Below, in pieces: positions 1 to 64,000 of a stretch of 64,000 nucleotides of DNA. The stretch is from Archangium violaceum. GTDB lineage: Bacteria; Myxococcota; Myxococcia; Myxococcales; Myxococcaceae. A program made the translations under genes and the position numbers. The notes beneath the pieces are model-generated. The model saw only the letters and a program-made list of their open reading frames with translations, searched no databases and was not told the origin of the DNA. The DNA lies in NCBI RefSeq assembly GCF_016887565.1, contig NZ_CP069396.1, positions 3,995,001-4,059,000 on the forward strand. Reading direction: 5' to 3'. Position 1 is the first letter of the stretch; every line of letters begins with the position of its first letter.

Positions 1-2
1 GC

Positions 3-1112
3 GAGTTCCAGGGCGTGAAGGTCGCCTTCATCGGCATGACGCTGGAGGGGACGCCGCTCATCGTCAGCCCGTCGGGTGTGAAGGGGCTCACCTTCCAGGA
101 CGAGGCGGACACGGTCAATGCGCTCATCCCCGAGCTGAAGCAGCAGGGCGTGGAGGCCATCGTGGTGATCATCCACGAGGGTGGCGTGCAGCCGGGGCGT
201 TATGACGATTGCAACGGCATCTCCGGCCCCATCAAGGACATCGTCGAGCGGCTCGATGACGAGGTGGACGTGGTTGCCTCGGGCCACACGCATCAGGCGT
301 ACAACTGCGTCATCGACGGCAAGCGCGTCACCAGCGCGGCCAGCTATGGCCGGCTCATCACCGACATCGACCTGGTGTTGGATCCCGTCTCCCGTGACGT
401 GGTGGAGACGACCGCGCGCAACGTCATCGTCACGCGCGACACCGTGCAGCCCACCGTGGACGGGTTCGTCAAGGAGATCGTCAGCAAGGCCGCGCCCCAG
501 CGGGACAGGATCATCGGCAACACCACCGGTGAGCTGAAGGCCCCCGTGCGGCCGATTCCCGCGGGCTCCTCGGGCGAGTCCACGCTCGGCAACCTCGTCG
601 CGGACGCGATGCTCGCGGCCACGCGCGACCCGCAGACGGGCGGGGCCGTCATCGCCTTCCAGAACCCGGGCGGCGTGCGCGCGGACATCAACGCCGGTGA
701 CATCACCTTCGGTGAGGTCTTCTCGGTGCAGCCCTTCGCCAACAACCTGGTGACGCTGACGATCACCGGCGCGCAGATCGACACGCTGCTGGAGCAGCAG
801 TTCCAGCCGAGCGGCACCTCCGTCCTCCAGGTGTCGCGGGGCTTCTCCTTCTCCTGGTCGGCCTCGGCGCCGCGGGGGAGCAAGGTGGACCCGGCGTCCA
901 TCACCTTCAATGGCGTGACCATCGACCCGGCGGCGAGCTACCGCGTCACGGTGAACAACTTCATGGCCTCCGGTGGTGACGGCTACGCGGTGCTGACCGA
1001 GGGGAAGGATCCTCTCACGGGGCCGATCGACGTCGACGCGCTCGACGCCTACCTGCGCACCAGCAGCCCGGTGTCCCCGCCGGCGCTGGGCCGCATCACG
1101 CTGCTCCCGTGA
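3..1112 (+). CDS. 5'-nucleotidase / 2',3'-cyclic phosphodiesterase family protein (5' end outside window)
   Basis: The reading frame is open from the first complete codon, so the gene begins upstream of the window. The visible part holds the end of the calcineurin-like metallophosphatase domain, with the metal-binding GHTHQ motif about 90 residues in. The 5'-nucleotidase C-terminal domain follows, with NLVADAM and the substrate-binding NPGGVRADI motif. Such enzymes are usually secreted and hydrolyse extracellular nucleotides, nucleoside diphosphate sugars or cyclic phosphodiesters. The N-terminal signal and the first metal ligands are not visible, so localisation is inferred from the family. 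Two strong hairpins follow the stop codon. Confidence 0.88.
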   Translation, partial: EFQGVKVAFIGMTLEGTPLIVSPSGVKGLTFQDEADTVNALIPELKQQGVEAIVVIIHEGGVQPGRYDDCNGISGPIKDIVERLDDEVDVVASGHTHQAYNCVIDGKRVTSAASYGRLITDIDLVLDPVSRDVVETTARNVIVTRDTVQPTVDGFVKEIVSKAAPQRDRIIGNTTGELKAPVRPIPAGSSGESTLGNLVADAMLAATRDPQTGGAVIAFQNPGGVRADINAGDITFGEVFSVQPFANNLVTLTITGAQIDTLLEQQFQPSGTSVLQVSRGFSFSWSASAPRGSKVDPASITFNGVTIDPAASYRVTVNNFMASGGDGYAVLTEGKDPLTGPIDVDALDAYLRTSSPVSPPALGRITLLP

Positions 1113-1119
1113 AGCCACG

Positions 1120-1151
1120 CCTCTCCCCCGAGCCCCGGGCCGGGGGAGAGG
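1120..1151 (+). terminator. Stem-loop after the 5'-nucleotidase gene
   Basis: Arms CTCTCCCCCG (1121-1130) and CGGGGGAGAG (1141-1150) pair perfectly, with one further C-G pair outside, around a 10-nt GC-rich loop. It lies just downstream of the nucleotidase stop. There is no T-run, so termination is inferred from position and stem strength. The arm resembles the CCCTCTCCC arm of the palindromic repeats near 25.6, 28.5 and 30.3 kb but lacks their flanks. Confidence 0.45.
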
Positions 1152-1163
1152 TGGATTCCGGTC

Positions 1164-1189
1164 GGGACCACGCCTCGGCGCGTGGTCCC
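1164..1189 (+). terminator. Second stem-loop upstream of the LytS-like kinase
   Basis: Ten-bp perfect stem (GGGACCACGC and GCGTGGTCCC) with the six-nucleotide loop CTCGGC. It lies between the nucleotidase gene and the start chosen for the sensor kinase. It may be part of a double terminator or a leader structure. No T-tract follows. Confidence 0.4.
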
Positions 1190-1261
1190 GGATTGACTCG
1201 GAGGGCTGGGGGCGTGGACGATTCCCGGTGCGTGGACACTGAACGGACATCGCCCCCTCCG

Positions 1262-2359
1262 ATGTGGCGGAACTGGCGCGTGTGGGGACTGGTCTTCGCG
1301 GGGTGGACCCTCTTCTGGCTGCTGGGCGTGGCGCAGTCCTGGATGCAGGTCTGGGCCGACGGTCTTGCCCCGGAGGATATCCGCTGGGTGCTGGGGGACC
1401 TGCTGAGCCTGTGGCTCTGGGCGCTGATGACGCCCTTCCTCTTCGTGTTTTGCGACTCCTTCCCGCTGCTCGGTCCCCGATGGGTGCGCAACCTGGGGGT
1501 CCATCTGGCGCTGTTCGTCGTCATCCTGTTGGGGAAGGTGGAGATCGGAGTCCTGGTCTCTCCATGGCTGGGCGCACCTTCTCCCGTGTCCTTCCTGGTG
1601 CGCACGTCCAGGAGCATCTTCATCACGGTCTTGAGCTACTGCGCCGTGATCGGCGTGGGTCACGCGCTCCGTTTCCACCGCTTGTATGTGGAGCGCCTAG
1701 TGCGCGCCTCGGAGCTGGAGTCCCAGCTGCTGCGCGCCCAGTTCCTGGCGCTGCAGATGCAATTGCGCCCGCACTTCCTCTTCAATGCCCTCAACACCAT
1801 CACGGGCCTCATCCGCACCGGGAACGCGCGAGGCGCCGTCCAGATGACTGCGGGTCTGGCGGACCTGCTGCGCGCGGTGTTGCGCGGCGACGGCACCCAG
1901 GAGGTGCCCCTGCGTCAGGAGCTGGACTTCGTGGAGAGCTACCTGCGCATCGAGCAGCTCCGCTTCCAGGAGCGGCTGCACACCCGAATCCACGTGGACC
2001 CTGAAGCGCGTGATGCGCTGGTCCCCCACCTGCTGCTGCAACCCCTGGTGGAGAACGCTGTGCGCCACGGTTCGCGGGACGAGGCGGAGAACCGGGTGGA
2101 CATTCACGTCACCCTCGAAGAGGACATGTTGTGGCTGCGGGTGCGTGACACCGGGGACGGCCCGGTGGCGCGTGAAGGCTCGAGTCCCGAGCCGGGTGTG
2201 CCCGACGAAGGTGGCATCGGCTTGACCAACACCCGTGCCCGGCTGCGTCACCTTTATGGCGAGGCGCACCGGCTGGAGCTGTTGCACGCCGAGGGAGGAG
2301 GGGCCCTGGCCCAGGTGGCCATTCCCTTCCGCCGGGCGGGGACGGAGTCGCGGCAATGA
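1262..2359 (+). CDS. LytS/YehU-type sensor histidine kinase
   Basis: Membrane sensor kinase of the His_kinase (PF06580) plus HATPase_c type, 365 aa from ATG 1262. The N-terminal half is hydrophobic with about four membrane segments (starting WRVWGLVFAGWTLFWLLG). The phospho-acceptor region reads LQLRPHFLFNALNTI, followed by the N-box LLQPLVENAVRHG and the glycine-rich GIGLTNTRARL. An open frame extends back to GTG 1109 inside the preceding stop, but that stretch is hairpin-rich and unlike protein, so ATG 1262 is preferred; no strong ribosome site marks either start. The stop overlaps the start of the LytTR regulator in ATGA, so the two are a translationally coupled pair. The signal sensed is unknown. 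Confidence 0.9.
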   Translation: MWRNWRVWGLVFAGWTLFWLLGVAQSWMQVWADGLAPEDIRWVLGDLLSLWLWALMTPFLFVFCDSFPLLGPRWVRNLGVHLALFVVILLGKVEIGVLVSPWLGAPSPVSFLVRTSRSIFITVLSYCAVIGVGHALRFHRLYVERLVRASELESQLLRAQFLALQMQLRPHFLFNALNTITGLIRTGNARGAVQMTAGLADLLRAVLRGDGTQEVPLRQELDFVESYLRIEQLRFQERLHTRIHVDPEARDALVPHLLLQPLVENAVRHGSRDEAENRVDIHVTLEEDMLWLRVRDTGDGPVAREGSSPEPGVPDEGGIGLTNTRARLRHLYGEAHRLELLHAEGGGALAQVAIPFRRAGTESRQ

Positions 2360-3177
2360 GCGCGCTACCGGCCTCCGCCCCCATCCGCGTGCTGGTGGTG
2401 GATGACGAGCGCATCGCCCGGCAGGGCCTGCGCGCGCTGCTGGCCGCCGATCCGGAGGTGGAGGTGGTGGGCGAGTGCGCCAGTGGTACCCAGGCGGTGG
2501 AGGCCCTGCGCCAGCACCCGGTGGACGTGCTCTTCCTGGACGTGGAGATGGCGGGCATGGATGGCTTCCAGGTGCTGCGGGAAGCCGGTCCCGAGCGCAC
2601 CGCCGCCGTCATCTTCGTCACCGCGTACGACACCTATGCCCTCAAGGCCTTCGAGGTGCACGCGCTCGACTACCTCCTCAAGCCCTTCGACGACGAGCGC
2701 TTCGCCCGGGTGCTGGCCCGGGCCAAGGATCACGTGCGAGGCGGGCGCATCCAGACGCTGGCGCGTCAGCTCGCCGGACTCCTGGGCACCGCCGCGCCTC
2801 CACCCGCCCCCTCCGCTCCGGCGCCGGCACCCGCGGCGCCGGCCTACCTGGAGCGGTTGGTGCTCAAGGACGTGGGCCGCGTGGCCTTCCTCGCCGTGGA
2901 CGAGGTGGATTGGCTGGAGGCCGAGGACTACTACATCCAGGTTCACACGGGAGGGCAGACCCACCTGGTCCGCCAGTCCCTGCGCGAGATGGAGGCGCAG
3001 TTGGATCCCCGCCGTTTCGTGCGCATCCATCGCTCCACCATCATCAACGTCCAGCGCGTGAAGGAGCTGCGGCCGCTCTTCCATGGCGAGTACCAGGTCC
3101 TCCTGCACGATGGCACCAGCCTGAAGCTCAGCCGCGGCTACCGGGACCGGTTGGACACGCTGCTCGGCAGGACCTGA
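2356..3177 (+). CDS. LytTR-family response regulator
   Basis: A 273-aa regulator paired with the upstream LytS-like kinase. Residues ~10-125 form a receiver domain with the acidic pair VVDDE, the phospho-acceptor in LFLDVEM and the KPF lysine motif. A proline/alanine-rich linker (~145-165) leads to a C-terminal LytTR DNA-binding domain carrying the signature RFVRIHRSTIINVQRV. Family members bind direct repeats upstream of targets such as cell-wall, exopolysaccharide or transport genes. The target here is not evident, because the next genes are separated by 263 bp. The ATG overlaps the kinase stop. Confidence 0.92.
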   Translation: MSALPASAPIRVLVVDDERIARQGLRALLAADPEVEVVGECASGTQAVEALRQHPVDVLFLDVEMAGMDGFQVLREAGPERTAAVIFVTAYDTYALKAFEVHALDYLLKPFDDERFARVLARAKDHVRGGRIQTLARQLAGLLGTAAPPPAPSAPAPAPAAPAYLERLVLKDVGRVAFLAVDEVDWLEAEDYYIQVHTGGQTHLVRQSLREMEAQLDPRRFVRIHRSTIINVQRVKELRPLFHGEYQVLLHDGTSLKLSRGYRDRLDTLLGRT

Positions 3178-3440
3178 CGGGCGGGCGCACGCCGCCCCGC
3201 TGGGGGAGCAGACGGGGAGGGCTGCCCAGGTTACGCCAGCAGCCGCTGATGGCGCGGGTCACCGTGTCTTCCACCCCTTGTCGAACCCGGGTAGGATTGT
3301 CGAGGGGACAACCGGATGGAGACGAGCTGCACCCCAGAGGCTCCCTTTCCGTGACAACCCCCTCACATTTCTGGATGGCTGGGTCACAAGATGGGGCTCA
3401 GGGGTCGGGTATACGCCAGCCCCCGCAAGGAGGGCTCGGG

Positions 3441-3938
3441 ATGGAAGGGCAGCTACAGCGGCGCATTCTGGTGGTGGACGACGACCCGACCATCCTGAAT
3501 GTCTGGCGCAGGGTGCTGGGGCCCAAATGGCGCCGGCCCGCGTTGGACAACCTGGAGAAGAAGCTCTTCGGTGCCACCCCGCCCGCCGCGGCCCCTGAAG
3601 TGGCCTTCACCATCGACACCGCCTCTCAGGGGATGGAGGGCTTCCAGAAGGTCGTCAGCGCGCTGGCCGAGGGGCGTCCCTACAATTTCGCCCTCGTCGA
3701 CATGCGGATGCCGCCTGGCTGGGACGGGTTGGAGACCATCCTGCGCATGCTGGAGAAGGACCCTCAGCTGGAGGTGGCCATCTGCAGCGCCTTCTCGGAC
3801 ATCTCCCGGGATGAGGTGGTCAAGCGCGTGGGTCGGTCGGACCTGCAGTGGCTCAAGAAGCCCTTCGAGCTCGAAGTGGCCCGCGAGCTGGCCTGGAAGT
3901 TGAGTGAGCAGGGCGTCCATCGACGCCAGTCCCGCTAG
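3441..3938 (+). CDS. Single-domain response regulator with an enlarged helix-1 region
   Basis: A 165-aa protein that is essentially one receiver domain. It has the acidic triad LVVDDDP at residues ~10-16, the likely phospho-acceptor in ALVDMRMPPGWDG and the conserved lysine in LKKPFEL near the end. Between the acidic patch and strand 2 there are ~25 extra residues (WRRPALDNLEKKLFG onward) compared with CheY. There is no output domain. ATG 3441 is chosen because AAGGAGGG lies 7 nt upstream; an open frame continues far upstream without support. The phosphodonor may be an orphan hybrid kinase elsewhere. Confidence 0.85.
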   Translation: MEGQLQRRILVVDDDPTILNVWRRVLGPKWRRPALDNLEKKLFGATPPAAAPEVAFTIDTASQGMEGFQKVVSALAEGRPYNFALVDMRMPPGWDGLETILRMLEKDPQLEVAICSAFSDISRDEVVKRVGRSDLQWLKKPFELEVARELAWKLSEQGVHRRQSR

Positions 3939-3959
3939 AAGCTGATAGGGGAGGGGCGC

Positions 3960-5084
3960 ATGACGAGCCCCCTTCCGAGCTCCTCTCGCGCCGCTGCCCT
4001 CGCCGTCGTCCTCGTACTCGGGCTGCTGGCGGTGCATGCGGGCATGGCCTCTCCTGGAGGAGACCTCTCCCACCACTACACCGACCACCTGCGGCACATG
4101 GCGGAAGCGCAAGCGCTCGTGGAGCGTGGATTCTCCGTCTATCGACTGCCGTATGCCGAGTCCGCGCGCGGGCTGTACCCCTGCGCGGCGCACGAGGGGC
4201 TGTTTCCCGAGCGCACGGCACCGTATCCGCCGCTCGGGCTCCTCCTGCACTGGCCGCTGGGCGCGCTGGAGCGCTCGGGGCTCCTGGCGCCTTCGCTGGC
4301 CCACCGGGGGATGACGCTCCTGTTGCTCGCGTTGGGTCTGGCCGCCAGTGCGGCGGGACTCGTCCTCCTCCGTCCCCAGGGCCGGTGGGCGCTCGCGGGG
4401 GGCGTCCTTCTCCTGGTGCCCCTGCTCGTGGGCTCGGGGGCGAACGGCTTCTATGACGTCACCTATGTGCTCGCCGGCACCCTGGGACTGCTGGCCCTCG
4501 CCCGTGGCCGACCCCAGGCGGCGGTGGTCCTGCTGGGGGTCTGCGCTGCGCTGAGCTTCCGCGCCCTGGTGTTCGCACCCGTGGGGCTCTGGGCGCTCGT
4601 CGAAGCGTGGCGCCAGGGGCGGCGGAACACGGCCCTCTCTGGTGCCGTGGCGGCGGTGCTCGTCCTCGGCGCGGCGGCCAGCGCGGCGGCGCTCCAGGGA
4701 ACGCTCGAGACCATTCCCGCGGACAACCCCGCGCACGTCTCGCACCTGCTGCGCGGCAAGCCCGCGCCGCTGCTCTTCGTGCTCGTCTCGGCCGCCACCG
4801 CAGGCTACCTGCTCCGCACCCGTCACGTGTGGACCGCGCTGTCCGTGCTCTCGGCGGTCCTCGTCGCCCTCCTGGATCGCTCGCACGGCTACTGGCACGC
4901 GCTTCCGCTGCTGGTTCCCCCGCTGGTGCTCGCGGCCGAGGGCTCTCCCTCGGCGCCACTCCCGCCGCGCCACTGGCAGGTCGCCTGGGGCTGGGTGGTG
5001 GCCGCCACGGTGCTCGCGTTCCGTTATCCCCTGACGCCCTATTGGCAGTGGCTGGTGGACGTGGCGAGGGGCAGGGTGGTGTGA
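3960..5084 (+). CDS. Polytopic membrane protein, possibly a GT87/mannosyltransferase-like enzyme
   Basis: A 374-aa integral membrane protein with roughly nine to ten hydrophobic segments. The large loop after the first segment is hydrophilic (YTDHLRHMAEAQALVERG then YRLPYAESARG) and ends in APYPPLGLLLHWPLG, which resembles the first loop of polyprenyl-phosphate-dependent GT-C glycosyltransferases (DUF2029/GT87). No firm catalytic motif can be assigned, so the function is a suggestion from architecture. AGGGGAGGGG precedes the ATG. It stands alone, convergent with ybaK, whose stop is 9 nt away. Confidence 0.6.
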   Translation: MTSPLPSSSRAAALAVVLVLGLLAVHAGMASPGGDLSHHYTDHLRHMAEAQALVERGFSVYRLPYAESARGLYPCAAHEGLFPERTAPYPPLGLLLHWPLGALERSGLLAPSLAHRGMTLLLLALGLAASAAGLVLLRPQGRWALAGGVLLLVPLLVGSGANGFYDVTYVLAGTLGLLALARGRPQAAVVLLGVCAALSFRALVFAPVGLWALVEAWRQGRRNTALSGAVAAVLVLGAAASAAALQGTLETIPADNPAHVSHLLRGKPAPLLFVLVSAATAGYLLRTRHVWTALSVLSAVLVALLDRSHGYWHALPLLVPPLVLAAEGSPSAPLPPRHWQVAWGWVVAATVLAFRYPLTPYWQWLVDVARGRVV

Positions 5085-5093
5085 CGCCGCCGT

Positions 5094-5570
5094 CTACGTC
5101 TTGTCGCGGGAGATGGGCCCGAGCTTGCCCTTGGTGACGCGCAGGTAGTCCGCGGGGGACAGGAGGAGCTGCGTACCCCGTACGCCCGCGGAGACGGAGA
5201 CGACGTCGAACAGCTCGAGCGTCTCGTCCACGAACACGGGGTACTCCTTCTTGCCGCCAATGGCGGTGACGCCGCCGCGGATGTAGCCCGTGAGCGGCTG
5301 GAGCTCCTTGAGCGGCACCGTGTCCACCTTCCGGTCCCCGCTCAGCCGCGCCAGCGCCTTCAAATCCAGCTCGCCGTTGCCGGGCACCACGGCCATGAGC
5401 ACGCCGGTCCGGTCCCCCCGGGCCACGAGCGTCTTGAAGACCTGCTCCGGAGGCATCCCCACCTTGGCGGCCACCGTCTCGGCGGAGAGGTCCTCCGGGT
5501 CCACCTCGTACTCGCGCAGCTCGTAGTGGACGCCGAGCGAGTCCAGCAGCCGTGCCGCGTTCGTCTTCAT
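5094..5570 (-). CDS. ybaK: Cys-tRNA(Pro)/Cys-tRNA(Cys) deacylase, YbaK/EbsC family
   Basis: A 158-aa cytosolic editing enzyme of the normal length for the family, which hydrolyses mischarged aminoacyl-tRNA, chiefly Cys-tRNA(Pro). The opening [20 protein letters not shown] is typical of YbaK. The motifs [11 protein letters not shown], the conserved lysine region [14 protein letters not shown] and the [15 protein letters not shown] loop are present. It lies 4 nt upstream of purK on the same strand and may share its transcript with purE-purK, though there is no functional link. Confidence 0.9.
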
Positions 5571-5574
5571 GGAT

Positions 5575-6717
5575 TCACGCTCCCAGGGCCTGGCGGGCGG
5601 CCTTGATGCGGGCCAGCGCCTCCTCGGGCGTGGTGCCCACGGCGGACAGGTGTCCCATCTTCCGGCCCTTGCGCGCCTCGCGCTTGCCGTACAGGTGCAG
5701 GCGCACGCCCGGCATGGCCAGCACGGACTCGAACTTCGGCCCGCCCTCGCGCAGCCACAGGTCGCCCAGCAGGTTGACGATGGCCGCGTGCCGCACCACC
5801 TCCACCGAGCCCAGCGGCAGGTTGCACACCGCGCGCACCGCCTGTTCGAACTGGCTGGTGAGGCACGCCACCTCCGTGGCGTGGAAGCTGTTGTGCGGGC
5901 GCGGCGCCAGCTCGTTGACCAGCAGCCGTCCGTCCTTCAGGAGGAACATCTCCACCACCAGCAGACCCTCGACCTCGAGCGCCGTGGCCATGGCACGGGC
6001 GATCTCCGTCGCCTGGGTGGCTACCTGGGGTGACACCTGTCCTGGCAGCAGCGACCAGTCGAGGATCCGCTCCTCGTGGTGGTTGTAGGCCGGCGGGTAC
6101 ACCACGACTTCTCCCCGGGGGGAGCGCGCCACCAGCACGGACAGCTCGGCCTCCAGGTCCAGCGCGGCCTCCACCACCACGGGGCTCCGGCCCAGCTCGC
6201 GCCAGGCCTCGGGGGCCTCGGAGGCGGACTTCACCTGGTACTGGCCCCGTCCGTCATAACCCCCCTCGCAGGACTTCACGAAGCAGCGCCCGCCCAGCTC
6301 CGTCGTCGCCGTGGCCAGGGCCTCCTCCAGGTCGGCCTGCTTCCACGGCCCCTGGGGGAAGCCGTGCTTCGCGAGCCAGGCCCGCTGCCGCCCGCGGTTC
6401 TGCACCACCTCGAGCACGTGGGGGCCCGGCCGCAGGGGCGCGTGCTGGGCGGCGGCGCGCAGGGTGGCGAGGGGAATCTTCTCGATCTCCAGCGTCACCA
6501 CGTCACTGGCGCGCGCCAGCCGGCTGGCCTCTTCCATGTTGCCGAAGTCGGCCGTGTAGCACTGGTCCACCACGAAGCGGGACGAGCACGCGGGGTCGGG
6601 ATCCAACGCCTGCACCTGGTAGCCGAGCGTGCGCGCGGACAGGGCCATCATCCGGCCCAGCTGCCCACCGCCGAGGATGCCGATCGTCCCACCCGGCAGG
6701 ATGGTCTTCGTGTTCAT
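5575..6717 (-). CDS. purK: N5-carboxyaminoimidazole ribonucleotide synthase
   Basis: A 380-aa ATP-grasp enzyme of de novo purine synthesis that makes N5-CAIR from AIR, bicarbonate and ATP. The N-terminal dinucleotide-like motif [13 protein letters not shown] is clear. The ATP-grasp core has [12 protein letters not shown] and the [19 protein letters not shown] metal/ATP segment. Length and domain order are normal. The start overlaps the purE stop by 4 bp, giving the usual purE-purK operon, so the product can be passed straight to PurE. Confidence 0.96.
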
Positions 6718-7208
6718 GCGAGCTCCCGATCCCGGAGCACCTCGTCGGTGCGGGCCTGACGCCAGGCGCCGAGCCTGGGGCGCAGCTCCGGGTATTTGAG
6801 GGACAGGATGGAGGCGGCGTACAGCGCGGCGTTGATGGCCCCCGGCTTGCCGATGGCCATGGTGCCCACCGGCACGCCCTTGGGCATCTGCACGATGGAC
6901 ATCAGCGCGTCGAAGCCGTTGAGCACCGTGGCGGGGATGGGGACGCCGAGCACCGGCAGCAGGGTCTTGCTGGCCACCATGCCCGGCAGGTGGGCCGCGC
7001 CTCCCGCCGCCGCGATGATGACGGACAGCCCGCGCGACTCCGCCGTCTCCGCGTACTGCATCATCCAGTCCGGCGTGCGGTGGGCGGACACCACCCGCAC
7101 CTCGTGCGGGATGCCCAGCTCCTTCAGCACGTCGATGCCCGGGCGCAGGTGCTCCAGGTCACTCTTGCCGCCCATGATGACGCCCACCCAGGGTGTTTCC
7201 GCGCTCAA
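6714..7208 (-). CDS. purE: N5-carboxyaminoimidazole ribonucleotide mutase
   Basis: A 164-aa class I PurE, converting N5-CAIR to CAIR in purine biosynthesis. The signature [16 protein letters not shown] and the catalytic-loop segment [14 protein letters not shown] are present, as is [17 protein letters not shown]. The start is read as TTG 7208 because GGAGG sits 7 nt upstream at 7216-7220. The next in-frame ATG is inside the conserved GVIMGG motif and would remove the first strand. It is the first gene of purE-purK; a hairpin lies 20-40 nt upstream of the start. Confidence 0.95.
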
Positions 7209-7227
7209 GCTCTCGCCTCCCGTACGC

Positions 7228-7248
7228 CCTCCTGGTGAGGCCAGGAGG
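7228..7248 (-). terminator. Stem-loop in the purE leader / after the VWA gene
   Basis: Eight-bp perfect stem CCTCCTGG / CCAGGAGG with a 5-nt loop. It lies between the VWA gene stop and the purE ribosome site, both on the minus strand. It could end the VWA transcript or act in the purE leader. No riboswitch fold was recognised. Confidence 0.35.
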
Positions 7249-7277
7249 TGCGGAGAACGCGGAGATAGGGTGGGGGG

Positions 7278-7318
7278 ATTCCGCCGGTCAACCGGAAGCG
7301 TACGGGGGCGGGCGGAAT
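7278..7318 (-). terminator. Inverted repeat directly after the VWA gene stop
   Basis: The 8-bp arms ATTCCGCC (7278-7285) and GGCGGAAT (7311-7318) are perfectly complementary around a 25-nt GC-rich interior. They begin 1 nt after the VWA stop codon on the minus strand. It is probably a transcript-end structure. There is no U-run, so the call is weak. Confidence 0.35.
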
Positions 7319-7319
7319 T

Positions 7320-8720
7320 TCAGTAGGTGGAGCCGATCTTCCCGAAGCTCTTCATGGCCCGGGCCTTCGTCCGCTTCACCGCCGAGCCCACCGACTCGCT
7401 GTCGGACGCCTGCTCGTAGTCCTGGAGGACCGCCTGCTGCTCGGCCAGGTCCGCCGCCACCGCCGAGGGGCTGGCCACCGTACCCGCCTCCTGGAAGAGC
7501 GCCTGGTTCTGTATCACGTAGCCCTTGGCCTCCTCCTTGCGCCCGTCCCGCAGGGCCTCGGCCGCCAGCTTCAGGTTCTTCGCGCTCAGCGCCCGCGTCG
7601 CGTACACCGTGGCGTCCTTGTCCTGGCGCGCCAGCACCTCCTCGCGCCGCTCCGTCACCATCGCCGACAGGCTCGCCGCGCTCTCCACCCCCGCGTCCTT
7701 CAGCAGGTCCGAGTACGCCAGCTTCAGCCCCGTCACGTCCACCGTGCTCCCCGGCCGGGTGCCCTCCACCGTCAGCCGCGCCACCACGCGCTCCACCTGG
7801 CCCGAGGAGAAGTCCGGCAGCGGCACCCGCACCGTGTTTCCCGCCTGGTGCGCGCGGTAGCCCAGCACCTCGCCCAGCCTCACCCCCGCGGGCAGCTCGA
7901 AGGACAGCTCCACGCCGCGCGCCACGCTGGTGGCCGCCTGCCGCAGGTCCTTCTGGAAGAGCGTGGCCAGCTGCCCCGCGTCCTCCAGGAAGCCGTACGC
8001 CCCCGCTCCGTACTCGGCGAAGCCCTGCATCAGGTCCTCGTTGAAGTCCGTGCCCACGCCGATGGCGCTCACGGTGATGCCCTCGGCGCGGATGTCCTTC
8101 ACCACCTGGGTGAGGCCCGCGTCGTCGGTGATGCCCTCGGTGGGCTGGCCGTCGCTCAGCAGGATGATGCGGTTGACGGTGTAGCCGCCCCGGGCGGCCG
8201 CCACGTGCGTGCGGCCCGTGTGCAGCCCCGCGCCGATGTTGGTGCCGCCATCATCCCAGATGCCCTCGACGTACTGGAGCATCCGCTCCCGGTTGCCGGG
8301 CGTGGCCGGCAGGCTCGGCAGGCTCTTCACGTCCGAGCCGTAGTGCACGATGGCCAGCCGGTCCTCGGGTCCCAACTGCCCCACGAGGTGGCGCGCGGCC
8401 TGCTTCGCCTGTTGCAGCTTGTAGCCGCTCATGGAGCCCGAGCGGTCGATGACCACCGCCAGGTTCACCGGGGTGCGCTTGGAGCCCGGCACCTCCACGC
8501 CGGTGATGTCCACCGTGACGAAGAGATCCGAGGTTCCCGGGGTGATGTAGGGGTGCGACAGCCGGCTCGTCATCGTCAACGAGCCGTTGCTGGCGGTGGC
8601 CGGCCTGGGGGTCGGCACGGGGGTGGCACCGTGCGGCGGTGCCATGTGCGGCAGGCCCAGCACCAGGGCGGTGAGGGCCAGTCCGGCGGTCAGGGAGACG
8701 AAGGCGACCGTCTTGTTCAT
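7320..8720 (-). CDS. Secreted von Willebrand factor A domain protein
   Basis: A 466-aa protein with an N-terminal export or anchor segment (TVAFVSLTAGLALTALVLGL). A VIT-like region precedes a full VWA domain whose MIDAS motif is DRSGSMS, with later metal ligands in DDGGTNIGAG and LLSDGQPTEG. The C-terminal ~170 residues resemble the extension of bacterial VWA/YfbK-like proteins. It probably binds protein ligands through a divalent cation at the cell envelope. AAGGAG lies 11 nt upstream of ATG. It is 81 nt downstream of the cglC-like gene on the same strand, so co-transcription is possible. The specific role is unknown. Confidence 0.82.
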   Translation of the reverse strand: MNKTVAFVSLTAGLALTALVLGLPHMAPPHGATPVPTPRPATASNGSLTMTSRLSHPYITPGTSDLFVTVDITGVEVPGSKRTPVNLAVVIDRSGSMSGYKLQQAKQAARHLVGQLGPEDRLAIVHYGSDVKSLPSLPATPGNRERMLQYVEGIWDDGGTNIGAGLHTGRTHVAAARGGYTVNRIILLSDGQPTEGITDDAGLTQVVKDIRAEGITVSAIGVGTDFNEDLMQGFAEYGAGAYGFLEDAGQLATLFQKDLRQAATSVARGVELSFELPAGVRLGEVLGYRAHQAGNTVRVPLPDFSSGQVERVVARLTVEGTRPGSTVDVTGLKLAYSDLLKDAGVESAASLSAMVTERREEVLARQDKDATVYATRALSAKNLKLAAEALRDGRKEEAKGYVIQNQALFQEAGTVASPSAVAADLAEQQAVLQDYEQASDSESVGSAVKRTKARAMKSFGKIGSTY

Positions 8721-8801
8721 GACAGAGGGCTCCTTGCGGCGAGGGCCCCACTGTCCACGTCCGGCGCGCGAAAAAGTTCTAAGCCGCGCGCGCGAAAGGC
8801 G

Positions 8802-9308
8802 TCAGTTGCTCGCGGACTCGACGGCGCCGGCGCAGAAGTAGGGCGAGTTGTTCTCGCCGAACGTGTTGCGGTAGGCGACCGGATCGTTCACGCGCATGTC
8901 GTCCATCGCCTGCTGATCCAGCAGCAGGGCGCGGCAGACCATGCGATCCTTCACGCTCGCCTCCGCGTCCGAGGCGTTGACGGCGCAGTCATTCTGGAGG
9001 CTGTCCGTCACGCACGACTTGCTGCAGTAGCCCCGGGCCAAGCCGTCTTCCTCGGGGGGCTCCGCGTAGCTGGTGTCCCGCACGCAGATGAGATCCTCGC
9101 ACTCCGTCATGCCGAAGGAGATGAAGTCCTGGCCCGGCTTCAGCTCGGTATACTTGATGGGCCGGGTCTTGCCGAGCTCCGGATGGGCCGCCAGCTCGTC
9201 GGCGGTGGCCTTGCGCACCAGTGTGCACCGCCTCCCGATATCGGACTTGATCTCGCACCCACCACACAGCAGGGCCGCAGTCACCAGAAGAGCCAGACGC
9301 GCAGACAT
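8802..9308 (-). CDS. cglC: Cysteine-rich outer-membrane lipoprotein, candidate gliding-motility protein CglC/GltK
   Basis: A 168-aa lipoprotein with signal ARLALLVTAALLCGGC; the lipobox LCGGC places the lipidated Cys at residue 18. The mature part has eight further cysteines in pairs (EDLICV, GYCSKSCV, YFCAG), suggesting disulphides. It is divergent from two barrel genes and gltC. In Myxococcus xanthus, cglC/gltK is the neighbour of gltB-gltA-gltC and encodes an outer-membrane lipoprotein of the gliding complex, so the assignment rests mainly on context. ATG 9308 is used because it gives a compact signal peptide; a longer frame upstream runs through the promoter region. Confidence 0.6.
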   Translation of the reverse strand: MSARLALLVTAALLCGGCEIKSDIGRRCTLVRKATADELAAHPELGKTRPIKYTELKPGQDFISFGMTECEDLICVRDTSYAEPPEEDGLARGYCSKSCVTDSLQNDCAVNASDAEASVKDRMVCRALLLDQQAMDDMRVNDPVAYRNTFGENNSPYFCAGAVESASN

Positions 9309-9605
9309 CGACTTGCACCTCATGAAACGCATGTGGGCGGCCACCGTAACACAGTGCCTCCCCATGCCAACCCGCACCGTGGTCGCACGGATGGCCGCTC
9401 TGCGAGTGCCTCGGGTACCCTCTCTGCAAGAATACCGAGTGGATACACAAAAGGGCCCGGGAGACCTACTCCAGCGCATACACAGGGAGCAGGCGAGCTT
9501 TGATCGGTTGATGGGTTGCGAGCGGGACAGATAGGATGCGCAGCGCCTCAGCCTCCGATTCTGAACGCATCGGCGGGCGGACGCCCAACCACGGAGCTTC
9601 CGGAA

Positions 9606-10433
9606 GTGAAACGCCTCCAGGCCATTCTGCTCGCGCTGTGCCTCGCGCCAGTGTCGGCACTTGCCCAGAACCAGCAAGACCCGGGGCTCGGACTCGATCT
9701 GAGCGGTGATCCCAACAAGCCGCAGGAAGAGACCGAGACGAACGCGGAGACGCCCGCGGAGGAGCCGCCCCCGCTGCCCTCCACGGTCGCGGAGACGCCC
9801 CCCGACGAACCCCTCTCTCCGGCCGAGCGCGACGTCACGCTCGATGACCGCGTGAAGAGCGTCCAGCGCAAGGTGTACCTCAAGAAGAACCGCTTCGAGC
9901 TGGCGCCCTTCATCACCCTGTCGGTGAATGACCCGTACTACACGAAGGTGGGCGCCGCGGTGCGTGGGGCGTACTACCTGGCGGACACGCTGGCCCTGGC
10001 CGGGCGCGTCTCCGTGATGCAGGTGCTGCCCGAGGACGATGTGCGCATCGCCAAGAGCACCTTCGCCAGCCGCATCTTCTACTCGGTGCCCCAGTGGTCG
10101 GCCATGGGTGACGTGGAGTGGAGCCCGCTCTACGGCAAGGTGGCTTTCCTCAACTCCATCCTCCACTTCGATGCCTACCTGCTGGGCGGCATGGGCGTGG
10201 TGAACACCCAGGTGTCCAAGGACCGCGGTGGCCCCAGCCTCGCCGCGGACCTCGGTCTGGGCCTGCGCTTCGTGGCCCGTGACTTCCTCGCGGTGAACGT
10301 GGCGGTCATCAACACGTCCTACGTGGATCAGCCCCTCAACAGCAGCAAGGGCGCCACCCAGAACATCATGACCCTCAACGCCGGCATCTCCGTCTTCTTC
10401 CCGCTGAAGTCGACCGGTCGGGAGTCCGAATGA
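9606..10433 (+). CDS. gltB: Outer-membrane beta-barrel protein, GltB-like gliding motility component
   Basis: A 275-aa protein with a clear signal peptide (AILLALCLAPVSALAQ), a Pro/Glu-rich segment (~25-70) and a C-terminal region of alternating strands typical of a small beta-barrel, ending in a strand with a terminal FFPLKSTGRESE. GTG 9606 is preferred because the signal peptide begins there and GGAG is 8 nt upstream; the longer frame adds unlikely sequence. It overlaps the next barrel gene in ATGA. Two paralogous barrels followed by a TPR protein match the M. xanthus gltB-gltA-gltC order. Which barrel is GltB and which is GltA rests on that order only. Confidence 0.68.
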   Translation: MKRLQAILLALCLAPVSALAQNQQDPGLGLDLSGDPNKPQEETETNAETPAEEPPPLPSTVAETPPDEPLSPAERDVTLDDRVKSVQRKVYLKKNRFELAPFITLSVNDPYYTKVGAAVRGAYYLADTLALAGRVSVMQVLPEDDVRIAKSTFASRIFYSVPQWSAMGDVEWSPLYGKVAFLNSILHFDAYLLGGMGVVNTQVSKDRGGPSLAADLGLGLRFVARDFLAVNVAVINTSYVDQPLNSSKGATQNIMTLNAGISVFFPLKSTGRESE

Positions 10434-11257
10434 AGACCGCCACTCGTCGTCTGTTGCTCGCGCTCTGCCTGGCGCCCGTGCCCGCCCTGGCCCAGCAGCC
10501 GGCGCCCGCCGCGCAGCCGGCGCCCGCCGCGCCCGCCGCCAGGCCCGCGCCCTCCAGCTCCGGCTCCTCCGAGCAGGAGGCCGGTGACGTGTCCGAGGTG
10601 GACAAGGATCGCCTCGGCCCCCTGCGCGATCGCGTCACGCCCGTCTCCGGCCACCTGTTCCTCAAGAAGGGCCGCCTCGAGTTCAGCCCCTCGGCCACCC
10701 TGTCCGTCAAGGATGCCTTCTTCACCAAGTACATCCTGGGTGGCGTGCTGACCTACCACCCCACGGAGACGCTGGGTTTCAGCCTGCGTGCCGGCTATGC
10801 CATCCCCACGGTGGCGGGGGCCGCGCAGATCTGCACCTTCTCCGACAGTGAGGGCGGCACCGCCACCCGGGGTTGCCGCAGGCCCTCCTTCGAGGAGCTC
10901 AACGGCGCCGCCCCCGGGCAGCTCACCCTGACGGGCGGGCTCGACGTGCAGTGGGCTCCCATCTACGGGAAGATCTCCCTGCTAGCCGAGCAGTTCGTCC
11001 ACTTCGACCTGTACGGCATCGCCGGCGCCTCCGCGGTGCAGTACATCGGGCCCACCCGGAACGCGGAGTTCACCGCTGGCGGCAACGTCGGCGTGGGCAT
11101 GCGCTTCTTCCTCAACCGCTGGATGACGCTGCGCACCGAGTTCCGCGACCTCATCTACGTCGAGAAGGCCATCAACCCGACCACTACGTTGCGCAACCAG
11201 TTGCTGTTCGAGCTGGGTGTCTCCTTCTTCTTCCCCTCCGCCCCTCCCGAGTCATGA
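10430..11257 (+). CDS. gltA: Outer-membrane beta-barrel protein, GltA-like gliding motility component
   Basis: A 275-aa paralogue of the preceding barrel with nearly the same signal peptide core (LLLALCLAPVPALAQ). A low-complexity Ala/Pro linker follows, then a conserved passage shared with the neighbour (FLKKGRLEFSPSATLSVKD here; YLKKNRFELAPFITLSVND there). The barrel includes WAPIYGKISLLAEQ and ends in GVSFFFP. In M. xanthus, GltA and GltB are integral outer-membrane proteins linking the gliding machinery to the surface. It has ATGA overlaps on both sides, so this is one operon with gltC. A short 20-residue insertion with two Cys lies near residue 125-145. Confidence 0.68.
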   Translation: MKTATRRLLLALCLAPVPALAQQPAPAAQPAPAAPAARPAPSSSGSSEQEAGDVSEVDKDRLGPLRDRVTPVSGHLFLKKGRLEFSPSATLSVKDAFFTKYILGGVLTYHPTETLGFSLRAGYAIPTVAGAAQICTFSDSEGGTATRGCRRPSFEELNGAAPGQLTLTGGLDVQWAPIYGKISLLAEQFVHFDLYGIAGASAVQYIGPTRNAEFTAGGNVGVGMRFFLNRWMTLRTEFRDLIYVEKAINPTTTLRNQLLFELGVSFFFPSAPPES

Positions 11258-13263
11258 AACGTCTGCTCCGGCCTCTCTGCCTCGCCACCCTCGGGCTCAC
11301 CCTGGCCTGGGCGACTCCCTCGCCCGCGCAGAGCTTCGAGGGCCTGGATCTCTCCCAGTCCGCGAAGAAGAAGAAGAAGAAGCCCACCCGCAAGCCAGCG
11401 CGCGGGAAGAAGCCCACGGCCACCCAGGCCCAGGACGATGACTCCGACTCGGATTCGAGCTCGGATGCCAGCGCTTCCAGCGACACGTCCGCCCCGGCCC
11501 CCGCTCCCGCCGACACGGGCACGGCCTCCACTCCGGCCGCCCCGGCCGGCGACGCCGCCTCGTCCACCCCCGCCATGGGGTTGGATCTGACGGCCGAGAC
11601 GCCCAGCGCTCCCAAGGCCGCGCCCACCATGTCCTTCGACGCGGTGGACGTGTCCGGCAAGAGCGGTGATCGCCAGCGCCTGGACGTGGCCATCGCGCTC
11701 TTCAAGAACGAGGAGTACGAGAAGGCGGCGATGAGCTCCTTCGAGATGCTCCAGGACGCCAAGCTCGCCGGCCTCCACCTGGAGGCGCGCTACGTGCTGG
11801 CCAAGGCCCTCTACCGCATGGGCCTGTACCACTCGTCGCTGGGCGAGTTCTCGAAGATCCTCGCCGTCGGTCCGGAGACGAAGTTCTTCCGCACCAGCCT
11901 CGAGTGGCTCTTCTTCATCAGCCGCAAGACGAAGAACGAGACCGTCATCCTGGATGAGATCGCCAAGTACGCCAACCAGGAGTTCCCCGAGCGCTTCCGC
12001 AACGAGTTCCACTACCTGCTGGCCCGCTACCACTTCGTGCGTGGCAAGGCGCTGGACCAGGTGGGCCGCCCGGAGGACGCGGACAAGAGCTTCAGCGAGG
12101 TGAAGCGCCTGGCGCTGCTCATCCCGAAGACGGATCCGTTCTACCCGAGGACCAAGTACCTCGAGGGTCTGGCCTACTTCCGCTTCGGCAACCAGGCCAA
12201 GAACGCCGCCGAGAGGCGCGTGGACATCAACACCGTGGGCGCCATCGACGCGATGAAGGAGATCGTCCGCGTCACCCGCTCCACGGCCGGCCTGGACGCC
12301 GAGCAGGTCGCCTTCAACCAGAAGCTGCGCGAGCTGGCCTTCATGCAGCTGGCCCGTACCCACTACGGCATGCAGCAGAACCGCTACGCGCTCTTCTATT
12401 TCAACAAGGTGGAGCGCGGCACCTCGCAGTGGCTGGAGGCCATGTTCGAGGCCAGCTGGGCCAACTACCGCGTGGGCCAGTACGAGCAGGCGCTCGGCAA
12501 CCTCATCACGCTCTCCTCGCCCTTCTTCCGCGAGGAGTACTTCCCCGAGGCGATGATCCTCAAGGCGGTCATCTATTACGAGAACTGCCGCTACCGCGAG
12601 TCCAGCCTCATCCTCCAGGACTTCGAGCGCACCTACCTGCCCGTTCATGATCAGCTCGAGCTGATCACCAAGAAGCAGATGAACGCCAGCGAGTACTACG
12701 GCGTGCTCTCCGACGTGCAGAAGAAGAACAAGGAGGGCCTGGAGAAGCAGACGGACGTCATCCTCGAGCGCATCCTGCGCCTGGCCCTCACGGATCAGGA
12801 CCTCAAGAAGACGAACGACTCCATCCTCGAGCTGGAAGGGGAGATGGACGTCTTCGGGGAGAAGGGTGACACCTTCCGCTACTCCGAGCTGTCCAAGCAG
12901 CTGCTGGAGGGCCTGAAGACCCAGCGCACCGTCCTCATCGAGAAGGCCGGCACCATGGCCAAGGGCAAGCTGGAGACGGAGCTGGTCGGCCTCAAGCAAC
13001 TGCTGGCCAACGGCCTGCGCATCAAGTTCGAGACCGTCTCCAAGGAGAAGGAGTTCCTCGAGGAGCAGCTCAAGGCCGGCGGCAGCGTGTCCGTCGTGAA
13101 GAAGTACCGCTACTCCGTGGCGGTGGCGGACGATCAGCTCTACTGGCCGTACGAGGGTGAGTACTGGCGCGACGAGCTGGGCACCTACCAGTACACGATG
13201 ACCAAGGGCTGCATCCAGCGCGACACCGCGAACCGGACGATCCAGGCCAGCGAGAGCAACTGA
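11254..13263 (+). CDS. gltC: Periplasmic TPR protein, GltC-like gliding motility component
   Basis: A 669-aa exported protein. The signal segment LLRPLCLATLGLTLAWATPSP is followed by a mature N-terminus with a strongly basic run of six lysines, then an acidic Ser/Asp/Ala/Pro-rich linker to ~residue 125. The rest is helical with tetratricopeptide-like units (from residue ~140, SGDRQRLDVAIALFKNEEYE) and a long charged coiled-coil-like C-terminal part. In M. xanthus, GltC is a periplasmic TPR protein interacting with GltA and GltB, and this gene has the right position and size. ATG overlaps the gltA stop. A strong terminator follows 60 nt after the stop. Confidence 0.75.
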   Translation: MKRLLRPLCLATLGLTLAWATPSPAQSFEGLDLSQSAKKKKKKPTRKPARGKKPTATQAQDDDSDSDSSSDASASSDTSAPAPAPADTGTASTPAAPAGDAASSTPAMGLDLTAETPSAPKAAPTMSFDAVDVSGKSGDRQRLDVAIALFKNEEYEKAAMSSFEMLQDAKLAGLHLEARYVLAKALYRMGLYHSSLGEFSKILAVGPETKFFRTSLEWLFFISRKTKNETVILDEIAKYANQEFPERFRNEFHYLLARYHFVRGKALDQVGRPEDADKSFSEVKRLALLIPKTDPFYPRTKYLEGLAYFRFGNQAKNAAERRVDINTVGAIDAMKEIVRVTRSTAGLDAEQVAFNQKLRELAFMQLARTHYGMQQNRYALFYFNKVERGTSQWLEAMFEASWANYRVGQYEQALGNLITLSSPFFREEYFPEAMILKAVIYYENCRYRESSLILQDFERTYLPVHDQLELITKKQMNASEYYGVLSDVQKKNKEGLEKQTDVILERILRLALTDQDLKKTNDSILELEGEMDVFGEKGDTFRYSELSKQLLEGLKTQRTVLIEKAGTMAKGKLETELVGLKQLLANGLRIKFETVSKEKEFLEEQLKAGGSVSVVKKYRYSVAVADDQLYWPYEGEYWRDELGTYQYTMTKGCIQRDTANRTIQASESN

Positions 13264-13322
13264 GCCCGGACCCCAGGCGGCTCCCGCCACCCGGTGGGAG
13301 CCTCCCGGCACCGTCCTCCACC

Positions 13323-13352
13323 GGGGGCTGGATCCACTCGGATCCGGCCCCC
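13323..13352 (+). terminator. Terminator of the glt operon
   Basis: A 13-bp stem with one G-T wobble (GGGGGCTGGATCC and GGATCCGGCCCCC) and tetraloop ACTC is followed by TCGTCTTTCT. Position between gltC and plsX plus the T-containing tail make this the best intrinsic-terminator candidate in the window. A smaller stem (GGCTCCC/GGGAGCC) precedes it. Confidence 0.65.
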
Positions 13353-13386
13353 TCGTCTTTCTACAAACCTGTAAGATGGTGCTCTC

Positions 13387-14415
13387 ATGGCCACCAAGCT
13401 CGTCACCATTGCGTTCGACGTGATGGGGAGCGATCACGGCCCCGCGGAGGTAGTCAGGGGGGCCGCGCAGCTCTCGTTGGAATCACCTCACATCCACACG
13501 TTGCTGGTGGGGGACAGGGCTGTCATCGACAATGCGCTCGCCGAGACGAAGCACAACGGCGAGCGCATCTCGGTGCAGCACGCCTCCGAGCAGATCTCCA
13601 TGGACGAGAAGCCCGGCGAGGCGCTGGCGCGCAAGCCGGATGCGTCCGTGTCGGTGGCGGCGCGGCTCGTGGCCGAGGGCGAGGCGGACGCGCTCGTGTC
13701 GGCCGGAAACACGGGCGCGTGCGTGCTGTCGTGTGCCCGGCACTTCCAGCTGCTGCCGGGAGTGCGGCGCGCGGCGCTGGCCTCGGTGTACCCGACGCGC
13801 GCGCGCCGGGGCGACAAGGATGATCCGTTCTCGCTCATCCTCGACGTGGGGGCCACGGTGGAGGCCACCGCGGACGACCTGGTGACGTTCGCGGTGATGG
13901 GGGCGGCGTACGCGCGCATCATCTCACGCAACGAGAACCCCAAGGTGGCGCTGCTCTCCAATGGCACCGAGCCCAACAAGGGCCCGCGCCAGGTGGTGGA
14001 GGCGCACGCGCGGCTGGCGGGCCTGCCGGGGCTGCAGTTCATCGGGAACGTGGAGGGCGTGGACATCCCCAAGGGCACGGCGGACGTGGTGGTGACGGAC
14101 GGCTTCGTCGGCAACGTGTGCCTGAAGATGCTGGAGGGGGTGCACGAGACGGTGGTGGAGCTGGCCCAGTACGCGTACAAGGAGAGCCTGCGCTGGAGGG
14201 CCGGGCTGGCGATGCTGTCCGGTGGCATCCAGCGCATCAAGGACGTCACCGACTGGGAGCAATACGGGGGAGCACCGGTGCTGGGGTTCGATCGCATCTT
14301 CATCAAGGCCCACGGACGCTCGAAGTCGCGGGCCATCGCCAACGCGGGCAAGGTGGCCGCCAAGGCGGTGTCCCATGAGCTGGGCAAGGCCATCCAGGAG
14401 GGTCTGGCGCGGTGA
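13387..14415 (+). CDS. plsX: Phosphate acyltransferase PlsX
   Basis: A 342-aa enzyme making acyl-phosphate from acyl-ACP for phosphatidic acid synthesis, acting peripherally at the inner membrane. It opens with TIAFDVMGSDHGPAEVV and contains SAGNTGACV, LLSNGTEPNKGP, GNVEGVDIPKG and VVTDGFVGNVCLKMLEG, all typical of PlsX. Length is normal. Unusually it is not followed by fabH; the next gene overlaps its stop in GTGA and encodes an App1/HAD-like protein. Confidence 0.96.
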   Translation: MATKLVTIAFDVMGSDHGPAEVVRGAAQLSLESPHIHTLLVGDRAVIDNALAETKHNGERISVQHASEQISMDEKPGEALARKPDASVSVAARLVAEGEADALVSAGNTGACVLSCARHFQLLPGVRRAALASVYPTRARRGDKDDPFSLILDVGATVEATADDLVTFAVMGAAYARIISRNENPKVALLSNGTEPNKGPRQVVEAHARLAGLPGLQFIGNVEGVDIPKGTADVVVTDGFVGNVCLKMLEGVHETVVELAQYAYKESLRWRAGLAMLSGGIQRIKDVTDWEQYGGAPVLGFDRIFIKAHGRSKSRAIANAGKVAAKAVSHELGKAIQEGLAR

Positions 14416-15449
14416 GCCTGCCGGACCGCATCGATCCCAGGCCCCCGCGGCGCATCTACCGCTGGGACCTGGACAAGACGTACCTGCAGACGGAGTTCGA
14501 CTCGCTGCGGGACCTGCTGCGCACGGCCTTCCAGAAGGCCCACGAGAAGCAGGCCGTGCCAGGTGCGTCCGCGCTCATCCGCGAGCTGGCGGCCAACGGG
14601 GACACGCGGCTGTGCATCGTCTCCGGAAGCCCCAAGCAGATGCGCTCGGTGCTGGAGGAGAAGCTCAAGCTGGACGGGGTGGTGTGGGACGAGTTCGTCC
14701 TCAAGGACAACGTGGGCAACCTGATGCGCGGGCGCTTCCGGGCGCTGCGCGGACAGGTCGGCTACAAGCTGCCCGCCATCATGGAGAGCCGCGCCAACGC
14801 GCCCGTGGAGGCCGAGGAGGTGCTCTTCGGGGATGACGCCGAGGCGGATGCCTTCATCTACTCGCTCTACGCGGACATGATCGCCGGGCGCGTGGACGAG
14901 CGGGTGCTGAACCAGATTCTCGAGGCTGCCGCGGTGTACCCGGACGAGGCCGAGCGGGTGCGCACCGCGTGGAAGAAGATTCCGGTGTCCGACCCCGTGC
15001 GGCGCATCTTCATCCACCTGGATCGGCTGACGCCGCCGGCGCACTTCGCCAACTACGGCCCGCGCGTGGTGCCCATCTTCAACTACTTCCAGGCCGCGCT
15101 GGTGCTGCTGGCCGATGGGCACCTGACGGCCCCGCAGGTCATCAAGATCGCCGTGGAGATGGTGCAGACGGCGGGGCACAACATCATCACGCTGTCCAAC
15201 TCGTTCCAGGACCTGCTGCGCCGGGGCCTGCCGCTGCAGCATGCGGCCGCGGCGCTGGTGCAGGCGCTGGAGGGGCCCAACGCGCTCCTCCAGGCGCTGC
15301 GGCCGGTGCCGGACATCATCTCGGCCTTCACCAAGCGGCTCGCCGCCCTGGGGACGCCGCCGCCCCCGCCGCCGGTGCAGGCGGTGGACTACCTGGATCT
15401 CATCCACCACGCGCTCCCCCGGACGCACAAGGCGCGCAAGACGCATTAG
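14412..15449 (+). CDS. HAD-like protein related to the App1 phosphatidate phosphatase catalytic domain
   Basis: A 345-aa cytosolic protein. Residues ~17-150 carry HAD-type motifs: motif I YRWDLDKTYL, motif II IVSGSPKQM, a lysine in GYKLPAIME and the acidic motif FGDDAEADAFIYS. This arrangement matches App1-type (DUF2183) phosphatases. The C-terminal ~190 residues are helical, contain no recognised domain and end in a Pro-run and basic tail. The GTG start overlaps the plsX stop. If it is a phosphatidate phosphatase, the coupling to plsX would place making and dephosphorylating phosphatidic acid in one transcript; that is inference. Confidence 0.6.
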   Translation: MSLPDRIDPRPPRRIYRWDLDKTYLQTEFDSLRDLLRTAFQKAHEKQAVPGASALIRELAANGDTRLCIVSGSPKQMRSVLEEKLKLDGVVWDEFVLKDNVGNLMRGRFRALRGQVGYKLPAIMESRANAPVEAEEVLFGDDAEADAFIYSLYADMIAGRVDERVLNQILEAAAVYPDEAERVRTAWKKIPVSDPVRRIFIHLDRLTPPAHFANYGPRVVPIFNYFQAALVLLADGHLTAPQVIKIAVEMVQTAGHNIITLSNSFQDLLRRGLPLQHAAAALVQALEGPNALLQALRPVPDIISAFTKRLAALGTPPPPPPVQAVDYLDLIHHALPRTHKARKTH

Positions 15450-15480
15450 GCGCGGGGCCTCGCGCGCGGGAGACACGGGA

Positions 15481-16263
15481 ATGAGAGCCATCGTCACGGG
15501 CGCCAATGGCACGGTCGGCTCGCGGCTGTGCGAGTACCTTCGGCGGCTCGGTGTCGAGGTGGTGTGCTGGGACCGCGACCGCGTCCCGCTGGACGACTAC
15601 TGGGCCATGGAGGGGTTCGTGCGCTCGGTGGCCCCGGAGGCGCTGTTCCACCTGGCGACGGCCTCGCGCCCCACGGGCCGGCCCAACGAGTCGTGGCTCG
15701 TCAACTACGAGTGGACGAGCGAGCTCGCGTGGATCTCCCGTCAGCTGGGCGTGCGGTTCGTGTTCTCCAGCACGGCGATGGTGTTCTCGGACCATGCCCC
15801 CGGGCCCTTCACGGTGGACTCGGTGCCGGAGGCGCCCGAGGGCTACGGGTACGAGAAGCGGCGCGCGGAGGAGCGGGTCTTCCAGCAGAACCCCGAGGCG
15901 CGCGTGGTGCGGCTGGGCTGGCAGATCGACGACCGGCCCTCGGGCAACAACATGCTCGCCTCGCTGGAGGCGCAGATGCGCGAGCGGGGCAGGGTGGAGG
16001 CGAGCACGCGGTGGTATCCGGCGTGCGCCTTCCTCGATGACACCGTGAGGGCCCTGCTGGCGCTCGCGTGGGCGGAGCCGGGGCTCTACATGCTCGACGC
16101 GAACGAGCGGTGGTCCTATTTCGAGATCGTCCGCGCCCTCAACGCGCGGTACGGCGGCCGGTGGCACGTGGAGCCCACGGAGAGCTTCGTGTTCGATCAG
16201 CGCATGATGGACGACCGGGTGGTGCTGCCCTCGCTCAAGGCACGGCTGCCGGAATTGCGCTGA
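15481..16263 (+). CDS. NAD(P)-dependent epimerase / RmlD-like sugar-nucleotide reductase
   Basis: A 260-aa extended-type short-chain dehydrogenase. The Rossmann motif is TGANGTVGSRL at residues 6-16. FSSTAMVFSD supplies the catalytic Ser/Thr strand and YGYEKRRAEE the YxxxK pair. The overall flow resembles RmlD (dTDP-4-dehydrorhamnose reductase) more than GalE. The substrate cannot be told. ATG 15481 is chosen at the Rossmann strand. It lies 31 nt after the App1-like gene and is probably part of the plsX transcript. Confidence 0.78.
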   Translation: MRAIVTGANGTVGSRLCEYLRRLGVEVVCWDRDRVPLDDYWAMEGFVRSVAPEALFHLATASRPTGRPNESWLVNYEWTSELAWISRQLGVRFVFSSTAMVFSDHAPGPFTVDSVPEAPEGYGYEKRRAEERVFQQNPEARVVRLGWQIDDRPSGNNMLASLEAQMRERGRVEASTRWYPACAFLDDTVRALLALAWAEPGLYMLDANERWSYFEIVRALNARYGGRWHVEPTESFVFDQRMMDDRVVLPSLKARLPELR

Positions 16264-16272
16264 TGTTCTAGC

Positions 16273-16303
16273 GTCACTCCTCCCTCGCAGCCCCGGGAGT
16301 GAC
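16273..16303 (+). promoter_or_regulatory. Inverted repeat over the ribosome-binding region of the next lipoprotein gene
   Basis: The 8-bp arms GTCACTCC (16273-16280) and GGAGTGAC (16296-16303) pair perfectly around 15 nt. The right arm contains the GGAG Shine-Dalgarno sequence of the gene starting at 16307. As RNA it would hide the ribosome site; as DNA it could be an operator. Function is inferred. Confidence 0.4.
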
Positions 16304-16306
16304 CGT

Positions 16307-16909
16307 ATGCGGATCCTGAAACCCGTTGCCTCTCTTGTCGCCGTCCTCGCGCTGTCGGCCTGTGGTGCGCCCGACACCCAGGAGGAGCCGCTCGCCACGA
16401 GCTCCGCCGCGCTGACCTCGGGCGTGTCGCGGGGCTGCACCTTCTACGTCTCGTCCCAGCAGAAGCCGGGCACCTTCCCTCCCCAGTACGAGGTCCGCGT
16501 CAACCGGGTGGCCTCGTCCACGTGTGCCTGGGGCGGCGGGAGCGTGGTGATCGGCACCACGTACAACAGCCCCTCGCTGTCACTCGCGGCCAATGACCTC
16601 GGGGTTGCCGCCAGCTTCACGTACAAGGGGACGCCGAGCGGCTCCGCCGCCGTCGTCGTGTACGTCGACCACGTGGCGCCGGACACGCTGTCCATCGTGC
16701 GCACCACGGGCCTCGGCGCGATGAACCCCGGCTACGCGGGCTACGTGTACGGTGGGGAGCTGTCCATCCTGTCCGATGGCACCACCCTGGAGGTCCGTGG
16801 CACCAAGAGCGGCACCATCCCGGGCGAGACCGGCGGCGGCTCCAACTACACCGCCACCTACCCGGACTTCTTCACCAGCACCACGCCGCCCACCGTCGTG
16901 GCCTCCTGA
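16307..16909 (+). CDS. Hypothetical lipoprotein
   Basis: A 200-aa lipoprotein: signal PVASLVAVLALSACG with lipobox LSAC, Cys at residue ~20. The mature part is rich in Ser, Thr, Gly, Tyr and Val and predicted to be beta-strand, with an isolated Cys pair (RGCTFYV and STCAWGG). No domain was recognised. GGGAG is upstream of ATG within an inverted repeat. It is transcribed toward the DUF2378 gene, so it is likely its own unit or the end of the plsX group. Confidence 0.65.
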   Translation: MRILKPVASLVAVLALSACGAPDTQEEPLATSSAALTSGVSRGCTFYVSSQQKPGTFPPQYEVRVNRVASSTCAWGGGSVVIGTTYNSPSLSLAANDLGVAASFTYKGTPSGSAAVVVYVDHVAPDTLSIVRTTGLGAMNPGYAGYVYGGELSILSDGTTLEVRGTKSGTIPGETGGGSNYTATYPDFFTSTTPPTVVAS

Positions 16910-16933
16910 GCCCCCTGGGCGCGAGGGGCGTCG

Positions 16934-17545
16934 TCATCCCCAGGAGAGCTCGTACTCGGTGTCGAGCGACTCGAGCGGATGCGCGCGCACCGTCAGTCCT
17001 CGTATCGCCGTGACCTCGAACGTGCCCTGAAGCGAGCCCTCCATGTAGGGGTAGGGGAGGATGTCGCGCGTGATGAGGATGACGGCGCTGGTGTGCCCCG
17101 TCCACCTCACCTTGCACGTTCCCACGTTCGTGGTCATCCGGTAGGCCGCCGGCAGATTCTCGAGCAGCCGCCGGGGCTGCCCGAGAATCTGCCGAAGCAT
17201 GATCTGTCCCATGGAGGTGGTGGCGAAGCTCCTGGCCGACAGATAGCCCATCTGTCGCATCACCTCTTCGAAGTTCCGGCTGTCGTTGCTCAGGCGCCGC
17301 GCACCGGCATAGGACATGCGCAGCAGGGTGCTGACCGGATAGTTGAAGAGCGCCACGAAGCGCGTCTCCCCACTTTCGTCCAGACAGTGCCGCACCGTGG
17401 CCTCGTCCCCCAGTTGGCGTACCACCTCCAGCACACTGTTGAGGAAGATGCCGCGCGTGGTGTCCGCGGGTGTCACGTAGGTCAGCCGTCGCCGCAGCTC
17501 CTCCTCGGAGCCGAGAGAGTGCGAGCTGCCCGTGTCATCCCCCAT
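16934..17545 (-). CDS. DUF2378 (TIGR02265) Myxococcales-restricted protein
   Basis: A 203-aa protein of the family found, as far as is known, mainly in myxobacteria and often in many paralogues per genome. Recognisable features are TTRGIFLNSVLEVVRQLGDE near the N-terminus, the middle segment YPVSTLLRMSYAGARRL and the late TGHTSAVILITRDILPYPYMEG. It is soluble with no signal peptide. GGGGGAGG precedes the ATG. The function is unknown. Confidence 0.85.
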   Translation of the reverse strand: MGDDTGSSHSLGSEEELRRRLTYVTPADTTRGIFLNSVLEVVRQLGDEATVRHCLDESGETRFVALFNYPVSTLLRMSYAGARRLSNDSRNFEEVMRQMGYLSARSFATTSMGQIMLRQILGQPRRLLENLPAAYRMTTNVGTCKVRWTGHTSAVILITRDILPYPYMEGSLQGTFEVTAIRGLTVRAHPLESLDTEYELSWG

Positions 17546-17650
17546 GGCCTCCCCCTTGTCGCGAGTCTGTCGCCCCTCCTGGGAAGAGCGCCATTCCGCA
17601 TGGGGGAGGATCCAGTGGCCACCCGTTCATGACAAGGGGGTTGTACGGGC

Positions 17651-18919
17651 TTATGTGGCCTGCTTCGCTTCCGGGTTCTCTTCGCCGTGCCCGGCGTGCG
17701 AGGCCGCGAGCTGGCCGCTCAGCACTGGCAGTGCCACCTTCACCGCCACTGTCAGCACCATCAGCCCGAAGGCCCATATTCCCGCTGTAATCTTCCATTC
17801 GGTGACGGTGGGCACGTACTCCACCAGCTCGTGCAGGGTGCTCGGGACGAAGCCGGGAATGATGAGGCCCATTCCCTTTTCGATCCAGACACCCGCGAAC
17901 GCCAGCGCGCACGCCAGGTTGAGCAGCCACACGTGACGCCGCGTGGCCGGCAGGTGCACCACCACCGCCGAGGCGATGTTGAGCGCCACCGCCGTCCAGA
18001 TCCACGGCACCAGCGCGTGGTGCCCGTGTGAACCGAAGAACAGGTAGCGCACCGCCGTGGCGTGCGTCCCACCCGTGTAGAAGGCCGTGAACAGCTCCGA
18101 GCCCAGCATGAACAGGTTGAGCAGCACCGTCACCCGCATCACCGACATCAGCGTGCGCAGCGGCCCCTCGCCGATGGGCAGCCCCGTGAAGCGGCGGATG
18201 GCCTGCAGCAGCACGATGACGAACGCCGGGCCCGTGATGAACGCCGACGCGATGAACCGCGGCGCCAGCAGCGCCGAGTTCCAGAACGGCCTGCCTCCCA
18301 GCCCGCTGTAGAGGAACGCCGTCACGCTGTGGATGCTGATGGCCCAGAAGATGGAGAGGAAGACGAACGGCAGGTACCACTGCTTGCGCGGCTTGCGCCC
18401 CAGGAAGCGCATGTAGATGAGATAGCCGCAGATGTGCAGGTTGATGAGCAGGTAGCCGTTCAGCACCACCACGTCCCAGGTGAGCATCGAGATGGGCCAG
18501 TTGAACCGCCCAATCCCCGGTATCAGGTGCCACGCCCGCTCGGGGTGCCCCATGTCCACCACGATGAACAGCAGGCACACGAAGATCGCCGCCACCGCGA
18601 GCAGCTCGCCAATCAGCGTGACGTCGTGCATCTCATGGTCGTGGTACAGGTACGCGGGGATGACCATCATCACCGCGCCCGCCGCCAACCCCACCCCGAA
18701 GGTGAAGTTGGCGATGTACAGGCCCCAGGACACGTGGTCGCTCATCCCCGTGAGCGCCATGCCCTCGGCCAGCTGGTGCGCATAGGCGTTGGCGCCCACC
18801 AGGGCGATCGCCGAGAGCACCGTCATCCACGTGTAGAAGCGCCAGCTCCCATCCGTGCTCATCCAGAGCAGCCGGCCGAGGAACCGCGGGTAGTCGAGCA
18901 GGTGACGGGAAGCAGCCAT
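17651..18919 (-). CDS. nrfD: NrfD/HmcC/DsrP-type membrane subunit of a quinol dehydrogenase
   Basis: A 422-aa inner-membrane protein with about ten membrane segments, matching the long NrfD-family type found in Hmc, Dsr and alternative complex III. Typical stretches are FTFGVGLAAGAVMMVIPAYLY, VVDMGHPERAW, FWNSALLAPRFIASAFITGPA and AGIWAFGLMVLTVAVKVALP. It should bind quinol or quinone and pass electrons to the Fe-S protein encoded 3 nt upstream. The C-terminal tail is short and polar. It is the last gene of the tetraheme cytochrome, Fe-S protein, NrfD operon, divergent from nap. Confidence 0.85.
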   Translation of the reverse strand: MAASRHLLDYPRFLGRLLWMSTDGSWRFYTWMTVLSAIALVGANAYAHQLAEGMALTGMSDHVSWGLYIANFTFGVGLAAGAVMMVIPAYLYHDHEMHDVTLIGELLAVAAIFVCLLFIVVDMGHPERAWHLIPGIGRFNWPISMLTWDVVVLNGYLLINLHICGYLIYMRFLGRKPRKQWYLPFVFLSIFWAISIHSVTAFLYSGLGGRPFWNSALLAPRFIASAFITGPAFVIVLLQAIRRFTGLPIGEGPLRTLMSVMRVTVLLNLFMLGSELFTAFYTGGTHATAVRYLFFGSHGHHALVPWIWTAVALNIASAVVVHLPATRRHVWLLNLACALAFAGVWIEKGMGLIIPGFVPSTLHELVEYVPTVTEWKITAGIWAFGLMVLTVAVKVALPVLSGQLAASHAGHGEENPEAKQAT

Positions 18920-18922
18920 GGC

Positions 18923-19828
18923 TCACTTGTCGAAGAAGTAGAAGAAGCGTGGCCGCGTCCCGAGCTCCTCCTTGAGCACGAAGACGCGCTTGTTCTCGAG
19001 CACCCAGCGGATGGGGCTCTTCGGATCCAACAGGTTGCCGAACACCCGCGCCCCCGTGGGGCACGCCTCCAGGCACGCCGGCAGCCGCCCCGCTCGCGTG
19101 CGGTGCAGACAGAAGGTGCACTTCTCCACCACCCCCTGCGGGCGGATCCGGTTGGAGAGGTATCCCTGGTCCGGGTTGATCTCCTCGGGAGGAATCTCCG
19201 GCTTCGCCCAGTTGAAGCGCCGCGCGTGGTAGGGGCACGCCGCCTCGCAGTACCGGCAGCCGATGCACCAGTTGTAGTCCACCACCACGATGCCGTCCGG
19301 CTCCTTCCACGTGGCCTGCACCGGGCACACCTTCACGCACGGCGCGTTGTCGCACTGGTGGCACTGCACCGGCAGGTAGTACTTCCCCTCGGCCGGCACC
19401 GGGTGGTCGTAGTTCGCGTTCCCGTGCTCCAGGTCCAGGCTGCCCTGCTCCATCTCCAGCACCCGGATGTACGAGTTCCCCGTGCGCCGGTCGTGGTTGT
19501 TCTCCTGGTGGCACGCCTCGGCGCACTTCCGGCAACCGATGCAGATGCTCAGGTTGAGCGCGTACGCGAACGACACGCCCTCCTGCGGCGGCAACGCCTG
19601 GATGTCCACGTCGCGGCCGTACTTCCGCTTCGTCTCCTCCTTCAGGTGGACGAGCACCCGCGTCAGCTCGTCACGCGTCAGCTCCTTGTAGTGCTTCTGC
19701 AGGAACTGATCGACGCTCAGGTCCTGCGTCCACTCGGTGAGCGGTGCCATCGCGTGCGCGAAGGCCGCGGCCCCCAGCGTGGCCCCGACACCCTTCATCA
19801 CGGTGCGGCGGGAGACGGTGTCACTCAT
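18923..19828 (-). CDS. Four-cluster ferredoxin subunit (HmcB/DsrO/NrfC-like) with Tat signal
   Basis: A 301-aa protein with twin-arginine signal SRRTVMKGVGATLGAAAFAHA, so it is folded with cofactors and exported. Four cysteine sets for [4Fe-4S] clusters are visible: CIGCRKCAEACH, CHQCDNAPCVKVCP, CIGCRYCEAACP and CTFCLHRTRAG...CLEACP. Such subunits wire an NrfD-type membrane subunit to a periplasmic cytochrome. It is 3 nt from nrfD and overlaps the cytochrome gene by 8 bp. Electron-flow direction (quinol to NapA or the reverse) is inferred. Confidence 0.88.
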   Translation of the reverse strand: MSDTVSRRTVMKGVGATLGAAAFAHAMAPLTEWTQDLSVDQFLQKHYKELTRDELTRVLVHLKEETKRKYGRDVDIQALPPQEGVSFAYALNLSICIGCRKCAEACHQENNHDRRTGNSYIRVLEMEQGSLDLEHGNANYDHPVPAEGKYYLPVQCHQCDNAPCVKVCPVQATWKEPDGIVVVDYNWCIGCRYCEAACPYHARRFNWAKPEIPPEEINPDQGYLSNRIRPQGVVEKCTFCLHRTRAGRLPACLEACPTGARVFGNLLDPKSPIRWVLENKRVFVLKEELGTRPRFFYFFDK

Positions 19829-20420
19829 GGCCTGTCGCCTCTTTCGTGTCCGGCTCGCCGTGGGCGGGCGGGTTGCGCGGAGGCATCACCGGATGCGCGC
19901 CCGCGTACTTCGGCGTGTGCGGGTCGTGGCAGCTCACGCAGTTGTTCCTCGTGCGGTCTCCCCGTGACAGGTCCCAGTACCCCGTCATCCCCCCGTGCGC
20001 CCCCGCCTTGAAGTCCCGGTACTGCGGGCCGTGGCACTGCGCGCACAGCGTCACCACCTCCGTCATCGGCAGCGGCTCGCCCGTGGCCAGGTGCAGCGTG
20101 CGCGGCTGCTGGGCCTGGTGGCACGAGGTGCAGGCGAGCTCCCCATGGCGGAACCGCAGGCCCTGGTGGAACTCCTTCAGCTCCTCGGGCCGCGAGGGCA
20201 TGGGCTTCGTCTCACGCAGCGAGTGGCAGCTCTCGCACGACACGCGAAGCGGCCGGCCCAGCGCGTCCTTCTGGTCGCTCTCGACGGAGGTGAGCTTCGC
20301 CGGTTGGTGGAGGGTTTCCCTGCCCGTCGGTGCTCCCGGTGGCGGCTGGAAGCTCACGGGCTGAGCCCTCCCGCAGCCGCCCAGGGCGAGCAGCGAGGCG
20401 ACGAGCGCCGGGCGCATCAT
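19821..20420 (-). CDS. Tetraheme c-type cytochrome lipoprotein
   Basis: A 199-aa lipoprotein from ATG 20420 (MMRPALVASLLALGGC, lipobox LGGC) with four haem-attachment motifs: CESCH, CTSCH, CAQCH and CVSCH, the last in NNCVSCHDPHTPKY. An in-frame GTG at 20441 would add seven residues; neither start has a strong ribosome site. It is the first gene of the operon with the Fe-S and NrfD subunits and resembles the cytochrome partner of DsrJOP/Hmc-like complexes. It probably passes electrons between the membrane module and the periplasmic nitrate reductase encoded divergently. Confidence 0.82.
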   Translation of the reverse strand: MMRPALVASLLALGGCGRAQPVSFQPPPGAPTGRETLHQPAKLTSVESDQKDALGRPLRVSCESCHSLRETKPMPSRPEELKEFHQGLRFRHGELACTSCHQAQQPRTLHLATGEPLPMTEVVTLCAQCHGPQYRDFKAGAHGGMTGYWDLSRGDRTRNNCVSCHDPHTPKYAGAHPVMPPRNPPAHGEPDTKEATGHE

Positions 20421-20653
20421 TCTGTAGAGGTGGTTCTCCACGGAGGCCAGCGCAAAGCAGCGTCCGTGCCATCACGCTCCGCCCCTGTGTTCCGCTGGGA
20501 ACTCGGGATGGGCATCCCGCTCGCCCGCGAAAAACCTGCATCGTTCGAACAACTTTAAGCGCAGGCTTTGCGCGCGCACCCGTGGGATGAGGGGCACGCC
20601 GGGGTGGTCCGCCTCTTGCTCCTGGGGGCCGTGTCCCCATGGACGGAGCCTGT
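20421..20653 (+). promoter_or_regulatory. Divergent control region between the cytochrome/NrfD operon and the nap operon
   Basis: About 230 bp separates the two divergent start codons and must hold both promoters. It includes a short palindrome (CGGGAT/ATCCCG, 20505-20520) and an AT-richer patch TTCGAACAACTTTAAG at ~20543-20558 that could be a promoter core. No NarL, FNR or NtrC site was recognised with confidence. Confidence 0.4.
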
Positions 20654-20899
20654 ATGCCCATCAGTAGCCTGGTGCTCACCCTCGATGCGTCGCCCGAGTC
20701 GAGGGCGCTCGCGCTTTCAGAGCTCGCTCGCGACCCGCGCATCACCCTGGGCCCGCCCGTGGAGGGGCGATGGCTGCCGGTGGTGACCGAGACCGCCAGC
20801 CCCTACGAAGGTGAGGAGCTCGCCGAGTCCCTGAGGGAGTTGGTGGGCGTGAGCTTCGTGGACGTGGTGATGGTGGATTTCTCCGAGGAGGAGCGCTGA
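20654..20899 (+). CDS. napD: NapD-like maturation chaperone
   Basis: An 81-aa protein of NapD size and pattern: N-terminal ISSLVLTLDASPESRALAL, middle GRWLPVVTETASPYEGEE and the closing GVSFVDVVMVDF strand. NapD binds the Tat signal of NapA and assists Mo-cofactor loading in the cytoplasm. ATG 20654 is preferred over ATG 20639 because GGAG lies 5 nt upstream. The stop is 3 nt before napA. Sequence similarity is modest; position supports the call. Confidence 0.78.
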   Translation: MPISSLVLTLDASPESRALALSELARDPRITLGPPVEGRWLPVVTETASPYEGEELAESLRELVGVSFVDVVMVDFSEEER

Positions 20900-20902
20900 G
20901 CC

Positions 20903-23323
20903 ATGGATCGCCGGGACTTCCTGAAGGGTTCGGCCATGACGGCGGCGACGCTGGCCGCGAGCCGTCTGGCATATGGCCAGGACAGGGCGGCCGTGGAGCC
21001 GCCGAGCACCGCCCGTCAAGGCGGTGACGTGCAGTGGAACAAGGCGCCCTGCCGCTTCTGCGGCACCGGCTGCCACGTCCAGGTGGGCGTGCAGAACGGC
21101 AAGGTGGTGGCCATCGCGGGCGACCAGAAGGCTCCGGTGAACAAGGGCCTGCTGTGCGTGAAGGGCTACCACGTGGGGCTCGCTCTCTACGGGCAGGACA
21201 GGCTCACGACGCCGCTGCTGCGCAAGGGCGACAAGCAGGTGCCCATCAGCTGGGAAGAGGCGATCGACATCATCGCCCGCCGCGTGCTGAAGGACCCCAA
21301 GGGCTTCGCCCTCTACGGCAGCGGCCAGTGGACCATCCCCGAGGGCTATGCCGCCTCGAAGTTCGTCAAGGCCGGCCTGGGCACGCACAATATCGACGCC
21401 AACGCGCGTCTGTGCATGGCCTCGGCGGTGACGGGCTTCCTCGCCACCTACGGCGTGGACGAGCCCGCCGGTTGCTATGACGACCTCGACGCCTGCGACG
21501 TGCTCATCACCTGGGGCAACAACCCCGCGGAGATGCACCCGGTCCTCTTCTCGCGCGTCATCGACCGGCGCTCGCGCGGCGAGAAGGTCACCCTCATCGA
21601 CATCGGCACGCGCAAGACGCGCACCAGCGGGTTCGCCGACCACTCCCTGCGCTTCAAGCCGAACTCGGACCTGGCGATCGCCTGTGGCATCGCCCACCTG
21701 CTGGTGGAGAACGGCACCTACGACAAGGCCTTCGTCGAGGCCAACTGCGCCTTCCGCGCCTCCAGCACCCCGCCCACCCTCGAGGGCAAGGCCATCTCCT
21801 TCGAGGAGTACCGCGAGCTGCTGAAGCCCTATACCCCCGAGAAGGTGGAGCAGCTCTCGGGCGTGTCCCAGAAGGACCTGCGGATGCTGGCCGGGCTGTT
21901 CGGCCGCAGGGACGTCCGCATCACCAGCCTGTGGTGCATGGGGCCGAACCAGCACACCCAGGGCACGGCCATGAACAGCCTGCTCCACGGGCTCCACCTG
22001 CTCAGCGGGCACTTCGGCAAGCCCGGGGATGCACCCACCAGTCTCACCGGTCAGCCCTCCGCCTGCGGCACCGTGCGCGAGGTGGGCACGCTCTCCCACG
22101 CGCTCCCCGGCGGCCGCGTGGTGGCCAAGGCCGAGCACCGCGCCCAGATGGAGGAGATCTGGAACGTCCCCGCCGGCCGCGTCTCCGAGAAGATCGGCTA
22201 CCACACCGTGGAGATGTGGAAGCGCTTCTCCACGCCCACCGAGCAGGGCGGCGATGTCCACACCGTCTGGGTCCAGGTCACCAACCCCGCCCAGAGCCTC
22301 CCCAATACGCACAAGCTGGTGGACCCCAGCCGCAAGCTCGCGGACAAGTTCCTCATCGTCTCGGACGTCTACCCGACCGCCACCACGCGCATCGCCGACC
22401 TCGTGCTGCCCTCCGCCATGTGGGTGGAGAAGAATGGCATGGTCGGCAACTCGGAGCGCCGCACCCAGCAGTGGTTCAAGCTCGTCCAGCCCCCCGGTCA
22501 GGCCCGCGATGACGGCTGGCAGCTCATCTCCGTGGCCCACCGGCTGCTCGAGCTCGGCTTCGCCGGCATGAAGGACAAGGACGGCCGCTTCCTCTTCGAC
22601 GTGAAGGGCAAGGACGGCAGGTCCGTGCCCATCTGGGAGTGGTCGCACTACTACGACGTCAACGTCGACGAGCACCTCTTCGAGGAGTACCGGAAGACGA
22701 CCCGCATCAAGCACAAGGACCTGGCGCCCTATCAGGAGTACGTGAAGGCACGCGGCCTGCGCTGGCCCGTGGTGCAGCAGCCGGACGGCAGCTGGCGCGA
22801 GACGCGCTTCCGCTTCTCCGGCTTCGACGACCCGTACGTGAAGAAGGGCCGCGACATCCAGTTCTACCACTCGACCTCGCACGACGACCGCGCGCAGATC
22901 TGGTTCCAGCCCTACGAGCCTCCTCCCGAGTCCCCCGACTCCGAGTACCCCTTCTGGCTGTGCACCGGCCGCGTCATCGAGCACTGGCACACCGGCTCGG
23001 TGACCATGCGCATTCCGCAGCTCCGGCGCGCCATGCCCCAGGCGTACGTGGAGATGAACCGCGCCGATGCCCGGAAGCTCGGCGTGGACAACGGGGACCT
23101 GGTGACGGTGGAGACCCGCCGCGGAAAGCTCGACCTGCCCGTGTGGCTCGGCGGCCGTGGAGAGCCCGTCGAGGGCTCGCTCTTCGTCCCCTTCTTCGAC
23201 GAGCGGCTGCTCATCAACGAGCTCACGCTCGACGCGCACGACCCGTTCTCCAAACAGCCCGACTACAAGAAGTGCGCGGCCCGTGTGCGCCGGCGTGAGC
23301 GGGTCGCGGAGAAGCAGAAATGA
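20903..23323 (+). CDS. napA: Periplasmic nitrate reductase catalytic subunit NapA
   Basis: An 806-aa molybdopterin oxidoreductase. The Tat signal is MDRRDFLKGSAMTAATLAAS. The [4Fe-4S] cysteines are at residues ~50, 53, 57 and 85 (CRFCGTGC, LLCVKG). The Mo-ligating Cys is ~171 in NIDANARLCMASAV, which fits NapA (Cys ligand) rather than NarG (Asp) or formate dehydrogenase (SeCys). Further matches are WGNNPAEMHPVLFSR, CMGPNQHTQGTAMNS and the C-terminal MGD-binding part WHTGSVTMR. Length is close to NapA. It catalyses nitrate to nitrite in the periplasm. It overlaps the napB-like gene in ATGA. Confidence 0.93.
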   Translation: MDRRDFLKGSAMTAATLAASRLAYGQDRAAVEPPSTARQGGDVQWNKAPCRFCGTGCHVQVGVQNGKVVAIAGDQKAPVNKGLLCVKGYHVGLALYGQDRLTTPLLRKGDKQVPISWEEAIDIIARRVLKDPKGFALYGSGQWTIPEGYAASKFVKAGLGTHNIDANARLCMASAVTGFLATYGVDEPAGCYDDLDACDVLITWGNNPAEMHPVLFSRVIDRRSRGEKVTLIDIGTRKTRTSGFADHSLRFKPNSDLAIACGIAHLLVENGTYDKAFVEANCAFRASSTPPTLEGKAISFEEYRELLKPYTPEKVEQLSGVSQKDLRMLAGLFGRRDVRITSLWCMGPNQHTQGTAMNSLLHGLHLLSGHFGKPGDAPTSLTGQPSACGTVREVGTLSHALPGGRVVAKAEHRAQMEEIWNVPAGRVSEKIGYHTVEMWKRFSTPTEQGGDVHTVWVQVTNPAQSLPNTHKLVDPSRKLADKFLIVSDVYPTATTRIADLVLPSAMWVEKNGMVGNSERRTQQWFKLVQPPGQARDDGWQLISVAHRLLELGFAGMKDKDGRFLFDVKGKDGRSVPIWEWSHYYDVNVDEHLFEEYRKTTRIKHKDLAPYQEYVKARGLRWPVVQQPDGSWRETRFRFSGFDDPYVKKGRDIQFYHSTSHDDRAQIWFQPYEPPPESPDSEYPFWLCTGRVIEHWHTGSVTMRIPQLRRAMPQAYVEMNRADARKLGVDNGDLVTVETRRGKLDLPVWLGGRGEPVEGSLFVPFFDERLLINELTLDAHDPFSKQPDYKKCAARVRRRERVAEKQK

Positions 23324-24132
23324 GCGCCGCGGGCGAACAGTCGGGTGGGCTCGGGGCCCGCTGGCTCCAGGTGGGAGCCGCCGTGGCGGTGGCGCTCGCG
23401 GCCACCGGGTACTTCGCGGGCCTGCGCGCCCCGGAGATGCCCGAGCGTCCGGCGGCCTCCGATCCGCACGCGCAACGCGCCGAGCGCGCTCCGAGCTACA
23501 GCGAGCTTCGCGAGCAGCGGCGCGGTGACAACGCGCGCATGTATGAGGGCGCCATCGCCTCGCTGGCGGAGGCGGACTTTCCGGTGAAGCCCCTGCCCGT
23601 GGCCACCCCCGAGATGCGCGCCGAGGCCGTGGCCCAGCGGAAGACCCACCGCGCCTATGACGGCGCGCCTCCCACGATTCCTCATGAGATCGACCAGCGC
23701 GAAGTCCCCGGCTGTCTGGCCTGCCATGGCGAGGGGATGAAGCTGGGCACCCGCGTGGCTCCGAAGATCAGCCACCCGCCGTACCAGAGCTGCACGCAGT
23801 GCCACGTGGTGGGGGAGTCGCCCCGCCCCCTGGCGCAGTACAAGGACGTCCCGGGGAATGGTTTCGTCGGACTGGTCTCGGGAGAGAAGGGCGCTCGAGC
23901 CTGGCAGGGGGCTCCACCGACCCTGCCTCACCCCACGCTCATGCGGACCGACTGCACGAGCTGCCACGGCCCCAGGGGTCTCCCCGGGCTGCGGACCTCG
24001 CACCCGGAACGGCAGAACTGTCAGCAGTGCCATGGGTCCTCCGCACTGCTCGACCAGCGCCTCCCGGAGGACTCGGGCGCGGGGGCTCCCGGACAGCCAC
24101 CCGGTGGCGTGGCGATGGAGGCCAGGCCTTGA
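23320..24132 (+). CDS. napB: NapB-like periplasmic cytochrome with four haem sites (duplicated module)
   Basis: A 270-aa protein with one N-terminal hydrophobic anchor or signal (VGAAVAVALAATGYFAGL). The part around residues 105-165 matches the NapB diheme core: GAPPTIPHEID, CLACHGEGM, ISHPPYQSCTQCHV. A second, shorter copy follows at ~205-250: GAPPTLPHPTLMRTDCTSCH, then TSHPERQNCQQCHG. NapB normally has two haems and ~150 residues; this has four CxxCH motifs. It is expected to hand electrons to NapA. It sits between napA and the NapF-like gene with 4-bp overlaps on each side. Confidence 0.82.
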   Translation: MSAAGEQSGGLGARWLQVGAAVAVALAATGYFAGLRAPEMPERPAASDPHAQRAERAPSYSELREQRRGDNARMYEGAIASLAEADFPVKPLPVATPEMRAEAVAQRKTHRAYDGAPPTIPHEIDQREVPGCLACHGEGMKLGTRVAPKISHPPYQSCTQCHVVGESPRPLAQYKDVPGNGFVGLVSGEKGARAWQGAPPTLPHPTLMRTDCTSCHGPRGLPGLRTSHPERQNCQQCHGSSALLDQRLPEDSGAGAPGQPPGGVAMEARP

Positions 24133-24650
24133 GCGCTCGAACTGAAATCAGCCGCCGTGCGCTCCTCGGGTTCCTTCGGAAGAAGGAGGCGCCTGCGTCT
24201 TCTCCAGAGCCTGTTCGTGCTCCCTCGCCCGCCGTGTCCGAGCCCGCGCCGGGAGCGGGCTTTTCGCTCGAGGCGTTCTATTCCTCCCGTGCGCTGTCGG
24301 GTGAGGCGACCGGGACGAGTCTCCCCGTCTTCTCCCTCCGCGAGGGGCTCGCCGTTCCCCAAGAGGGTGTCAGCCGCATCGAGATGGCTCCGCTCGCGCC
24401 GGCCGCGGGGGCTCCCGTTCCCGGGATGACCGTCCGGGTTCGGCCTCGGTTCTGCCTCGCCTGGCAGGGCTCGTTCTGCAGCACCTGCTCCGAGCGCTGT
24501 CCCGTCGAGGGCGCCCTCGCCGTCGAGCTGGGCCGCCCTCGCGTCGTGGAAGAGCGATGCAACGGGTGCGGCCTCTGCGTCCAGGTGTGCCCGGCTCCGC
24601 TCAACGCCTTCGAGTTCCTTCCCTCCGCACCGCGGGTCCCCACTTCATGA
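24129..24650 (+). CDS. napF: NapF-like ferredoxin-type protein
   Basis: A 173-aa protein that begins SARTEISRRALLGFLRKK, resembling the NapF N-terminus with its twin-Arg-like SRR. A low-complexity Pro/Ala linker follows. The C-terminal 65 residues hold two Fe-S cysteine sets: FCSTCSERCPVEGAL and CNGCGLCVQVCPAPL, with an extra Cys at FCLAW. NapF is a cytoplasmic accessory protein acting in NapA maturation. The start is TTG 24129, overlapping the napB-like stop in TTGA; no ATG is available before the conserved start. NapG-like function is an alternative. Confidence 0.72.
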   Translation: MSARTEISRRALLGFLRKKEAPASSPEPVRAPSPAVSEPAPGAGFSLEAFYSSRALSGEATGTSLPVFSLREGLAVPQEGVSRIEMAPLAPAAGAPVPGMTVRVRPRFCLAWQGSFCSTCSERCPVEGALAVELGRPRVVEERCNGCGLCVQVCPAPLNAFEFLPSAPRVPTS

Positions 24651-24982
24651 CAGCTGGTCTCCGCCTCGCGAACGCCGCCCCCGAGGACCCGTCTCTCCCC
24701 CAGTTGCAGGATGCGATCCTCGATGCGGAGACACTGGAGCAGCTCTTCCGTGACATCCAGCGCTGCACCGTGGTGAGCGAGGTGCTCCTCAAGGGCGGGG
24801 CCCTCGCCATGGCCTCCGAGAAGTCCGTTCCGCTCGACGAGGCCCTGGCCGCTCTCCGCGAGGCGCGGGTGCTCGGTGTGCAGATCCGCTACTGGTACGA
24901 CGGGGCGAACTGGTGGGACACCCTCATGCGCACGCCCAAGGGCGTCCGGCTCATCCGCATCCAGCACCGGCTGACGGGGTAG
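24647..24982 (+). CDS. Small unknown protein at the end of the nap operon
   Basis: A 111-aa soluble protein whose ATG overlaps the napF stop. Features are acidic helices at the N-terminus (LQDAILDAETLEQLFRDIQ), a central segment RCTVVSEVLLKGGALAMA and a tail rich in Trp and Arg (IRYWYDGANWWDTLMRT, RLIRIQHR). It contains a single Cys and no haem or Fe-S motif. I do not recognise the family. The coupling suggests a role in Nap assembly or regulation. Confidence 0.65.
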   Translation: MTAGLRLANAAPEDPSLPQLQDAILDAETLEQLFRDIQRCTVVSEVLLKGGALAMASEKSVPLDEALAALREARVLGVQIRYWYDGANWWDTLMRTPKGVRLIRIQHRLTG

Positions 24983-24989
24983 GGCGGTT

Positions 24990-25541
24990 TCAGGCCCCGG
25001 AGGCCTCGTCTGTCGCGGGTGCCGCGTAGAGCTCCGGATGCAGGAAGGGCATCAGCGCGCACGCCAGCGGGCCCTGCCACATCTCGGCCCGCGTGAAGAG
25101 CCCGTTGGTCAGGATGCCCACCGCCCCCAGTTTCTTCTTGCTCTCGTTGCGGCCAGACACCTGGTCCATCACCGGCCCCAGTTCCTCACCGCGCAGCACC
25201 CGGGCCACCGCGACCGGAGGAAGGGGAAAGCGCACGCCCCAGGTGAGGTTCTCCCGGCCTCCGGCCTCCACCACGGCCACGCAGTTGATGAGGCTCCCGT
25301 CCGGGTCCACGCCCCCCTCCAACCCCATTCCCATCCGTGCTCCCTCGACCGCCCCGAGCGCTGCTCGTGCCCGGTTGCGCGCCCCCGTTGATGTCTGGTC
25401 CGGTCCGATGGGTTGTTCCGGCACTCCGCTGGGCACCTCGATCGGCACCAACGTGCACCCAGGGAAGGCCCTCTCACAGATGGTTTGCGCGGCCGTCGTC
25501 TTGGCCGGGTTCGTCGAGCCAATGGCGATGATGAAGGACAT
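24990..25541 (-). CDS. yjjX: Inosine/xanthosine triphosphatase, YjjX family
   Basis: A 183-aa house-cleaning NTPase that removes ITP and XTP. The family opening IIAIGSTNPAKTTAAQTI is intact, with QPIGPDQTSTGARNRA, GMGLEGGVD, WQVRF-like TWGVRFPLPP and the closing KKKLGAVGILTNGLFTR. Length is normal. It converges with the nap operon; the two stops are 8 nt apart. Confidence 0.92.
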   Translation of the reverse strand: MSFIIAIGSTNPAKTTAAQTICERAFPGCTLVPIEVPSGVPEQPIGPDQTSTGARNRARAALGAVEGARMGMGLEGGVDPDGSLINCVAVVEAGGRENLTWGVRFPLPPVAVARVLRGEELGPVMDQVSGRNESKKKLGAVGILTNGLFTRAEMWQGPLACALMPFLHPELYAAPATDEASGA

Positions 25542-25581
25542 GGGGCTCAGTGTTCTCCTGAGGGTGGAACAGGGGGACGGA

Positions 25582-25636
25582 TACCCTCACCCTAGCCCTC
25601 TCCCAGGGGGAGAGGGGACATACACGGGCTCAACCC
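25582..25636. repeat. Palindromic intergenic repeat, copy 1
   Basis: TACCCTCACCC, then CCCTCTCCC (25596-25604) pairing with GGGAGAGGG (25608-25616), then a tail CATACACGGG..CAACC shared with copy 2. It lies between yjjX and the reductase gene and overlaps the last codons of the reductase. It belongs to a REP-like class (CCCTCACCC..CCCTCTCCC) that I associate with many proteobacterial genomes. Confidence 0.8.
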
Positions 25637-26649
25637 AGCACTCCTCGGGGCGTCAGGGGTTGGTCTCTTGGGAGCATTCCTTCTTCCTGGAACCAGCGCA
25701 GTGCTTCCCGGATACCGAGCCTCACAGGTCGCGGTCGGTAGCCGAGTTCCCTCATCGCCTTCCCCGAGGACTGGTACGCAGGTAATGGCAGCGCCTGCAG
25801 GAAGGCCGTGTTCATGTGCTGGAAGAGGTCCGGGGACAGGCGTCCCACCACGTCTCCGAACCGTCCCACCGCCTTCACCACCCCGTCCGGTAGTGGCACC
25901 GCCGGTGCTGGCACCCCCGCCTCTTCCGCGCAGACAGTCAGGAATTCGCGGAAGGTCAGGTTCTCCCCACCCAGGATGTAGCGCTCCCCCGGGCGGCCCT
26001 TTTCCATGATGAGTTGGAGCCCCCGTGCCACGTCCTGCGCGTTCACCACGTTGATGCCGCCGCTCGGGTACACCCGGACGATTCCCTTCGCCACCACCCG
26101 CAGCAGCTCCCCCGTGGACGGCCTCACATCGTACGGGCCGAGGACGAAGCCCGGATTGCCCGCCAGCACCTCCAGCGTCGGCCCCGAGGCCTCCAATGCC
26201 AGGCGCTCCGCCTCCCGCTTGGACTCGTGATACGGGTTGTCCCCCTCGTAGTTGTAGAGCGTCTCCTCGGTCGCCGGCTCGGCCAGCGTCCCATGGCCCA
26301 CCGCCGCCACGCTCGACACCAGTACGACCCGCCGTACACCCGCCGCCCGCGCCGCATCCAGAACGTTTCGCGTCCCCTGGGTGTTAAGGCGGGAGACGTC
26401 CTCCCGAGTAAAGGGATCGAACCGGACGATGCCCGCCACGTGGTAGACCCGCCCCACCCCCTTCATCGCCCCCCGCAACGACTCCGTGTCCAGCACGTCG
26501 CCGAGCACCTCGTCGTAGCTCAGCCCGCGCAGACCCCTCCGGTCGCTGCGCTCCCGGACGAGCAGACGGGGGCGCTCCCCCTGCCCACACAGCAGGTGGG
26601 CCAGGTTGGCCCCCACCAACCCTGTTCCTCCCGTCAACAATGTCTTCAT
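25630..26649 (-). CDS. NAD(P)-dependent epimerase/reductase, dihydroflavonol-4-reductase-like
   Basis: A 339-aa extended SDR. The Rossmann motif is LTGGTGLVGANLAHLL at residues 4-19, the catalytic tyrosine and lysine are in YHESKREAE and the substrate-side strand is VLVSSVAAVGHG. Length and order match the DFR/HpnA-like group, which reduces or isomerises isoprenoid, sugar or polyketide-like substrates. HpnA is one option, but no hopanoid genes are adjacent. It is divergent from pcnB. Confidence 0.82.
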   Translation of the reverse strand: MKTLLTGGTGLVGANLAHLLCGQGERPRLLVRERSDRRGLRGLSYDEVLGDVLDTESLRGAMKGVGRVYHVAGIVRFDPFTREDVSRLNTQGTRNVLDAARAAGVRRVVLVSSVAAVGHGTLAEPATEETLYNYEGDNPYHESKREAERLALEASGPTLEVLAGNPGFVLGPYDVRPSTGELLRVVAKGIVRVYPSGGINVVNAQDVARGLQLIMEKGRPGERYILGGENLTFREFLTVCAEEAGVPAPAVPLPDGVVKAVGRFGDVVGRLSPDLFQHMNTAFLQALPLPAYQSSGKAMRELGYRPRPVRLGIREALRWFQEEGMLPRDQPLTPRGVLG

Positions 26650-26726
26650 GTGCTACTCCCTCCCGGGAGGATGCGCTATAGGTCGTACCCCTTAGATTCG
26701 CCCCCCCACGGGGCGTCAACCGCGAG

Positions 26727-28469
26727 ATGACGCGAGACTCCACTGACACACCGCCTGTCGGCGGACCCACGCTCCAGCCTGCGCCCGATGACGCGCGCGA
26801 GGTTGCTGTCTCCGAGGCCGAGTCCCTGGACTCCCTCGAGATGTTGCCGGTCCCCGAGCCCGCGGAGGAGACCCAATCCCCCATGTCCGCCCTGCTGGAG
26901 ACACTTCCCCAGGACACCCTCTCCGAGTCCAACTCCGAGCTCTTCTCCCACCCCTCCCCCTCCGGCCCTCCCCCCGAGATCGACCCCGACAAGCTCGATC
27001 CGGATGCCCTCAAGGTCATCCACCGCCTCCACTCCCATGGCCACCAGGCCTACCTCGTGGGGGGCTGCGTGAGAGATCTGCTCCTGGGCCGCACGCCCAA
27101 GGACTTCGACATCGCCACCAGCGCCCACCCCGGCGAGGTGCGCGCCATCTTCCGCAACTGCCGCCTCATCGGCCGGCGCTTCCGGCTCGCTCACATCTAC
27201 TTCAAGGGCGGGAAGATCATCGAGGTCTCCACCTTCCGCGCCAACCCCACCGAGCTCGACGCCTCCAATCCCGAGAACGGCTCCGAGAACGGCGAGGAGG
27301 AGGGCTCCGAGACCGAGGAGTCCCAGGATCTCCTCATCACCCACGACAACGTCTTCGGCACCGCGGAGCAGGACGCCCGGCGCCGTGACTTCACCATGAA
27401 CGGCCTCTTCTACGACGTCGCCGAGGGCCGGGTGATTGACTACGTGCGTGGTCGGCGTGACCTCGACGAGCGCTACATCCGCACCATCGGCGACCCGGAG
27501 ATCCGCATGCGCGAGGATCCGGTCCGCATCCTCCGTGCCGTGCGCTTCTCCGCCAAGCTGGGCCTGGACATCGAGTCGCGCACCTACGCCGCCATGGAAG
27601 GTGCCGTCGAGGACCTGCCTCGCTGCGCCCCCGCCCGCCTCCTGGAGGAGACCTTCCGCCTCATCCGCGGCGGCGTGGCCGCCCCCTGCCTGAAGCTGCT
27701 CGCCGCGCTGGACGCGCTCAAGGTCCTGCTCCCGCCCGTGGCCGCCTACTTCAAGCAGCATGGCCGCCGCGGCCGGGACACCTTCTACGCCTACGTCGAG
27801 GCGCTCGACCGGCGCGTGTCCTCCGGCGAGCCGCTGGATGACGCCATCCTGCTCGCCGCCCTGCTGGTGCCCATCGCTCAGGCCTCGCCCATCGTCGAGA
27901 GCCAGGACCCCGCCGGCCGCCCCTCCGTGGCCCAGGCCATCGAGGATCTGCTCGCCGAGTTCGTCCAGACCGCGCGTCTGCCTCGCCGCATCGCCGAGCG
28001 CTGCCGGTTGCTCCTCATCGCCCAGCGGACACTCTCCGGCGAGCGTCGCCGCCGCACCGGTGCCTTCCGCCGCCATCCGCTGTTCAACGACGCGCTCATC
28101 GTCTTCGAGATCTCCGTCCAGGCCACCGGCCAGCACCGCGACGTGCTCGAGGCGTGGAAGCGTGGCGAGCTACCTCCCCTCAAGCCCTCCGAGGGCTCCA
28201 CCGAGGGCGGCGAGGCCCCCCGCAAGCGCCGCCGCCGCCGCCGCCGCAGTGGTCGCAAGGCCGGGGCAGGGGAGAGCGGTTCTTCCTCTTCGCCGGGTGG
28301 GGCCGAGGCCTCCTCCTCCTCCGGAACGGTTGTTGAGCAGGACTCGGGTGACTCAGGAGACGCTGGCGAGGTCGACGAGGAGTCCGAGCTGGGTGCTGAG
28401 TCGGGTGATGATTCTGGCGACGATTTCGGCGCCGGGTCCGAGACGGATTCCGAGTCCGACGAGGGCTGA
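26727..28469 (+). CDS. pcnB: Poly(A) polymerase I / CCA-adding-type nucleotidyltransferase
   Basis: A 580-aa protein. An acidic Ser/Pro-rich N-terminal extension (~90 residues) leads to a class II nucleotidyltransferase head: YLVGGCVRDLLLGRTPKDFDIATSA with the catalytic Asp pair, RRDFTMNGLFYD, then RMREDPVRILRAVRFSAKLG. An acidic Glu/Ser insertion (~residues 180-205) interrupts the head. The C-terminal RNA-binding neck ends in a run of eight arginines and a Ser/Asp/Glu-rich tail, as in PcnB but longer. It polyadenylates RNA to promote decay; tRNA CCA addition is the alternative. A palindromic repeat starts right after the stop. Confidence 0.88.
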   Translation: MTRDSTDTPPVGGPTLQPAPDDAREVAVSEAESLDSLEMLPVPEPAEETQSPMSALLETLPQDTLSESNSELFSHPSPSGPPPEIDPDKLDPDALKVIHRLHSHGHQAYLVGGCVRDLLLGRTPKDFDIATSAHPGEVRAIFRNCRLIGRRFRLAHIYFKGGKIIEVSTFRANPTELDASNPENGSENGEEEGSETEESQDLLITHDNVFGTAEQDARRRDFTMNGLFYDVAEGRVIDYVRGRRDLDERYIRTIGDPEIRMREDPVRILRAVRFSAKLGLDIESRTYAAMEGAVEDLPRCAPARLLEETFRLIRGGVAAPCLKLLAALDALKVLLPPVAAYFKQHGRRGRDTFYAYVEALDRRVSSGEPLDDAILLAALLVPIAQASPIVESQDPAGRPSVAQAIEDLLAEFVQTARLPRRIAERCRLLLIAQRTLSGERRRRTGAFRRHPLFNDALIVFEISVQATGQHRDVLEAWKRGELPPLKPSEGSTEGGEAPRKRRRRRRRSGRKAGAGESGSSSSPGGAEASSSSGTVVEQDSGDSGDAGEVDEESELGAESGDDSGDDFGAGSETDSESDEG

Positions 28470-28521
28470 CCCTCACCCCAGCCCTCTCCCAGGGGGAGAG
28501 GGGGCATACACGGGTTCAACC
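28470..28521. repeat. Palindromic intergenic repeat, copy 2
   Basis: CCCTCACCCCAG, then CCCTCTCCC and GGGAGAGGGGG arms, then the tail CATACACGGGTTCAACC. It is nearly identical to copy 1 over ~52 bp. It starts 1 nt after the pcnB stop and is followed by copy 3, so the pair may end both convergent transcripts. Confidence 0.8.
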
Positions 28522-28532
28522 TGGGGCCCGCG

Positions 28533-28569
28533 TACCCTCACCCCCGTCCCCTCTCCCGGTGGGAGAGGG
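28533..28569. repeat. Palindromic intergenic repeat, copy 3
   Basis: TACCCTCACCCCCGT followed by CCCTCTCCC and GGGAGAGGG arms with a short CGGT-type loop. It lacks the CATACACGGG tail of copies 1 and 2. It ends 1 nt before the dinB stop codon, between convergent pcnB and dinB. Confidence 0.8.
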
Positions 28570-28570
28570 T

Positions 28571-29782
28571 TTAGTTGGGACGCTTCGGTTTGCGGGGACG
28601 TTCTGGGTCCGGTTCCGCTTCGTCGTTCCCCGCGATGTCCGCCGTCATCACCGCTTTAGCCCCGAAGCGCTCCGCGATCTTGTCCAGCGCCGCGTTCAGC
28701 TTGTCGCTCCGCTTCGGTTTCTCCGGCTCCGTGAAGAGCCCGAGTTGTCTCGGCTGTTCCTCCGTCCCCAACTCCTGCATGGACACCCCGGTCAGTCTCA
28801 CCGGCTTGTCCTCGTGCGCCTTCTCCAGCAGCTCCCTCGCCACCCGGTAGAGCGTCTGCCCGTCATCCGTCGGTGAGGGCAGGGTGATTCGTCGGGTGAT
28901 GAGCGTGAAGTCCGCGAACTTCAGCTTGAGCTGCACCACCCGTCCCTTCACGCCCGCCCGTCGCAGCCGGCGGCCCACCCGCAGCGCTTGCGAGTGGATG
29001 TGCGGGCTCAGCTCCTCCATCCCCGTCAGATCCTCGTCGAACGTGTCCTCCGCTCCCACGCTCTTCGCCTCGCGGTCCGGTATCACCTCCCGCGGATCGA
29101 TCCCGTGTGCCAGGTCCCACAGGTGACGCCCGCTCGCGCCCCACCTCGCCTCCATCCACGCCGCGTCCCGCTTCGCCACGTCGCCGATCGTCTCCAGCCC
29201 CTCGCGCTTGAGCGCCTCCTCCGTCTTTGGCCCCACCCCCCACAGCCTCCCCACCGGCAGCCCCGCCAGGAACGCCACCGTCTCCTCCGCCCGCACCTCC
29301 CGCTGGCCGTTCGGCTTCGCCACGTCCGAGGCGATCTTCGCCACGAACTTCACCGCGGCGATCCCCGCCGATGCCGGCAGGCCCGTCTCCGCCGCGATCT
29401 CCTTGCGGATCCGCCTCGCCATGTCCGCCGGCGCTCCGAACAGCCCCACCGAGGCCGTCACGTCCAGGAAGGCCTCGTCCAGCGACAGCGGCTCCACCAG
29501 CGGCGTGTATCGCTCGAAGATGGAGAACACCTGCTCGCTCGCCTCGCTGTACGCGCTGAATCGCGGCTTCACCACCAGCGCGCCCGGTGCCATCTTCATC
29601 GCCCGCGCCATCGGCATCGCGCTGCGCACCCCGTACTTGCGCACCTCGTACGATGCCGCCACCACCACCCCGCGCCGTGCGTCCCCGCCGACAATCAACG
29701 GCTTGCCCCGCAGCTCCGGGTTGTCCCGCTGCTCCACCGACGCATAGAAGGCGTCCATGTCCACGTGGATGATGGCTCGCAT
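28571..29782 (-). CDS. dinB: DNA polymerase IV
   Basis: A 403-aa Y-family translesion polymerase from ATG 29782. It opens IIHVDMDAFYASVEQRDNP and has SYEVRKYGVRSAMPM, the catalytic acidic pair in PLSLDEAFLDVT, SAGIAAVKFVAKIASDVAKP and a little-finger domain with VGAEDTFDEDLTG. The C-terminal QLGLF segment (QPRQLGLFTEPEKP) is a plausible sliding-clamp contact. A GTG four codons upstream is also possible. No LexA box was recognised in the 42-bp gap to divergent yjbQ. Confidence 0.93.
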   Translation of the reverse strand: MRAIIHVDMDAFYASVEQRDNPELRGKPLIVGGDARRGVVVAASYEVRKYGVRSAMPMARAMKMAPGALVVKPRFSAYSEASEQVFSIFERYTPLVEPLSLDEAFLDVTASVGLFGAPADMARRIRKEIAAETGLPASAGIAAVKFVAKIASDVAKPNGQREVRAEETVAFLAGLPVGRLWGVGPKTEEALKREGLETIGDVAKRDAAWMEARWGASGRHLWDLAHGIDPREVIPDREAKSVGAEDTFDEDLTGMEELSPHIHSQALRVGRRLRRAGVKGRVVQLKLKFADFTLITRRITLPSPTDDGQTLYRVARELLEKAHEDKPVRLTGVSMQELGTEEQPRQLGLFTEPEKPKRSDKLNAALDKIAERFGAKAVMTADIAGNDEAEPDPERPRKPKRPN

Positions 29783-29824
29783 CGCTGCACTCACTGTAGT
29801 GGACCCCTCTGACGCTCACTCCTC

Positions 29825-30238
29825 ATGAAGACCCTCACCGAATACCTCTCCGTCCACACCCGCGAACGCCGTGAGCTCGTCCGCATCACCGACACCGTCG
29901 CCGAGCTCGTTCGCAAGAGTGGCATCCAGGAAGGCATGGTGCTCGTCTCCGCCATGCACATCACCGCCGGTGTCTTCGTCAATGATGACGAGTCCGGTCT
30001 CCACGAGGACATCTGGGAGTGGTTGCAGCACCTCGCTCCCCAGGGGCCCGACTACCGCCACCACCGCACCGGCGAGGACAACGGGGACGCCCACCTCAAG
30101 TCCCTCCTCATCCACCACCAGGTCATCCTCCCTGTCACCGCCGGGAAGTTGGATCTCGGGCCCTGGCAGCAGGTGTTCTACGCCGAGTTCGATGGTCAGC
30201 GCCGCAAGCGCCTTGTCATCAAGGTCATGGGCGAGTAG
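29825..30238 (+). CDS. yjbQ: YjbQ/UPF0047 family protein (secondary thiamine-phosphate synthase type)
   Basis: A 137-aa cytosolic protein. The family hallmarks are [48 protein letters not shown] and [25 protein letters not shown]. Conserved His residues probably bind a metal. Some members have weak thiamine-phosphate synthase activity; the physiological role is unsettled. Divergent from dinB. Confidence 0.9.
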
Positions 30239-30250
30239 GGCCCTCGGGGT

Positions 30251-31225
30251 TCATCCCGGGGCTCGGGTACCCTCACCCCGACCCTCTCCCGAAGGGAGAG
30301 GGAGGGAGTGGTGCTCGAGCACCTCGAGGAGCTCCCGGGGCAGGGGGCTTTCCACTCGCACCCGCTGCTTCGTCACCGGGTGCGTCAGCCCCAGTGCCTT
30401 CGCGTGCAGGAAGAAGCGGCCCAGCCTGGCTTCCTCTCGCCCTCCGTACAGCGTGTCTCCCACGATGGGCGCTCCCACCGCCGCCAGATGCGCTCGCACC
30501 TGGTGCAGCACCCCCGTGGAGATTCGGACCTCCACCAGGCTGTACTCCCCCGCGCGCTCCAGCACCCGGAACTCCGAGTGCGCATCCCGCGCCCCCTCGC
30601 CTCCGTCCAGCGCTGGCTCCACCCGGTCCGGATGTCTCGGGTGGTGGCGCAGCGGCAGGTCGATCTCCCCTTCGTCCGCCAGCGGCCCCGTCACCAACGC
30701 CCAGTAGCGCTTGTCCACCTCGCGCCCGCCGAACGCCTCGCGCACCGCCTCCCACGCCTCGCGCGTGCGTGCCGCCACCATCACCCCGGACGTCTCGATG
30801 TCCAGCCGGTGACACAGCCCGCCCTCGCGCTCGTCCTCCGAGGCCTCCGCGCACTCCGGGTAGCGCGCGATCAGCGCATTGGCCACCGTGCCCGTCTCTC
30901 CCGGCTGCAGCGGGTGCGACGGCTTGCCCGCGGGCTTGTCCACGAACACCAGGGACTCGTCCGTGTGCAGCACTCCCAGCGGCGCCTCCGGCTCCGGCAC
31001 CACCTCGCGCCGCTCCTCCGGCACCACCACGGTGATCCGCTGCCCCACCGCCACCAGCAGGCCCTTCTTCGCCGCCCGGCCGTCCACCTTCACCGCGCCC
31101 GACTCGAAGAGCTTCTTCAGCTTCGCCCTCGACAGCCCCAGCGCCTCTCCGATGAAGAGGTCCACTCGCTGCCCCGCCTTGCCTGCCTCCACCACCAGCG
31201 TGTGCGTCGTCCCTGTCGTGCTCAC
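30251..31225 (-). CDS. RluA-family 23S rRNA/tRNA pseudouridine synthase
   Basis: A 324-aa enzyme. An N-terminal S4 RNA-binding domain ([21 protein letters not shown]) precedes the catalytic domain with the Asp motif [16 protein letters not shown] and the later [17 protein letters not shown]. The GTG start overlaps the stop of the upstream kinase in GTGA; a longer upstream frame is the kinase gene in another frame. The last ~17 codons run through palindromic repeat copy 4, giving an unusual [12 protein letters not shown] tail. The target uridine is not clear. Confidence 0.88.
30268..30302. repeat. Palindromic repeat, copy 4, inside the 3' end of the pseudouridine synthase gene
   Basis: TACCCTCACCCCGA, then CCCTCTCCC and GGGAGAGGG arms with loop GAA. 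Unlike copies 1-3 it lies within a reading frame and is translated into the C-terminus of the RluA-type protein, whose stop codon is 17 nt beyond it. Confidence 0.75.
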
Positions 31226-32403
31226 TCGGAGAGTGCCTCGTACACTTCCTCCGCCGTCTGGAACCGGTCGTCCGGTTCCTTCCGGATGAGGCGATGGGCC
31301 ACCCGGGCCAGCTGCGCATCTCCCCTCTGGTTGAGGGCCAACAGTGGCGGGGGCTCGGTTTCCAGCACCTTGTGCCACAAGTCCACCGGGGACTTCGCGT
31401 CAAAAGGCGGCCGCCCGCTCATCAGCTCGTAGATGATGACACCCAGGCTGTAGAGATCCGCTCTCCCATCCAGGGGCTCGCCCAATATCTGCTCCGGCGA
31501 CATGTAGCGGAACGTCCCCACCATGCGCCCGTCCAGCGTCATCCCCGCGTCGTCCGCCAGGAACTTCGCCAGCCCGAAGTCCATCAGCCGCACCTGCCGG
31601 TCCTCGTCCACCATGACGTTGGACGGCTTCAGGTCCCGGTGCACCAACCCGTGCGCGTGGATGTAGGCCAGCGCCTCGCACACCTGCAGCATCGCGTCCT
31701 TCAGTCGGCCTACCCGCTCTGGCCGGTTCAGCTCCTCCAGCCGCGCCGCCGGCTCGCGCTTCACCGGCTCCGTTCCTGGCTCCGTCACGTCGTACGGCAG
31801 CTCGAAATCCAACGGATCCACCTCGTCCGAGTCCGAGCCCAGCCACGGATCCATCGGCACCGGCAACACCGCCGCCGAGCCGGACGTCCCGAAGCGCATG
31901 GAGGGGGCCAGCTCGTCGCTCGGCGCCTCCTCGGCGAAGGCCGACAGGTCGAAGGGCAGGGGCCGCGCCTCGCCCGACTCCAGCTCCCGGCCCGAGACCG
32001 CCTCCATCGAGGTCGACCCTCCCGACGAAGCCGGCCCTTCGGACCGCCGGAACAGTCCCGAGCCCGAGGACCCGCTCGCGGGCGACAGCAGCTCCTCTCC
32101 CCTCAGCGACAGGTAGTCCCGCAGCGTCAGCCCCTCGATGAGCTCCATGACCAGGAACGGCGAGCTCTGGAAGACACCGGTGTCGTACACCTTCACCACA
32201 TTGGGGTGGGACAGGTCCGCCAGTGTCTCGAACTCCCGCACCAGGCGCCTGGCCGCTCGGGAGTCCATGGCCGGGCCGCCCGTGAGCAGCTTCAGGGCCA
32301 CCGGATCGTTCGTACGGCTGTCAAGGGCCCGGTAGACGGTCCCGATGCCACCACTTCCAAGCGTCTCGAGGACGCGATAGGGACCGATGACCTTGGGACG
32401 CAT
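31222..32403 (-). CDS. Soluble serine/threonine protein kinase with a large acidic insert
   Basis: A 393-aa Hanks-type kinase without membrane segment. Glycine loop [13 protein letters not shown] lysine in PVALKLL, catalytic [16 protein letters not shown] and the SPEQ activation-segment end are intact. After the hinge ([18 protein letters not shown]) there are ~120 extra residues, Ser/Glu/Asp/Pro-rich (~103-225), before the helix preceding HRDLKPSN resumes. ATG 32403 is used; TTG 32406 is one codon earlier. The stop overlaps the pseudouridine synthase start. The substrate is unknown. Confidence 0.87.
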
Positions 32404-32506
32404 CAAGTCAGAGATCCTAGATACCCTGTCGCGTCGGGGTCAAACTCCCTCCAGGCGGAGAGGAGTGTGGGATGCTCGGCTCCGGCTATGATGCGCGCCC
32501 GGATCC

Positions 32507-34402
32507 GTGCCCAGTCAGAGGAATCTGCCCTTGAGTCACGTCGGTAAGTACCAGCTCGTCAGCAAGCTCGCCACCGGAGGCATGGCCGAGGTGTTCCTCG
32601 CCAAGGCCGCCGGTCCCATGGGGTTCGAGAAGACGCTCGTACTCAAGCAGATCCTCCCCCACCTGGCCGAGGATCCGCAGTTCGTGGAGATGTTCCTGGG
32701 CGAGGCGAAGCTGGCCGCGCAGCTCAACCACCCCAACATCGTCCAGATCTTCGACTTCGGTGAGTCCGAGGGCGCCTATTACCTGGCGATGGAGTACATC
32801 GACGGGCCGAACCTGCGCATCCTGTCCAAGCGCGCACGCGCCGCCGGGGTGCCGTTGCCGCCGGCCTACTGCGCGAAGATCATCGCCTCGGCGTGCGAGG
32901 GCCTGGCTTTCGCCCATGACTTCGTGGACCCGGACACCGGTGAGTCCCTGGGCCTCATCCACCGCGACATCAGCCCCGACAACATCCTGCTGTCGCGCCA
33001 GGGCGCGGTGAAGGTGGTGGACTTCGGCATCGCCAAGGCCGCCAACCAGAGCCACAAGACGCAGACGGGCCTCATCAAGGGGAAGATCGCCTACATGCCG
33101 CCGGAGCAGCTCCAGGCCCGGCATCTGGACCAGCGCGTGGACGTGTACGCGCTCGGCGTCGTGCTCTACGAGCTGCTCACCGGGCAGAAGCCGTTCGATG
33201 CCACCACCGACGTGAGCATGATGCAGGCCATCCTCTTCGAGCCACTCGTGCCCGCGGTGTCTCGCCGGGCGGATCTGCCGCGTGCCATGGTGCAGATCCT
33301 GGATCGCGCGCTCGCCAAGGTGCGCGAGCACCGCTACCCGGACTGCCGCGCCTTCCAGGCGGACCTGGAGCACTTCATCCTCTCCACCGGAGAGCCGGTG
33401 GGCGCCTACCAGCTGTCGCAACTGGTGGCCAGACTGTCCGGCGACAACGCGGGGCCCGGATCCACGTCCTCTGCCGGCAGCGGTCCCAAGAGTCGTCCCG
33501 GCAGTGGCACGCGCCTTCCCGCTTCCGAGTCCGTCGCCCAGGCCTCTTCGAGCCGCTCGAGTGGCGGGACCCGGGCCGCTTCCGCGAACCCGAGCAGCGT
33601 CGACAGCGCGACGCGCGTCGCCCAGAACGAGGACGAGCCGGACACGATCCGTTCGGAGCCGGTGCCTCCCGCCACGCTCATCTCTTCCAGCAGGCCCGCC
33701 GCGACCGCGGTCGGCCCCGAGGCGGAGGATGTCGCCCTCGCCCTTCCCAAGCGCCGCACGGGTCTGGTGCTCGGGCTCGGGGGCATCGTGCTGCTCGCCG
33801 CGGGAGGGGCAATTGTGTTCCTCCGCGGTGGCTCCGAGCCGCAGCCGTCCCCCTCTCCCATCGAAATCCGTTCGAACTCCCCCTCGACGAAGGGGACCTC
33901 GCAGGGGACGGGGAGCGCTTCCACCGGGACGCCGCCAGTGGATGTTCCGCCTGCCGGCACCGAGTCCCAGCCGAAGGTGGCCGCCGTGGACCCGGCGACG
34001 AACCCGCTGCCCCCCCAGCCTCCGGAAGGGGACAAGCCCGCTCCGAAGCCCTCCGATGAGAAGACTGCCCCCGTCGCCGGGCTGTCGACGCCACCGGACA
34101 AGGACAAGGAGCCGTCCGGGAAGAAGCCGAAGAATGGGGGCGGCGTACGGCCGCCGCCTCCATCGACCCTCCGGCGCGCGACCGTGGAGAAGGCCTCCCT
34201 GGAGTTCCGCATCCGGCCCTACGCCATCGTGGTGCTCGATGGGAGGCAGCTCGGCCAGACGCCCCTGGCTGCCGCCGAGGTCGAGGTGGGCTCGCACACC
34301 GTGAAGCTCATCAACAAGGATCTCGGCAAGGAGATCACCCGCACCTTCGAGGTGAAGGCGGGTCAGCCCAATATCTTCAAGCACAACCTGCTCGAGGATT
34401 GA
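32507..34402 (+). CDS. Membrane serine/threonine protein kinase with C-terminal PEGA domain
   Basis: A 631-aa protein. An N-terminal kinase domain (~11-290) has LATGGMAEVFLAK, HRDISPDNILLS, DFGIAKA and the activation end MPPEQ. A Ser/Thr/Pro-rich linker follows, then one membrane segment (~425-445, GLVLGLGGIVLLAAGGAIVFL). An extracytoplasmic Pro/Lys-rich stretch ends in a PEGA-like repeat (LEFRIRPYAIVVLDGRQLGQ then TPLAAAEVEVGSHTVKL). This is a common myxobacterial design. GTG 32507 is the start. Divergent from the previous kinase, with 103 bp between. Confidence 0.9.
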   Translation: MPSQRNLPLSHVGKYQLVSKLATGGMAEVFLAKAAGPMGFEKTLVLKQILPHLAEDPQFVEMFLGEAKLAAQLNHPNIVQIFDFGESEGAYYLAMEYIDGPNLRILSKRARAAGVPLPPAYCAKIIASACEGLAFAHDFVDPDTGESLGLIHRDISPDNILLSRQGAVKVVDFGIAKAANQSHKTQTGLIKGKIAYMPPEQLQARHLDQRVDVYALGVVLYELLTGQKPFDATTDVSMMQAILFEPLVPAVSRRADLPRAMVQILDRALAKVREHRYPDCRAFQADLEHFILSTGEPVGAYQLSQLVARLSGDNAGPGSTSSAGSGPKSRPGSGTRLPASESVAQASSSRSSGGTRAASANPSSVDSATRVAQNEDEPDTIRSEPVPPATLISSSRPAATAVGPEAEDVALALPKRRTGLVLGLGGIVLLAAGGAIVFLRGGSEPQPSPSPIEIRSNSPSTKGTSQGTGSASTGTPPVDVPPAGTESQPKVAAVDPATNPLPPQPPEGDKPAPKPSDEKTAPVAGLSTPPDKDKEPSGKKPKNGGGVRPPPPSTLRRATVEKASLEFRIRPYAIVVLDGRQLGQTPLAAAEVEVGSHTVKLINKDLGKEITRTFEVKAGQPNIFKHNLLED

Positions 34403-34504
34403 TGCCCGTCCGTATTCCAACTCCTGATGGAGTCGCGTAGCCGCGATGAGGTAGGTTTGAAACTCACTGCCTTGCGGACGAGTAGGTGAGTGACAAGGGC
34501 AGGT

Positions 34505-34539
34505 GGGGTGAACGGCCATGTCCGGGGCCGTTCCACCCC
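34505..34539 (+). terminator. Long stem-loop between the PEGA kinase and uppS
   Basis: Arms GGGGTGAACGGCC (34505-34517) and GGCCGTTCCACCCC (34526-34539) pair over 13 bp with one bulged base and an 8-nt loop. No T-run follows. It may end the kinase transcript or lie in the uppS leader. The rest of the 225-bp gap shows no gene. Confidence 0.45.
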
Positions 34540-34627
34540 GTGCGGCGACCGCTCGGGTTGTTGGGACGACCGCTCCTGCACGCGCCCGTGGACGTAGCCC
34601 GGTGGGGCCTCTATCTTGCGCAGCCTC

Positions 34628-35421
34628 ATGGAACGCCCTGCGTCACCTCCTTCCCTCACTGCCCTCGAGCGACTCGTCCAGGAACGGCCCCTGCCGCGCC
34701 ACGTGGGTATCATCATGGACGGCAATGGTCGTTGGGCGGAGATGCGCGGCCTTCCGCGGGTGGAGGGTCACCGAGAGGGCTCCACCAGTGTGCGTGAGGT
34801 GACGCGCTGCGCCCGCCGTGTAGGCGTGGAGGCTCTCACCCTCTATGCCTTCTCCTCGCAGAACTGGGCCCGCCCCGCCGAGGAGGTGGCCGCGCTCATG
34901 GACCTGCTGCGCGAGTACCTCGAGAGCGAGCGCGCGGAGATTCTCGAGAACGGCATCCGGCTCAACGCCATCGGCGAGGTGGACAAGCTGCCGCGCTTCG
35001 TGAAGGAGCCGCTGGACAGGCTGCGGGCGGACTCGGCGCACAACAAGGGCATGGTGCTGACGCTGGCACTGTCCTATGGCGGACGTGAGGAGCTGGTACA
35101 GGCCGCGCGCCGCGTGGCCGAGGCCGCCAGCAAGGGCGAGTTGTCGCCCGAGCAACTGGATACCAAGGGCTTCGAGTCCTTCCTCTGGACGCACGACCTG
35201 CCGCCGGTGGACCTCGTGGTGCGTACCAGCGGCGAGCAGCGCATTTCCAACTTCCTCCTCTGGCAACTGGCGTACGCGGAGCTGTGCTTCAGCGACGTCC
35301 TCTGGCCGGACTTCCGGACCGAAGCCTTCCTTCGCTGCCTGGCTCAGTACCAGCAACGCGAGCGGCGTTTCGGCCTCACCTCCGCGCAACTCAAGCGGGA
35401 GGACTCCCAGCGGGCCAAGGC

Positions 35422-35425
<4 letters not shown>
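34628..35425 (+). CDS. uppS: Isoprenyl transferase (undecaprenyl diphosphate synthase)
   Basis: A 265-aa cis-prenyltransferase making the C55 lipid carrier precursor for cell-wall and polysaccharide synthesis. It has [20 protein letters not shown] with the catalytic Asp, YAFSSQNWARPAEEV, LALSYGGREEL and the [27 protein letters not shown] block. ATG 34628 is taken; TTG 34616 in the same frame has GGTGGGG upstream and is possible. The stop overlaps cdsA in GTGA. It is the first gene of uppS-cdsA-rseP. Confidence 0.95.
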
Positions 35426-36249
<824 letters not shown>

Positions 36250-36331
36250 CAGCCGACGATTGTCCGGTTGGCTGGACTGCCGGCCTCGAAGCGCATTGTC
36301 CGGCATGGTTCCCACGGTTACTGTTGGCACC

Positions 36332-37972
36332 ATGCTTCAAGGTCCCGGTCTATTCATCCTGCTTCTCGGTGTGCTCATCACCGTCCACGAGCTGGGCCAC
36401 TTCCTCGTGGCCAAGGCCTGCGGGGTGAAGGTGCTCCGCTTCTCCATCGGGTTCGGGCCGAAGCTGTTCGGTTTCACGAAGGGGGAAACGGAATACCAGG
36501 TGGCCATCCTGCCCCTGGGCGGCTACGTGAAGATGGCCGGGGACTCGCCCCACGAGGAGCTGGCTCCCGAGGACGCCGGGCGTGGCTTTCTGAACGCCGC
36601 GCCCTGGAAGCGCGCCCTCATCGTGGCGGCCGGGCCGTTCTTCAACCTGGTCTTCCCCGTCCTCATCTACTTCTTCGTCTTCGTCGGCTCCCACGAGGCC
36701 ATCTCCACCAAGGTGGGATTCGTGGACCCGGCCATGCCCGCGGCGACCGCCGGCATCCGTCCGGGAGACCGGATCATCGCCGTGGATGGCGAGAAGGTGC
36801 GCACCTTCGAGGAACTGCGCGACACCTTCGTCGGCCGCTTCGAGCGCCCCATCCCCATCACCGTCGAGCGCGATGGCAAGCAGTCCATCGTCGAGGTGAC
36901 GCCGCGGAAGGTCACCGACTCCAACGGCATCGATCCGGTGGAGCGGGGGCAGATTGGCATCCAGTACGCCCGCAAGCCCGCGGTGCTGGGTGTGTCGCCG
37001 GGTTCTCCCGCCGCTCAGGCGGGGCTGAAGACCTTCGATCGGGTCCTGTCCATCAACGGGGTGAGCATCCCGGACGAGGCCGCCCTCCATGAGCAGTTGG
37101 CGAAGCTGGAGGGGCCGCTGGAGGTCGCCGTCCAGCGCATGCGGCCGGTGATGGCCGGCGCGGTGACCGGTGGCGTGCCGTCCGTCGTCAAGGTGACGGT
37201 GCCGAAGCAGCCGGGCAACGACGGGTTCACGGCGCTGGGCGCGGAGTCCTCGGATCTCTACGTCGTCTCCGTCAACCCCGGCAGCGTGGCGGACAAGGCC
37301 GGCATCCGGGCGGGGGATCGGCTCATTTCCTTCAACGGCGAGCCGCTGCGCTCCTTCACCGTGCTGCTGGCGGAGCTCAGCAACCTGAAGGATCAGCCCT
37401 TCCAGCTCACCTGGCGCTCGGCGGACGGGCAGGAGCACACGCAGAAGCTCGCCCAGGCGCCCTACAACACCCGGAGTGAGTTCTCACAGGAGGCCCGGCT
37501 CGAGCTGGGTGTGGACCCCTGGTATCCCTCCTCGGCGGAGCTGCTGCCCGTGGACATGGTGACGGTGGATATCAGCCCCGGAGACGCGCTGCGTCAGGCC
37601 GCCACCGTCGTGCCCCGGATCGTCGGGCAGATGGTGACAGTGCTCGGCCGCATCGCCACCAACCAGATGTCCACGAAGACGCTGGGCGGGCCGGTGATGA
37701 TGTACCAGCTGGCGTCCAAGAGCGCGGAGCAGGGCTGGGAGAGCTTCTTCCACCTGATGGCCGTCATCTCCATCAACCTGGGGGTGATGAACCTGCTGCC
37801 CATCCCCATCCTCGACGGCTTCCACCTGCTGTCCGCCTTCTGGGAGGGCATCCGCCGCCGCCCCATTCCGGTGCGCGTGCGCGAGGTGGCGAACGTCGTC
37901 GGCCTCATCCTCCTGGCCGCGTTGATGGTGATGGCCTTCTACAACGACATCAATCGACTCATCTTCGGGTAG
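36332..37972 (+). CDS. rseP: RIP metalloprotease RseP (site-2 protease)
   Basis: A 546-aa intramembrane zinc protease that cleaves anti-sigma factors or signal peptides. The zinc motif HELGH is at residues 19-23 in the first membrane segment. FGPKLFGFTKGETEY and LPLGGYVKMAGD follow. Two PDZ domains are visible (~125-200 around AGIRPGDRIIAVDGEKV and ~230-300 or later around AGIRAGDRLISFNGEPL), with a third PDZ-like AGLKTFDRVLSINGVSI between. The C-terminal MNLLPIPILDGFHLL carries the third zinc ligand. Longer than E. coli RseP (450 aa), mostly in the PDZ region. ATG 36305 is an alternative start. Confidence 0.93.
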   Translation: MLQGPGLFILLLGVLITVHELGHFLVAKACGVKVLRFSIGFGPKLFGFTKGETEYQVAILPLGGYVKMAGDSPHEELAPEDAGRGFLNAAPWKRALIVAAGPFFNLVFPVLIYFFVFVGSHEAISTKVGFVDPAMPAATAGIRPGDRIIAVDGEKVRTFEELRDTFVGRFERPIPITVERDGKQSIVEVTPRKVTDSNGIDPVERGQIGIQYARKPAVLGVSPGSPAAQAGLKTFDRVLSINGVSIPDEAALHEQLAKLEGPLEVAVQRMRPVMAGAVTGGVPSVVKVTVPKQPGNDGFTALGAESSDLYVVSVNPGSVADKAGIRAGDRLISFNGEPLRSFTVLLAELSNLKDQPFQLTWRSADGQEHTQKLAQAPYNTRSEFSQEARLELGVDPWYPSSAELLPVDMVTVDISPGDALRQAATVVPRIVGQMVTVLGRIATNQMSTKTLGGPVMMYQLASKSAEQGWESFFHLMAVISINLGVMNLLPIPILDGFHLLSAFWEGIRRRPIPVRVREVANVVGLILLAALMVMAFYNDINRLIFG

Positions 37973-37979
37973 GGGTGCG

Positions 37980-38447
37980 ATGCGGCGGCTGCTCATGGGC
38001 GTGACGGTGGGGGTGGGGGTTCTGGTGGGGTGCGCGCCGCGTGCTACCCGGCCAACCTCTTCCGAGGAGCGGGAAGTGGTGCGGCCGGAGAAGCAACCCC
38101 CATCACGGGCGTACCTCGAAGAGGGGGTCGCCTCGTACTACGGCCCGGGCCTGGTCGGCCGGCCCACCGCCAGCGGCGAGAAGCTGGACCTCAAGGCCTT
38201 CACCGCCGCGCACCGCAAGCTGCCCTTCGGCACGTGCCTGCGCGTGGTGAACATGGAGAACGGGCGCTCGGTGCAGGTGCGCGTCAACGACCGGGGCCCC
38301 TTCGTCCGGGGGCGCGTGGTGGACGTGTCGCTCGCCGCGGCGAAGCAGCTCGACATGCTGGACAAGGGGTTGGCCCGGGTGCGCCTCTACCGCTGCGCGG
38401 ACCGCACCTCCTTCCTCTTCATCCCCTTCGGCCCGCTGGCGGGGTAG
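37980..38447 (+). CDS. rlpA: RlpA-like septal ring lytic transglycosylase lipoprotein
   Basis: A 155-aa lipoprotein with signal LLMGVTVGVGVLVGC and lipobox LVGC. The double-psi beta-barrel of RlpA follows: GVASYYGPGLVGRPTASGEK, AAHRKLPFGTCLRVVN, VRVNDRGPFVRGRVVDVSLAAA with the catalytic His/Asp positions. There is no SPOR domain, so it is a minimal RlpA. It probably cleaves naked glycan strands. It follows rseP by 7 nt. Confidence 0.85.
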   Translation: MRRLLMGVTVGVGVLVGCAPRATRPTSSEEREVVRPEKQPPSRAYLEEGVASYYGPGLVGRPTASGEKLDLKAFTAAHRKLPFGTCLRVVNMENGRSVQVRVNDRGPFVRGRVVDVSLAAAKQLDMLDKGLARVRLYRCADRTSFLFIPFGPLAG

Positions 38448-38456
38448 AAGCCTCGC

Positions 38457-39191
38457 ATGTTCCTCGCGCTCGATACCTCCACCCTCACGCTGTCCCTGGC
38501 CCTCGTGGAGCGGGAAGGGGAGGGCGTCCGCGTCCTCGAGCACGTGGTGGTGGGGCCTCCGAAGAAGCAGAGCGAGGTGTTGCCTGGCATCGTCGGCGAG
38601 GTGCTCGCGCGGCACGGGGTGGTGCTGAAGTCCCTGGAGGGGCTGGCCATCGGCCTGGGTCCGGGCTCCTTCACCGGCCTGCGCATCGGTCTGTCCTGCG
38701 TGAAGGGGCTCGCGTACGCGGCGGGCCTCAACGTGGCCGGGGCGTCGTCGCTCGCGGCCGTGGCCCTGGAAGGTCCCGAGGGTCCGCCCCTCTTCGCCCT
38801 CGCGGTGGCGCGCAAGGATGACCTGTACCTGGGGCGCTACCGGCGCGTGGGCCAGCGCGTGGAGGCGCTGGGGCCCGAGGAGGCCATGAGTCCGGAAGAG
38901 GTGGCCGCGCGCATGGCCTCCGAGCCGGAGGCGCTCGCGCTGGGACCCGCCCTGACCGATTATCGCTCGGCCCTGGAGGCCCACGGCGTGGCTCCCTCGC
39001 GGCTGCTGCACGCGCCCGATTTCCCCTCGGCGGTGGCGCTGGCGCACCTGGTGCGCTTCCCCGAGCAGCGCTCGCTGGAGGCGATCTTCGCGCTGGAGCC
39101 GCACTACGTCCGGGCCTCCGAGCCCGAGCGCAACCCCAAGTTCCCCCCTCTGCCCGGGCCTCCTCCCACCGCTCGCCTCAAGGAAGACTGA
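38457..39191 (+). CDS. tsaB: tRNA threonylcarbamoyladenosine biosynthesis protein TsaB
   Basis: A 244-aa ASKHA-fold protein that partners TsaD and TsaE in making t6A37 of tRNA. It opens FLALDTSTLTLSLALVE and has GLAIGLGPGSFTGLRIGLS and CVKGLAYAAGLNVAGASSL. The C-terminal part is divergent as is normal. It is 9 nt after the rlpA-like gene and probably ends the uppS transcript; the 22-nt space to the convergent chemoreceptor stop holds no obvious terminator. Confidence 0.93.
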   Translation: MFLALDTSTLTLSLALVEREGEGVRVLEHVVVGPPKKQSEVLPGIVGEVLARHGVVLKSLEGLAIGLGPGSFTGLRIGLSCVKGLAYAAGLNVAGASSLAAVALEGPEGPPLFALAVARKDDLYLGRYRRVGQRVEALGPEEAMSPEEVAARMASEPEALALGPALTDYRSALEAHGVAPSRLLHAPDFPSAVALAHLVRFPEQRSLEAIFALEPHYVRASEPERNPKFPPLPGPPPTARLKED

Positions 39192-39213
39192 GGCCCGTTT
39201 CCGGTAGGGGGCT

Positions 39214-41112
39214 CTACACCCGCCAGGTGCGCGCCACCGTCTCCATGCGCTCGGCGGCCTCGCGCAGCGTGCCCGTGGCCCTCGTGGTGGCCTGCAGACT
39301 CCGCATCGTCTCGTCCATCAGCGTGGACAGGTCCGTCACCGCGGTGAAGATCTGCGAGATGCCCGCGTTCTGCTGGTTCACCGCGACGGCGATCTGCCGC
39401 GCCGCCCCCGCGTTGTCCCGCACGATGGACGTCAGCTCCCGGAGGCTCTCGCCGCTCTCCCGCATCTGCTCGAGCCCCGCCTGCATCTGCGCCTGACCCT
39501 TCTCGGTCATCGTCACCGTGGTCTGGATGGACTGACGGATGTCGTCGAGGATCTCCCGCACCCGGCCGGTGGAGTCGATGGACTGGTCCGCCAGGCTGCG
39601 GATCTCCCGCGCCACCACGCCGAAGCCCTTGCCGTGCTCGCCCGAGCGCACGGCCTCGATGGCCGCGTTGAGCGCCAGCATGTTCGACTGGTCCGCCAGG
39701 TCCTTCACCGTCTGGGCGATGTCGCCAATCTGCAGGGTGCGCTCGCCGAGCGAGACGATGCTGCTGGCCAGGCGCCCCACCTTCGCGTGCAACTCCTTGA
39801 GGCCCTCGAGGCTCGCGTTCACCTTCGCCTCGCCCGCGCTGCCCACCTCGTCGGCCCGGGCGGCCACCTCCAACACGGCCTGCGAGCGCTCCGCCGCCAT
39901 CTGCGAGGTCTGCTGAATCTCCTGCGCGGTGACCTGGGTCTCCTGGATGGCCGATGCCTGGCGCGCGAGGTTGCCCTCCTGCACCTCGGACGCCCGGCTC
40001 AGCTCGGCCACGGCCTCGGTGAGCACGCGCGTGCCCTGCTGCAGGCCGAGCGTGGACTCGCGCACGTGTTCCATCATTCGCGCGAAGGCACGGGCCAGAT
40101 CGCCCACCTCGTCCTGGCTGTGCACCTCCACGCGCTGGGAGAGATCTCCCTCCTGGACGACGCGCGTCACCGTCTCGCTCAGCGCGGCGATGGGACGGGT
40201 GATGCCACGCGCCAGCCACCAGGCGCCTACGATGGCCAGCCCCACGAAGAACGCCAGCATTCCGAATGCCACCGTGGCCGCCTGGTTCACGGGGGCGTAA
40301 GCCTCCACCGCGTCCACCTTCGCCACGAAATGCCAGCCATCTCCCACGTCCTGCTCGGTCGTGTCGTTGATGGCCACCTCGGACACGGGCCGGTCGAACG
40401 GAGCGGCATCGGGGGGGCGCGAATCGAAGAGGAGCGTGCCATCCGCGCGTCGCACCTCCAGGGCGAACGTGCTCTGCGCGCGCTCGTGGGCCCGCCGTAC
40501 CGCGGCCCTCACCACGCTGCCGACCTGGCTCCAGTCATACGCGGCCAGCAGTATGCCGATGCGACCGCCGCCGAGCGGGCTGAGCACCGGCGCGGCCAAC
40601 GGCAGGACCCGCCGGCCAAAGATGGGATCCTTCTCGGTCGAGAGTGAGTCGGCGGTGAAGCGCCCCTCCAGCGCCGCCCGGTACCACGCCGTCTCGCGCA
40701 CCTCGCGCTCCTTGCCCTGATAGGACTTGAGCAGCTCCTCCGTGCTGGCGGAGACGGCGCGCCCCTTCTCGTCGAAGAGGACGAAGCCCCTGACGGAGGG
40801 GTGCCGCTTCGCCAGCCCCGCGAGCACCGCGTCGCTCTTCTCGTAGGTGTCGAAGAGCAGTGCCCCTCGCAGGATGGCGTCCTCGGACCAGCTGCGTACG
40901 CTCGCCTCGCGCTCGGCGAACGTCCGCTCCACCAGGTCCTTGAGGCCCTCGGCCTCCACCTTGAGCGTGGAGTGGATCTGCTTCGACAGCGTGCGCCGGG
41001 TGAAGGACAGGCCCAGGCTCGTGAGCGACAGGAGGGACAGGGCCGACAGCAGGGCCACGGCCAGGGTGAGGCGGCTCCTCAGCTTGAGGTTGCCCAGGAA
41101 GGGGTTGTTCAT
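39214..41112 (-). CDS. Methyl-accepting chemotaxis protein
   Basis: A 632-aa chemoreceptor. One membrane segment at ~14-36 precedes a ~240-residue periplasmic region of Cache type ([20 protein letters not shown]-like stretch and [20 protein letters not shown]). A second membrane segment ([20 protein letters not shown]) precedes HAMP and a long signalling coiled coil. The tip reads [20 protein letters not shown] then [13 protein letters not shown]. There is no C-terminal CheR pentapeptide. ATG 41112 follows the stop of the small upstream gene by 4 nt, so the two are co-translated. Confidence 0.92.
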
Positions 41113-41116
41113 GATG

Positions 41117-41656
41117 TCAGAGCTCGAGCAGGGAGACGGACACGGTGAGGGCGCCGATGACACGGGCGCCGTCCTTCACCGGCAGGGAGACCTGGACGAC
41201 GTAGGCCTGGGAGGACTCATCGAAGAAGGGCTTCTCGCGCAGTTCCCCGCCCCGGCCACCGTTGAAGGCCGCGCGCCACTTGGCCTCGTCGCCCTGCCAG
41301 TAGTCGGAGGTGCGGCGCGTCGCGCCCACCAGCGCGCCCTGGTTGTCCATGATGAAGGCCTCGGCCACCACCCGGCCCAGTTGCTCGCGGTAGCGGTGGA
41401 GCGAGCGCGTGCATGCGCTGCTCAGGATCTTCCGCTTGAAGGGAGTGAGGGCGGGTGTCGCGGTCCACTCCGTGTCCAACTTCTGGAGGGTCTCCACCGG
41501 GACGCGCTGGGCGTTCTGCCGCTTTACTTCTCGCACCACCACCGGATCCCTGGCGAGTCGCCGGAACTCGGGCATCAGCGCGTCTACCTTCTGCAACTGC
41601 GCCGCACCATCCGGAGGCAGTTGTGTGAGCAGCAGTAACGAGACGATCGTCCACAT
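41117..41656 (-). CDS. Secreted stand-alone Cache/PDC-like sensor protein
   Basis: A 179-aa protein with a signal peptide ([18 protein letters not shown]) and no later membrane segment. The mature part resembles the distal half of a periplasmic PDC/Cache sensor: [20 protein letters not shown], a [13 protein letters not shown] helix, [20 protein letters not shown] and the closing [13 protein letters not shown] strand. It is directly upstream of the chemoreceptor gene and probably acts as a ligand-binding partner. I infer the fold from pattern only. Confidence 0.72.
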
Positions 41657-41840
41657 CGATAGGGATCACCGTCCGGCCATGCGGAGATGCGTGCGGGTGA
41701 CCCACTCTGGCCACCCGTGGCCGGCGCTTCTGGCGCGCAGTCTATCCGATGGATGGAGGGGTCCTTGCGGGCACGAGAGGAGGCCTCCGAGCAGGCGCAT
41801 GCCCTCAGACCCGAAGCCAGGGGAGCGAGGGGAGCGCCGG
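41657..41840. other. Upstream part of a 404-bp divergent intergenic region, no gene seen
   Basis: This stretch lies between the sensor gene (minus) and the Asd-like gene (plus). Only shadow frames cross it. It must hold the promoter of the sensor/chemoreceptor pair, but no clear -35/-10 or -24/-12 element was recognised. Three palindromes occupy the part nearer to the Asd-like gene. Confidence 0.5.
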
Positions 41841-41963
41841 TCAGGTCTGGTTGACCAGACCTGAAAAACACCGGCCGTGCGTGCAGGTCAGGTCTGGTTG
41901 ACCAGACCTGAAAAACACCGGCCGTGCGTTCACGTGCAGGTGAGGTCTGGTTGACCAGACCTG
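41841..41963. repeat. Three tandem units each carrying a 22-bp palindrome
   Basis: The inverted repeat CAGGTCTGGT-TG-ACCAGACCTG occurs at 41842-41863, 41889-41910 and 41942-41963 (third copy with G for the first C). Copies 1 and 2 are followed by the same AAAAACACCGGCCGTGCGT, so the units are direct repeats of 47 and 53 bp. The core TGGT-TG-ACCA resembles GntR/FadR-type operators. They lie ~100 bp upstream of the Asd-like start and ~185 bp upstream of the sensor start. An operator array is the likeliest reading; a cruciform element is possible. Confidence 0.75.
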
Positions 41964-42060
41964 ATGTCGCATGCTGGCCTACAGCATATCCACCCACCCG
42001 GGCTTCCGGGCAACCAGAAGGGCAGCCCACTCGGACCGGGGCTGGGGTAAAGGACGCGCC

Positions 42061-43089
42061 ATGAACGAGAACCTGCGAATCGCCGTGGTGGGCGCCACGG
42101 GCGTGGTGGGCAGCGAGGTACTCTCCGCCCTGTTCGACCGGGACTTCCCCGCCGAGCGGCTCACCGTGCTGGCCTCGGAGCGCTCCGAGGGCGAGGAGCT
42201 GGAGTACGGGGAGGAATCCCTGGGGGTGGAGAAGGCTACCCCCGAGTCCTTCCGGGGCATTGGCCTGGCGCTCTTCGCCACGCCAGCGGACGTGTCGCGC
42301 ACGCTCGCGCAGGCCGCCCAGGCCGCGGGAGCCTGGGTGGTGGACGTGAGCTCCGCCTTCCGTGCCGATGGCAACGTCCCGCTGGTGCTTCCCGGCTTCA
42401 ACTCCGAGGTGCTGGGCGCCTCCTTCAAGGGCCGCATCGTGTCCGTGCCCTCGGCGGTGACGAGTGCCCTGGCGACCCTGCTCGAGCCGCTGCGCCAGTC
42501 CTTCGGAGTGGCCCAGGTACAGGTGACGGCCCTCATGGGGGCGTCCTCCGCGGGCCAGCGGGGCCTGCGCGAGCTGGAGCAGCAGACGGCGGCCCTCCTC
42601 TCCGGCCGCGAGCCCGAGTCCCACGCCTTCCCCCAGCGCGTGGGCTTCAACCTGGTGCCTCAGGTGGGTCCCTTCCTGGCCAACTCTCCCTGGACGGAGG
42701 AGGAGGCCGGTTGGACGTTGGAGGCCGCTCGCCTCTTCGCCCCCAAGGGGGAGATCCCCGTGGTGGCCGGTACCGCCGTGCAGGTGCCCTCCTTCTATGG
42801 TCACGGGCTGAGCCTCCATGTGCGGCTGCGGAAGCCCGCCTCGGTGGACCAGGCGCGCGCCGCCCTCAAGGGCTCGCCCGCGGTCAAGGTGCTGGATTCA
42901 CCCGGAGAGAAGATCTACCCCATGACCAGCCTGGTCACCGCGGACCCCACCGTCCACGTGGGCCGGCTGCGCTCCTTCCCCCAGGCCCCCGAGTGGCTCA
43001 CCCTCTTCGCCGCCGTGGACAACGCCGGCCGGGGTGCCGCCCTCAACCTCGTGGAGGCCGGACTGCGGCTCACCGAGCGCCCCGCCTGA
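42061..43089 (+). CDS. Aspartate-semialdehyde dehydrogenase-like protein lacking the catalytic Cys (USG-1 type)
   Basis: A 342-aa ASADH-fold protein. The NADP motif RIAVVGATGVVGSEVL and the late FYGHGLSLHVRL are present. At the active site, where ASADH has an NCxT loop, this protein has VSVPSAVTSALATLL, so the nucleophilic Cys is missing; DVSSAFR and the first half are normal. This parallels the USG-1 paralogue of E. coli. It is unlikely to make aspartate semialdehyde, so a true asd should be elsewhere. ATG 42061 starts just before the Rossmann strand. Confidence 0.8.
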   Translation: MNENLRIAVVGATGVVGSEVLSALFDRDFPAERLTVLASERSEGEELEYGEESLGVEKATPESFRGIGLALFATPADVSRTLAQAAQAAGAWVVDVSSAFRADGNVPLVLPGFNSEVLGASFKGRIVSVPSAVTSALATLLEPLRQSFGVAQVQVTALMGASSAGQRGLRELEQQTAALLSGREPESHAFPQRVGFNLVPQVGPFLANSPWTEEEAGWTLEAARLFAPKGEIPVVAGTAVQVPSFYGHGLSLHVRLRKPASVDQARAALKGSPAVKVLDSPGEKIYPMTSLVTADPTVHVGRLRSFPQAPEWLTLFAAVDNAGRGAALNLVEAGLRLTERPA

Positions 43090-43215
43090 CAATTTGGCAA
43101 GGCCTCCGGGACGCCCCTGCCCATTTGACCGGGGAGGGGCTCCTTCCCCCTCGGAAATGAAGGGAGGGGGGCCGGGTTCTTCCTGGCCTCTGGCTTGCTA
43201 CCCTCCTGCCCGCCC

Positions 43216-44091
43216 ATGCGTAACCTCCTCCTTCTCACCGCCGTGCTCCTGTCGTCCGCGGCCTCCGCCCAGGCAGTGCAGTTGCGCCTGTCCACCGGGC
43301 AGGAGACGCGGAGCTTCGGACCCAAGACCTGCACCGGGGTCGTCGCCGTCACCTGGACGAGGACCGGTACCGTCTGTGACCAGCTCTCCTTGTGGCTCAC
43401 CCAACCCGGCAAGGACTGCGGTGACAGCCCCGCCACCGGCGACGTCAGCCTGGATGCCATCTCGAGGGACACGCTCCTGGCTCAGGGGACGGGCAACTTC
43501 CAGGTCGACCTCAGCCAGTTGCCCTTCCCCATCACGGACGGCGGCGGTGGATGCGGTTCCCTGGCGCAAGACGCGACGTTCCGGTTGTGTGGTGCCACCA
43601 AGAGCCCCTCGGGCCTCTACGGGGAGACGTGCAACACCGTGTTGAGGGCGTCGGGGATGAAGTTCGTCTATGACGGGACGCCGCCGGCCGCGCCCGTCAT
43701 CGAGGACGCGCAGGGCCTGGACGAGGCCCTGCTCGCGGACGTCAGCGAGCCCACGGGCGCCACCGTCATCGAGCTCCATGTGTCGCGCGACGGCACCGAG
43801 GTGACGACGGTGAGGCAGGACGTGGGCCGGGGCGCCATCCGGGTGGAGGGGCTGGAGAACGAGGCGACGTACCAGCTGGTGGCCTACGCCTTCGATCAGG
43901 CGGAGAACCAGAGCGCGGCGTCCGAGGCCAAGGAGGCCACTCCCACCAAGACCAATGGCTTCATGGAGGAGTACGTCAACGCCGGGGGCAAGGAGACGGG
44001 CGGGTGTGGCGCGGCGGGCGGAGGAGTTGTGGGCAGTGCCGTGCTGGCCGCCCTGGGTTTCTGGTTGTCCTCAAGGAGAAATCGTTCATGA
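43216..44091 (+). CDS. MYXO-CTERM surface-anchored protein, MXAN_2561-like
   Basis: A 291-aa exported protein: signal LLLLTAVLLSSAASAQ, a Cys-containing domain of ~150 residues, a fibronectin-like beta domain (~155-245, PPAAPVIEDAQGLDEALLAD) and a C-terminal MYXO-CTERM signal (GGCGAAGGG, then a hydrophobic helix ending SSRRNRS). Such tails are processed by myxosortase and attached through the Cys. The stop overlaps the next gene in ATGA. I recall this gene pair as the MXAN_2561/MXAN_2562 families of M. xanthus; function unknown. Confidence 0.78.
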   Translation: MRNLLLLTAVLLSSAASAQAVQLRLSTGQETRSFGPKTCTGVVAVTWTRTGTVCDQLSLWLTQPGKDCGDSPATGDVSLDAISRDTLLAQGTGNFQVDLSQLPFPITDGGGGCGSLAQDATFRLCGATKSPSGLYGETCNTVLRASGMKFVYDGTPPAAPVIEDAQGLDEALLADVSEPTGATVIELHVSRDGTEVTTVRQDVGRGAIRVEGLENEATYQLVAYAFDQAENQSAASEAKEATPTKTNGFMEEYVNAGGKETGGCGAAGGGVVGSAVLAALGFWLSSRRNRS

Positions 44092-44801
44092 CTCGAGCAG
44101 TGGCCCTCGGCGTCGCGGTGTTCCTCATCGCGCTTCCCGGTGAGGCGCAGGATATGTCCGGGGTGGCTCAGTCACCTCGCAGCGGCTCCGTGGAGTTCCG
44201 GCTCGGTGGCTGGCGGCCGCAGATGGGCAGCGAGGAGGGCCTCTCCGAGGACCCGTTCTCGAAGGTGTTCGGGGGCAGCAACCTGCTGCTCTTCGAGGCC
44301 GAGCTGCAGCGCTTCTTCTACCAGGGCATCGGCTCGGCGGGTGTGAGCGTGTCGCTCGGCTACGCGGAGAAGTACGCCGCCGCCCTGCTGCCCGGTGGGG
44401 GCAAGAGCGCGGAGCGCACGGGCTTCCACGTGCTGCCCATCCATCTGCGCGGCGTCTACCGGTTCGACTACCCCGCGTTCCACTGGGGCATTCCGCTGGT
44501 GCCCTACATCAAGCCGGGCCTCATCTACATGCCGTGGTGGGTGACCAAGGGCGGAGAGATCGAGACGCTCGAGGGCGTCAAGGGACGTGGCGGCAAGCTG
44601 GGCTGGGAGGTGGCCGGTGGCGTGTCCTTCCTGCTGGACGTGCTGGAGCCGCGGCTGGCGCGCGACTTCGACTCGGACCTCGGGGTGAACCACAGCTATC
44701 TCTTCGCCGAGTACACCTACGCGAAAGTGAACAACTTTGGCGGAGAGGGATTCAATCTCTCCGACTCGTACTGGATGTTCGGTCTGGCGCTGGATTACTA
44801 G
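44088..44801 (+). CDS. Outer-membrane beta-barrel protein, MXAN_2562-like
   Basis: A 237-aa exported protein with signal AVALGVAVFLIALPGEAQ. A series of amphipathic strands follows (SVEFRLGGWRPQMG, SVSLGYAEKYAAALL, YIKPGLIYMPWWV), ending in a terminal aromatic residue (FGLALDY), typical of an outer-membrane barrel. AAGGAGA precedes the ATG inside the end of the upstream gene. The coupling with the MYXO-CTERM protein suggests the two act together at the surface. Confidence 0.75.
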   Translation: MTRAVALGVAVFLIALPGEAQDMSGVAQSPRSGSVEFRLGGWRPQMGSEEGLSEDPFSKVFGGSNLLLFEAELQRFFYQGIGSAGVSVSLGYAEKYAAALLPGGGKSAERTGFHVLPIHLRGVYRFDYPAFHWGIPLVPYIKPGLIYMPWWVTKGGEIETLEGVKGRGGKLGWEVAGGVSFLLDVLEPRLARDFDSDLGVNHSYLFAEYTYAKVNNFGGEGFNLSDSYWMFGLALDY

Positions 44802-44808
44802 ACCGTAC

Positions 44809-46623
44809 ATGACACACCATGTGCGTCCCAACCTTCGCGCCCTGACAGTCTTCTGCCTGGTGGCCACGGCCCTGGTGGGGTCGGGCTGCCACCGGGCGGC
44901 GAGACCGGAGGCGGGGGGAGAGCGCACGGTGGAGGCTGGCGTACCGGTGGGCTTCGGCTCCGAGGCCCCGGACGCGCCGGTGGTGACGTGGGACTTCGGT
45001 GACGGCTCACCGCCGCGGCAGGGCGCGCGGGTGTCCCACGCCTTTGCTCGCGCGGGCGCGTTCACGGTGCGCGCGCTGGAGAAGGACAAGAAGGACGAGG
45101 TGCTGGCCAGCGCGCAGGTGACGGTGGTGCCGCGGCCGGTGCTGCGCGCCATTCCCGCCGAGGCCGAGGTGGCCGTCTACTTTCCCCAGCTCCGGGGCAA
45201 CGTGGATCCGCTGATGGATTTCTATTCGCGGCTGGTGGGTGAGTCGCAGGCGCTCGAGTCGCTGGAGGACACCCCGCTGCTGTCGCTGGTGCTGCGCGAC
45301 CTGCGGGGGGAGCCCCGGGTGGTGGATCCGGAGGAGGGCGTCGGCTTCTTCTCCCTGCCCGACTTCCAGGGCACCGTGGCGTTGCTGGGCGTGACGGATG
45401 TCGAGGCCGCGATGGACTCGGTGGTGAGGGATCTGGAGTCCGCGGGAGTCACCGTTTCCCAGCGCGAGCCCGGCGGCGCCGTCCGCTTCCAGCGCCAGAA
45501 TGGGGAGCCCCTGCTGCTCTTCCCGGATCGCGGCTACCTCTACCTGGCGGTGCCGGACACGGAGGACGAGGAGTCGGAAGGGGCGGTGCCCGCATCGCAG
45601 GCGGGCGATTCCGCCCTGGAGGCGGCCCGCGCGAGCATCACGGGCATGAGCGGCCCGGGGCTGTCCGAGCTGCCGCTCCTCGGAGAGCTGCGGCAGAAGG
45701 TGGGCTCGGGCAACGTGCACTTCTTCGTGCGCCCGGTGGGCGAGGATGCCTCCTCCGGCATCCGGGGCGTCTTCGCGGCGCTGAAGGTGGAGGAGGCTCG
45801 CGCGGAGTTGGAGGGCTGGGTGGCCTCGGAGAAGGCGCTCTTCGAGGGCAAGAGCGCGCCCGGCTCGGAGCTGCTGGGGAAGGCGCCCGCGGGCCCCTTC
45901 GCCGCGCTGATGGTCTCCATTCCGCCGGAGGAGCTGGCGAAGCTCGTCTTCGGCGCGCCGGGCTCGGAGCGCCGCGAGCGGACGCTGCTGCGCCTGCGGG
46001 AGGAGGGCTTCGACGCGGCCAACGCGGACAGCCTGCTGGACGCGCTGAGGGGAGACCTGACGCTGCTGGCCTACTTCGACGCGCCGGCTTTCTACCGCAA
46101 CCTGCTCAAGGGCACCCAGCGGCCGGAGCCGCGCGGCACCCTGCTGTTCGAGGCGGGACTCGTACGCTCCGAGCCGATCGTGGAATGGCTCACCGGGCGG
46201 TTGAAGGCGCGCGGGCAACCCTTCGAGGTGGTGAAGGACGCGGGCGCCACGCGTCTGCGCACGCGGGCGATGGAGCAGCCAGTGGAGTTCACCGTGACGG
46301 CCAACCGGCTGTCGATGACGGCGGGCGAGTCCATCCAGGGCCGGACCGTTGGCGACATGGGAAGCGCGCTGAGGGAGCGCTTCGGCAACAATGCCTTCGA
46401 GCCCGGCCACCTCTCCGCCATGGTGGACGTGGGCCGGTTGCGTGCCGAGCTGGATGCGCCCCAGGAGGTGCCCGGCGTGCCGGCGCAACAGCTCCCCGCG
46501 GTGCGTTCGCTGGTGGGGACGCTGCTCGATCAGTTGCCGCCCGTGGAGCTCGTCTTCGTCGACTTCAAGCCCGAGGAGGGCGGGGGGCGTTTCCGGGCGC
46601 GCACCGTGCTCCGTTCGCGCTAA
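44809..46623 (+). CDS. Lipoprotein with PKD domain
   Basis: A 604-aa lipoprotein: signal FCLVATALVGSGC with lipobox VGSGC. A PKD domain at ~45-105 (VVTWDFGDGSPPRQ, VSHAFARAGAFTVRALE) leads to a ~490-residue region rich in Glu, Leu and Gly, with repeated patterns such as VAVYFPQLRGNVDPL and VHFFVRPVGEDASSG, resembling DUF3352-like periplasmic proteins. It lies 7 nt after the barrel gene and is probably the third member of that operon. Specific function unknown. Confidence 0.72.
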   Translation: MTHHVRPNLRALTVFCLVATALVGSGCHRAARPEAGGERTVEAGVPVGFGSEAPDAPVVTWDFGDGSPPRQGARVSHAFARAGAFTVRALEKDKKDEVLASAQVTVVPRPVLRAIPAEAEVAVYFPQLRGNVDPLMDFYSRLVGESQALESLEDTPLLSLVLRDLRGEPRVVDPEEGVGFFSLPDFQGTVALLGVTDVEAAMDSVVRDLESAGVTVSQREPGGAVRFQRQNGEPLLLFPDRGYLYLAVPDTEDEESEGAVPASQAGDSALEAARASITGMSGPGLSELPLLGELRQKVGSGNVHFFVRPVGEDASSGIRGVFAALKVEEARAELEGWVASEKALFEGKSAPGSELLGKAPAGPFAALMVSIPPEELAKLVFGAPGSERRERTLLRLREEGFDAANADSLLDALRGDLTLLAYFDAPAFYRNLLKGTQRPEPRGTLLFEAGLVRSEPIVEWLTGRLKARGQPFEVVKDAGATRLRTRAMEQPVEFTVTANRLSMTAGESIQGRTVGDMGSALRERFGNNAFEPGHLSAMVDVGRLRAELDAPQEVPGVPAQQLPAVRSLVGTLLDQLPPVELVFVDFKPEEGGGRFRARTVLRSR

Positions 46624-46632
46624 GAGGGGGCC

Positions 46633-47301
46633 GTGCCCGATACCATCACCGTCCTGTACTTCGCCGCGGCGCGCGAGCGCGCGGGGCTGCCTCGTGAATC
46701 CCTGGAACTGCCTCCGGGCGCGCGCGTGTCGGACGTGCTGCGCCTGCTGGCCGGGCGTCACCCGGGGCTCGCGCCGCTGCTGCCGCACCTGCGGGTGGCG
46801 GTGAACCAGGAGTTCTCCAGTGCGGACGCCGAGGTGCCCGCGGGCGCGGAGCTGGCCCTCATTCCTCCCGTGGCTGGAGGCAGTGGTGGGCTCTTCCGGG
46901 TGGTGGATCGGCCGCTGCGGCTGGAAGAGGTGGTGGAGGCGGTGGCCGGCGAGGCCTATGGCGGGCTCGTCACCTTCTCGGGCTCGGTGCGCAACCAGAC
47001 GCGCGGCAGGCGGGTGACGAAGTTGGAGTACGAGGCCTATCCGCCCATGGCGGAGAAGAAGCTGGCGGAGATCGGCACCGAGGTGGCCGAGCGCTTCAAC
47101 GGGACGCGGTTGGCCATCGTGCACCGGGTGGGGACGCTCGTGCCGGGCGAGCTGGCCGTGGTCATCGCCGCCGCCGCGCCGCACCGCAAGGAGGCGTTCC
47201 TCGGGTGCGAGCACGCCATCGAGCGGCTCAAGCAGGACGTCCCCATCTGGAAGAAGGAGTTCTACGAGGACGGCGAGGTCTGGGTGGGTCTGGGGCCCTG
47301 A
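46633..47301 (+). CDS. Fused MoaD-MoaE molybdopterin synthase
   Basis: A 222-aa protein joining both subunits of molybdopterin synthase, which converts cPMP to molybdopterin. Residues 1-85 are MoaD-like (TVLYFAAARERAG, LALIPPVAGGSGG). Residues ~90-222 are MoaE (GGLVTFSGSVRNQTRGR, LEYEAYPPMAEKK, AIVHRVGTLVPGELAV, HRKEAFLGCEHAIERLKQ, PIWKKEFYEDG). The MoaD GlyGly, normally the free C-terminus that carries the thiocarboxylate, is internal. It would supply the cofactor for enzymes such as NapA. GTG start 9 nt after the PKD gene. Confidence 0.92.
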   Translation: MPDTITVLYFAAARERAGLPRESLELPPGARVSDVLRLLAGRHPGLAPLLPHLRVAVNQEFSSADAEVPAGAELALIPPVAGGSGGLFRVVDRPLRLEEVVEAVAGEAYGGLVTFSGSVRNQTRGRRVTKLEYEAYPPMAEKKLAEIGTEVAERFNGTRLAIVHRVGTLVPGELAVVIAAAAPHRKEAFLGCEHAIERLKQDVPIWKKEFYEDGEVWVGLGP

Positions 47302-47326
47302 GCCTCGCCCGAGCCCCAGCTGGTGC

Positions 47327-47974
47327 TCAGTGGATGCCGAGGTTCGCGGGCAGCGTCTTCACGCCCGCGTCGGGCCTCGAGTCCTGGGGGATGGGGTGCG
47401 CGGGCGAGTCCACTCCGAGCCGCTTGCGCTCGGCCTGCTCCAGCTCGCGGGCCGCCTGGATGGCGCGGGCGTTGGACTCGGCCATCTTCTCGGGCGTGGG
47501 CCATGCGAGGAGGAAGCCCACCGGCAGGCTGAGGAAGAGCACCGACACCATCGCCAGCCAGCCCAGGTCGCGCAGCCGCAGGCTCGCCGCGCGCTTGCCC
47601 GCGACGGAGGGGGCGACGAGCAGGGCGAGCTCGCCCTCGGAGATGCGCAGCCGGTCCTCCTGGGTGAGCTCCACCCAGGCGCGGCCCCCGGTCCGCTGCA
47701 GCTCCGAGTCGGGCACCGCGCGGAAGGCATCGCCGCGCTTGCTCCGCTCGACGCGCGCCGCCGGAGGGATGAAGACGCGGTAGCCGTGCTCGGTGCGCTC
47801 GGCGAACAGGAAGCGCTCCTCCGGCAGGGTGAAGCCATAGAGGGGCAGGGGCACCGTCTCGTCCGGCGCGGCGATCACCTGCGGGTGCTCGGGACCGAAG
47901 CTCCACGCCTCGTTGAGGGTGGTGCCCCAGTAGAGCTCGCAGAACAGCCCCTCGTTTTTCACCTCGGTCCTCAT
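47327..47974 (-). CDS. Single-pass membrane protein with FHA-like cytoplasmic region
   Basis: A 215-aa protein from ATG 47974 (ATG 47989 also possible). Residues 1-~130 are soluble and strand-rich (GLFCELYWGTTLNEAWSFG, LPLYGFTLPEERFLFAE), resembling the FHA-like N-terminal module seen in some myxobacterial envelope proteins. One membrane segment (LGWLAMVSVLFLSLPVGFLLAW) follows, then an acidic/basic helix and short tail. I do not recognise a named family. 113 nt downstream of the site-2 protease on the same strand. Confidence 0.6.
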   Translation of the reverse strand: MRTEVKNEGLFCELYWGTTLNEAWSFGPEHPQVIAAPDETVPLPLYGFTLPEERFLFAERTEHGYRVFIPPAARVERSKRGDAFRAVPDSELQRTGGRAWVELTQEDRLRISEGELALLVAPSVAGKRAASLRLRDLGWLAMVSVLFLSLPVGFLLAWPTPEKMAESNARAIQAARELEQAERKRLGVDSPAHPIPQDSRPDAGVKTLPANLGIH

Positions 47975-48087
47975 GGCCCGGTGGAGCATAGGAGGTTCTC
48001 GTCTCCTTGGCGCTTCCTTCCGGCGGGGGGCGTTGTCCGATGCACTCCTGGTTGCCCGGGAGGCCAGCGTCGGGCCGGGCCCGGCGC

Positions 48088-49299
48088 TCACCCTCCGAGG
48101 TCATCCGCCAGCAGGGACATGCCGCCATCCGAGGGCTCCAGGGACTCGGTGGTGGCACCCGGGCCCGGGTGCGCGGTGCCCGCGTCGGGGGTGGTGGAGA
48201 CGGGAACGACACGGGGGCCGCCATCGGGCACGGTCGGGGAGGGGGCAGCCCTAACCGGAGCGAGGGGGGTGGAGCGGGCCATGACCTGGCGCAGGTCCGC
48301 GAGCGCCACCGTGAGCAGCACCCCGAGCAGCGCGAGGAAGCCCACCGTGTGCACCAGCGTCTCCACGCGCGGGGGCACCTTCCGGTGGCTCACCACCTCG
48401 AAGAGGAGGAAGAGCATCCGCCCTCCGTCCAGCGAGGGCAGGGGCAGCAGGTGGAAGAAGGCGAGCGCCACCGAGACACTCACCAGCACGCGCAGGAAGG
48501 CTCCCATGCCGCTGGCCGCCGCGCCCGAGGACTGCTTCACCAGCCCCACCGGGTTGGCCACGACGAGGCCCTGCTTTCCCTGCATCAGGCGGTGGAGCAT
48601 CCGGGTGCCCTCCGCCACCAGGTTCGCCGTGTGCGCCACGGCCTGCAGCATCGCTTGTCCCGGGTCATGGGTCCGGTACACGTACTGCTGGCTCACGCCG
48701 ATGCGGCCCTCACCCCGCTCGTCCGGACGCGGGCGCACCATCACCTCGCGCGGCTCCTCCTGGCGCTCGACTCCCAGCTTCAGCTCGCGGCCGGGGTTCT
48801 GCGCGATGAGCTCCACGAACTCGGCCCAGCTTTCCAGTGGCACTCCGTCCACGCTGACGATGCGGTCCCCCGGCAACAACTGGGCGCGCGCCGCTTCCGA
48901 GCCGGGAACGATGGTGCCCACCGTGAGCGGCACCACCACATGCGTGCCCGAGGTGTAGAGCGCCACGAGGATGCCCAGGGCCACCAGGGCGTTGGTCAGT
49001 GGCCCCGCCAGCAGCACCAGCATGCGCTTCCAGGGTCCCTTCGACGAGAAGCTCGTGGGGTCCGAGGGATCCAACCCCGGCTCATGAGGGTTCATCCCAT
49101 GGATGCGGACGGAGCCGCCCAGCGGCACGGCGCCGAGCACGTACTCCGTGCCCCTGAGCCGCCAGGTGAGGACCGCGGGCCCGAAGCCGAGCATGTAGCG
49201 GTGGACTCGCACGCCCACCAGCCGGGCGGCCAAGAGGTGTCCCAGCTCGTGCAGTGCCACGAGCAGGCCGAGGGCGAGGATGAGCGGGAGGTAGTGCAT
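48088..49299 (-). CDS. Second site-2 zinc metalloprotease (M50)
   Basis: A 403-aa intramembrane protease: HELGH at residues 17-21, FGPAVLTWRLRGTEY, VPLGGSVRIHGMNPHEPGLD and a single PDZ domain (~120-190, SEAARAQLLPGDRIVSVDGVPL). The third zinc ligand lies in HLLPLPSLDGGRMLFLL. The C-terminal ~70 residues are Pro/Thr/Ser-rich and cytoplasmic or periplasmic depending on topology. It is shorter than the rseP product at 36.3 kb and only distantly similar. It probably cleaves a different membrane substrate. Confidence 0.88.
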   Translation of the reverse strand: MHYLPLILALGLLVALHELGHLLAARLVGVRVHRYMLGFGPAVLTWRLRGTEYVLGAVPLGGSVRIHGMNPHEPGLDPSDPTSFSSKGPWKRMLVLLAGPLTNALVALGILVALYTSGTHVVVPLTVGTIVPGSEAARAQLLPGDRIVSVDGVPLESWAEFVELIAQNPGRELKLGVERQEEPREVMVRPRPDERGEGRIGVSQQYVYRTHDPGQAMLQAVAHTANLVAEGTRMLHRLMQGKQGLVVANPVGLVKQSSGAAASGMGAFLRVLVSVSVALAFFHLLPLPSLDGGRMLFLLFEVVSHRKVPPRVETLVHTVGFLALLGVLLTVALADLRQVMARSTPLAPVRAAPSPTVPDGGPRVVPVSTTPDAGTAHPGPGATTESLEPSDGGMSLLADDLGG

Positions 49300-49314
49300 C
49301 CGGGGGTGCTTGCC

Positions 49315-49737
49315 TCAGAGCTTCCGCCGCTGCCCGGTCCGCTTGTAGGTCAGGTAGTCGGCGAGGATGGTGCCGTGGTCGAAACACAGCTCCCCGGGCA
49401 GGGTATCCACCGGGAATGTCTTGGCCTCGGCCGCGTCATCGGAGCCTACCGGCTCGCCCTGGGCCCGGCCGATGAAGACGGTGGAGATGGTGTGCTTGCG
49501 CGGGTCGCGGCTCGGGTCCGAGTAGGTGAAGAACTGCTCCACCAACTGCACGTCCAGGCCGGTCTCCTCCTTGACTTCGCGCACCGCAGCCAGGTCGAGG
49601 CGCTCGCCCTGGTCCACGAAGCCGCCGGGCAGCGCCCAACCCAGGGGCGGGTTCTTGCGGCGGATGAGCACGATACGGTCCCCCGGCAGCTCGATGATGC
49701 AGTCCACGGTGGGCAGGGGATTCTTGAACTGGGACAT
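49315..49737 (-). CDS. Nudix hydrolase
   Basis: A 140-aa enzyme with a complete Nudix box [20 protein letters not shown], followed by TGL, which binds the divalent metal. It hydrolyses a nucleoside diphosphate-linked substrate; the overall pattern ([31 protein letters not shown]) resembles the ADP-ribose pyrophosphatase-like group. It is followed 15 nt later by the site-2 protease gene. Confidence 0.9.
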
Positions 49738-49811
49738 AGGGGGGCCAGTCTAGCTGCTGGCCTCGCGGTTGCACTCCGCACGTATGCCCGGGTTGCGCTA
49801 CCCTGGGATGC

Positions 49812-50318
49812 GTGGCTGCTACCCGACTGTTCCGCCCTCTCCTCCTGTCCTCCCTTGCCCTCATCCTGAGCGTGGGATGTACCCGCGCCTACATCCAGAA
49901 CGAGGGCGACTACGAGTTCATGGCCACGGAAGTGCTGCGCGACGACTGCGCCATGCTCTCCTCACCCGAGGCGCTCTGGGGCGGCACGCTCAAGATCTCC
50001 GGCGAGGTGGTCCGCATGGACTACGAGCTGCTCGACATCCAGCTCATGGGGTTCTTCCTCGATGGGGGCGCGGATGACGAAGACGCCTTCTCGATGGATG
50101 GCAGCGTGACCAACGCCTCGCTCACCGCCAATGGCCAGCAGTGCTTCGTGGACCAGGTGACGGTGCATCTGGAGGGCACGACTCAGTGCGCCACGCGGTT
50201 CGATGGGGTGTTGCGCGTGCGCTACGAGCCGCGGGTCCATCAGTCCGGGTGCTCCTGCGAGCTCTGGGTCCGGTATCAAGCCGTCCAGAACTCGTACTCC
50301 TGCGCCCCGGCTTCCTGA
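49812..50318 (+). CDS. Hypothetical lipoprotein
   Basis: A 168-aa lipoprotein: GTG start, signal LFRPLLLSSLALILSVGC, lipobox SVGC. The mature domain has six further cysteines (DDCAM, QQCFV, TQCAT, GCSCELW, YSCAP) in a strand-rich, acidic sequence. No family recognised. Divergent from the Nudix gene with a 74-bp gap. Confidence 0.68.
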   Translation: MAATRLFRPLLLSSLALILSVGCTRAYIQNEGDYEFMATEVLRDDCAMLSSPEALWGGTLKISGEVVRMDYELLDIQLMGFFLDGGADDEDAFSMDGSVTNASLTANGQQCFVDQVTVHLEGTTQCATRFDGVLRVRYEPRVHQSGCSCELWVRYQAVQNSYSCAPAS

Positions 50319-50429
50319 GGTGGGCCGCGGAAGGTCCCGTGCACGACAGAGCGGTCTGGCGAACGTACCATTCCTGGCGCGGAGCCCATCGCCTACGTTG
50401 CGAGCCTTCCGGTGGATGGAGGTGCACGC

Positions 50430-50966
50430 ATGAGCTTCTCGCGGAAGTGCTCGGGACACACGCGCTTGGTGTTGGGACTGCTGGCGTCATCCTTCGTCAT
50501 GACGGGGTGCCCGCCGAGAGTCACGAAGCCCTCCTCCGATTCGACGCCTCCGGTCGTGAAGTGGAATGTCTTCAACCACGGCACGAATGAGAGCCAGGAC
50601 TTCACCGGCAACGCGAAGGTCACGGCCAAGAGAGGAGACCTCTTCCGGGTCACCCTGAAGGTCGAGGACCCGGAAGGTGTCAGCATGCTCTCGCTGGGCA
50701 GCAGCTCCCAGTGGACCTGTGTCTCAGGCGGCGTGGCCCAGAGCAGTGGCCCCTCTCTGGACAAGACAGACGTCCAGACCTTCCAGCCGGACAGCAGTGG
50801 CAAGGTGCTGACGAGCAGCTTCCTGATGAGGGATGCCAATCTCGACTTCAAATGCCAGCAGTCCGGATTCACCTTCTCGGGAGGTTCCGTGTCGTTCTTC
50901 GGCACCGGGGAGAACTACTTCAAGGGCAAGACCCAGGCGACGCTGGTCCTCGAGGCCAAACCCTGA
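50430..50966 (+). CDS. Hypothetical lipoprotein
   Basis: A 178-aa lipoprotein. ATG 50430 is chosen because GGAGGTG lies 8 nt upstream; ATG 50412 is in frame but overlaps that site. Signal LVLGLLASSFVMTGC, lipobox MTGC. The mature part is beta-rich with FRVTLKVEDPEGVSMLSLG and a Cys pair (WTCVSGG, FKCQQSG). Domain not recognised. It converges with the DUF2325-like gene. Confidence 0.68.
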   Translation: MSFSRKCSGHTRLVLGLLASSFVMTGCPPRVTKPSSDSTPPVVKWNVFNHGTNESQDFTGNAKVTAKRGDLFRVTLKVEDPEGVSMLSLGSSSQWTCVSGGVAQSSGPSLDKTDVQTFQPDSSGKVLTSSFLMRDANLDFKCQQSGFTFSGGSVSFFGTGENYFKGKTQATLVLEAKP

Positions 50967-50989
50967 CGGGACAGGAGTCCCCGGGGCTC

Positions 50990-51619
50990 TCAGCGCTCCA
51001 GGTGGGTGATGCCCGCCTCGAGCAGCGCGGCCACGCCCCGCCGGGCCACGTGCACCACCTTGTGGCGGTGGGGCGTACCCGGCGTCGTGTAATGGGTGCT
51101 CACCTTGTGGTGCAGCTCCGTGGCGCCCCAGACGAGCACCAGGTCTCCCCACTCCAGGTCACTCTGGGCCTTGCCGGCCGTGCGCCGCTCGGTGCCGTCC
51201 ACCATGCGCAGCTCGATCCGGGTTCCGAGCTTGTTCTCCAACTCCTCGCGCACCGATGGCGAGCCGCCCACCACCACCACCCGGCGCACCCCGTGGCGCT
51301 CGCACGCTTCCAGGAAGGCCACCTCGGCGCGCCGGTTGTTCGAGCCTCCGCAGTGCTCGCAATGGCTGCGGGGCTCCACCGGCAGCGGCTCCCGCCCGCT
51401 CGACCAGGCCACCTGCTGGCAGGCCGGAGCCGTGCACACCCGGTAGAAGCGCTCGGCCAGGAGCTGCTCGGCCCGCGGCAGCTTGGTTTCACTGATGCGC
51501 ACCTTGCGAGGGCTGGTGAGGTTCGCCTCCTCCAGCACGGCCCGGGCGCGGGCTCGCGAGTCCGGTGAGGTGATGCCCCGCTCGCCCAACCACCCGTCGA
51601 TGTCCTTGTCCGCGCTCAC
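50990..51619 (-). CDS. DUF2325-like protein with a zinc-ribbon-like Cys region
   Basis: A 209-aa soluble protein. Residues ~65-95 carry the pairs CTAPAC and CEHCGG, a possible zinc ribbon. The C-terminal ~110 residues resemble DUF2325: VRRVVVVGGSPSVREELENK, an Asp/Glu-rich middle, WGDLVLVWGATELHHKVSTH. The GTG start overlaps the rnhB stop in GTGA, so it is co-translated with rnhB. The function is unknown. Confidence 0.65.
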   Translation of the reverse strand: MSADKDIDGWLGERGITSPDSRARARAVLEEANLTSPRKVRISETKLPRAEQLLAERFYRVCTAPACQQVAWSSGREPLPVEPRSHCEHCGGSNNRRAEVAFLEACERHGVRRVVVVGGSPSVREELENKLGTRIELRMVDGTERRTAGKAQSDLEWGDLVLVWGATELHHKVSTHYTTPGTPHRHKVVHVARRGVAALLEAGITHLER

Positions 51620-52473
51620 CTGGGCCCGTTCTCCGTGAAGAGCTCGCCCTGGGTAGGCCCGGTCTGGACCGGCGTGCCTCCGAGTGCTTCTCGTACCGGC
51701 GCGAAGCTGCGGCGATGGATGGGCAGTACCCCCCTGTCCCGGATGGCCTGCACATGCGAGGCCGTGGGGTAGCCCTTGTGCTCGGCGAGGCCGTAGCCCG
51801 GGTATCTCGCGTCCAACTCCCGCATCAACCTGTCCCTCGTCGTCTTCGCCAGCACCGATGCCGCGGCGATGCTCAGCGAGAGCGCGTCTCCCTTGATGAT
51901 GCCGCGCTGGGGCAGGGTGCACTCGGGAATCGTGAAGGCGTCCAGCAGCACGTAATCCGGCCGGATGCCCAGCGCCTCCACCGCGCGGTGCATGGCCAGC
52001 AGGCTCGCCCGGCGGATGTTGAGCCGGTCGATCTCCTCCGCATCCGCCTGGCCCACCGCCCAGGCCACCGCGCCGCGCTTGATGGCCTCGGCCAGCTCCT
52101 CGCGGCGCGTCTCGTCGGCGATCTTCTTCGAGTCGTCCAGCCCCTCCAGCCGCCAGCCCTTGGGAAGGATGGCGGCCGCGGCCACCACCGGTCCGGCGAG
52201 CGGCCCCCTGCCTGCCTCGTCCACCCCGGCGATGTGCGTGTGGCCCTGCTCCCACAGCTCGCTCTCGAAGCGCAGCAGGTGGCGCAGGCGCTGGCCCTCG
52301 GCGCGGTTCTTCCCCTGGCGGGAGCGGATACGACGGGCGAGGGCCTTCGCTCCCTGGCGCGCATCCGCCTCCAGCGCCTCCAAGAGGCCCGATGGGACGG
52401 AGTGCTCCTGGGTGACGAAGCGCTCGGTCAACTCCGCGAGGGAGTGCTGGAGGAGGTCTTCCACACTCGGCAT
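51616..52473 (-). CDS. rnhB: Ribonuclease HII
   Basis: A 285-aa enzyme that cleaves RNA in RNA-DNA hybrids and single ribonucleotides in DNA. The catalytic DEDD-type motifs are visible: GVDEAGRGPLAGPVVAAA, LDDSKKI, YVLLDAF and IAAASVLAKTTRDRLM. A ~75-residue basic N-terminal extension (starting MPSVEDLLQHSLAELTER) makes it longer than the E. coli protein (198 aa); this extension occurs in other bacteria. It is the first gene of a two-gene unit with the DUF2325-like gene. Confidence 0.94.
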   Translation of the reverse strand: MPSVEDLLQHSLAELTERFVTQEHSVPSGLLEALEADARQGAKALARRIRSRQGKNRAEGQRLRHLLRFESELWEQGHTHIAGVDEAGRGPLAGPVVAAAAILPKGWRLEGLDDSKKIADETRREELAEAIKRGAVAWAVGQADAEEIDRLNIRRASLLAMHRAVEALGIRPDYVLLDAFTIPECTLPQRGIIKGDALSLSIAAASVLAKTTRDRLMRELDARYPGYGLAEHKGYPTASHVQAIRDRGVLPIHRRSFAPVREALGGTPVQTGPTQGELFTENGPR

Positions 52474-52544
52474 GGCGCCCTCAACCTAGCGAGTCGGGGC
52501 GCGAGGGACAAACACCGATTGAGGAAGCAGCCGACCGAAGGGGC

Positions 52545-52928
52545 TCAAGGGTGGAGCTGGAGCCGCACCGTGGAGGGCTCGGGGTGGCAGTGGCAGTCGT
52601 CGCACGTCCAGGCCACTTCGGCCGGGGCGCTCACCTTGGAGCCGGCGGTGGCCACCAGCCGCACGGAGCCCGAGCCGATGTCCTCGTTCACCGCCGTGGT
52701 GACGCCCCGCTCCCCGGTGGTGCTGGTGATGGTGCGACCGGTGTCTACGTTGGTGGCCGTGACGGTGGCGTCCCGTATGGTGGTGCCCTGTGCGTCCACC
52801 ACCTCCACGCGCAGCGTGACGAGGTTCTCGGTGCAGGGGTCTCCCTGGCGGTTGACCCGCACGCCTCCATCACAGGAGACGAGGGGCGCGAGGCCCAGGA
52901 GGAGCAGCAGATTTCGTGCCTGGAGCAT
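52545..52928 (-). CDS. Small lipoprotein with carboxypeptidase-regulatory-like fold
   Basis: A 127-aa lipoprotein: signal NLLLLLGLAPLVSC, lipobox LVSC. The mature part has the pattern of an Ig-like/CarboxypepD_reg domain: TLRVEVVDAQGTTIRDATVT then GRTITSTTGERGVTTAVNED. A terminal Cys/His cluster CDDCHCHPEP could bind metal. Function unknown. It lies 44 nt downstream of the B-box membrane protein gene on the same strand. Confidence 0.68.
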   Translation of the reverse strand: MLQARNLLLLLGLAPLVSCDGGVRVNRQGDPCTENLVTLRVEVVDAQGTTIRDATVTATNVDTGRTITSTTGERGVTTAVNEDIGSGSVRLVATAGSKVSAPAEVAWTCDDCHCHPEPSTVRLQLHP

Positions 52929-52972
52929 GCGGAGGGATTGCGCACGCTTCTTCGTGGAGGCAATGCCGGGTG

Positions 52973-54403
52973 TCAGGTGGTGGGCGGAAGGCGGGCCTGG
53001 GCGAAGCGGGAGGCGTCCGTATCCGGGTACCGGTCGACGATGTACTGGTAGACGTCCCGGGCGCGCGTCGGCTCCCGCATGCGCTCGCCGAGGACGCGGG
53101 CCAGCAGGACGAGGGCGCGCGGGGCGATGGGGTCATCCGGGGCCACGTCCGCCGCGGACTCCAGCGCGCGCACGGCCAGGGGGTAGTCCTCGTAGGTCGC
53201 CGCCGCCTGTCCGACGAAGAGGTGCAGCTCCGGGGCGATGGCCGTCTTGGGGAGGCTCAGCGCGGCGTAGAGCGAGAGCGCCTCGAGGACGTCGCGGGCC
53301 TGGACCGCCCTGGAGAGCTCCTGGAGCCGGGCCTCGGGTACGACCTGTTCCACCGGGGGCGGGGCGCCCTGGACGCGCAGCGAGGTGCTCGGCGCCGCGT
53401 CCAGCAAGGGAGTGAGGTAGTCGCGCGGGTCGCCATACCCGAGGGAATCCCCGCGCGTGTAGAGGAGCAGCCCGAGCACGCGCGCCATGACGAAGGCCAC
53501 GAGACACTCGAGGCTCGCGGAGAGCCAGCTCGACAGGACGAGGATGTTCGCCGCGCGCAGGCCGGAGGTGAAGAGGCGGACGACGAGGAACACGAGGCCC
53601 AGGGTGAGCAGGGCGCCGAGGGCCACCGCGTAGTCCCGCCCGAGGCGCCGCATGGCGCGCACGGCCTTCACCGGGTTGAACAGCTCCACCAGGTCGATGC
53701 CCGCCGCCGCCAGCATGAGGGCCATCGGGAGGTAGGCGAGGCCGGCGAGTCCCAGCAGCCAGGCGAGGGGATCCTTCAGGAGCGTCTCCCCGGGCACGGA
53801 GTGGAGCCGGCCGGTCGTGTAGAACATGGGATCGTTCAGCAGGCGCTCCATGTACTGGAGCACGTCCCATCCTCCAGCGAAGACGAGGTAGAGGAGGAGG
53901 GTGAGCCACACCGGGCTGGTGGCCAGCACGCCCCGCAGGACCGGGATGAACCAGTCCTGGAAGAAGTCGCTGAAGTCGGGGAGGGGCACGTCGGTCTCTC
54001 CGCGCGCGCTGGAGCGGACGATGGCGAAGAGGGTGCTCCAGAAGGCACCGGCGGCGAGCATGGCGGGGAACAACCGCGCCAGGACGAACGAGACGTTCGT
54101 CATGAAGCCAAAGAAGGTGAGCACCGCTCCGAGCCCCGCCACCAGCGCCAGGCCTTGGGGAGTGAAGGGGTAGCGCCACACCTGGCCCAGCCGATGGGCG
54201 AATGAGGCCTGCTCGGAGCGGTGGACCACCAGGGGCTGGGCCTGGCCGCCACACGCGCGGCAGACGAGCAGATCCACCGTTTGCATCCGCCGCGCCTCCA
54301 CGCACTCGGGACACAGCGCGGTCTCACAGTCCAGACACCGCCAGCCCGCGGTGGCGGCGGGGTGGCGTTCGCAGCGCGAGAGGCGGTTCGGCGGCTTGGG
54401 CAT
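52973..54403 (-). CDS. B-box zinc-finger, multi-pass membrane and TPR-like protein
   Basis: A 476-aa protein with three parts. Residues 9-55 form a B-box-type zinc finger (CERHPAATAGWRCLDCETAL, CPECVEARR, LVCRACGG). About six membrane segments follow, in the style of Yip1/DUF4013 proteins (ALVAGLGAVLTFFGFMTNVSF, VWLTLLLYLVFAGG). The C-terminal ~150 residues are helical and TPR-like (ARLQELSRAVQARDVLEALS, AVRALESAADVAPDDP). This combination is common in myxobacteria but has no assigned role. It is 15 nt from the M61 peptidase stop. Confidence 0.72.
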   Translation of the reverse strand: MPKPPNRLSRCERHPAATAGWRCLDCETALCPECVEARRMQTVDLLVCRACGGQAQPLVVHRSEQASFAHRLGQVWRYPFTPQGLALVAGLGAVLTFFGFMTNVSFVLARLFPAMLAAGAFWSTLFAIVRSSARGETDVPLPDFSDFFQDWFIPVLRGVLATSPVWLTLLLYLVFAGGWDVLQYMERLLNDPMFYTTGRLHSVPGETLLKDPLAWLLGLAGLAYLPMALMLAAAGIDLVELFNPVKAVRAMRRLGRDYAVALGALLTLGLVFLVVRLFTSGLRAANILVLSSWLSASLECLVAFVMARVLGLLLYTRGDSLGYGDPRDYLTPLLDAAPSTSLRVQGAPPPVEQVVPEARLQELSRAVQARDVLEALSLYAALSLPKTAIAPELHLFVGQAAATYEDYPLAVRALESAADVAPDDPIAPRALVLLARVLGERMREPTRARDVYQYIVDRYPDTDASRFAQARLPPTT

Positions 54404-54418
54404 GGCTGGGGCGTGAGC

Positions 54419-56182
54419 TTACCCCGGCTCCTCCCAGGGCGCGCCCAGCCACGCCTGGTAAGCCGCCTTCTGCGCGTCGGTGGGCTTGTCCACGCGCGCG
54501 AGCCACGCCGCGTCCGCGGGCTTCTGGCCGAGCACCACCGGCACCTCCAGCAGCCTGTCCCTGCGGAACACCGTGATGAGCACCGTCTCTCCGGGGTTCT
54601 TCTCGTCACAGCGGGACAGCAGCCCCGCCGCGTCCACCCGCCAGCCGTCGAGCGCCACGAGCTCGTCATCCACGTACAGCCCCGCCTCCTGCGCGGGCGA
54701 GCCGTCCAGCACCGTGGCGACGGTGGAGCTGCCCTTGGTGGTGACGCCCAGCCAGCCCTTCTGCCTGCTCTCTCCCTTGGGCCGCACCGGGACGCCTCCC
54801 TTGTCACTGGGGGACTCGCGCGGGCGGAAGTGCACCTCCAGTCCCACGTGCGAGAAGATGGAGTAGTCCAGCTCCTCCGTGGAGCGCACCGCCCGGTCGA
54901 AGAAGGCACTCAGGTCCTTCCCCGCCAGCTCCGAGGCCGCCGCCTCCACCCCATCCTCGGGTACGCCGGACTCGTCCCCGTAGCGCTCCCAGAGCAGTCG
55001 CATCAGGTCGTCCAGGCCCCGCGCGTCGCTCGTGGCGCGGCGCAGCTCCAGGTCCAGCAGCGCGGCCACCACCTCGCCCTTGAGGTAGTAGGAGATGGCG
55101 CTGTTGGGCGAGTGCTCGTCCGGGCGGTAGTGCTTCACCCAGCTCACCAGCGACGCCTCGGCGAGCGTCTGCACCTTGCGGCCCGGCGTGGCGTGCAGCG
55201 CGGAGAGTGTCTCTCCCAGGCGCGTGAGGTAGCGGTTCGCGCCCATCAGCCCCGCGCGCAGCACGAAGAGGTTGTCGTAGTAGGACGTGGCCCCCTCGAA
55301 GGCCCAGAGCAGCGAGGTGTAGTTCTCCTGCGAGTAGTCGAAGGGGACGAGCGCCTTCGGCTTCACCCGCTTGATGTTCCACAGGTGGAAGTATTCGTGC
55401 GCGGCAAGGGTGAGGAAGTCCTCCCAGCCCCGCGCGTTCTGCAGTCCCGCGCGCGGGAAGAGGAGCGCCGTGGATGCCTTGTGCTCCAGCCCTCCGCGGC
55501 CCTTGTCCGTCAGGTAGACGAGGAAGAGGTAGCGCCGCATGGGCAGGCCGCCGAACAGCCTCGCCTGCGCCTCGCAGATGCGCTGCAGGTCGAAGCACAG
55601 CCGGCCCGCGTCGGGCATCGTGTCGCCCCAGACCACCACCTCGTGCGGCACGCCCGCGGCGGTGAAGGAGAGCGGCGTGTGCGGCCCCACCTCGAAGGGG
55701 CTGTCCACCAGCTCGTCGTAGTCCGGGGCGACGAAGGCCTCGCCCCGGCGCTCCAGCGCGGCGAAGGGTTTCCACCCCTCGGGGGCCTCCACGGTGACGA
55801 GGTGCTCCAGGCCGCGCGTGGCCTCGGTGTAGAGGAAGAGGGTGGCGCCGTTGAAGTAGCCGTGGCTGCCATCCAGGTGGCTGGTGCGCACGGTGAGCTC
55901 GTTGGCGTAGACGCGGTAGCGCAGCGTCACCGCGCGGCCCCCGGCCTGGACGCGCCAGGTGCGCTTGTCCACGCGCAGCACCGGGAGGGGCTCACCGCCC
56001 GGGCCCGTGGCGCTCATGTCCTGCACCTGTCGCGCGAACTCGCGCACCAGGTAGCTGCCGGGCGTCCACACCGGCAGCAGGGCCTCGAGCGTGTCCGGGC
56101 CGGCGGGGAAGGTGGCCTCCACCTCGAAGAGGTGCGAGTGCGGGCGGAGCATCGAGACGCGATAGTGGACCGCTTCCGGCAT
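54419..56182 (-). CDS. M61 family metallopeptidase with PDZ domain
   Basis: A 587-aa peptidase of the glycyl aminopeptidase/tricorn-associated group. An N-terminal beta domain (VHYRVSMLRPHSHLFEVEA, VWTPGSYLVREFARQV) precedes the catalytic domain with GGLEHKAS and the zinc motif HEYFH at residues 262-266. A PDZ domain (~490-560, GWLGVTTKGSSTVATVLDG) ends the protein. There is no signal peptide, so it is probably cytosolic. ATG 56182 is chosen because GGAGGG lies 7 nt upstream; the long frame beyond it runs into the RsmB gene in another frame. Confidence 0.9.
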   Translation of the reverse strand: MPEAVHYRVSMLRPHSHLFEVEATFPAGPDTLEALLPVWTPGSYLVREFARQVQDMSATGPGGEPLPVLRVDKRTWRVQAGGRAVTLRYRVYANELTVRTSHLDGSHGYFNGATLFLYTEATRGLEHLVTVEAPEGWKPFAALERRGEAFVAPDYDELVDSPFEVGPHTPLSFTAAGVPHEVVVWGDTMPDAGRLCFDLQRICEAQARLFGGLPMRRYLFLVYLTDKGRGGLEHKASTALLFPRAGLQNARGWEDFLTLAAHEYFHLWNIKRVKPKALVPFDYSQENYTSLLWAFEGATSYYDNLFVLRAGLMGANRYLTRLGETLSALHATPGRKVQTLAEASLVSWVKHYRPDEHSPNSAISYYLKGEVVAALLDLELRRATSDARGLDDLMRLLWERYGDESGVPEDGVEAAASELAGKDLSAFFDRAVRSTEELDYSIFSHVGLEVHFRPRESPSDKGGVPVRPKGESRQKGWLGVTTKGSSTVATVLDGSPAQEAGLYVDDELVALDGWRVDAAGLLSRCDEKNPGETVLITVFRRDRLLEVPVVLGQKPADAAWLARVDKPTDAQKAAYQAWLGAPWEEPG

Positions 56183-56250
56183 TCCTTGCCCTCCAATGGA
56201 CGGGGAGACATCCTCCCACGGGGCGGACCGGGCCGCCCCGGGTGGAGACG

Positions 56251-57654
56251 CTACTTCGCGCGCACGAGGATGGCCCCGAAGAAACCATCCGTGCCGTGCA
56301 GGTGGGGGGCGAGCCGCAGGAAGGGGCCCGGGCCCACCTTCGCGCCCAGCTCCGGCCCGAGCTCCTCCGCCACTGGACGCACCGAGTAGTCCGGGTGCCT
56401 GGCGAGGAAGTCCTCCACCACGGCCTCGTTCTCCTCGCGCAGCACGCTGCACGTGCCGTAGATGAGCCGGCCGCCCGGCTTCACCAGCTGGGAGAAGCGC
56501 TCCAGCAGCCGCTTCTGCCGCGCCACGTGGTCCTGAATCATCTCGGGCGTGAGGCGGTAGCGCGCGTCCGGCTTGCGGCGGAAGGTTCCGGTGCCACTGC
56601 ACGGGGCATCCACCAGCACCCGGTCCGCCTTGCCCTTGAGGGCGGCGAGGGCCTCGTCCACCTCGGGGCCCTCGGCGGGGATGACCTGGGTGCGCACGTT
56701 GTGCACACCGGCCCGGCGCGCGCGCTTGCGCAGCTCGTCGATGCGGCCCTCGTCCACGTCCAGCGCGTGCAGGTCGCCCCGGTTCTTCATCTGCACGGCG
56801 AGTTGCAGCGTCTTGCCCCCCGCGCCCGCGCACGCGTCCACCACCCGCGTGGGCGGCGCGTCCACCAGCATGCCGAGCAGCTGGCTGCCCTCGTCCTGCA
56901 GCTCGAACCAGCCCTCGCGGAAGGCCTCGAGTGTGAAGGCATTGGCGCGCGTGTCGAGGATGAGCCCGAGCGGCGACAGCGGGGTGGGGGTGGCGTGCAC
57001 GCCCTCCTGCTCCAGCTGCGCGCGGAGCTTCTCGCGGTCTCCCTTGAAGCCATTGGCGCGGGCGGTGAGGGGGGCGCGCTCGTTCATCGCCTCGGCGGCG
57101 CGCTCGGCGTCGGCGCCGAAGACCTCGCGGAAGCGCTCGGCGAGGAAGTCCGGCAGCGAGGCGGCGATGGGGAAGCGCTTCTCCCTGGGGAGGGACTCCA
57201 GCTTCCGGGCGGCCTCGGGGAGGGCGGCCAGCGCGCCAGCGTCGGTGCCCGGCAGCGAGGAGGTGCGCGCCACCACGTCCACGGCCTCGCCATGGAGGAT
57301 GCGCGAGGCGGCCAGGCGCAACACGTCCTGGCGCGTCTTGTCCAGGCGGGAGAAGTCGCGGTGGGCGTGCTCGAGGAGGAAGTCCACCGTGCGCTGACGG
57401 CGGAGCAGGGCGTACACCCGCTCGGCCACGGCGCGGCGCTCGTTGGAGTAGAGGTTGCGCTTGTGACGGAGGGTGAAGTCCAGGGCCCGGTCGGCCAGAC
57501 GGCCCTCGTGGCGGACGAAGCCGTAGGCCTCGAGGCTCGCCTGGAGGACGAGGTCCTCCCTCACGGGGCGGTTGGGGCGTGGCGCCGCCTCGGAGGAGGG
57601 CGGCTCATGGCGGGGCTGGGAGGCCCGGGCGGGCGGGCGGGGGTTCTTCTTCAT
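56251..57654 (-). CDS. rsmB: RsmB/NSUN-type RNA m5C methyltransferase
   Basis: A 467-aa enzyme. An N-terminal NusB-like domain (~25-150, LQASLEAYGFVRHEGRLADR...AERVYALLRRQRT) leads to a Rossmann-fold methyltransferase with SAM motif VVDACAGAGGKTLQLA, catalytic DAPCSGTGTFRRKPDARY and the second Cys in YGTCSVLREENEAVV. It methylates a cytosine in 16S rRNA (C967 in E. coli RsmB). ATG 57654 is chosen because conserved sequence begins soon after; upstream frame is Pro/Arg-rich. It is upstream of the M61 gene (68 bp). Confidence 0.88.
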   Translation of the reverse strand: MKKNPRPPARASQPRHEPPSSEAAPRPNRPVREDLVLQASLEAYGFVRHEGRLADRALDFTLRHKRNLYSNERRAVAERVYALLRRQRTVDFLLEHAHRDFSRLDKTRQDVLRLAASRILHGEAVDVVARTSSLPGTDAGALAALPEAARKLESLPREKRFPIAASLPDFLAERFREVFGADAERAAEAMNERAPLTARANGFKGDREKLRAQLEQEGVHATPTPLSPLGLILDTRANAFTLEAFREGWFELQDEGSQLLGMLVDAPPTRVVDACAGAGGKTLQLAVQMKNRGDLHALDVDEGRIDELRKRARRAGVHNVRTQVIPAEGPEVDEALAALKGKADRVLVDAPCSGTGTFRRKPDARYRLTPEMIQDHVARQKRLLERFSQLVKPGGRLIYGTCSVLREENEAVVEDFLARHPDYSVRPVAEELGPELGAKVGPGPFLRLAPHLHGTDGFFGAILVRAK

Positions 57655-57791
57655 TCGAGACTCCGGGGGCCCGGGAGACGGGCCTGCTCGTTCGGCAGTC
57701 AGGCGAATCGCATCCCGGGCGCTCAATGACAAGGGTGGAGGCGCCCCGGAGCGTTTCCAGGGCGCCCGTGCCTTCTCCCCCGGTCTCCCGG

Positions 57792-59222
57792 CTAGCGGCG
57801 GCGGCGACGGCGCAGGGCCCCGGCGAGCAGCACCGCGCCCGCGGGGAGCAGCGCCATCACCGGGCCCGCCGAGCACCCGGCGACCTCGGGCTGTGGCTCT
57901 CCCAGGTCGCCGTCCTCGGACGAAGTGTCCGGAGTGCCAGGAGTGCTCGGCAGTCCGGTGCCGGTGCCATCGGTGGAGGAGCCCGGCTGGGGGGCAGGAG
58001 TCGGGTCGGCGGGCTGCTCGGCATCGGGAGTGCCGTCGGGCCGCTGCTCGAGGGGAGGGAGGTCCTTGGAGAGGGAGAAGCTGTCGATCACCTTGCCCGA
58101 GGGGGTGAGCATCTGGGCGGTGAGGGTGCCTTCCTCCACCTTCACGTCGAGGTAGCCGTGGTCCGCGTCATTGCGCAGCACGGTCCAGGAGGGCTTGCCG
58201 TTGTCGAAGCGGCGGAGGGACGCGCCGCCGCTGCCCACCACGAGGTAGGTGGGGCTCTGGGTGCTCGACGCGGCCACGTCATTGCCCTGCATGGGGTACA
58301 TGCGCTCGTAGTGGTGGTCGTGCCCGTTGAGGACCAGGTCCACGCCGTACTTCTCGAAGAGGGGGGAGAACTCCCGGCGCATCAGGAGCTGCGAGCCGTG
58401 TTCACCGCTGCTCCAGGGCGGGTGGTGGAAGAAGACGATCTTCCAGGGCGCGGTGCTGGCGGCCAGGTCCTGCTCCACCCACTTCTTCTGCGCGGCGAGC
58501 GAGCAGCGGTCCGAGGAGGCCAGGCCGATGGCGCAGTTGGAGTCCAGGGAGACGAAGTGGATGTGGCCCCAGTCGAAGGAGTAGTAGCGCTCGCCACCGG
58601 AGGGGCTGGTGGGCAGGTAGAGGTTGTCGAAGTAGGGCTGGGCCTGGTTGGTGACGTACTCGTGGTTGCCCGGGGTGGCGAAGAAGGGCACCTGGGAGAG
58701 CAGCGGCGCCATGGGGGCGAAGAGGTTGTTCTGGATTTCCGTCTCGGTGCCCGAGCTGTAGGCGTTGTCGCCGAGCATCACGAAGAGGTCCGGCTTGCGG
58801 CCGAGCATGGCGGTGGCCACGCTGCGCTGGTCGGCGTTGTTCATGCCGAAGTCGCCCACGGCGGTGAAGTGGACGTTGCGGGTGCCGGGGACGGGGGCGG
58901 TGGAGAAGCGCACGGGGTTGGTGCGCGCGCCGCAGGCATCCACGAGGTAGGTGTACTCGGTGCCGGGCTGCAGGCCGGCGAGGACGACGGCGTGGTTGCG
59001 GCCGGTGTCCGCCGACTGGGCGGTCTGGTCGGTGGAGCCGTTGGTGCCGTAGAGGACCGTGGGGACGCACGGGGCATCCAGGCGGAAGGCCACGGTGGCG
59101 GTCTCGGGGCCCACCCGTTGGAGGTAGGGCTGCCGGGCGAGGCCGTCGGCGCAGGCGCTGCTCGCGGTCAATGTGAGCGCCGCGGTCACTGCTCCGAGCG
59201 CGAGGGAATACAGTCGGTGCAT
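57792..59222 (-). CDS. MYXO-CTERM-anchored purple acid phosphatase-like metallophosphoesterase
   Basis: A 476-aa exported protein. Signal LALGAVTAALTLTASSAC, then a fibronectin-like PAP N-domain (LQRVGPETATVAFRLDAP). The catalytic domain has the metal motifs AVGDFGMNN, LGDNAYSSG, TPGNHEYV, FHHPPWSS and LNGHDHHYERMYP. A Pro/Thr/Glu-rich linker ends in a MYXO-CTERM signal (AGCSAGPV, hydrophobic helix, six arginines). It should hydrolyse phosphate esters at the cell surface. GGAGG lies 4 nt upstream of ATG 59222. Confidence 0.88.
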   Translation of the reverse strand: MHRLYSLALGAVTAALTLTASSACADGLARQPYLQRVGPETATVAFRLDAPCVPTVLYGTNGSTDQTAQSADTGRNHAVVLAGLQPGTEYTYLVDACGARTNPVRFSTAPVPGTRNVHFTAVGDFGMNNADQRSVATAMLGRKPDLFVMLGDNAYSSGTETEIQNNLFAPMAPLLSQVPFFATPGNHEYVTNQAQPYFDNLYLPTSPSGGERYYSFDWGHIHFVSLDSNCAIGLASSDRCSLAAQKKWVEQDLAASTAPWKIVFFHHPPWSSGEHGSQLLMRREFSPLFEKYGVDLVLNGHDHHYERMYPMQGNDVAASSTQSPTYLVVGSGGASLRRFDNGKPSWTVLRNDADHGYLDVKVEEGTLTAQMLTPSGKVIDSFSLSKDLPPLEQRPDGTPDAEQPADPTPAPQPGSSTDGTGTGLPSTPGTPDTSSEDGDLGEPQPEVAGCSAGPVMALLPAGAVLLAGALRRRRRR

Positions 59223-59376
59223 GTTGCCTCCTGCCCGAACCATTCGGACCGGAGTGCAACCGTCCACCGTGTGACATCCATCCGATTTCTTTCGCTTGCC
59301 TGTCTACCCCACGGCGAGCGAACGAGGGGCTGGCTGGGCGTCGGTCCAGGCAGCCCCATCCCAGTGCGTGACCGTC

Positions 59377-60123
59377 TCAGGGCTTCTTCACATCATGAGA
59401 GACGAGCTCCTCGAGCCGCTCGCCCGTCTCCTTCACCTTGCCGATTCCTGGCACCAGCCAGTACGTGCGCTCGTCGCCCTGCTTGTCGCCGCGCTTGCGC
59501 TTCACCTGGATGGCGTTGGTGAAGGTTCCTGCCGGCGTGGTGACGGTCTCGTTCACCGCCTCCACGCTCCAGATGTACGTCTTGTCCTGGTCCTTCACCT
59601 CGCCATCGTCGAAGTGCTTCTCCACCTCGCGGATGTCCGACGTGTAGCTCCACCCCACGGGCTGCTCCCGGGCGATCGACTTCACCGTCGCGGGGTTCCA
59701 GGTCGTCACCTTCTGGAGCGTGTTCTCCTCGCGGTCCTCCTCGCGCAGGCGCACCACCAGCCCGTTCACGTCGATGATCTGCCAGGACAGTTCCTCCTGG
59801 TGCGGTTGGATGCTGCGCACCGCGGTGGCCTTCATGGACGTCTCTGGCACCGCCTGCTCTCCCAGCACCTCCACCCGTTTCTCGAAGACGCCCTTCTTCG
59901 GGTCCGTGATGCGGTAGGTCCACGTGGAGCCCCGCGTGAGCGGCCAGAGGCTCGTGAATGGCTCCTGTGCATCGGGGTCCACCGGCTCTCCCGGCAGGTT
60001 CACCGTCCCATCCGGATTCGTCGTGGCCGGCTGCTCCTGTGATTGCCTGGGCAGGCTCCCGCCTTCTCCGCATCCCGTCCAACACGTCACCGCCACCAGT
60101 GCAGCCCACCCCCACCGCTTCAT
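59377..60123 (-). CDS. Lipoprotein, last gene of the VTC operon
   Basis: A 248-aa lipoprotein: signal WGWAALVAVTCWTGC, lipobox WTGC. The mature part has repeated strand pairs, starting at PLTRGSTWTYRITDPKKG and ending KRGDKQGDERTYWLVPGIGK, a pattern of single-domain lipoproteins also called DUF-type periplasmic proteins. No catalytic motif. GGGAGGAG precedes the ATG, which overlaps the stop of the DUF4956 gene. Its place suggests an envelope partner of the polyphosphate system. Confidence 0.72.
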   Translation of the reverse strand: MKRWGWAALVAVTCWTGCGEGGSLPRQSQEQPATTNPDGTVNLPGEPVDPDAQEPFTSLWPLTRGSTWTYRITDPKKGVFEKRVEVLGEQAVPETSMKATAVRSIQPHQEELSWQIIDVNGLVVRLREEDREENTLQKVTTWNPATVKSIAREQPVGWSYTSDIREVEKHFDDGEVKDQDKTYIWSVEAVNETVTTPAGTFTNAIQVKRKRGDKQGDERTYWLVPGIGKVKETGERLEELVSHDVKKP

Positions 60124-60827
60124 CCTCGCTCCTCCCAGCCGCCCTTCCGGGACGGCATCTCCGACCACCTCAGTCCCCGGATCGGTCCGCCCGCGGACCG
60201 GCCCAGCGCCGATGCGAGCACTCCCGGTTCCTTCTCTTCCACCTCGAGCTCCACGCGCCGCCCGTCGAAGTCCAGCGCGCAGCTGCGCACCAGCACGTTG
60301 CGCTCGCCGAGCTTCTGTCTCAGCCACGCCTCCGCGCCCGCCAGGTCATCCGCCTGCGCCGACACCAGCATCCGCTGCCTGGTGGCGGTGGACTCCTTCT
60401 TCTCGAAGAAGTCCAACACGAACAGCAGCACGCCGACGAAGACGGTGCCCACCCCGGCCAGTCCCAGGCTGCCGTGTCCGCAGGCCATGCCCAGGCCGAT
60501 CACCAGGAAGAGGATGGCGGCGTCGCGCGGGTCCTTGAGTCCGGAGCGGAAGCGCACGAAGCCGCCGAGCCCCACCAGTCCGAAGGCCTTGGCCATGCTG
60601 TTGCCGATGACGGCGGTGATGACGGCCGCGGCGGTGCACAGCAGCACCTGGGCCTGCACCATGTCCGCCCGGGGCAGGGGCTTGCCGGTGAGCAGCCGCC
60701 ACGGCCGCAGTGCGAGCACCAGGCCGATGGCCACCGCCGCCAGCAGGCGGGGCACCATCAGTCTCGCGTCGTGGAGGGAAACCCCGGACGACACATCGTT
60801 GGCGAGCGCGGAGAAGAACGAGTCCAT
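60120..60827 (-). CDS. DUF4956 membrane protein
   Basis: A 235-aa protein with four membrane segments (~28-150: LLAAVAIGLVLALRPW, VQAQVLLCTAAAVITAVIGN, AILFLVIGLGMACGHG, VGTVFVGVLLFVLDFFEKKE) and a soluble C-terminal part. The conserved LVGLGGFVRFRSGLKDPRD loop is the DUF4956 hallmark. DUF4956 proteins often sit next to VTC-domain polyphosphate polymerases, as here. They are proposed membrane partners, perhaps channels or acceptors; this is not established. Confidence 0.85.
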   Translation of the reverse strand: MDSFFSALANDVSSGVSLHDARLMVPRLLAAVAIGLVLALRPWRLLTGKPLPRADMVQAQVLLCTAAAVITAVIGNSMAKAFGLVGLGGFVRFRSGLKDPRDAAILFLVIGLGMACGHGSLGLAGVGTVFVGVLLFVLDFFEKKESTATRQRMLVSAQADDLAGAEAWLRQKLGERNVLVRSCALDFDGRRVELEVEEKEPGVLASALGRSAGGPIRGLRWSEMPSRKGGWEERG

Positions 60828-60845
60828 GGGCTGGGTGCCTTCCGC

Positions 60846-62552
60846 TCAAAGCGTGGGCCGCGGGGCGTCGTCCCCGGGCGTGAGGAGGGCCGCGCGCTCC
60901 GAGGGGAGCACGACCGCGTGCTCGGCGGCGACGATGCGGTAGGCGTTGCGCAGCACGGGCAGGCGGCCGGAGGTGAGCTCCAGGGCGCGCAGGATGAGGG
61001 CCTCGGCGCGCTCCGTCAGGGGCAACCCCTCGAGCGAGGACACCACCGTGGCGGGCCAGCGGCTCACGAAGTCCTCGCGCAGCCGCCACGCGCGGGGGTC
61101 ATCCAGCCCGTCCAGCGAGTCGAGGGCCTCCTTCGTCAGCGGGGCGCCGCGCTCGCGCAGGGCGAAGGCCTCGTCGGTGGTGAGCCCGGTCAGCGAGCGC
61201 AGCACCAGCTTCAGGGCCCTGTCCTCCAGCGACAGGCGCAGGTCGCGCGCGAAGGGCGTGTCCAGGCCCTGGATGCTGCGCAGCACCGCCAGCCTGTCCT
61301 GGGCGAGCAGGCTCTCGCGCAGGGCGTCCGCCCGGGGTGAGCCGAGGCCGATGAGGCTGCGCGCCACGTCCGCGTACAGTCCGTGCCGCACGCCCAGCTC
61401 GCGCGCCGCCCAGGCCGGCTCGTCGTCCACTCCGGCCAGGCCGCAGAGCACCTCTCCAATGCGCCCCTCACGCAGGGCGTGCTCGCGCAGCGCCCAGGCC
61501 TCGGGCGAGTCGTTGCGCTTGAGGCCGGAGAGCACCTCCGCGGGCGCGTGCACGTAGAGGCGCTCGCGCAGGGACATGGCCCGGGGCGACGGGTTGGCAC
61601 CGAGGCTCACGGCCACGTCCTGGGGCACCACCTCCGCCAGCAGCTCGCGCAAGGCCCGGGCCGGCTCGTCGTCCAGCCCCGTGAGGCTGCGCACCGTGAG
61701 TCCCGGGAAGCGCTCCACGAAGCCCAGCCGCCGCTGGTGCGCGGCGAAGCCGGGGATGCCGCCCAGCAGCCACACCGCCAGCTGGGGCTCGCGCACCTCC
61801 AGCCCGTCCAGCGCGCGGAAGAAGTGCTCCTCCACGTCGTCCACCGTCGTCGGCACCCGGACCGGCGTGGGGCTCGGGGGCGTCACCCGCTGCGCTGGCA
61901 GCTCCCGCCCCTCCAGTCTCGCCACCACCGCCTCCACCAGGCGCTGCTCCAGCACGTGCAGCGGCTGATCATTGTTCTCGATGATGAGCCAGCGGGCGGG
62001 GTCCCTCCGCGCCAGATCGAGGAAGGCCTCGCGCTGGCGCACCGTCAGGCCCGCCCCCGCCAGTCCCTTGCGGCTGTCCGAGTCCGGGGTCCGCTCGCCC
62101 TTGTTCTTCCCCAGCCGCTTGCGCAGCCGGGCCAGCTCCGGCTCCACGTCCACCAGGATGACCAGGTCCGGCCACAGTCCCTGCGAGGCCAGCTCGCACG
62201 CCGGCGCGAGCGACTCCCAGGGCAGCCCGCGCCCGCCGCCGCTGAGCGCCAGCTGCGAGTAGAGGTAGCGATCGCTGATGCACACCTCGCCACGAGCCAG
62301 GGCGGGGGCGATGACCTCCTCCAGCTGCTGCGAGTCCCGGGCGAGGTTCAGGAAGAACTCGGTGCGCGGCGACATCTCCAGCAGCTTGGAGTCGCGGGTG
62401 AGATCGCGGATGCGCCGGGCGATGGGCGAGCGCAACTCCCCACCCTCGCGAGCGTGCGCCACCCGGTAGCCGAGCCGCCGGAGCCGCGCCGCCAGGAGGT
62501 TGGACAGGGTCGTCTTGCCGCTGCCGTCAATGCCTTCGAAGTCGATGAACAC
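60846..62552 (-). CDS. Thymidylate-kinase-like P-loop protein fused to a ~27-residue repeat domain
   Basis: A 568-aa protein. Residues 1-~215 match thymidylate kinase: IDFEGIDGSGKTTLSNLLAA (P-loop), the region with PRTEFFLNLARDSQ, ISDRYLYSQLA and a lid-like RLRKRLGKNKGERTPDS. A Pro-rich linker (~220-240) leads to ~300 residues of helical repeats with period ~27 and core GLDDPxAxxLRE (GL pairs near residues 292, 318, 343, 371, 402, 429, 456, 482 and 509). Real Tmk is ~210 aa and has no such tail. It lies between the VTC and DUF4956 genes with 6- and 18-nt spacers. The substrate may not be dTMP. Confidence 0.78.
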   Translation of the reverse strand: MFIDFEGIDGSGKTTLSNLLAARLRRLGYRVAHAREGGELRSPIARRIRDLTRDSKLLEMSPRTEFFLNLARDSQQLEEVIAPALARGEVCISDRYLYSQLALSGGGRGLPWESLAPACELASQGLWPDLVILVDVEPELARLRKRLGKNKGERTPDSDSRKGLAGAGLTVRQREAFLDLARRDPARWLIIENNDQPLHVLEQRLVEAVVARLEGRELPAQRVTPPSPTPVRVPTTVDDVEEHFFRALDGLEVREPQLAVWLLGGIPGFAAHQRRLGFVERFPGLTVRSLTGLDDEPARALRELLAEVVPQDVAVSLGANPSPRAMSLRERLYVHAPAEVLSGLKRNDSPEAWALREHALREGRIGEVLCGLAGVDDEPAWAARELGVRHGLYADVARSLIGLGSPRADALRESLLAQDRLAVLRSIQGLDTPFARDLRLSLEDRALKLVLRSLTGLTTDEAFALRERGAPLTKEALDSLDGLDDPRAWRLREDFVSRWPATVVSSLEGLPLTERAEALILRALELTSGRLPVLRNAYRIVAAEHAVVLPSERAALLTPGDDAPRPTL

Positions 62553-62558
62553 GGTTGC

Positions 62559-63272
62559 TCAGCCCCCCAGAATCCCGTCCGCGACGAAGTCGTGGACCCT
62601 CGCCATTCCCTCTGCGAACTTGCTGTACGACGGCTTGCGCCCGGGGTGGAGGGCCGCGAGCCACTCGGGCAGCTCCTCCCCCAGGTGCTTCACTTCCACC
62701 ACCACGCGCCCGTCCAGGGCGAGTGGCTCGCCCAGCCGCTCCGCGCTCAGCGTCCTCTCGCCGAACGCCAACTGCGGCGTCACCCGGTGGAAGCCGATGT
62801 CCCGGTCCACCGTCACCCGCCACGCCTGCGAGCACTGGTACACGTGCCTCCGGTACGTCACCGCCAGCGCCGGGACGAGGTTGCCCCCCGCGATGAGCGG
62901 CAGCAGCCGCACGCCTCCCTGGAGCACGCTGCCCAGCTGCGCGCGAGGCACCCAGACGCGGCGCTTCTGGGTGACGCCGTTGCGCTCGCGCTTCACCTCC
63001 AGCACCACGCGCTCCACGCCGCAGGCCCCCACGTCCGGCGAGTACTCCTTGGTGCGCACCTTGAGGCAGTCATTCGGGGTGCTCAGGGCGCGCGCGGCCA
63101 GCGGGTAGCCCGGCTTGTCGAAGTAGACGGAGGTGATGCGCGTGGGGGGAGGCAGGTAGTCGCCCAGCGAGGCGGAGAGCCTCGCGCACAGGGCCACCGC
63201 CGTCTCCCTCTCGAGCACCAGCTTGAACTCCCGGCGCAACCGGGTGACTTCTCCTTCCGCGAACTGGAGCAT
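62559..63272 (-). CDS. VTC-domain polyphosphate polymerase
   Basis: A 237-aa protein with a VTC/CYTH-like triphosphate tunnel fold. Key stretches are RREFKLVLERETAVALCARL (N-terminal basic strand), RITSVYFDKPGY, CLKVRTKEYSP, VVLEVKRERNGVTQKRRVWV (catalytic basic residues) and VVVEVKHLGE with the metal-binding Glu. VTC4-type enzymes polymerise ATP gamma-phosphate into polyphosphate and translocate it across a membrane. There is no membrane segment here, so it would rely on the DUF4956 protein. Stop is 6 nt before the kinase-like gene. Confidence 0.88.
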   Translation of the reverse strand: MLQFAEGEVTRLRREFKLVLERETAVALCARLSASLGDYLPPPTRITSVYFDKPGYPLAARALSTPNDCLKVRTKEYSPDVGACGVERVVLEVKRERNGVTQKRRVWVPRAQLGSVLQGGVRLLPLIAGGNLVPALAVTYRRHVYQCSQAWRVTVDRDIGFHRVTPQLAFGERTLSAERLGEPLALDGRVVVEVKHLGEELPEWLAALHPGRKPSYSKFAEGMARVHDFVADGILGG

Positions 63273-63290
63273 GGTCGTTCGTCTCCGTTC

Positions 63291-64000
63291 CTAGAAGCGG
63301 GTGGCGAGCTGCAGCGAGTACTCGAAGCCTGGCGCCTCGTCCCCGGGACGCAGCGCGCGCTCGGCCTGGAGCTGCGCCTTGAAGTGCTCCGAGTACAGGA
63401 CGTTGAGGCCACCGACGAAGCCATGGCCGCGGGCCTTCAGCGGGCCCTGGAGCTGAAGCGACTCGGCGCCGACCACCGGCTGCACCGCCCATCCGTCCAG
63501 GCCCACCGGCAGCGTGTAGCTGGCCAGCCCGAGCTGCGCGCTGAAGGGCCCCACGGCGAGCCGCCCGTTGACGTACTCGCCCGACACCTCCAGCCCGCCC
63601 AGGTGCAGCGTCGCGTCCGCGGCCACCGCGTGGTTGCGGGTGCCCTGGAAGACCTGCGTGAGGTAGGTGCTGGCTCCCACGGAGAGGAACTTCACGGGAC
63701 GCACGCTCACCCGGAGCGCGGCGTCCTCGCTGGCGCGCACGCCCGTGTCCTCGTCCTTGGCGCCCTGGAAGACGCCGCCGGACACCTTCAGCTTCCAGAG
63801 GTGCTTGAGGCTCACCTCTCCCATGAGCCCCAGCCGCCGGCCGCCGATGTCGTTCTCGTCCTCCAGGTAGTCCGCCACCAGTCCGCGCCGCATCAACGGG
63901 AGCTGCCAGGAGGACTCGAGCTCGCGCGCGAGGAAGGGGGCCTTGAACTGGCCGCCGTAGAGCCGCAGCCGCTTCTTCCCGTCGGAGACGCGCAGGAAGG
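63291..64000 (-). CDS. OprO/OprP-like outer-membrane porin, C-terminal part (5' end beyond window)
   Basis: The frame is open to the window edge, so the N-terminus is missing; about 236 residues are visible. The segment LYGGQFKAPFLARELESSW followed by LMRRGLVADYLED matches the phosphate-selective porin O/P family pattern. The rest alternates strands (LGLMGEVSLKHLWKLKVSGG, ADATLHLGGLEVSGEYVNG) and ends with a terminal Phe (EYSLQLATRF), the outer-membrane barrel insertion signal. Position as first gene of the VTC operon suggests transport of phosphate or polyphosphate. OprO/P assignment is moderate. Confidence 0.62.
   Translation of the reverse strand, partial: FLRVSDGKKRLRLYGGQFKAPFLARELESSWQLPLMRRGLVADYLEDENDIGGRRLGLMGEVSLKHLWKLKVSGGVFQGAKDEDTGVRASEDAALRVSVRPVKFLSVGASTYLTQVFQGTRNHAVAADATLHLGGLEVSGEYVNGRLAVGPFSAQLGLASYTLPVGLDGWAVQPVVGAESLQLQGPLKARGHGFVGGLNVLYSEHFKAQLQAERALRPGDEAPGFEYSLQLATRF

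Follow-up and report, generated by a model that had tools for sequence, protein, structure and literature searches.

The new finding is an envelope-spanning form of the VTC-DUF4956 pair, in which the two genes, elsewhere in the phylum too, stand together with genes of one porin family or with HlyD/TolC-type genes, often near genes for secreted kinase-like proteins. It is represented by a five-gene block in the window, i.e. the 64,000-nt stretch of the Archangium violaceum genome analyzed here. The 13.2-Mb genome holds two paralogous copies of this cassette (A, in the window, and B), which suggests an unrecognized route carrying high-energy phosphate to the cell surface. The best reading, held tentatively and with slightly less than even confidence, is polyphosphate synthesis coupled to inner-membrane transfer, with the polymer used at the surface and with the trans-envelope parts described below.

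Cassette A comprises the 3' part of a gene for an OprP/OprO-like 16-strand outer-membrane porin (63291..64000, stop at 63291), a VTC/triphosphate-tunnel enzyme gene (62559..63272), a gene for a thymidylate-kinase-fold domain with an alpha-alpha repeat tail (TMK-repeat protein; 60846..62552), a DUF4956 membrane protein gene (60120..60827), and a putative lipoprotein gene (59377..60123). All are encoded on the minus strand, and the spacings of 18, 6, 18 and -4 nt given in the original prediction were confirmed. The porin family, VTC, TMK-repeat and DUF4956 have exactly two matches each in the genome, always at cassettes A and B. Cassette B carries a CotH gene and, after it, a DUF47/PhoU_div gene; no CotH was detected at cassette A in the neighborhood scan.

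A total of 97 TMK-repeat copies were found, and the neighborhoods of 82 were read. Porin, VTC, TMK-repeat and DUF4956 were all present in 78 of these (58 window-like, type A; 20 with CotH added, type B), and the full four-gene core was missing from four. The gene order is conserved, and the proposed chain from cytosol to outer membrane is supported in the sense of a conserved unit that spans cytosol, inner membrane and outer membrane (the last by fold). The layout is far from chance, and a chance neighborhood is ruled out by the exactly-two pattern of the four families together with the 78/82 loci that keep the core. Among the exceptions, two cassette B loci (L060 and L071) have no neighboring VTC, and one genome (G139, locus L094) has a TMK-repeat gene and no VTC or DUF4956 match genome-wide, so that the TMK-repeat gene can exist alone.

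The porin gene, completed with genome DNA, extends to about window-equivalent position 64364 and encodes 357 amino acids from an ATG preceding a signal-peptide-like stretch, or 394 from an alternative GTG. For the window porin, the model is a 16-strand barrel most like OprP/OprO (16 long strands; overall pLDDT 79.9, with 80-98 in the ten-residue blocks after residue 100), the closest structures being OprP (2o4v; Z 29.0, 298 aligned residues, 4.0 A) and OprO (4rjw; Z 28.9), about 4 Z units ahead of the next porin (Z 24.9). The predicted likeness to OprO/OprP is therefore supported by structure but not by the Pfam profile, for which the window copy is below the cut-off (Porin_O_P, PF07396; E 0.017, 14.8 bits against 20.9). 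The cassette B porin is over this cut-off (E 7.5e-8, 32.4 bits), and 13 of 22 members of the cassette-porin family match at E<=0.01 (best 1.6e-10); a PDB sequence search with the porin gave no meaningful match. The cassette porin differs from OprP/OprO of Pseudomonas in sequence (16% identity) and in its genetic tie to VTC.

The VTC protein (237 aa) consists of the tunnel domain only (PF09359; E 1.2e-17, 64.7 bits against a cut-off of 23), and in the PDB its profile hit Vtc4 chains (1.3e-13) ahead of those of Vtc2 and Vtc3. All 20 aligned VTC proteins share, without variation, the equivalents of Vtc4 R264, K281, K294, R296, R361, R373, E426, K428 and the catalytic K458; among the invariant residues, in the numbering of the window protein, are the Vtc4-type basic positions K103, R105 and K195 and the catalytic lysine K218. 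The VTC identity originally proposed holds, tunnel residues included. According to PMC4641920, Lys458 of Vtc4 has a catalytic role. TTM hydrolases are marked by an acidic patch of four positions, of which AtTTM3 Glu-4 is one, and this residue is said to be absent from Vtc4p. E15 of the window protein appears to keep this glutamate (by our own mapping, as the N-terminal strand lies outside the PDB-profile alignment), which makes polymerase activity uncertain. The likeness to the yeast VTC complex thus comprises the tunnel-enzyme family, the catalytic residues and a membrane partner, whereas the bacterial protein has no other Pfam domain and its membrane partner is of the DUF4956 family. The same genome already has the ordinary polyphosphate enzymes, in the form of two PPK1 and one PPK2, and a special role is therefore expected of VTC. 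With the porin structurally OprP/OprO-like (though below the Pfam cut-off), the order conserved and the basic residues of the tunnel kept, none of the three outcomes that the original prediction named as refuting it is clearly seen, and it is partly supported.

The DUF4956 gene encodes a membrane protein, as had been predicted (PF16316; E 8.1e-12, 45.6 bits against a cut-off of 30.6), with four predicted transmembrane segments (hydropathy peaks at residues 22-40, 56-74, 103-121 and 123-141) and a C-terminal soluble domain; its similarity to MgtC is weak and below the cut-off, and a PDB sequence search gave no meaningful match. The putative lipoprotein has an N-terminal signal-like stretch with a cysteine and is weakly DUF3108-like (PF21347; 0.022, below the cut-off), a homologue at locus L180 being over the cut-off (2.1e-6). 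A lipobox pattern is found in 36/54 of the homologues, but is absent from the window copy.

The TMK-repeat protein (568 aa) corresponds to the thymidylate-kinase-like protein with a large repeat tail of the original prediction (PF02223, Thymidylate_kin; E 3.2e-27, over the cut-off). In its kinase domain (residues 1-215; 61908..62552), delimited by alignments, the P-loop GIDGSGKTT and the DR motif are intact, and the domain is at Z 25.8 to Pseudomonas TMK (model pLDDT 89.7), a comparison that covers residues 1-216 and barely probes the repeat fold. The tail (residues 240-540; 60933..61835) comprises about nine 27-residue two-helix units, as indicated by an autocorrelation peak at 27 (0.228 against a mean of 0.096) and by helix spacing in the model; no PDB sequence matched it. 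A P-loop pattern occurs in 81/82 copies, and the PROSITE dTMP-kinase signature PS01331 occurs in 0/82 (0/75 in an earlier count, in which seven distant copies had been dropped by score); the only positive control for this pattern, a second Tmk encoded elsewhere in the window's genome (L125), matches. A plain dTMP kinase is thus not favored, given this signature count and the other Tmk, yet the kinase domain exceeds the cut-off of the NCBIfam dTMP-kinase model (TIGR00041; 103 bits against 83.25), which speaks against a non-dTMP reading. In short, fold, P-loop, DR motif and NCBIfam score are Tmk-like, whereas the missing signature, an altered lid and the 27-residue repeats are not. These proteins define a TMK-derived kinase family, confined among the genomes searched to one order (75/195 genomes of the phylum, all inside the window's order). 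It was found in 0/80 VTC-DUF4956 loci from other groups, and hence is not needed by the VTC-DUF4956 module at large.

VTC and DUF4956 co-occur far more widely. A VTC match was found in 94/195 genomes of the phylum, all 94 with a DUF4956 match at E<=0.001 (in G012 and G050 below Pfam's cut-off); DUF4956 was present in 110/195, and among the named control genomes both families matched in the same 3/14. VTC was present at 78/80 loci from many phyla, with CotH or giant CotH in 66/80 (not found in the other 14) and PPDK in 6/80; locus L188 encodes a PPDK_N lipoprotein, and L173 a giant CotH that weakly matches a beta-helix. At diderm-type loci, the porin family lies beside VTC-DUF4956 in 20/29 and was not seen in nine, several of them short or ending near a contig edge. 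In another branch, VTC-DUF4956 is accompanied by genes for HlyD and a TolC-type OEP (by Pfam in L188 and L190, by tblastn in L185 and L189), an export pair in these sister operons. No association of a porin or of TMK-repeat with VTC was met in titles and abstract openings of open-licence PMC literature, as weak evidence. VTC-DUF4956 pairs are indeed known, as originally stated, namely in the neighborhood VTC-DUF4956-CotH.

From the parts, their conservation and co-occurrence, the tunnel residues and the porin fold, as read from sequence or models, we infer what is made, in which direction it moves, how synthesis and transfer are coupled, what the kinase acts on and what the product serves for, as follows. 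The cytosolic VTC tunnel enzyme would polymerize phosphate from ATP and pass the nascent polymer to DUF4956, whose four TM segments would let it through the inner membrane, in a manner similar to the yeast VTC complex, in which synthesis is coupled to translocation. In the periplasm and at the surface, kinase-like proteins outside the cytoplasm would most likely use the polyanion as phosphoryl donor or bind it as a ligand, candidate recipients being CotH in cassette B and, in relatives, CotH, giant CotH or lipoproteins of the PPDK_N type. It may cross, or be metered through, the OprP/OprO-like porin, with the lipoprotein as a putative outer-membrane or periplasmic accessory; OprP-like porins are known for import, which weighs against export, and the lack of CotH in cassette A also speaks against this reading. 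The TMK-repeat protein would be a myxobacterial addition, an ATP-binding kinase with a non-dTMP acceptor (in a primer or recycling step), and its repeat tail may dock it to VTC/DUF4956.

VTC-DUF4956 clusters, mostly with CotH, recur across many bacterial and archaeal phyla, and to our knowledge the phosphoryl-donor supply of extracytoplasmic kinases is an open question. The porin cassette and its HlyD-TolC sister version make exported polyphosphate a testable idea, and the substrate of the TMK-repeat kinase can be assayed directly. A general form of the idea, which we consider unlikely as it stands, is that VTC-DUF4956 could be a widespread prokaryotic polyphosphate synthase-translocase that energizes the space outside the cytoplasm by sending out high-energy phosphate, the donor for ATP-less extracytoplasmic kinases (CotH, PPDK_N lipoproteins), with lineage-specific outer-membrane conduits in diderms (OprP/OprO-like porin or HlyD-TolC) and the TMK-repeat proteins, a new kinase family, recruited in myxobacteria.

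A doubtful alternative is that VTC-DUF4956 and CotH-type kinases regulate or decorate an exopolysaccharide or a surface protein layer, with no bulk polyphosphate export. CotH, polyphosphate polymerase and DUF4956 genes are reported to be contiguous with Gram-positive pel genes (PMC7112168), and in Streptococcus intermedius Pel levels and aggregation reportedly changed when the DUF4956-like gene and CotH were deleted, with no change reported for the polymerase mutant SIR_1593 (PMC12345266); a polysaccharide role fits these results as well, and the weak beta-helix match of the giant CotH in L173 also points this way. The cassettes share VTC and DUF4956 with these pel loci (and CotH, in cassette B) but add the OprP/OprO-like porin, the TMK-repeat kinase and the lipoprotein. 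Moreover, cassette A is without CotH, no polysaccharide family was hit by any of the 10 genes scanned around cassette A and the L094 gene, one of which had no match at all, and the porin partner is left unexplained. It is improbable that the VTC-like protein instead hydrolyzes triphosphates or senses nucleotides in a cassette that works as a regulatory relay at the envelope: the apparent retention of E15, the sub-threshold MgtC similarity of DUF4956 and the TMK-fold kinase are in line with it, but the invariant K103, R105, K195 and K218 and the best PDB match, Vtc4, argue against it.

Phosphate scavenging and storage is likewise an unlikely, if coherent, explanation, in which phosphate, pyrophosphate or polyphosphate enters through the porin, phosphatases at the surface and in the periplasm free Pi, and VTC lays this up as polyphosphate at or close to the inner membrane. 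It would suit the OprP/OprO fold, the DUF47/PhoU_div gene after cassette B (detected in 5/22 type B loci) and the gene that follows cassette A (57792..59267, minus strand), which encodes a purple-acid-phosphatase-like metallophosphoesterase (PF00149, 3.5e-21; MYXO-CTERM domain, TIGR03382, over the cut-off). However, ATP is the substrate of Vtc-type enzymes, the genome already has PPK1 and PPK2, the HlyD-TolC genes of relatives point outward, and no phosphate-transporter family was found by Pfam among the scanned cassette genes. Pho-regulon control of cassette A was rejected, as the surrounding 16 kb gave no match to a Pho-box pattern even with 3 mismatches allowed. Of the uptake, polymerization or export originally proposed, the trans-envelope unit stands, and uptake is the weaker branch in view of the Pho-box result, the PPKs and the HlyD-TolC relatives.

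The metallophosphoesterase gene is a frequent neighbor and not part of the core: it was detected on the same strand in 43/82 loci, the window's included, all of type A and none of type B, so that fixed membership is not upheld. It lies 109 nt from the lipoprotein gene if its GTG start is used, and 154 nt if a downstream ATG is used, the latter being the 155 bp of the original prediction. No plasmid copies matching the window's DUF4956 were found, and a look for repeats ahead of the porin gene showed nothing notable. Directly upstream of that gene lies a sixth one, encoding 254 aa; like the second cassette and its CotH gene, it is outside the window and was invisible to the original prediction. 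Relatives of this gene occur at 47/82 loci, always on the strand of the porin and within 1.2 kb of it.

The operon in which the window ends comprises five genes on the minus strand, coding for a porin (stop codon at 63291, the gene running past the window end), a polyphosphate-polymerase-like tunnel enzyme (VTC, PF09359; 62559-63272), a thymidylate-kinase-fold protein with a repeat tail (TMK-repeat protein; 60846-62552), a DUF4956 protein (60120-60827) and a putative lipoprotein (59377-60123); the spacings of 18, 6, 18 and -4 nt were re-measured and confirmed. The host genome is a single 13.2-Mb contig, from which the full porin gene was obtained beyond the window. Just past the window end, upstream of the porin gene and on its strand, lies a sixth gene (9544-10308 of the extended region, L003) for a membrane-anchored protein of 254 aa, with a signal-like N-terminus, a single hydrophobic stretch and then a Pro-rich tail; of 82 loci examined, 47 have a homologue, which without exception lies on the porin's strand and at most 1.2 kb upstream of it. 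The lipoprotein gene is followed by a gene (57792-59267) for a metallophosphoesterase that resembles purple acid phosphatases and, given its MYXO-CTERM sorting domain, is probably surface-anchored. Just beyond this gene lies an RsmB/F-type gene (56251-57876).

The best match of the VTC profile in the PDB was yeast Vtc4 (1.3e-13), and the printed alignment equates VTC residues R73, K94, K103, R105, R142, R152, E193, K195 and K218 with R264, K281, K294, R296, R361, R373, E426, K428 and K458 of Vtc4; none of the nine varies among the 20 aligned sequences, and the basic tunnel residues are kept. Lys458 has been named as catalytic, and in AtTTM3 four glutamates take the place of four basic Vtc4p residues (PMC4641920); by our own mapping, E15 of VTC appears to retain one of these glutamates. 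The predicted porin structure has 16 long strands, with OprP and OprO as top structural matches by about 4 Z units, in line with the OprO/OprP-like porin originally proposed. The thymidylate-kinase-like protein with a repeat tail was likewise borne out: the kinase domain has the TMK fold, a DR motif, a P-loop (81 of 82 copies) and an altered lid (SRKGLxGxGL), and the tail consists of 27-residue two-helix units with no sequence relative in the PDB. A dTMP-kinase signature pattern was found in none of the 82 copies and is present in the host genome's other Tmk; NCBIfam scores the domain as dTMP kinase despite this result. The DUF4956 protein has four predicted transmembrane segments and weak similarity to MgtC.

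TMK-repeat proteins were found in 75 of the 145 Myxococcales genomes searched (72 of 115 high-quality genomes; 15 of 46 genera). The repeat-tail profile matched 97 copies in 75 of the 195 Myxococcota genomes searched, and none of these matches lay outside the order. Neighbourhoods were read for 82 copies, namely 60 of 75 of the window's type (type A) and all 22 of a CotH-bearing paralogous type (type B). Of the 60 type A loci 58, and of the 22 type B loci 20, carry porin, VTC, TMK-repeat and DUF4956 genes on one strand. Among the 82, neither VTC nor CotH was detected beside the TMK-repeat gene at L060, and neither VTC nor porin at L071, each genome having another VTC on a further contig (G108:C49 and G083:C8, respectively); L095 lies at a contig edge. 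At L094 (5998-7662, genome G139) the TMK-repeat gene stands alone, with a SIR2 gene on one side and a gene for an RsmB/F-type methyltransferase on the other, and its lid motif is changed; this is a true exception, since G139 is not among the genomes with a VTC or DUF4956 match. An RsmB/F-type gene is common to the surroundings of this orphan and of the window cassette.

The host genome encodes a paralogous type B cassette (L004, 5672-12235; G000:C1, about 1,991,671-1,998,234) in the order CotH, VTC, porin, TMK-repeat, DUF4956 and DUF47/PhoU_div, which differs from the window cassette by the additional CotH and DUF47 genes and by the position of VTC before the porin. The VTC, DUF4956, repeat-tail and porin profiles each have exactly two matches in this genome, one per cassette. 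The same contig carries two PPK1-type genes (5735454 and 2055345) and one PPK2 gene (2484902).

Across the 195 Myxococcota genomes, each of the 94 that match VTC matches DUF4956 as well (E<=0.001; the latter below the family cut-off in G012 and G050), DUF4956 being found in 110; both were positive in the same three of 14 named control genomes. For the 75 TMK-repeat genomes, VTC was detected by Pfam in 70 and by tblastn in G107, G013 and G014; of the remainder, G059 is at a contig edge and G139 is without a VTC match. A DUF4956-alignment scan of named genomes was examined for the best 80 of 403 relatives, a set that leans to relatives of the second layout described below because the query came from it; groups were assigned from record titles, and many of the records are metagenome-assembled genomes. 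Within these best 80, VTC is present in 78 loci, CotH or giant CotH in 66 (diderm-type 26/29, Actinobacteria 28/28, Chloroflexi 10/18, others 2/5), PPDK in six and TMK-repeat in none. The porin is present in 20 of the 29 diderm-type loci and in none of the 51 of other groups; its absence from monoderms is expected and proves little, and the informative result is its presence in the diderm-type loci.

Three envelope layouts were distinguished. The first, that of the taxonomic order to which the window belongs, comprises porin, VTC, TMK-repeat and DUF4956; CotH may be present or absent. The second, in other Myxococcota (L173, L175, L179, L180, L182), combines the same porin family with giant CotH, a small membrane-anchored protein, VTC and DUF4956; the giant CotH-domain proteins of L173 (2621-5431) and L180 (2605-5454), of 936 and 949 aa, are encoded between porin and VTC, the former with an additional weak beta-helix match, CotH itself occurs in L173 and L179, and a homologue of the putative lipoprotein of the window, which is DUF3108-like, in L175 and L180. 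In the third layout VTC, DUF4956, HlyD-type and TolC-type outer-membrane channel (OEP) genes stand in line, as called by Pfam in L188 (3550-9250, G052) and L190 and by tblastn in L189 and L185 (G187); the first three are from the window's family, and L185 carries CotH. A PPDK_N-domain (kinase-like) lipoprotein is predicted by Pfam directly upstream of VTC in L188; L190 has a homologue that likewise precedes VTC, and in L189 the homologue is on the opposite strand. An outer-membrane conduit lies near nine of the 20 phylum loci read without TMK-repeat (five porin, four HlyD-OEP); none was found nearby at the other 11, several of which end at contig edges.

We read the cassette as coupling synthesis of a phosphate polymer to its transfer across the inner membrane toward the cell surface, where the pathway would end. 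This reading is based on the co-occurrence of the genes, the Vtc4-type residues, the four-TM partner, the two unrelated kinds of outer-membrane conduit and the secreted kinase-like partners. A mere storage role is less likely, since two PPK1 and one PPK2 are already encoded in the host genome. The original prediction of phosphate uptake, polymerisation or polyphosphate export at the envelope is partly supported; the outward direction is suggested mainly by the HlyD-OEP genes of relatives.

The VTC-DUF4956(-CotH) module is already known as a gene neighbourhood. Within the searches made, its trans-envelope forms appear to be new, as does the TMK-repeat family. Gram-positive pel genes are contiguous with genes for CotH, polyphosphate polymerase, DUF4956 and DUF4832 (PMC7112168). 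In Streptococcus intermedius, deletion of SIR_1592 (described as having four TM and an ACT domain; we take it to be the DUF4956 protein) or of CotH (SIR_1594) altered Pel levels and aggregation, and no change is described for the polymerase mutant SIR_1593 (PMC12345266). The same study did not find the three-gene synteny outside the Pel locus; VTC, DUF4956 and CotH occur together here in many genomes, counted regardless of pel genes nearby. VTC, 'tubulin/FtsZ' and CotH are neighbours in NELoc-2 of Clostridium perfringens (PMC2879425), and, judging by size and place, these 'tubulin/FtsZ' proteins (222-226 aa) probably belong to the DUF4956 family. DUF4956 is also mentioned in expression lists (PMC6848847, PMC10434189).
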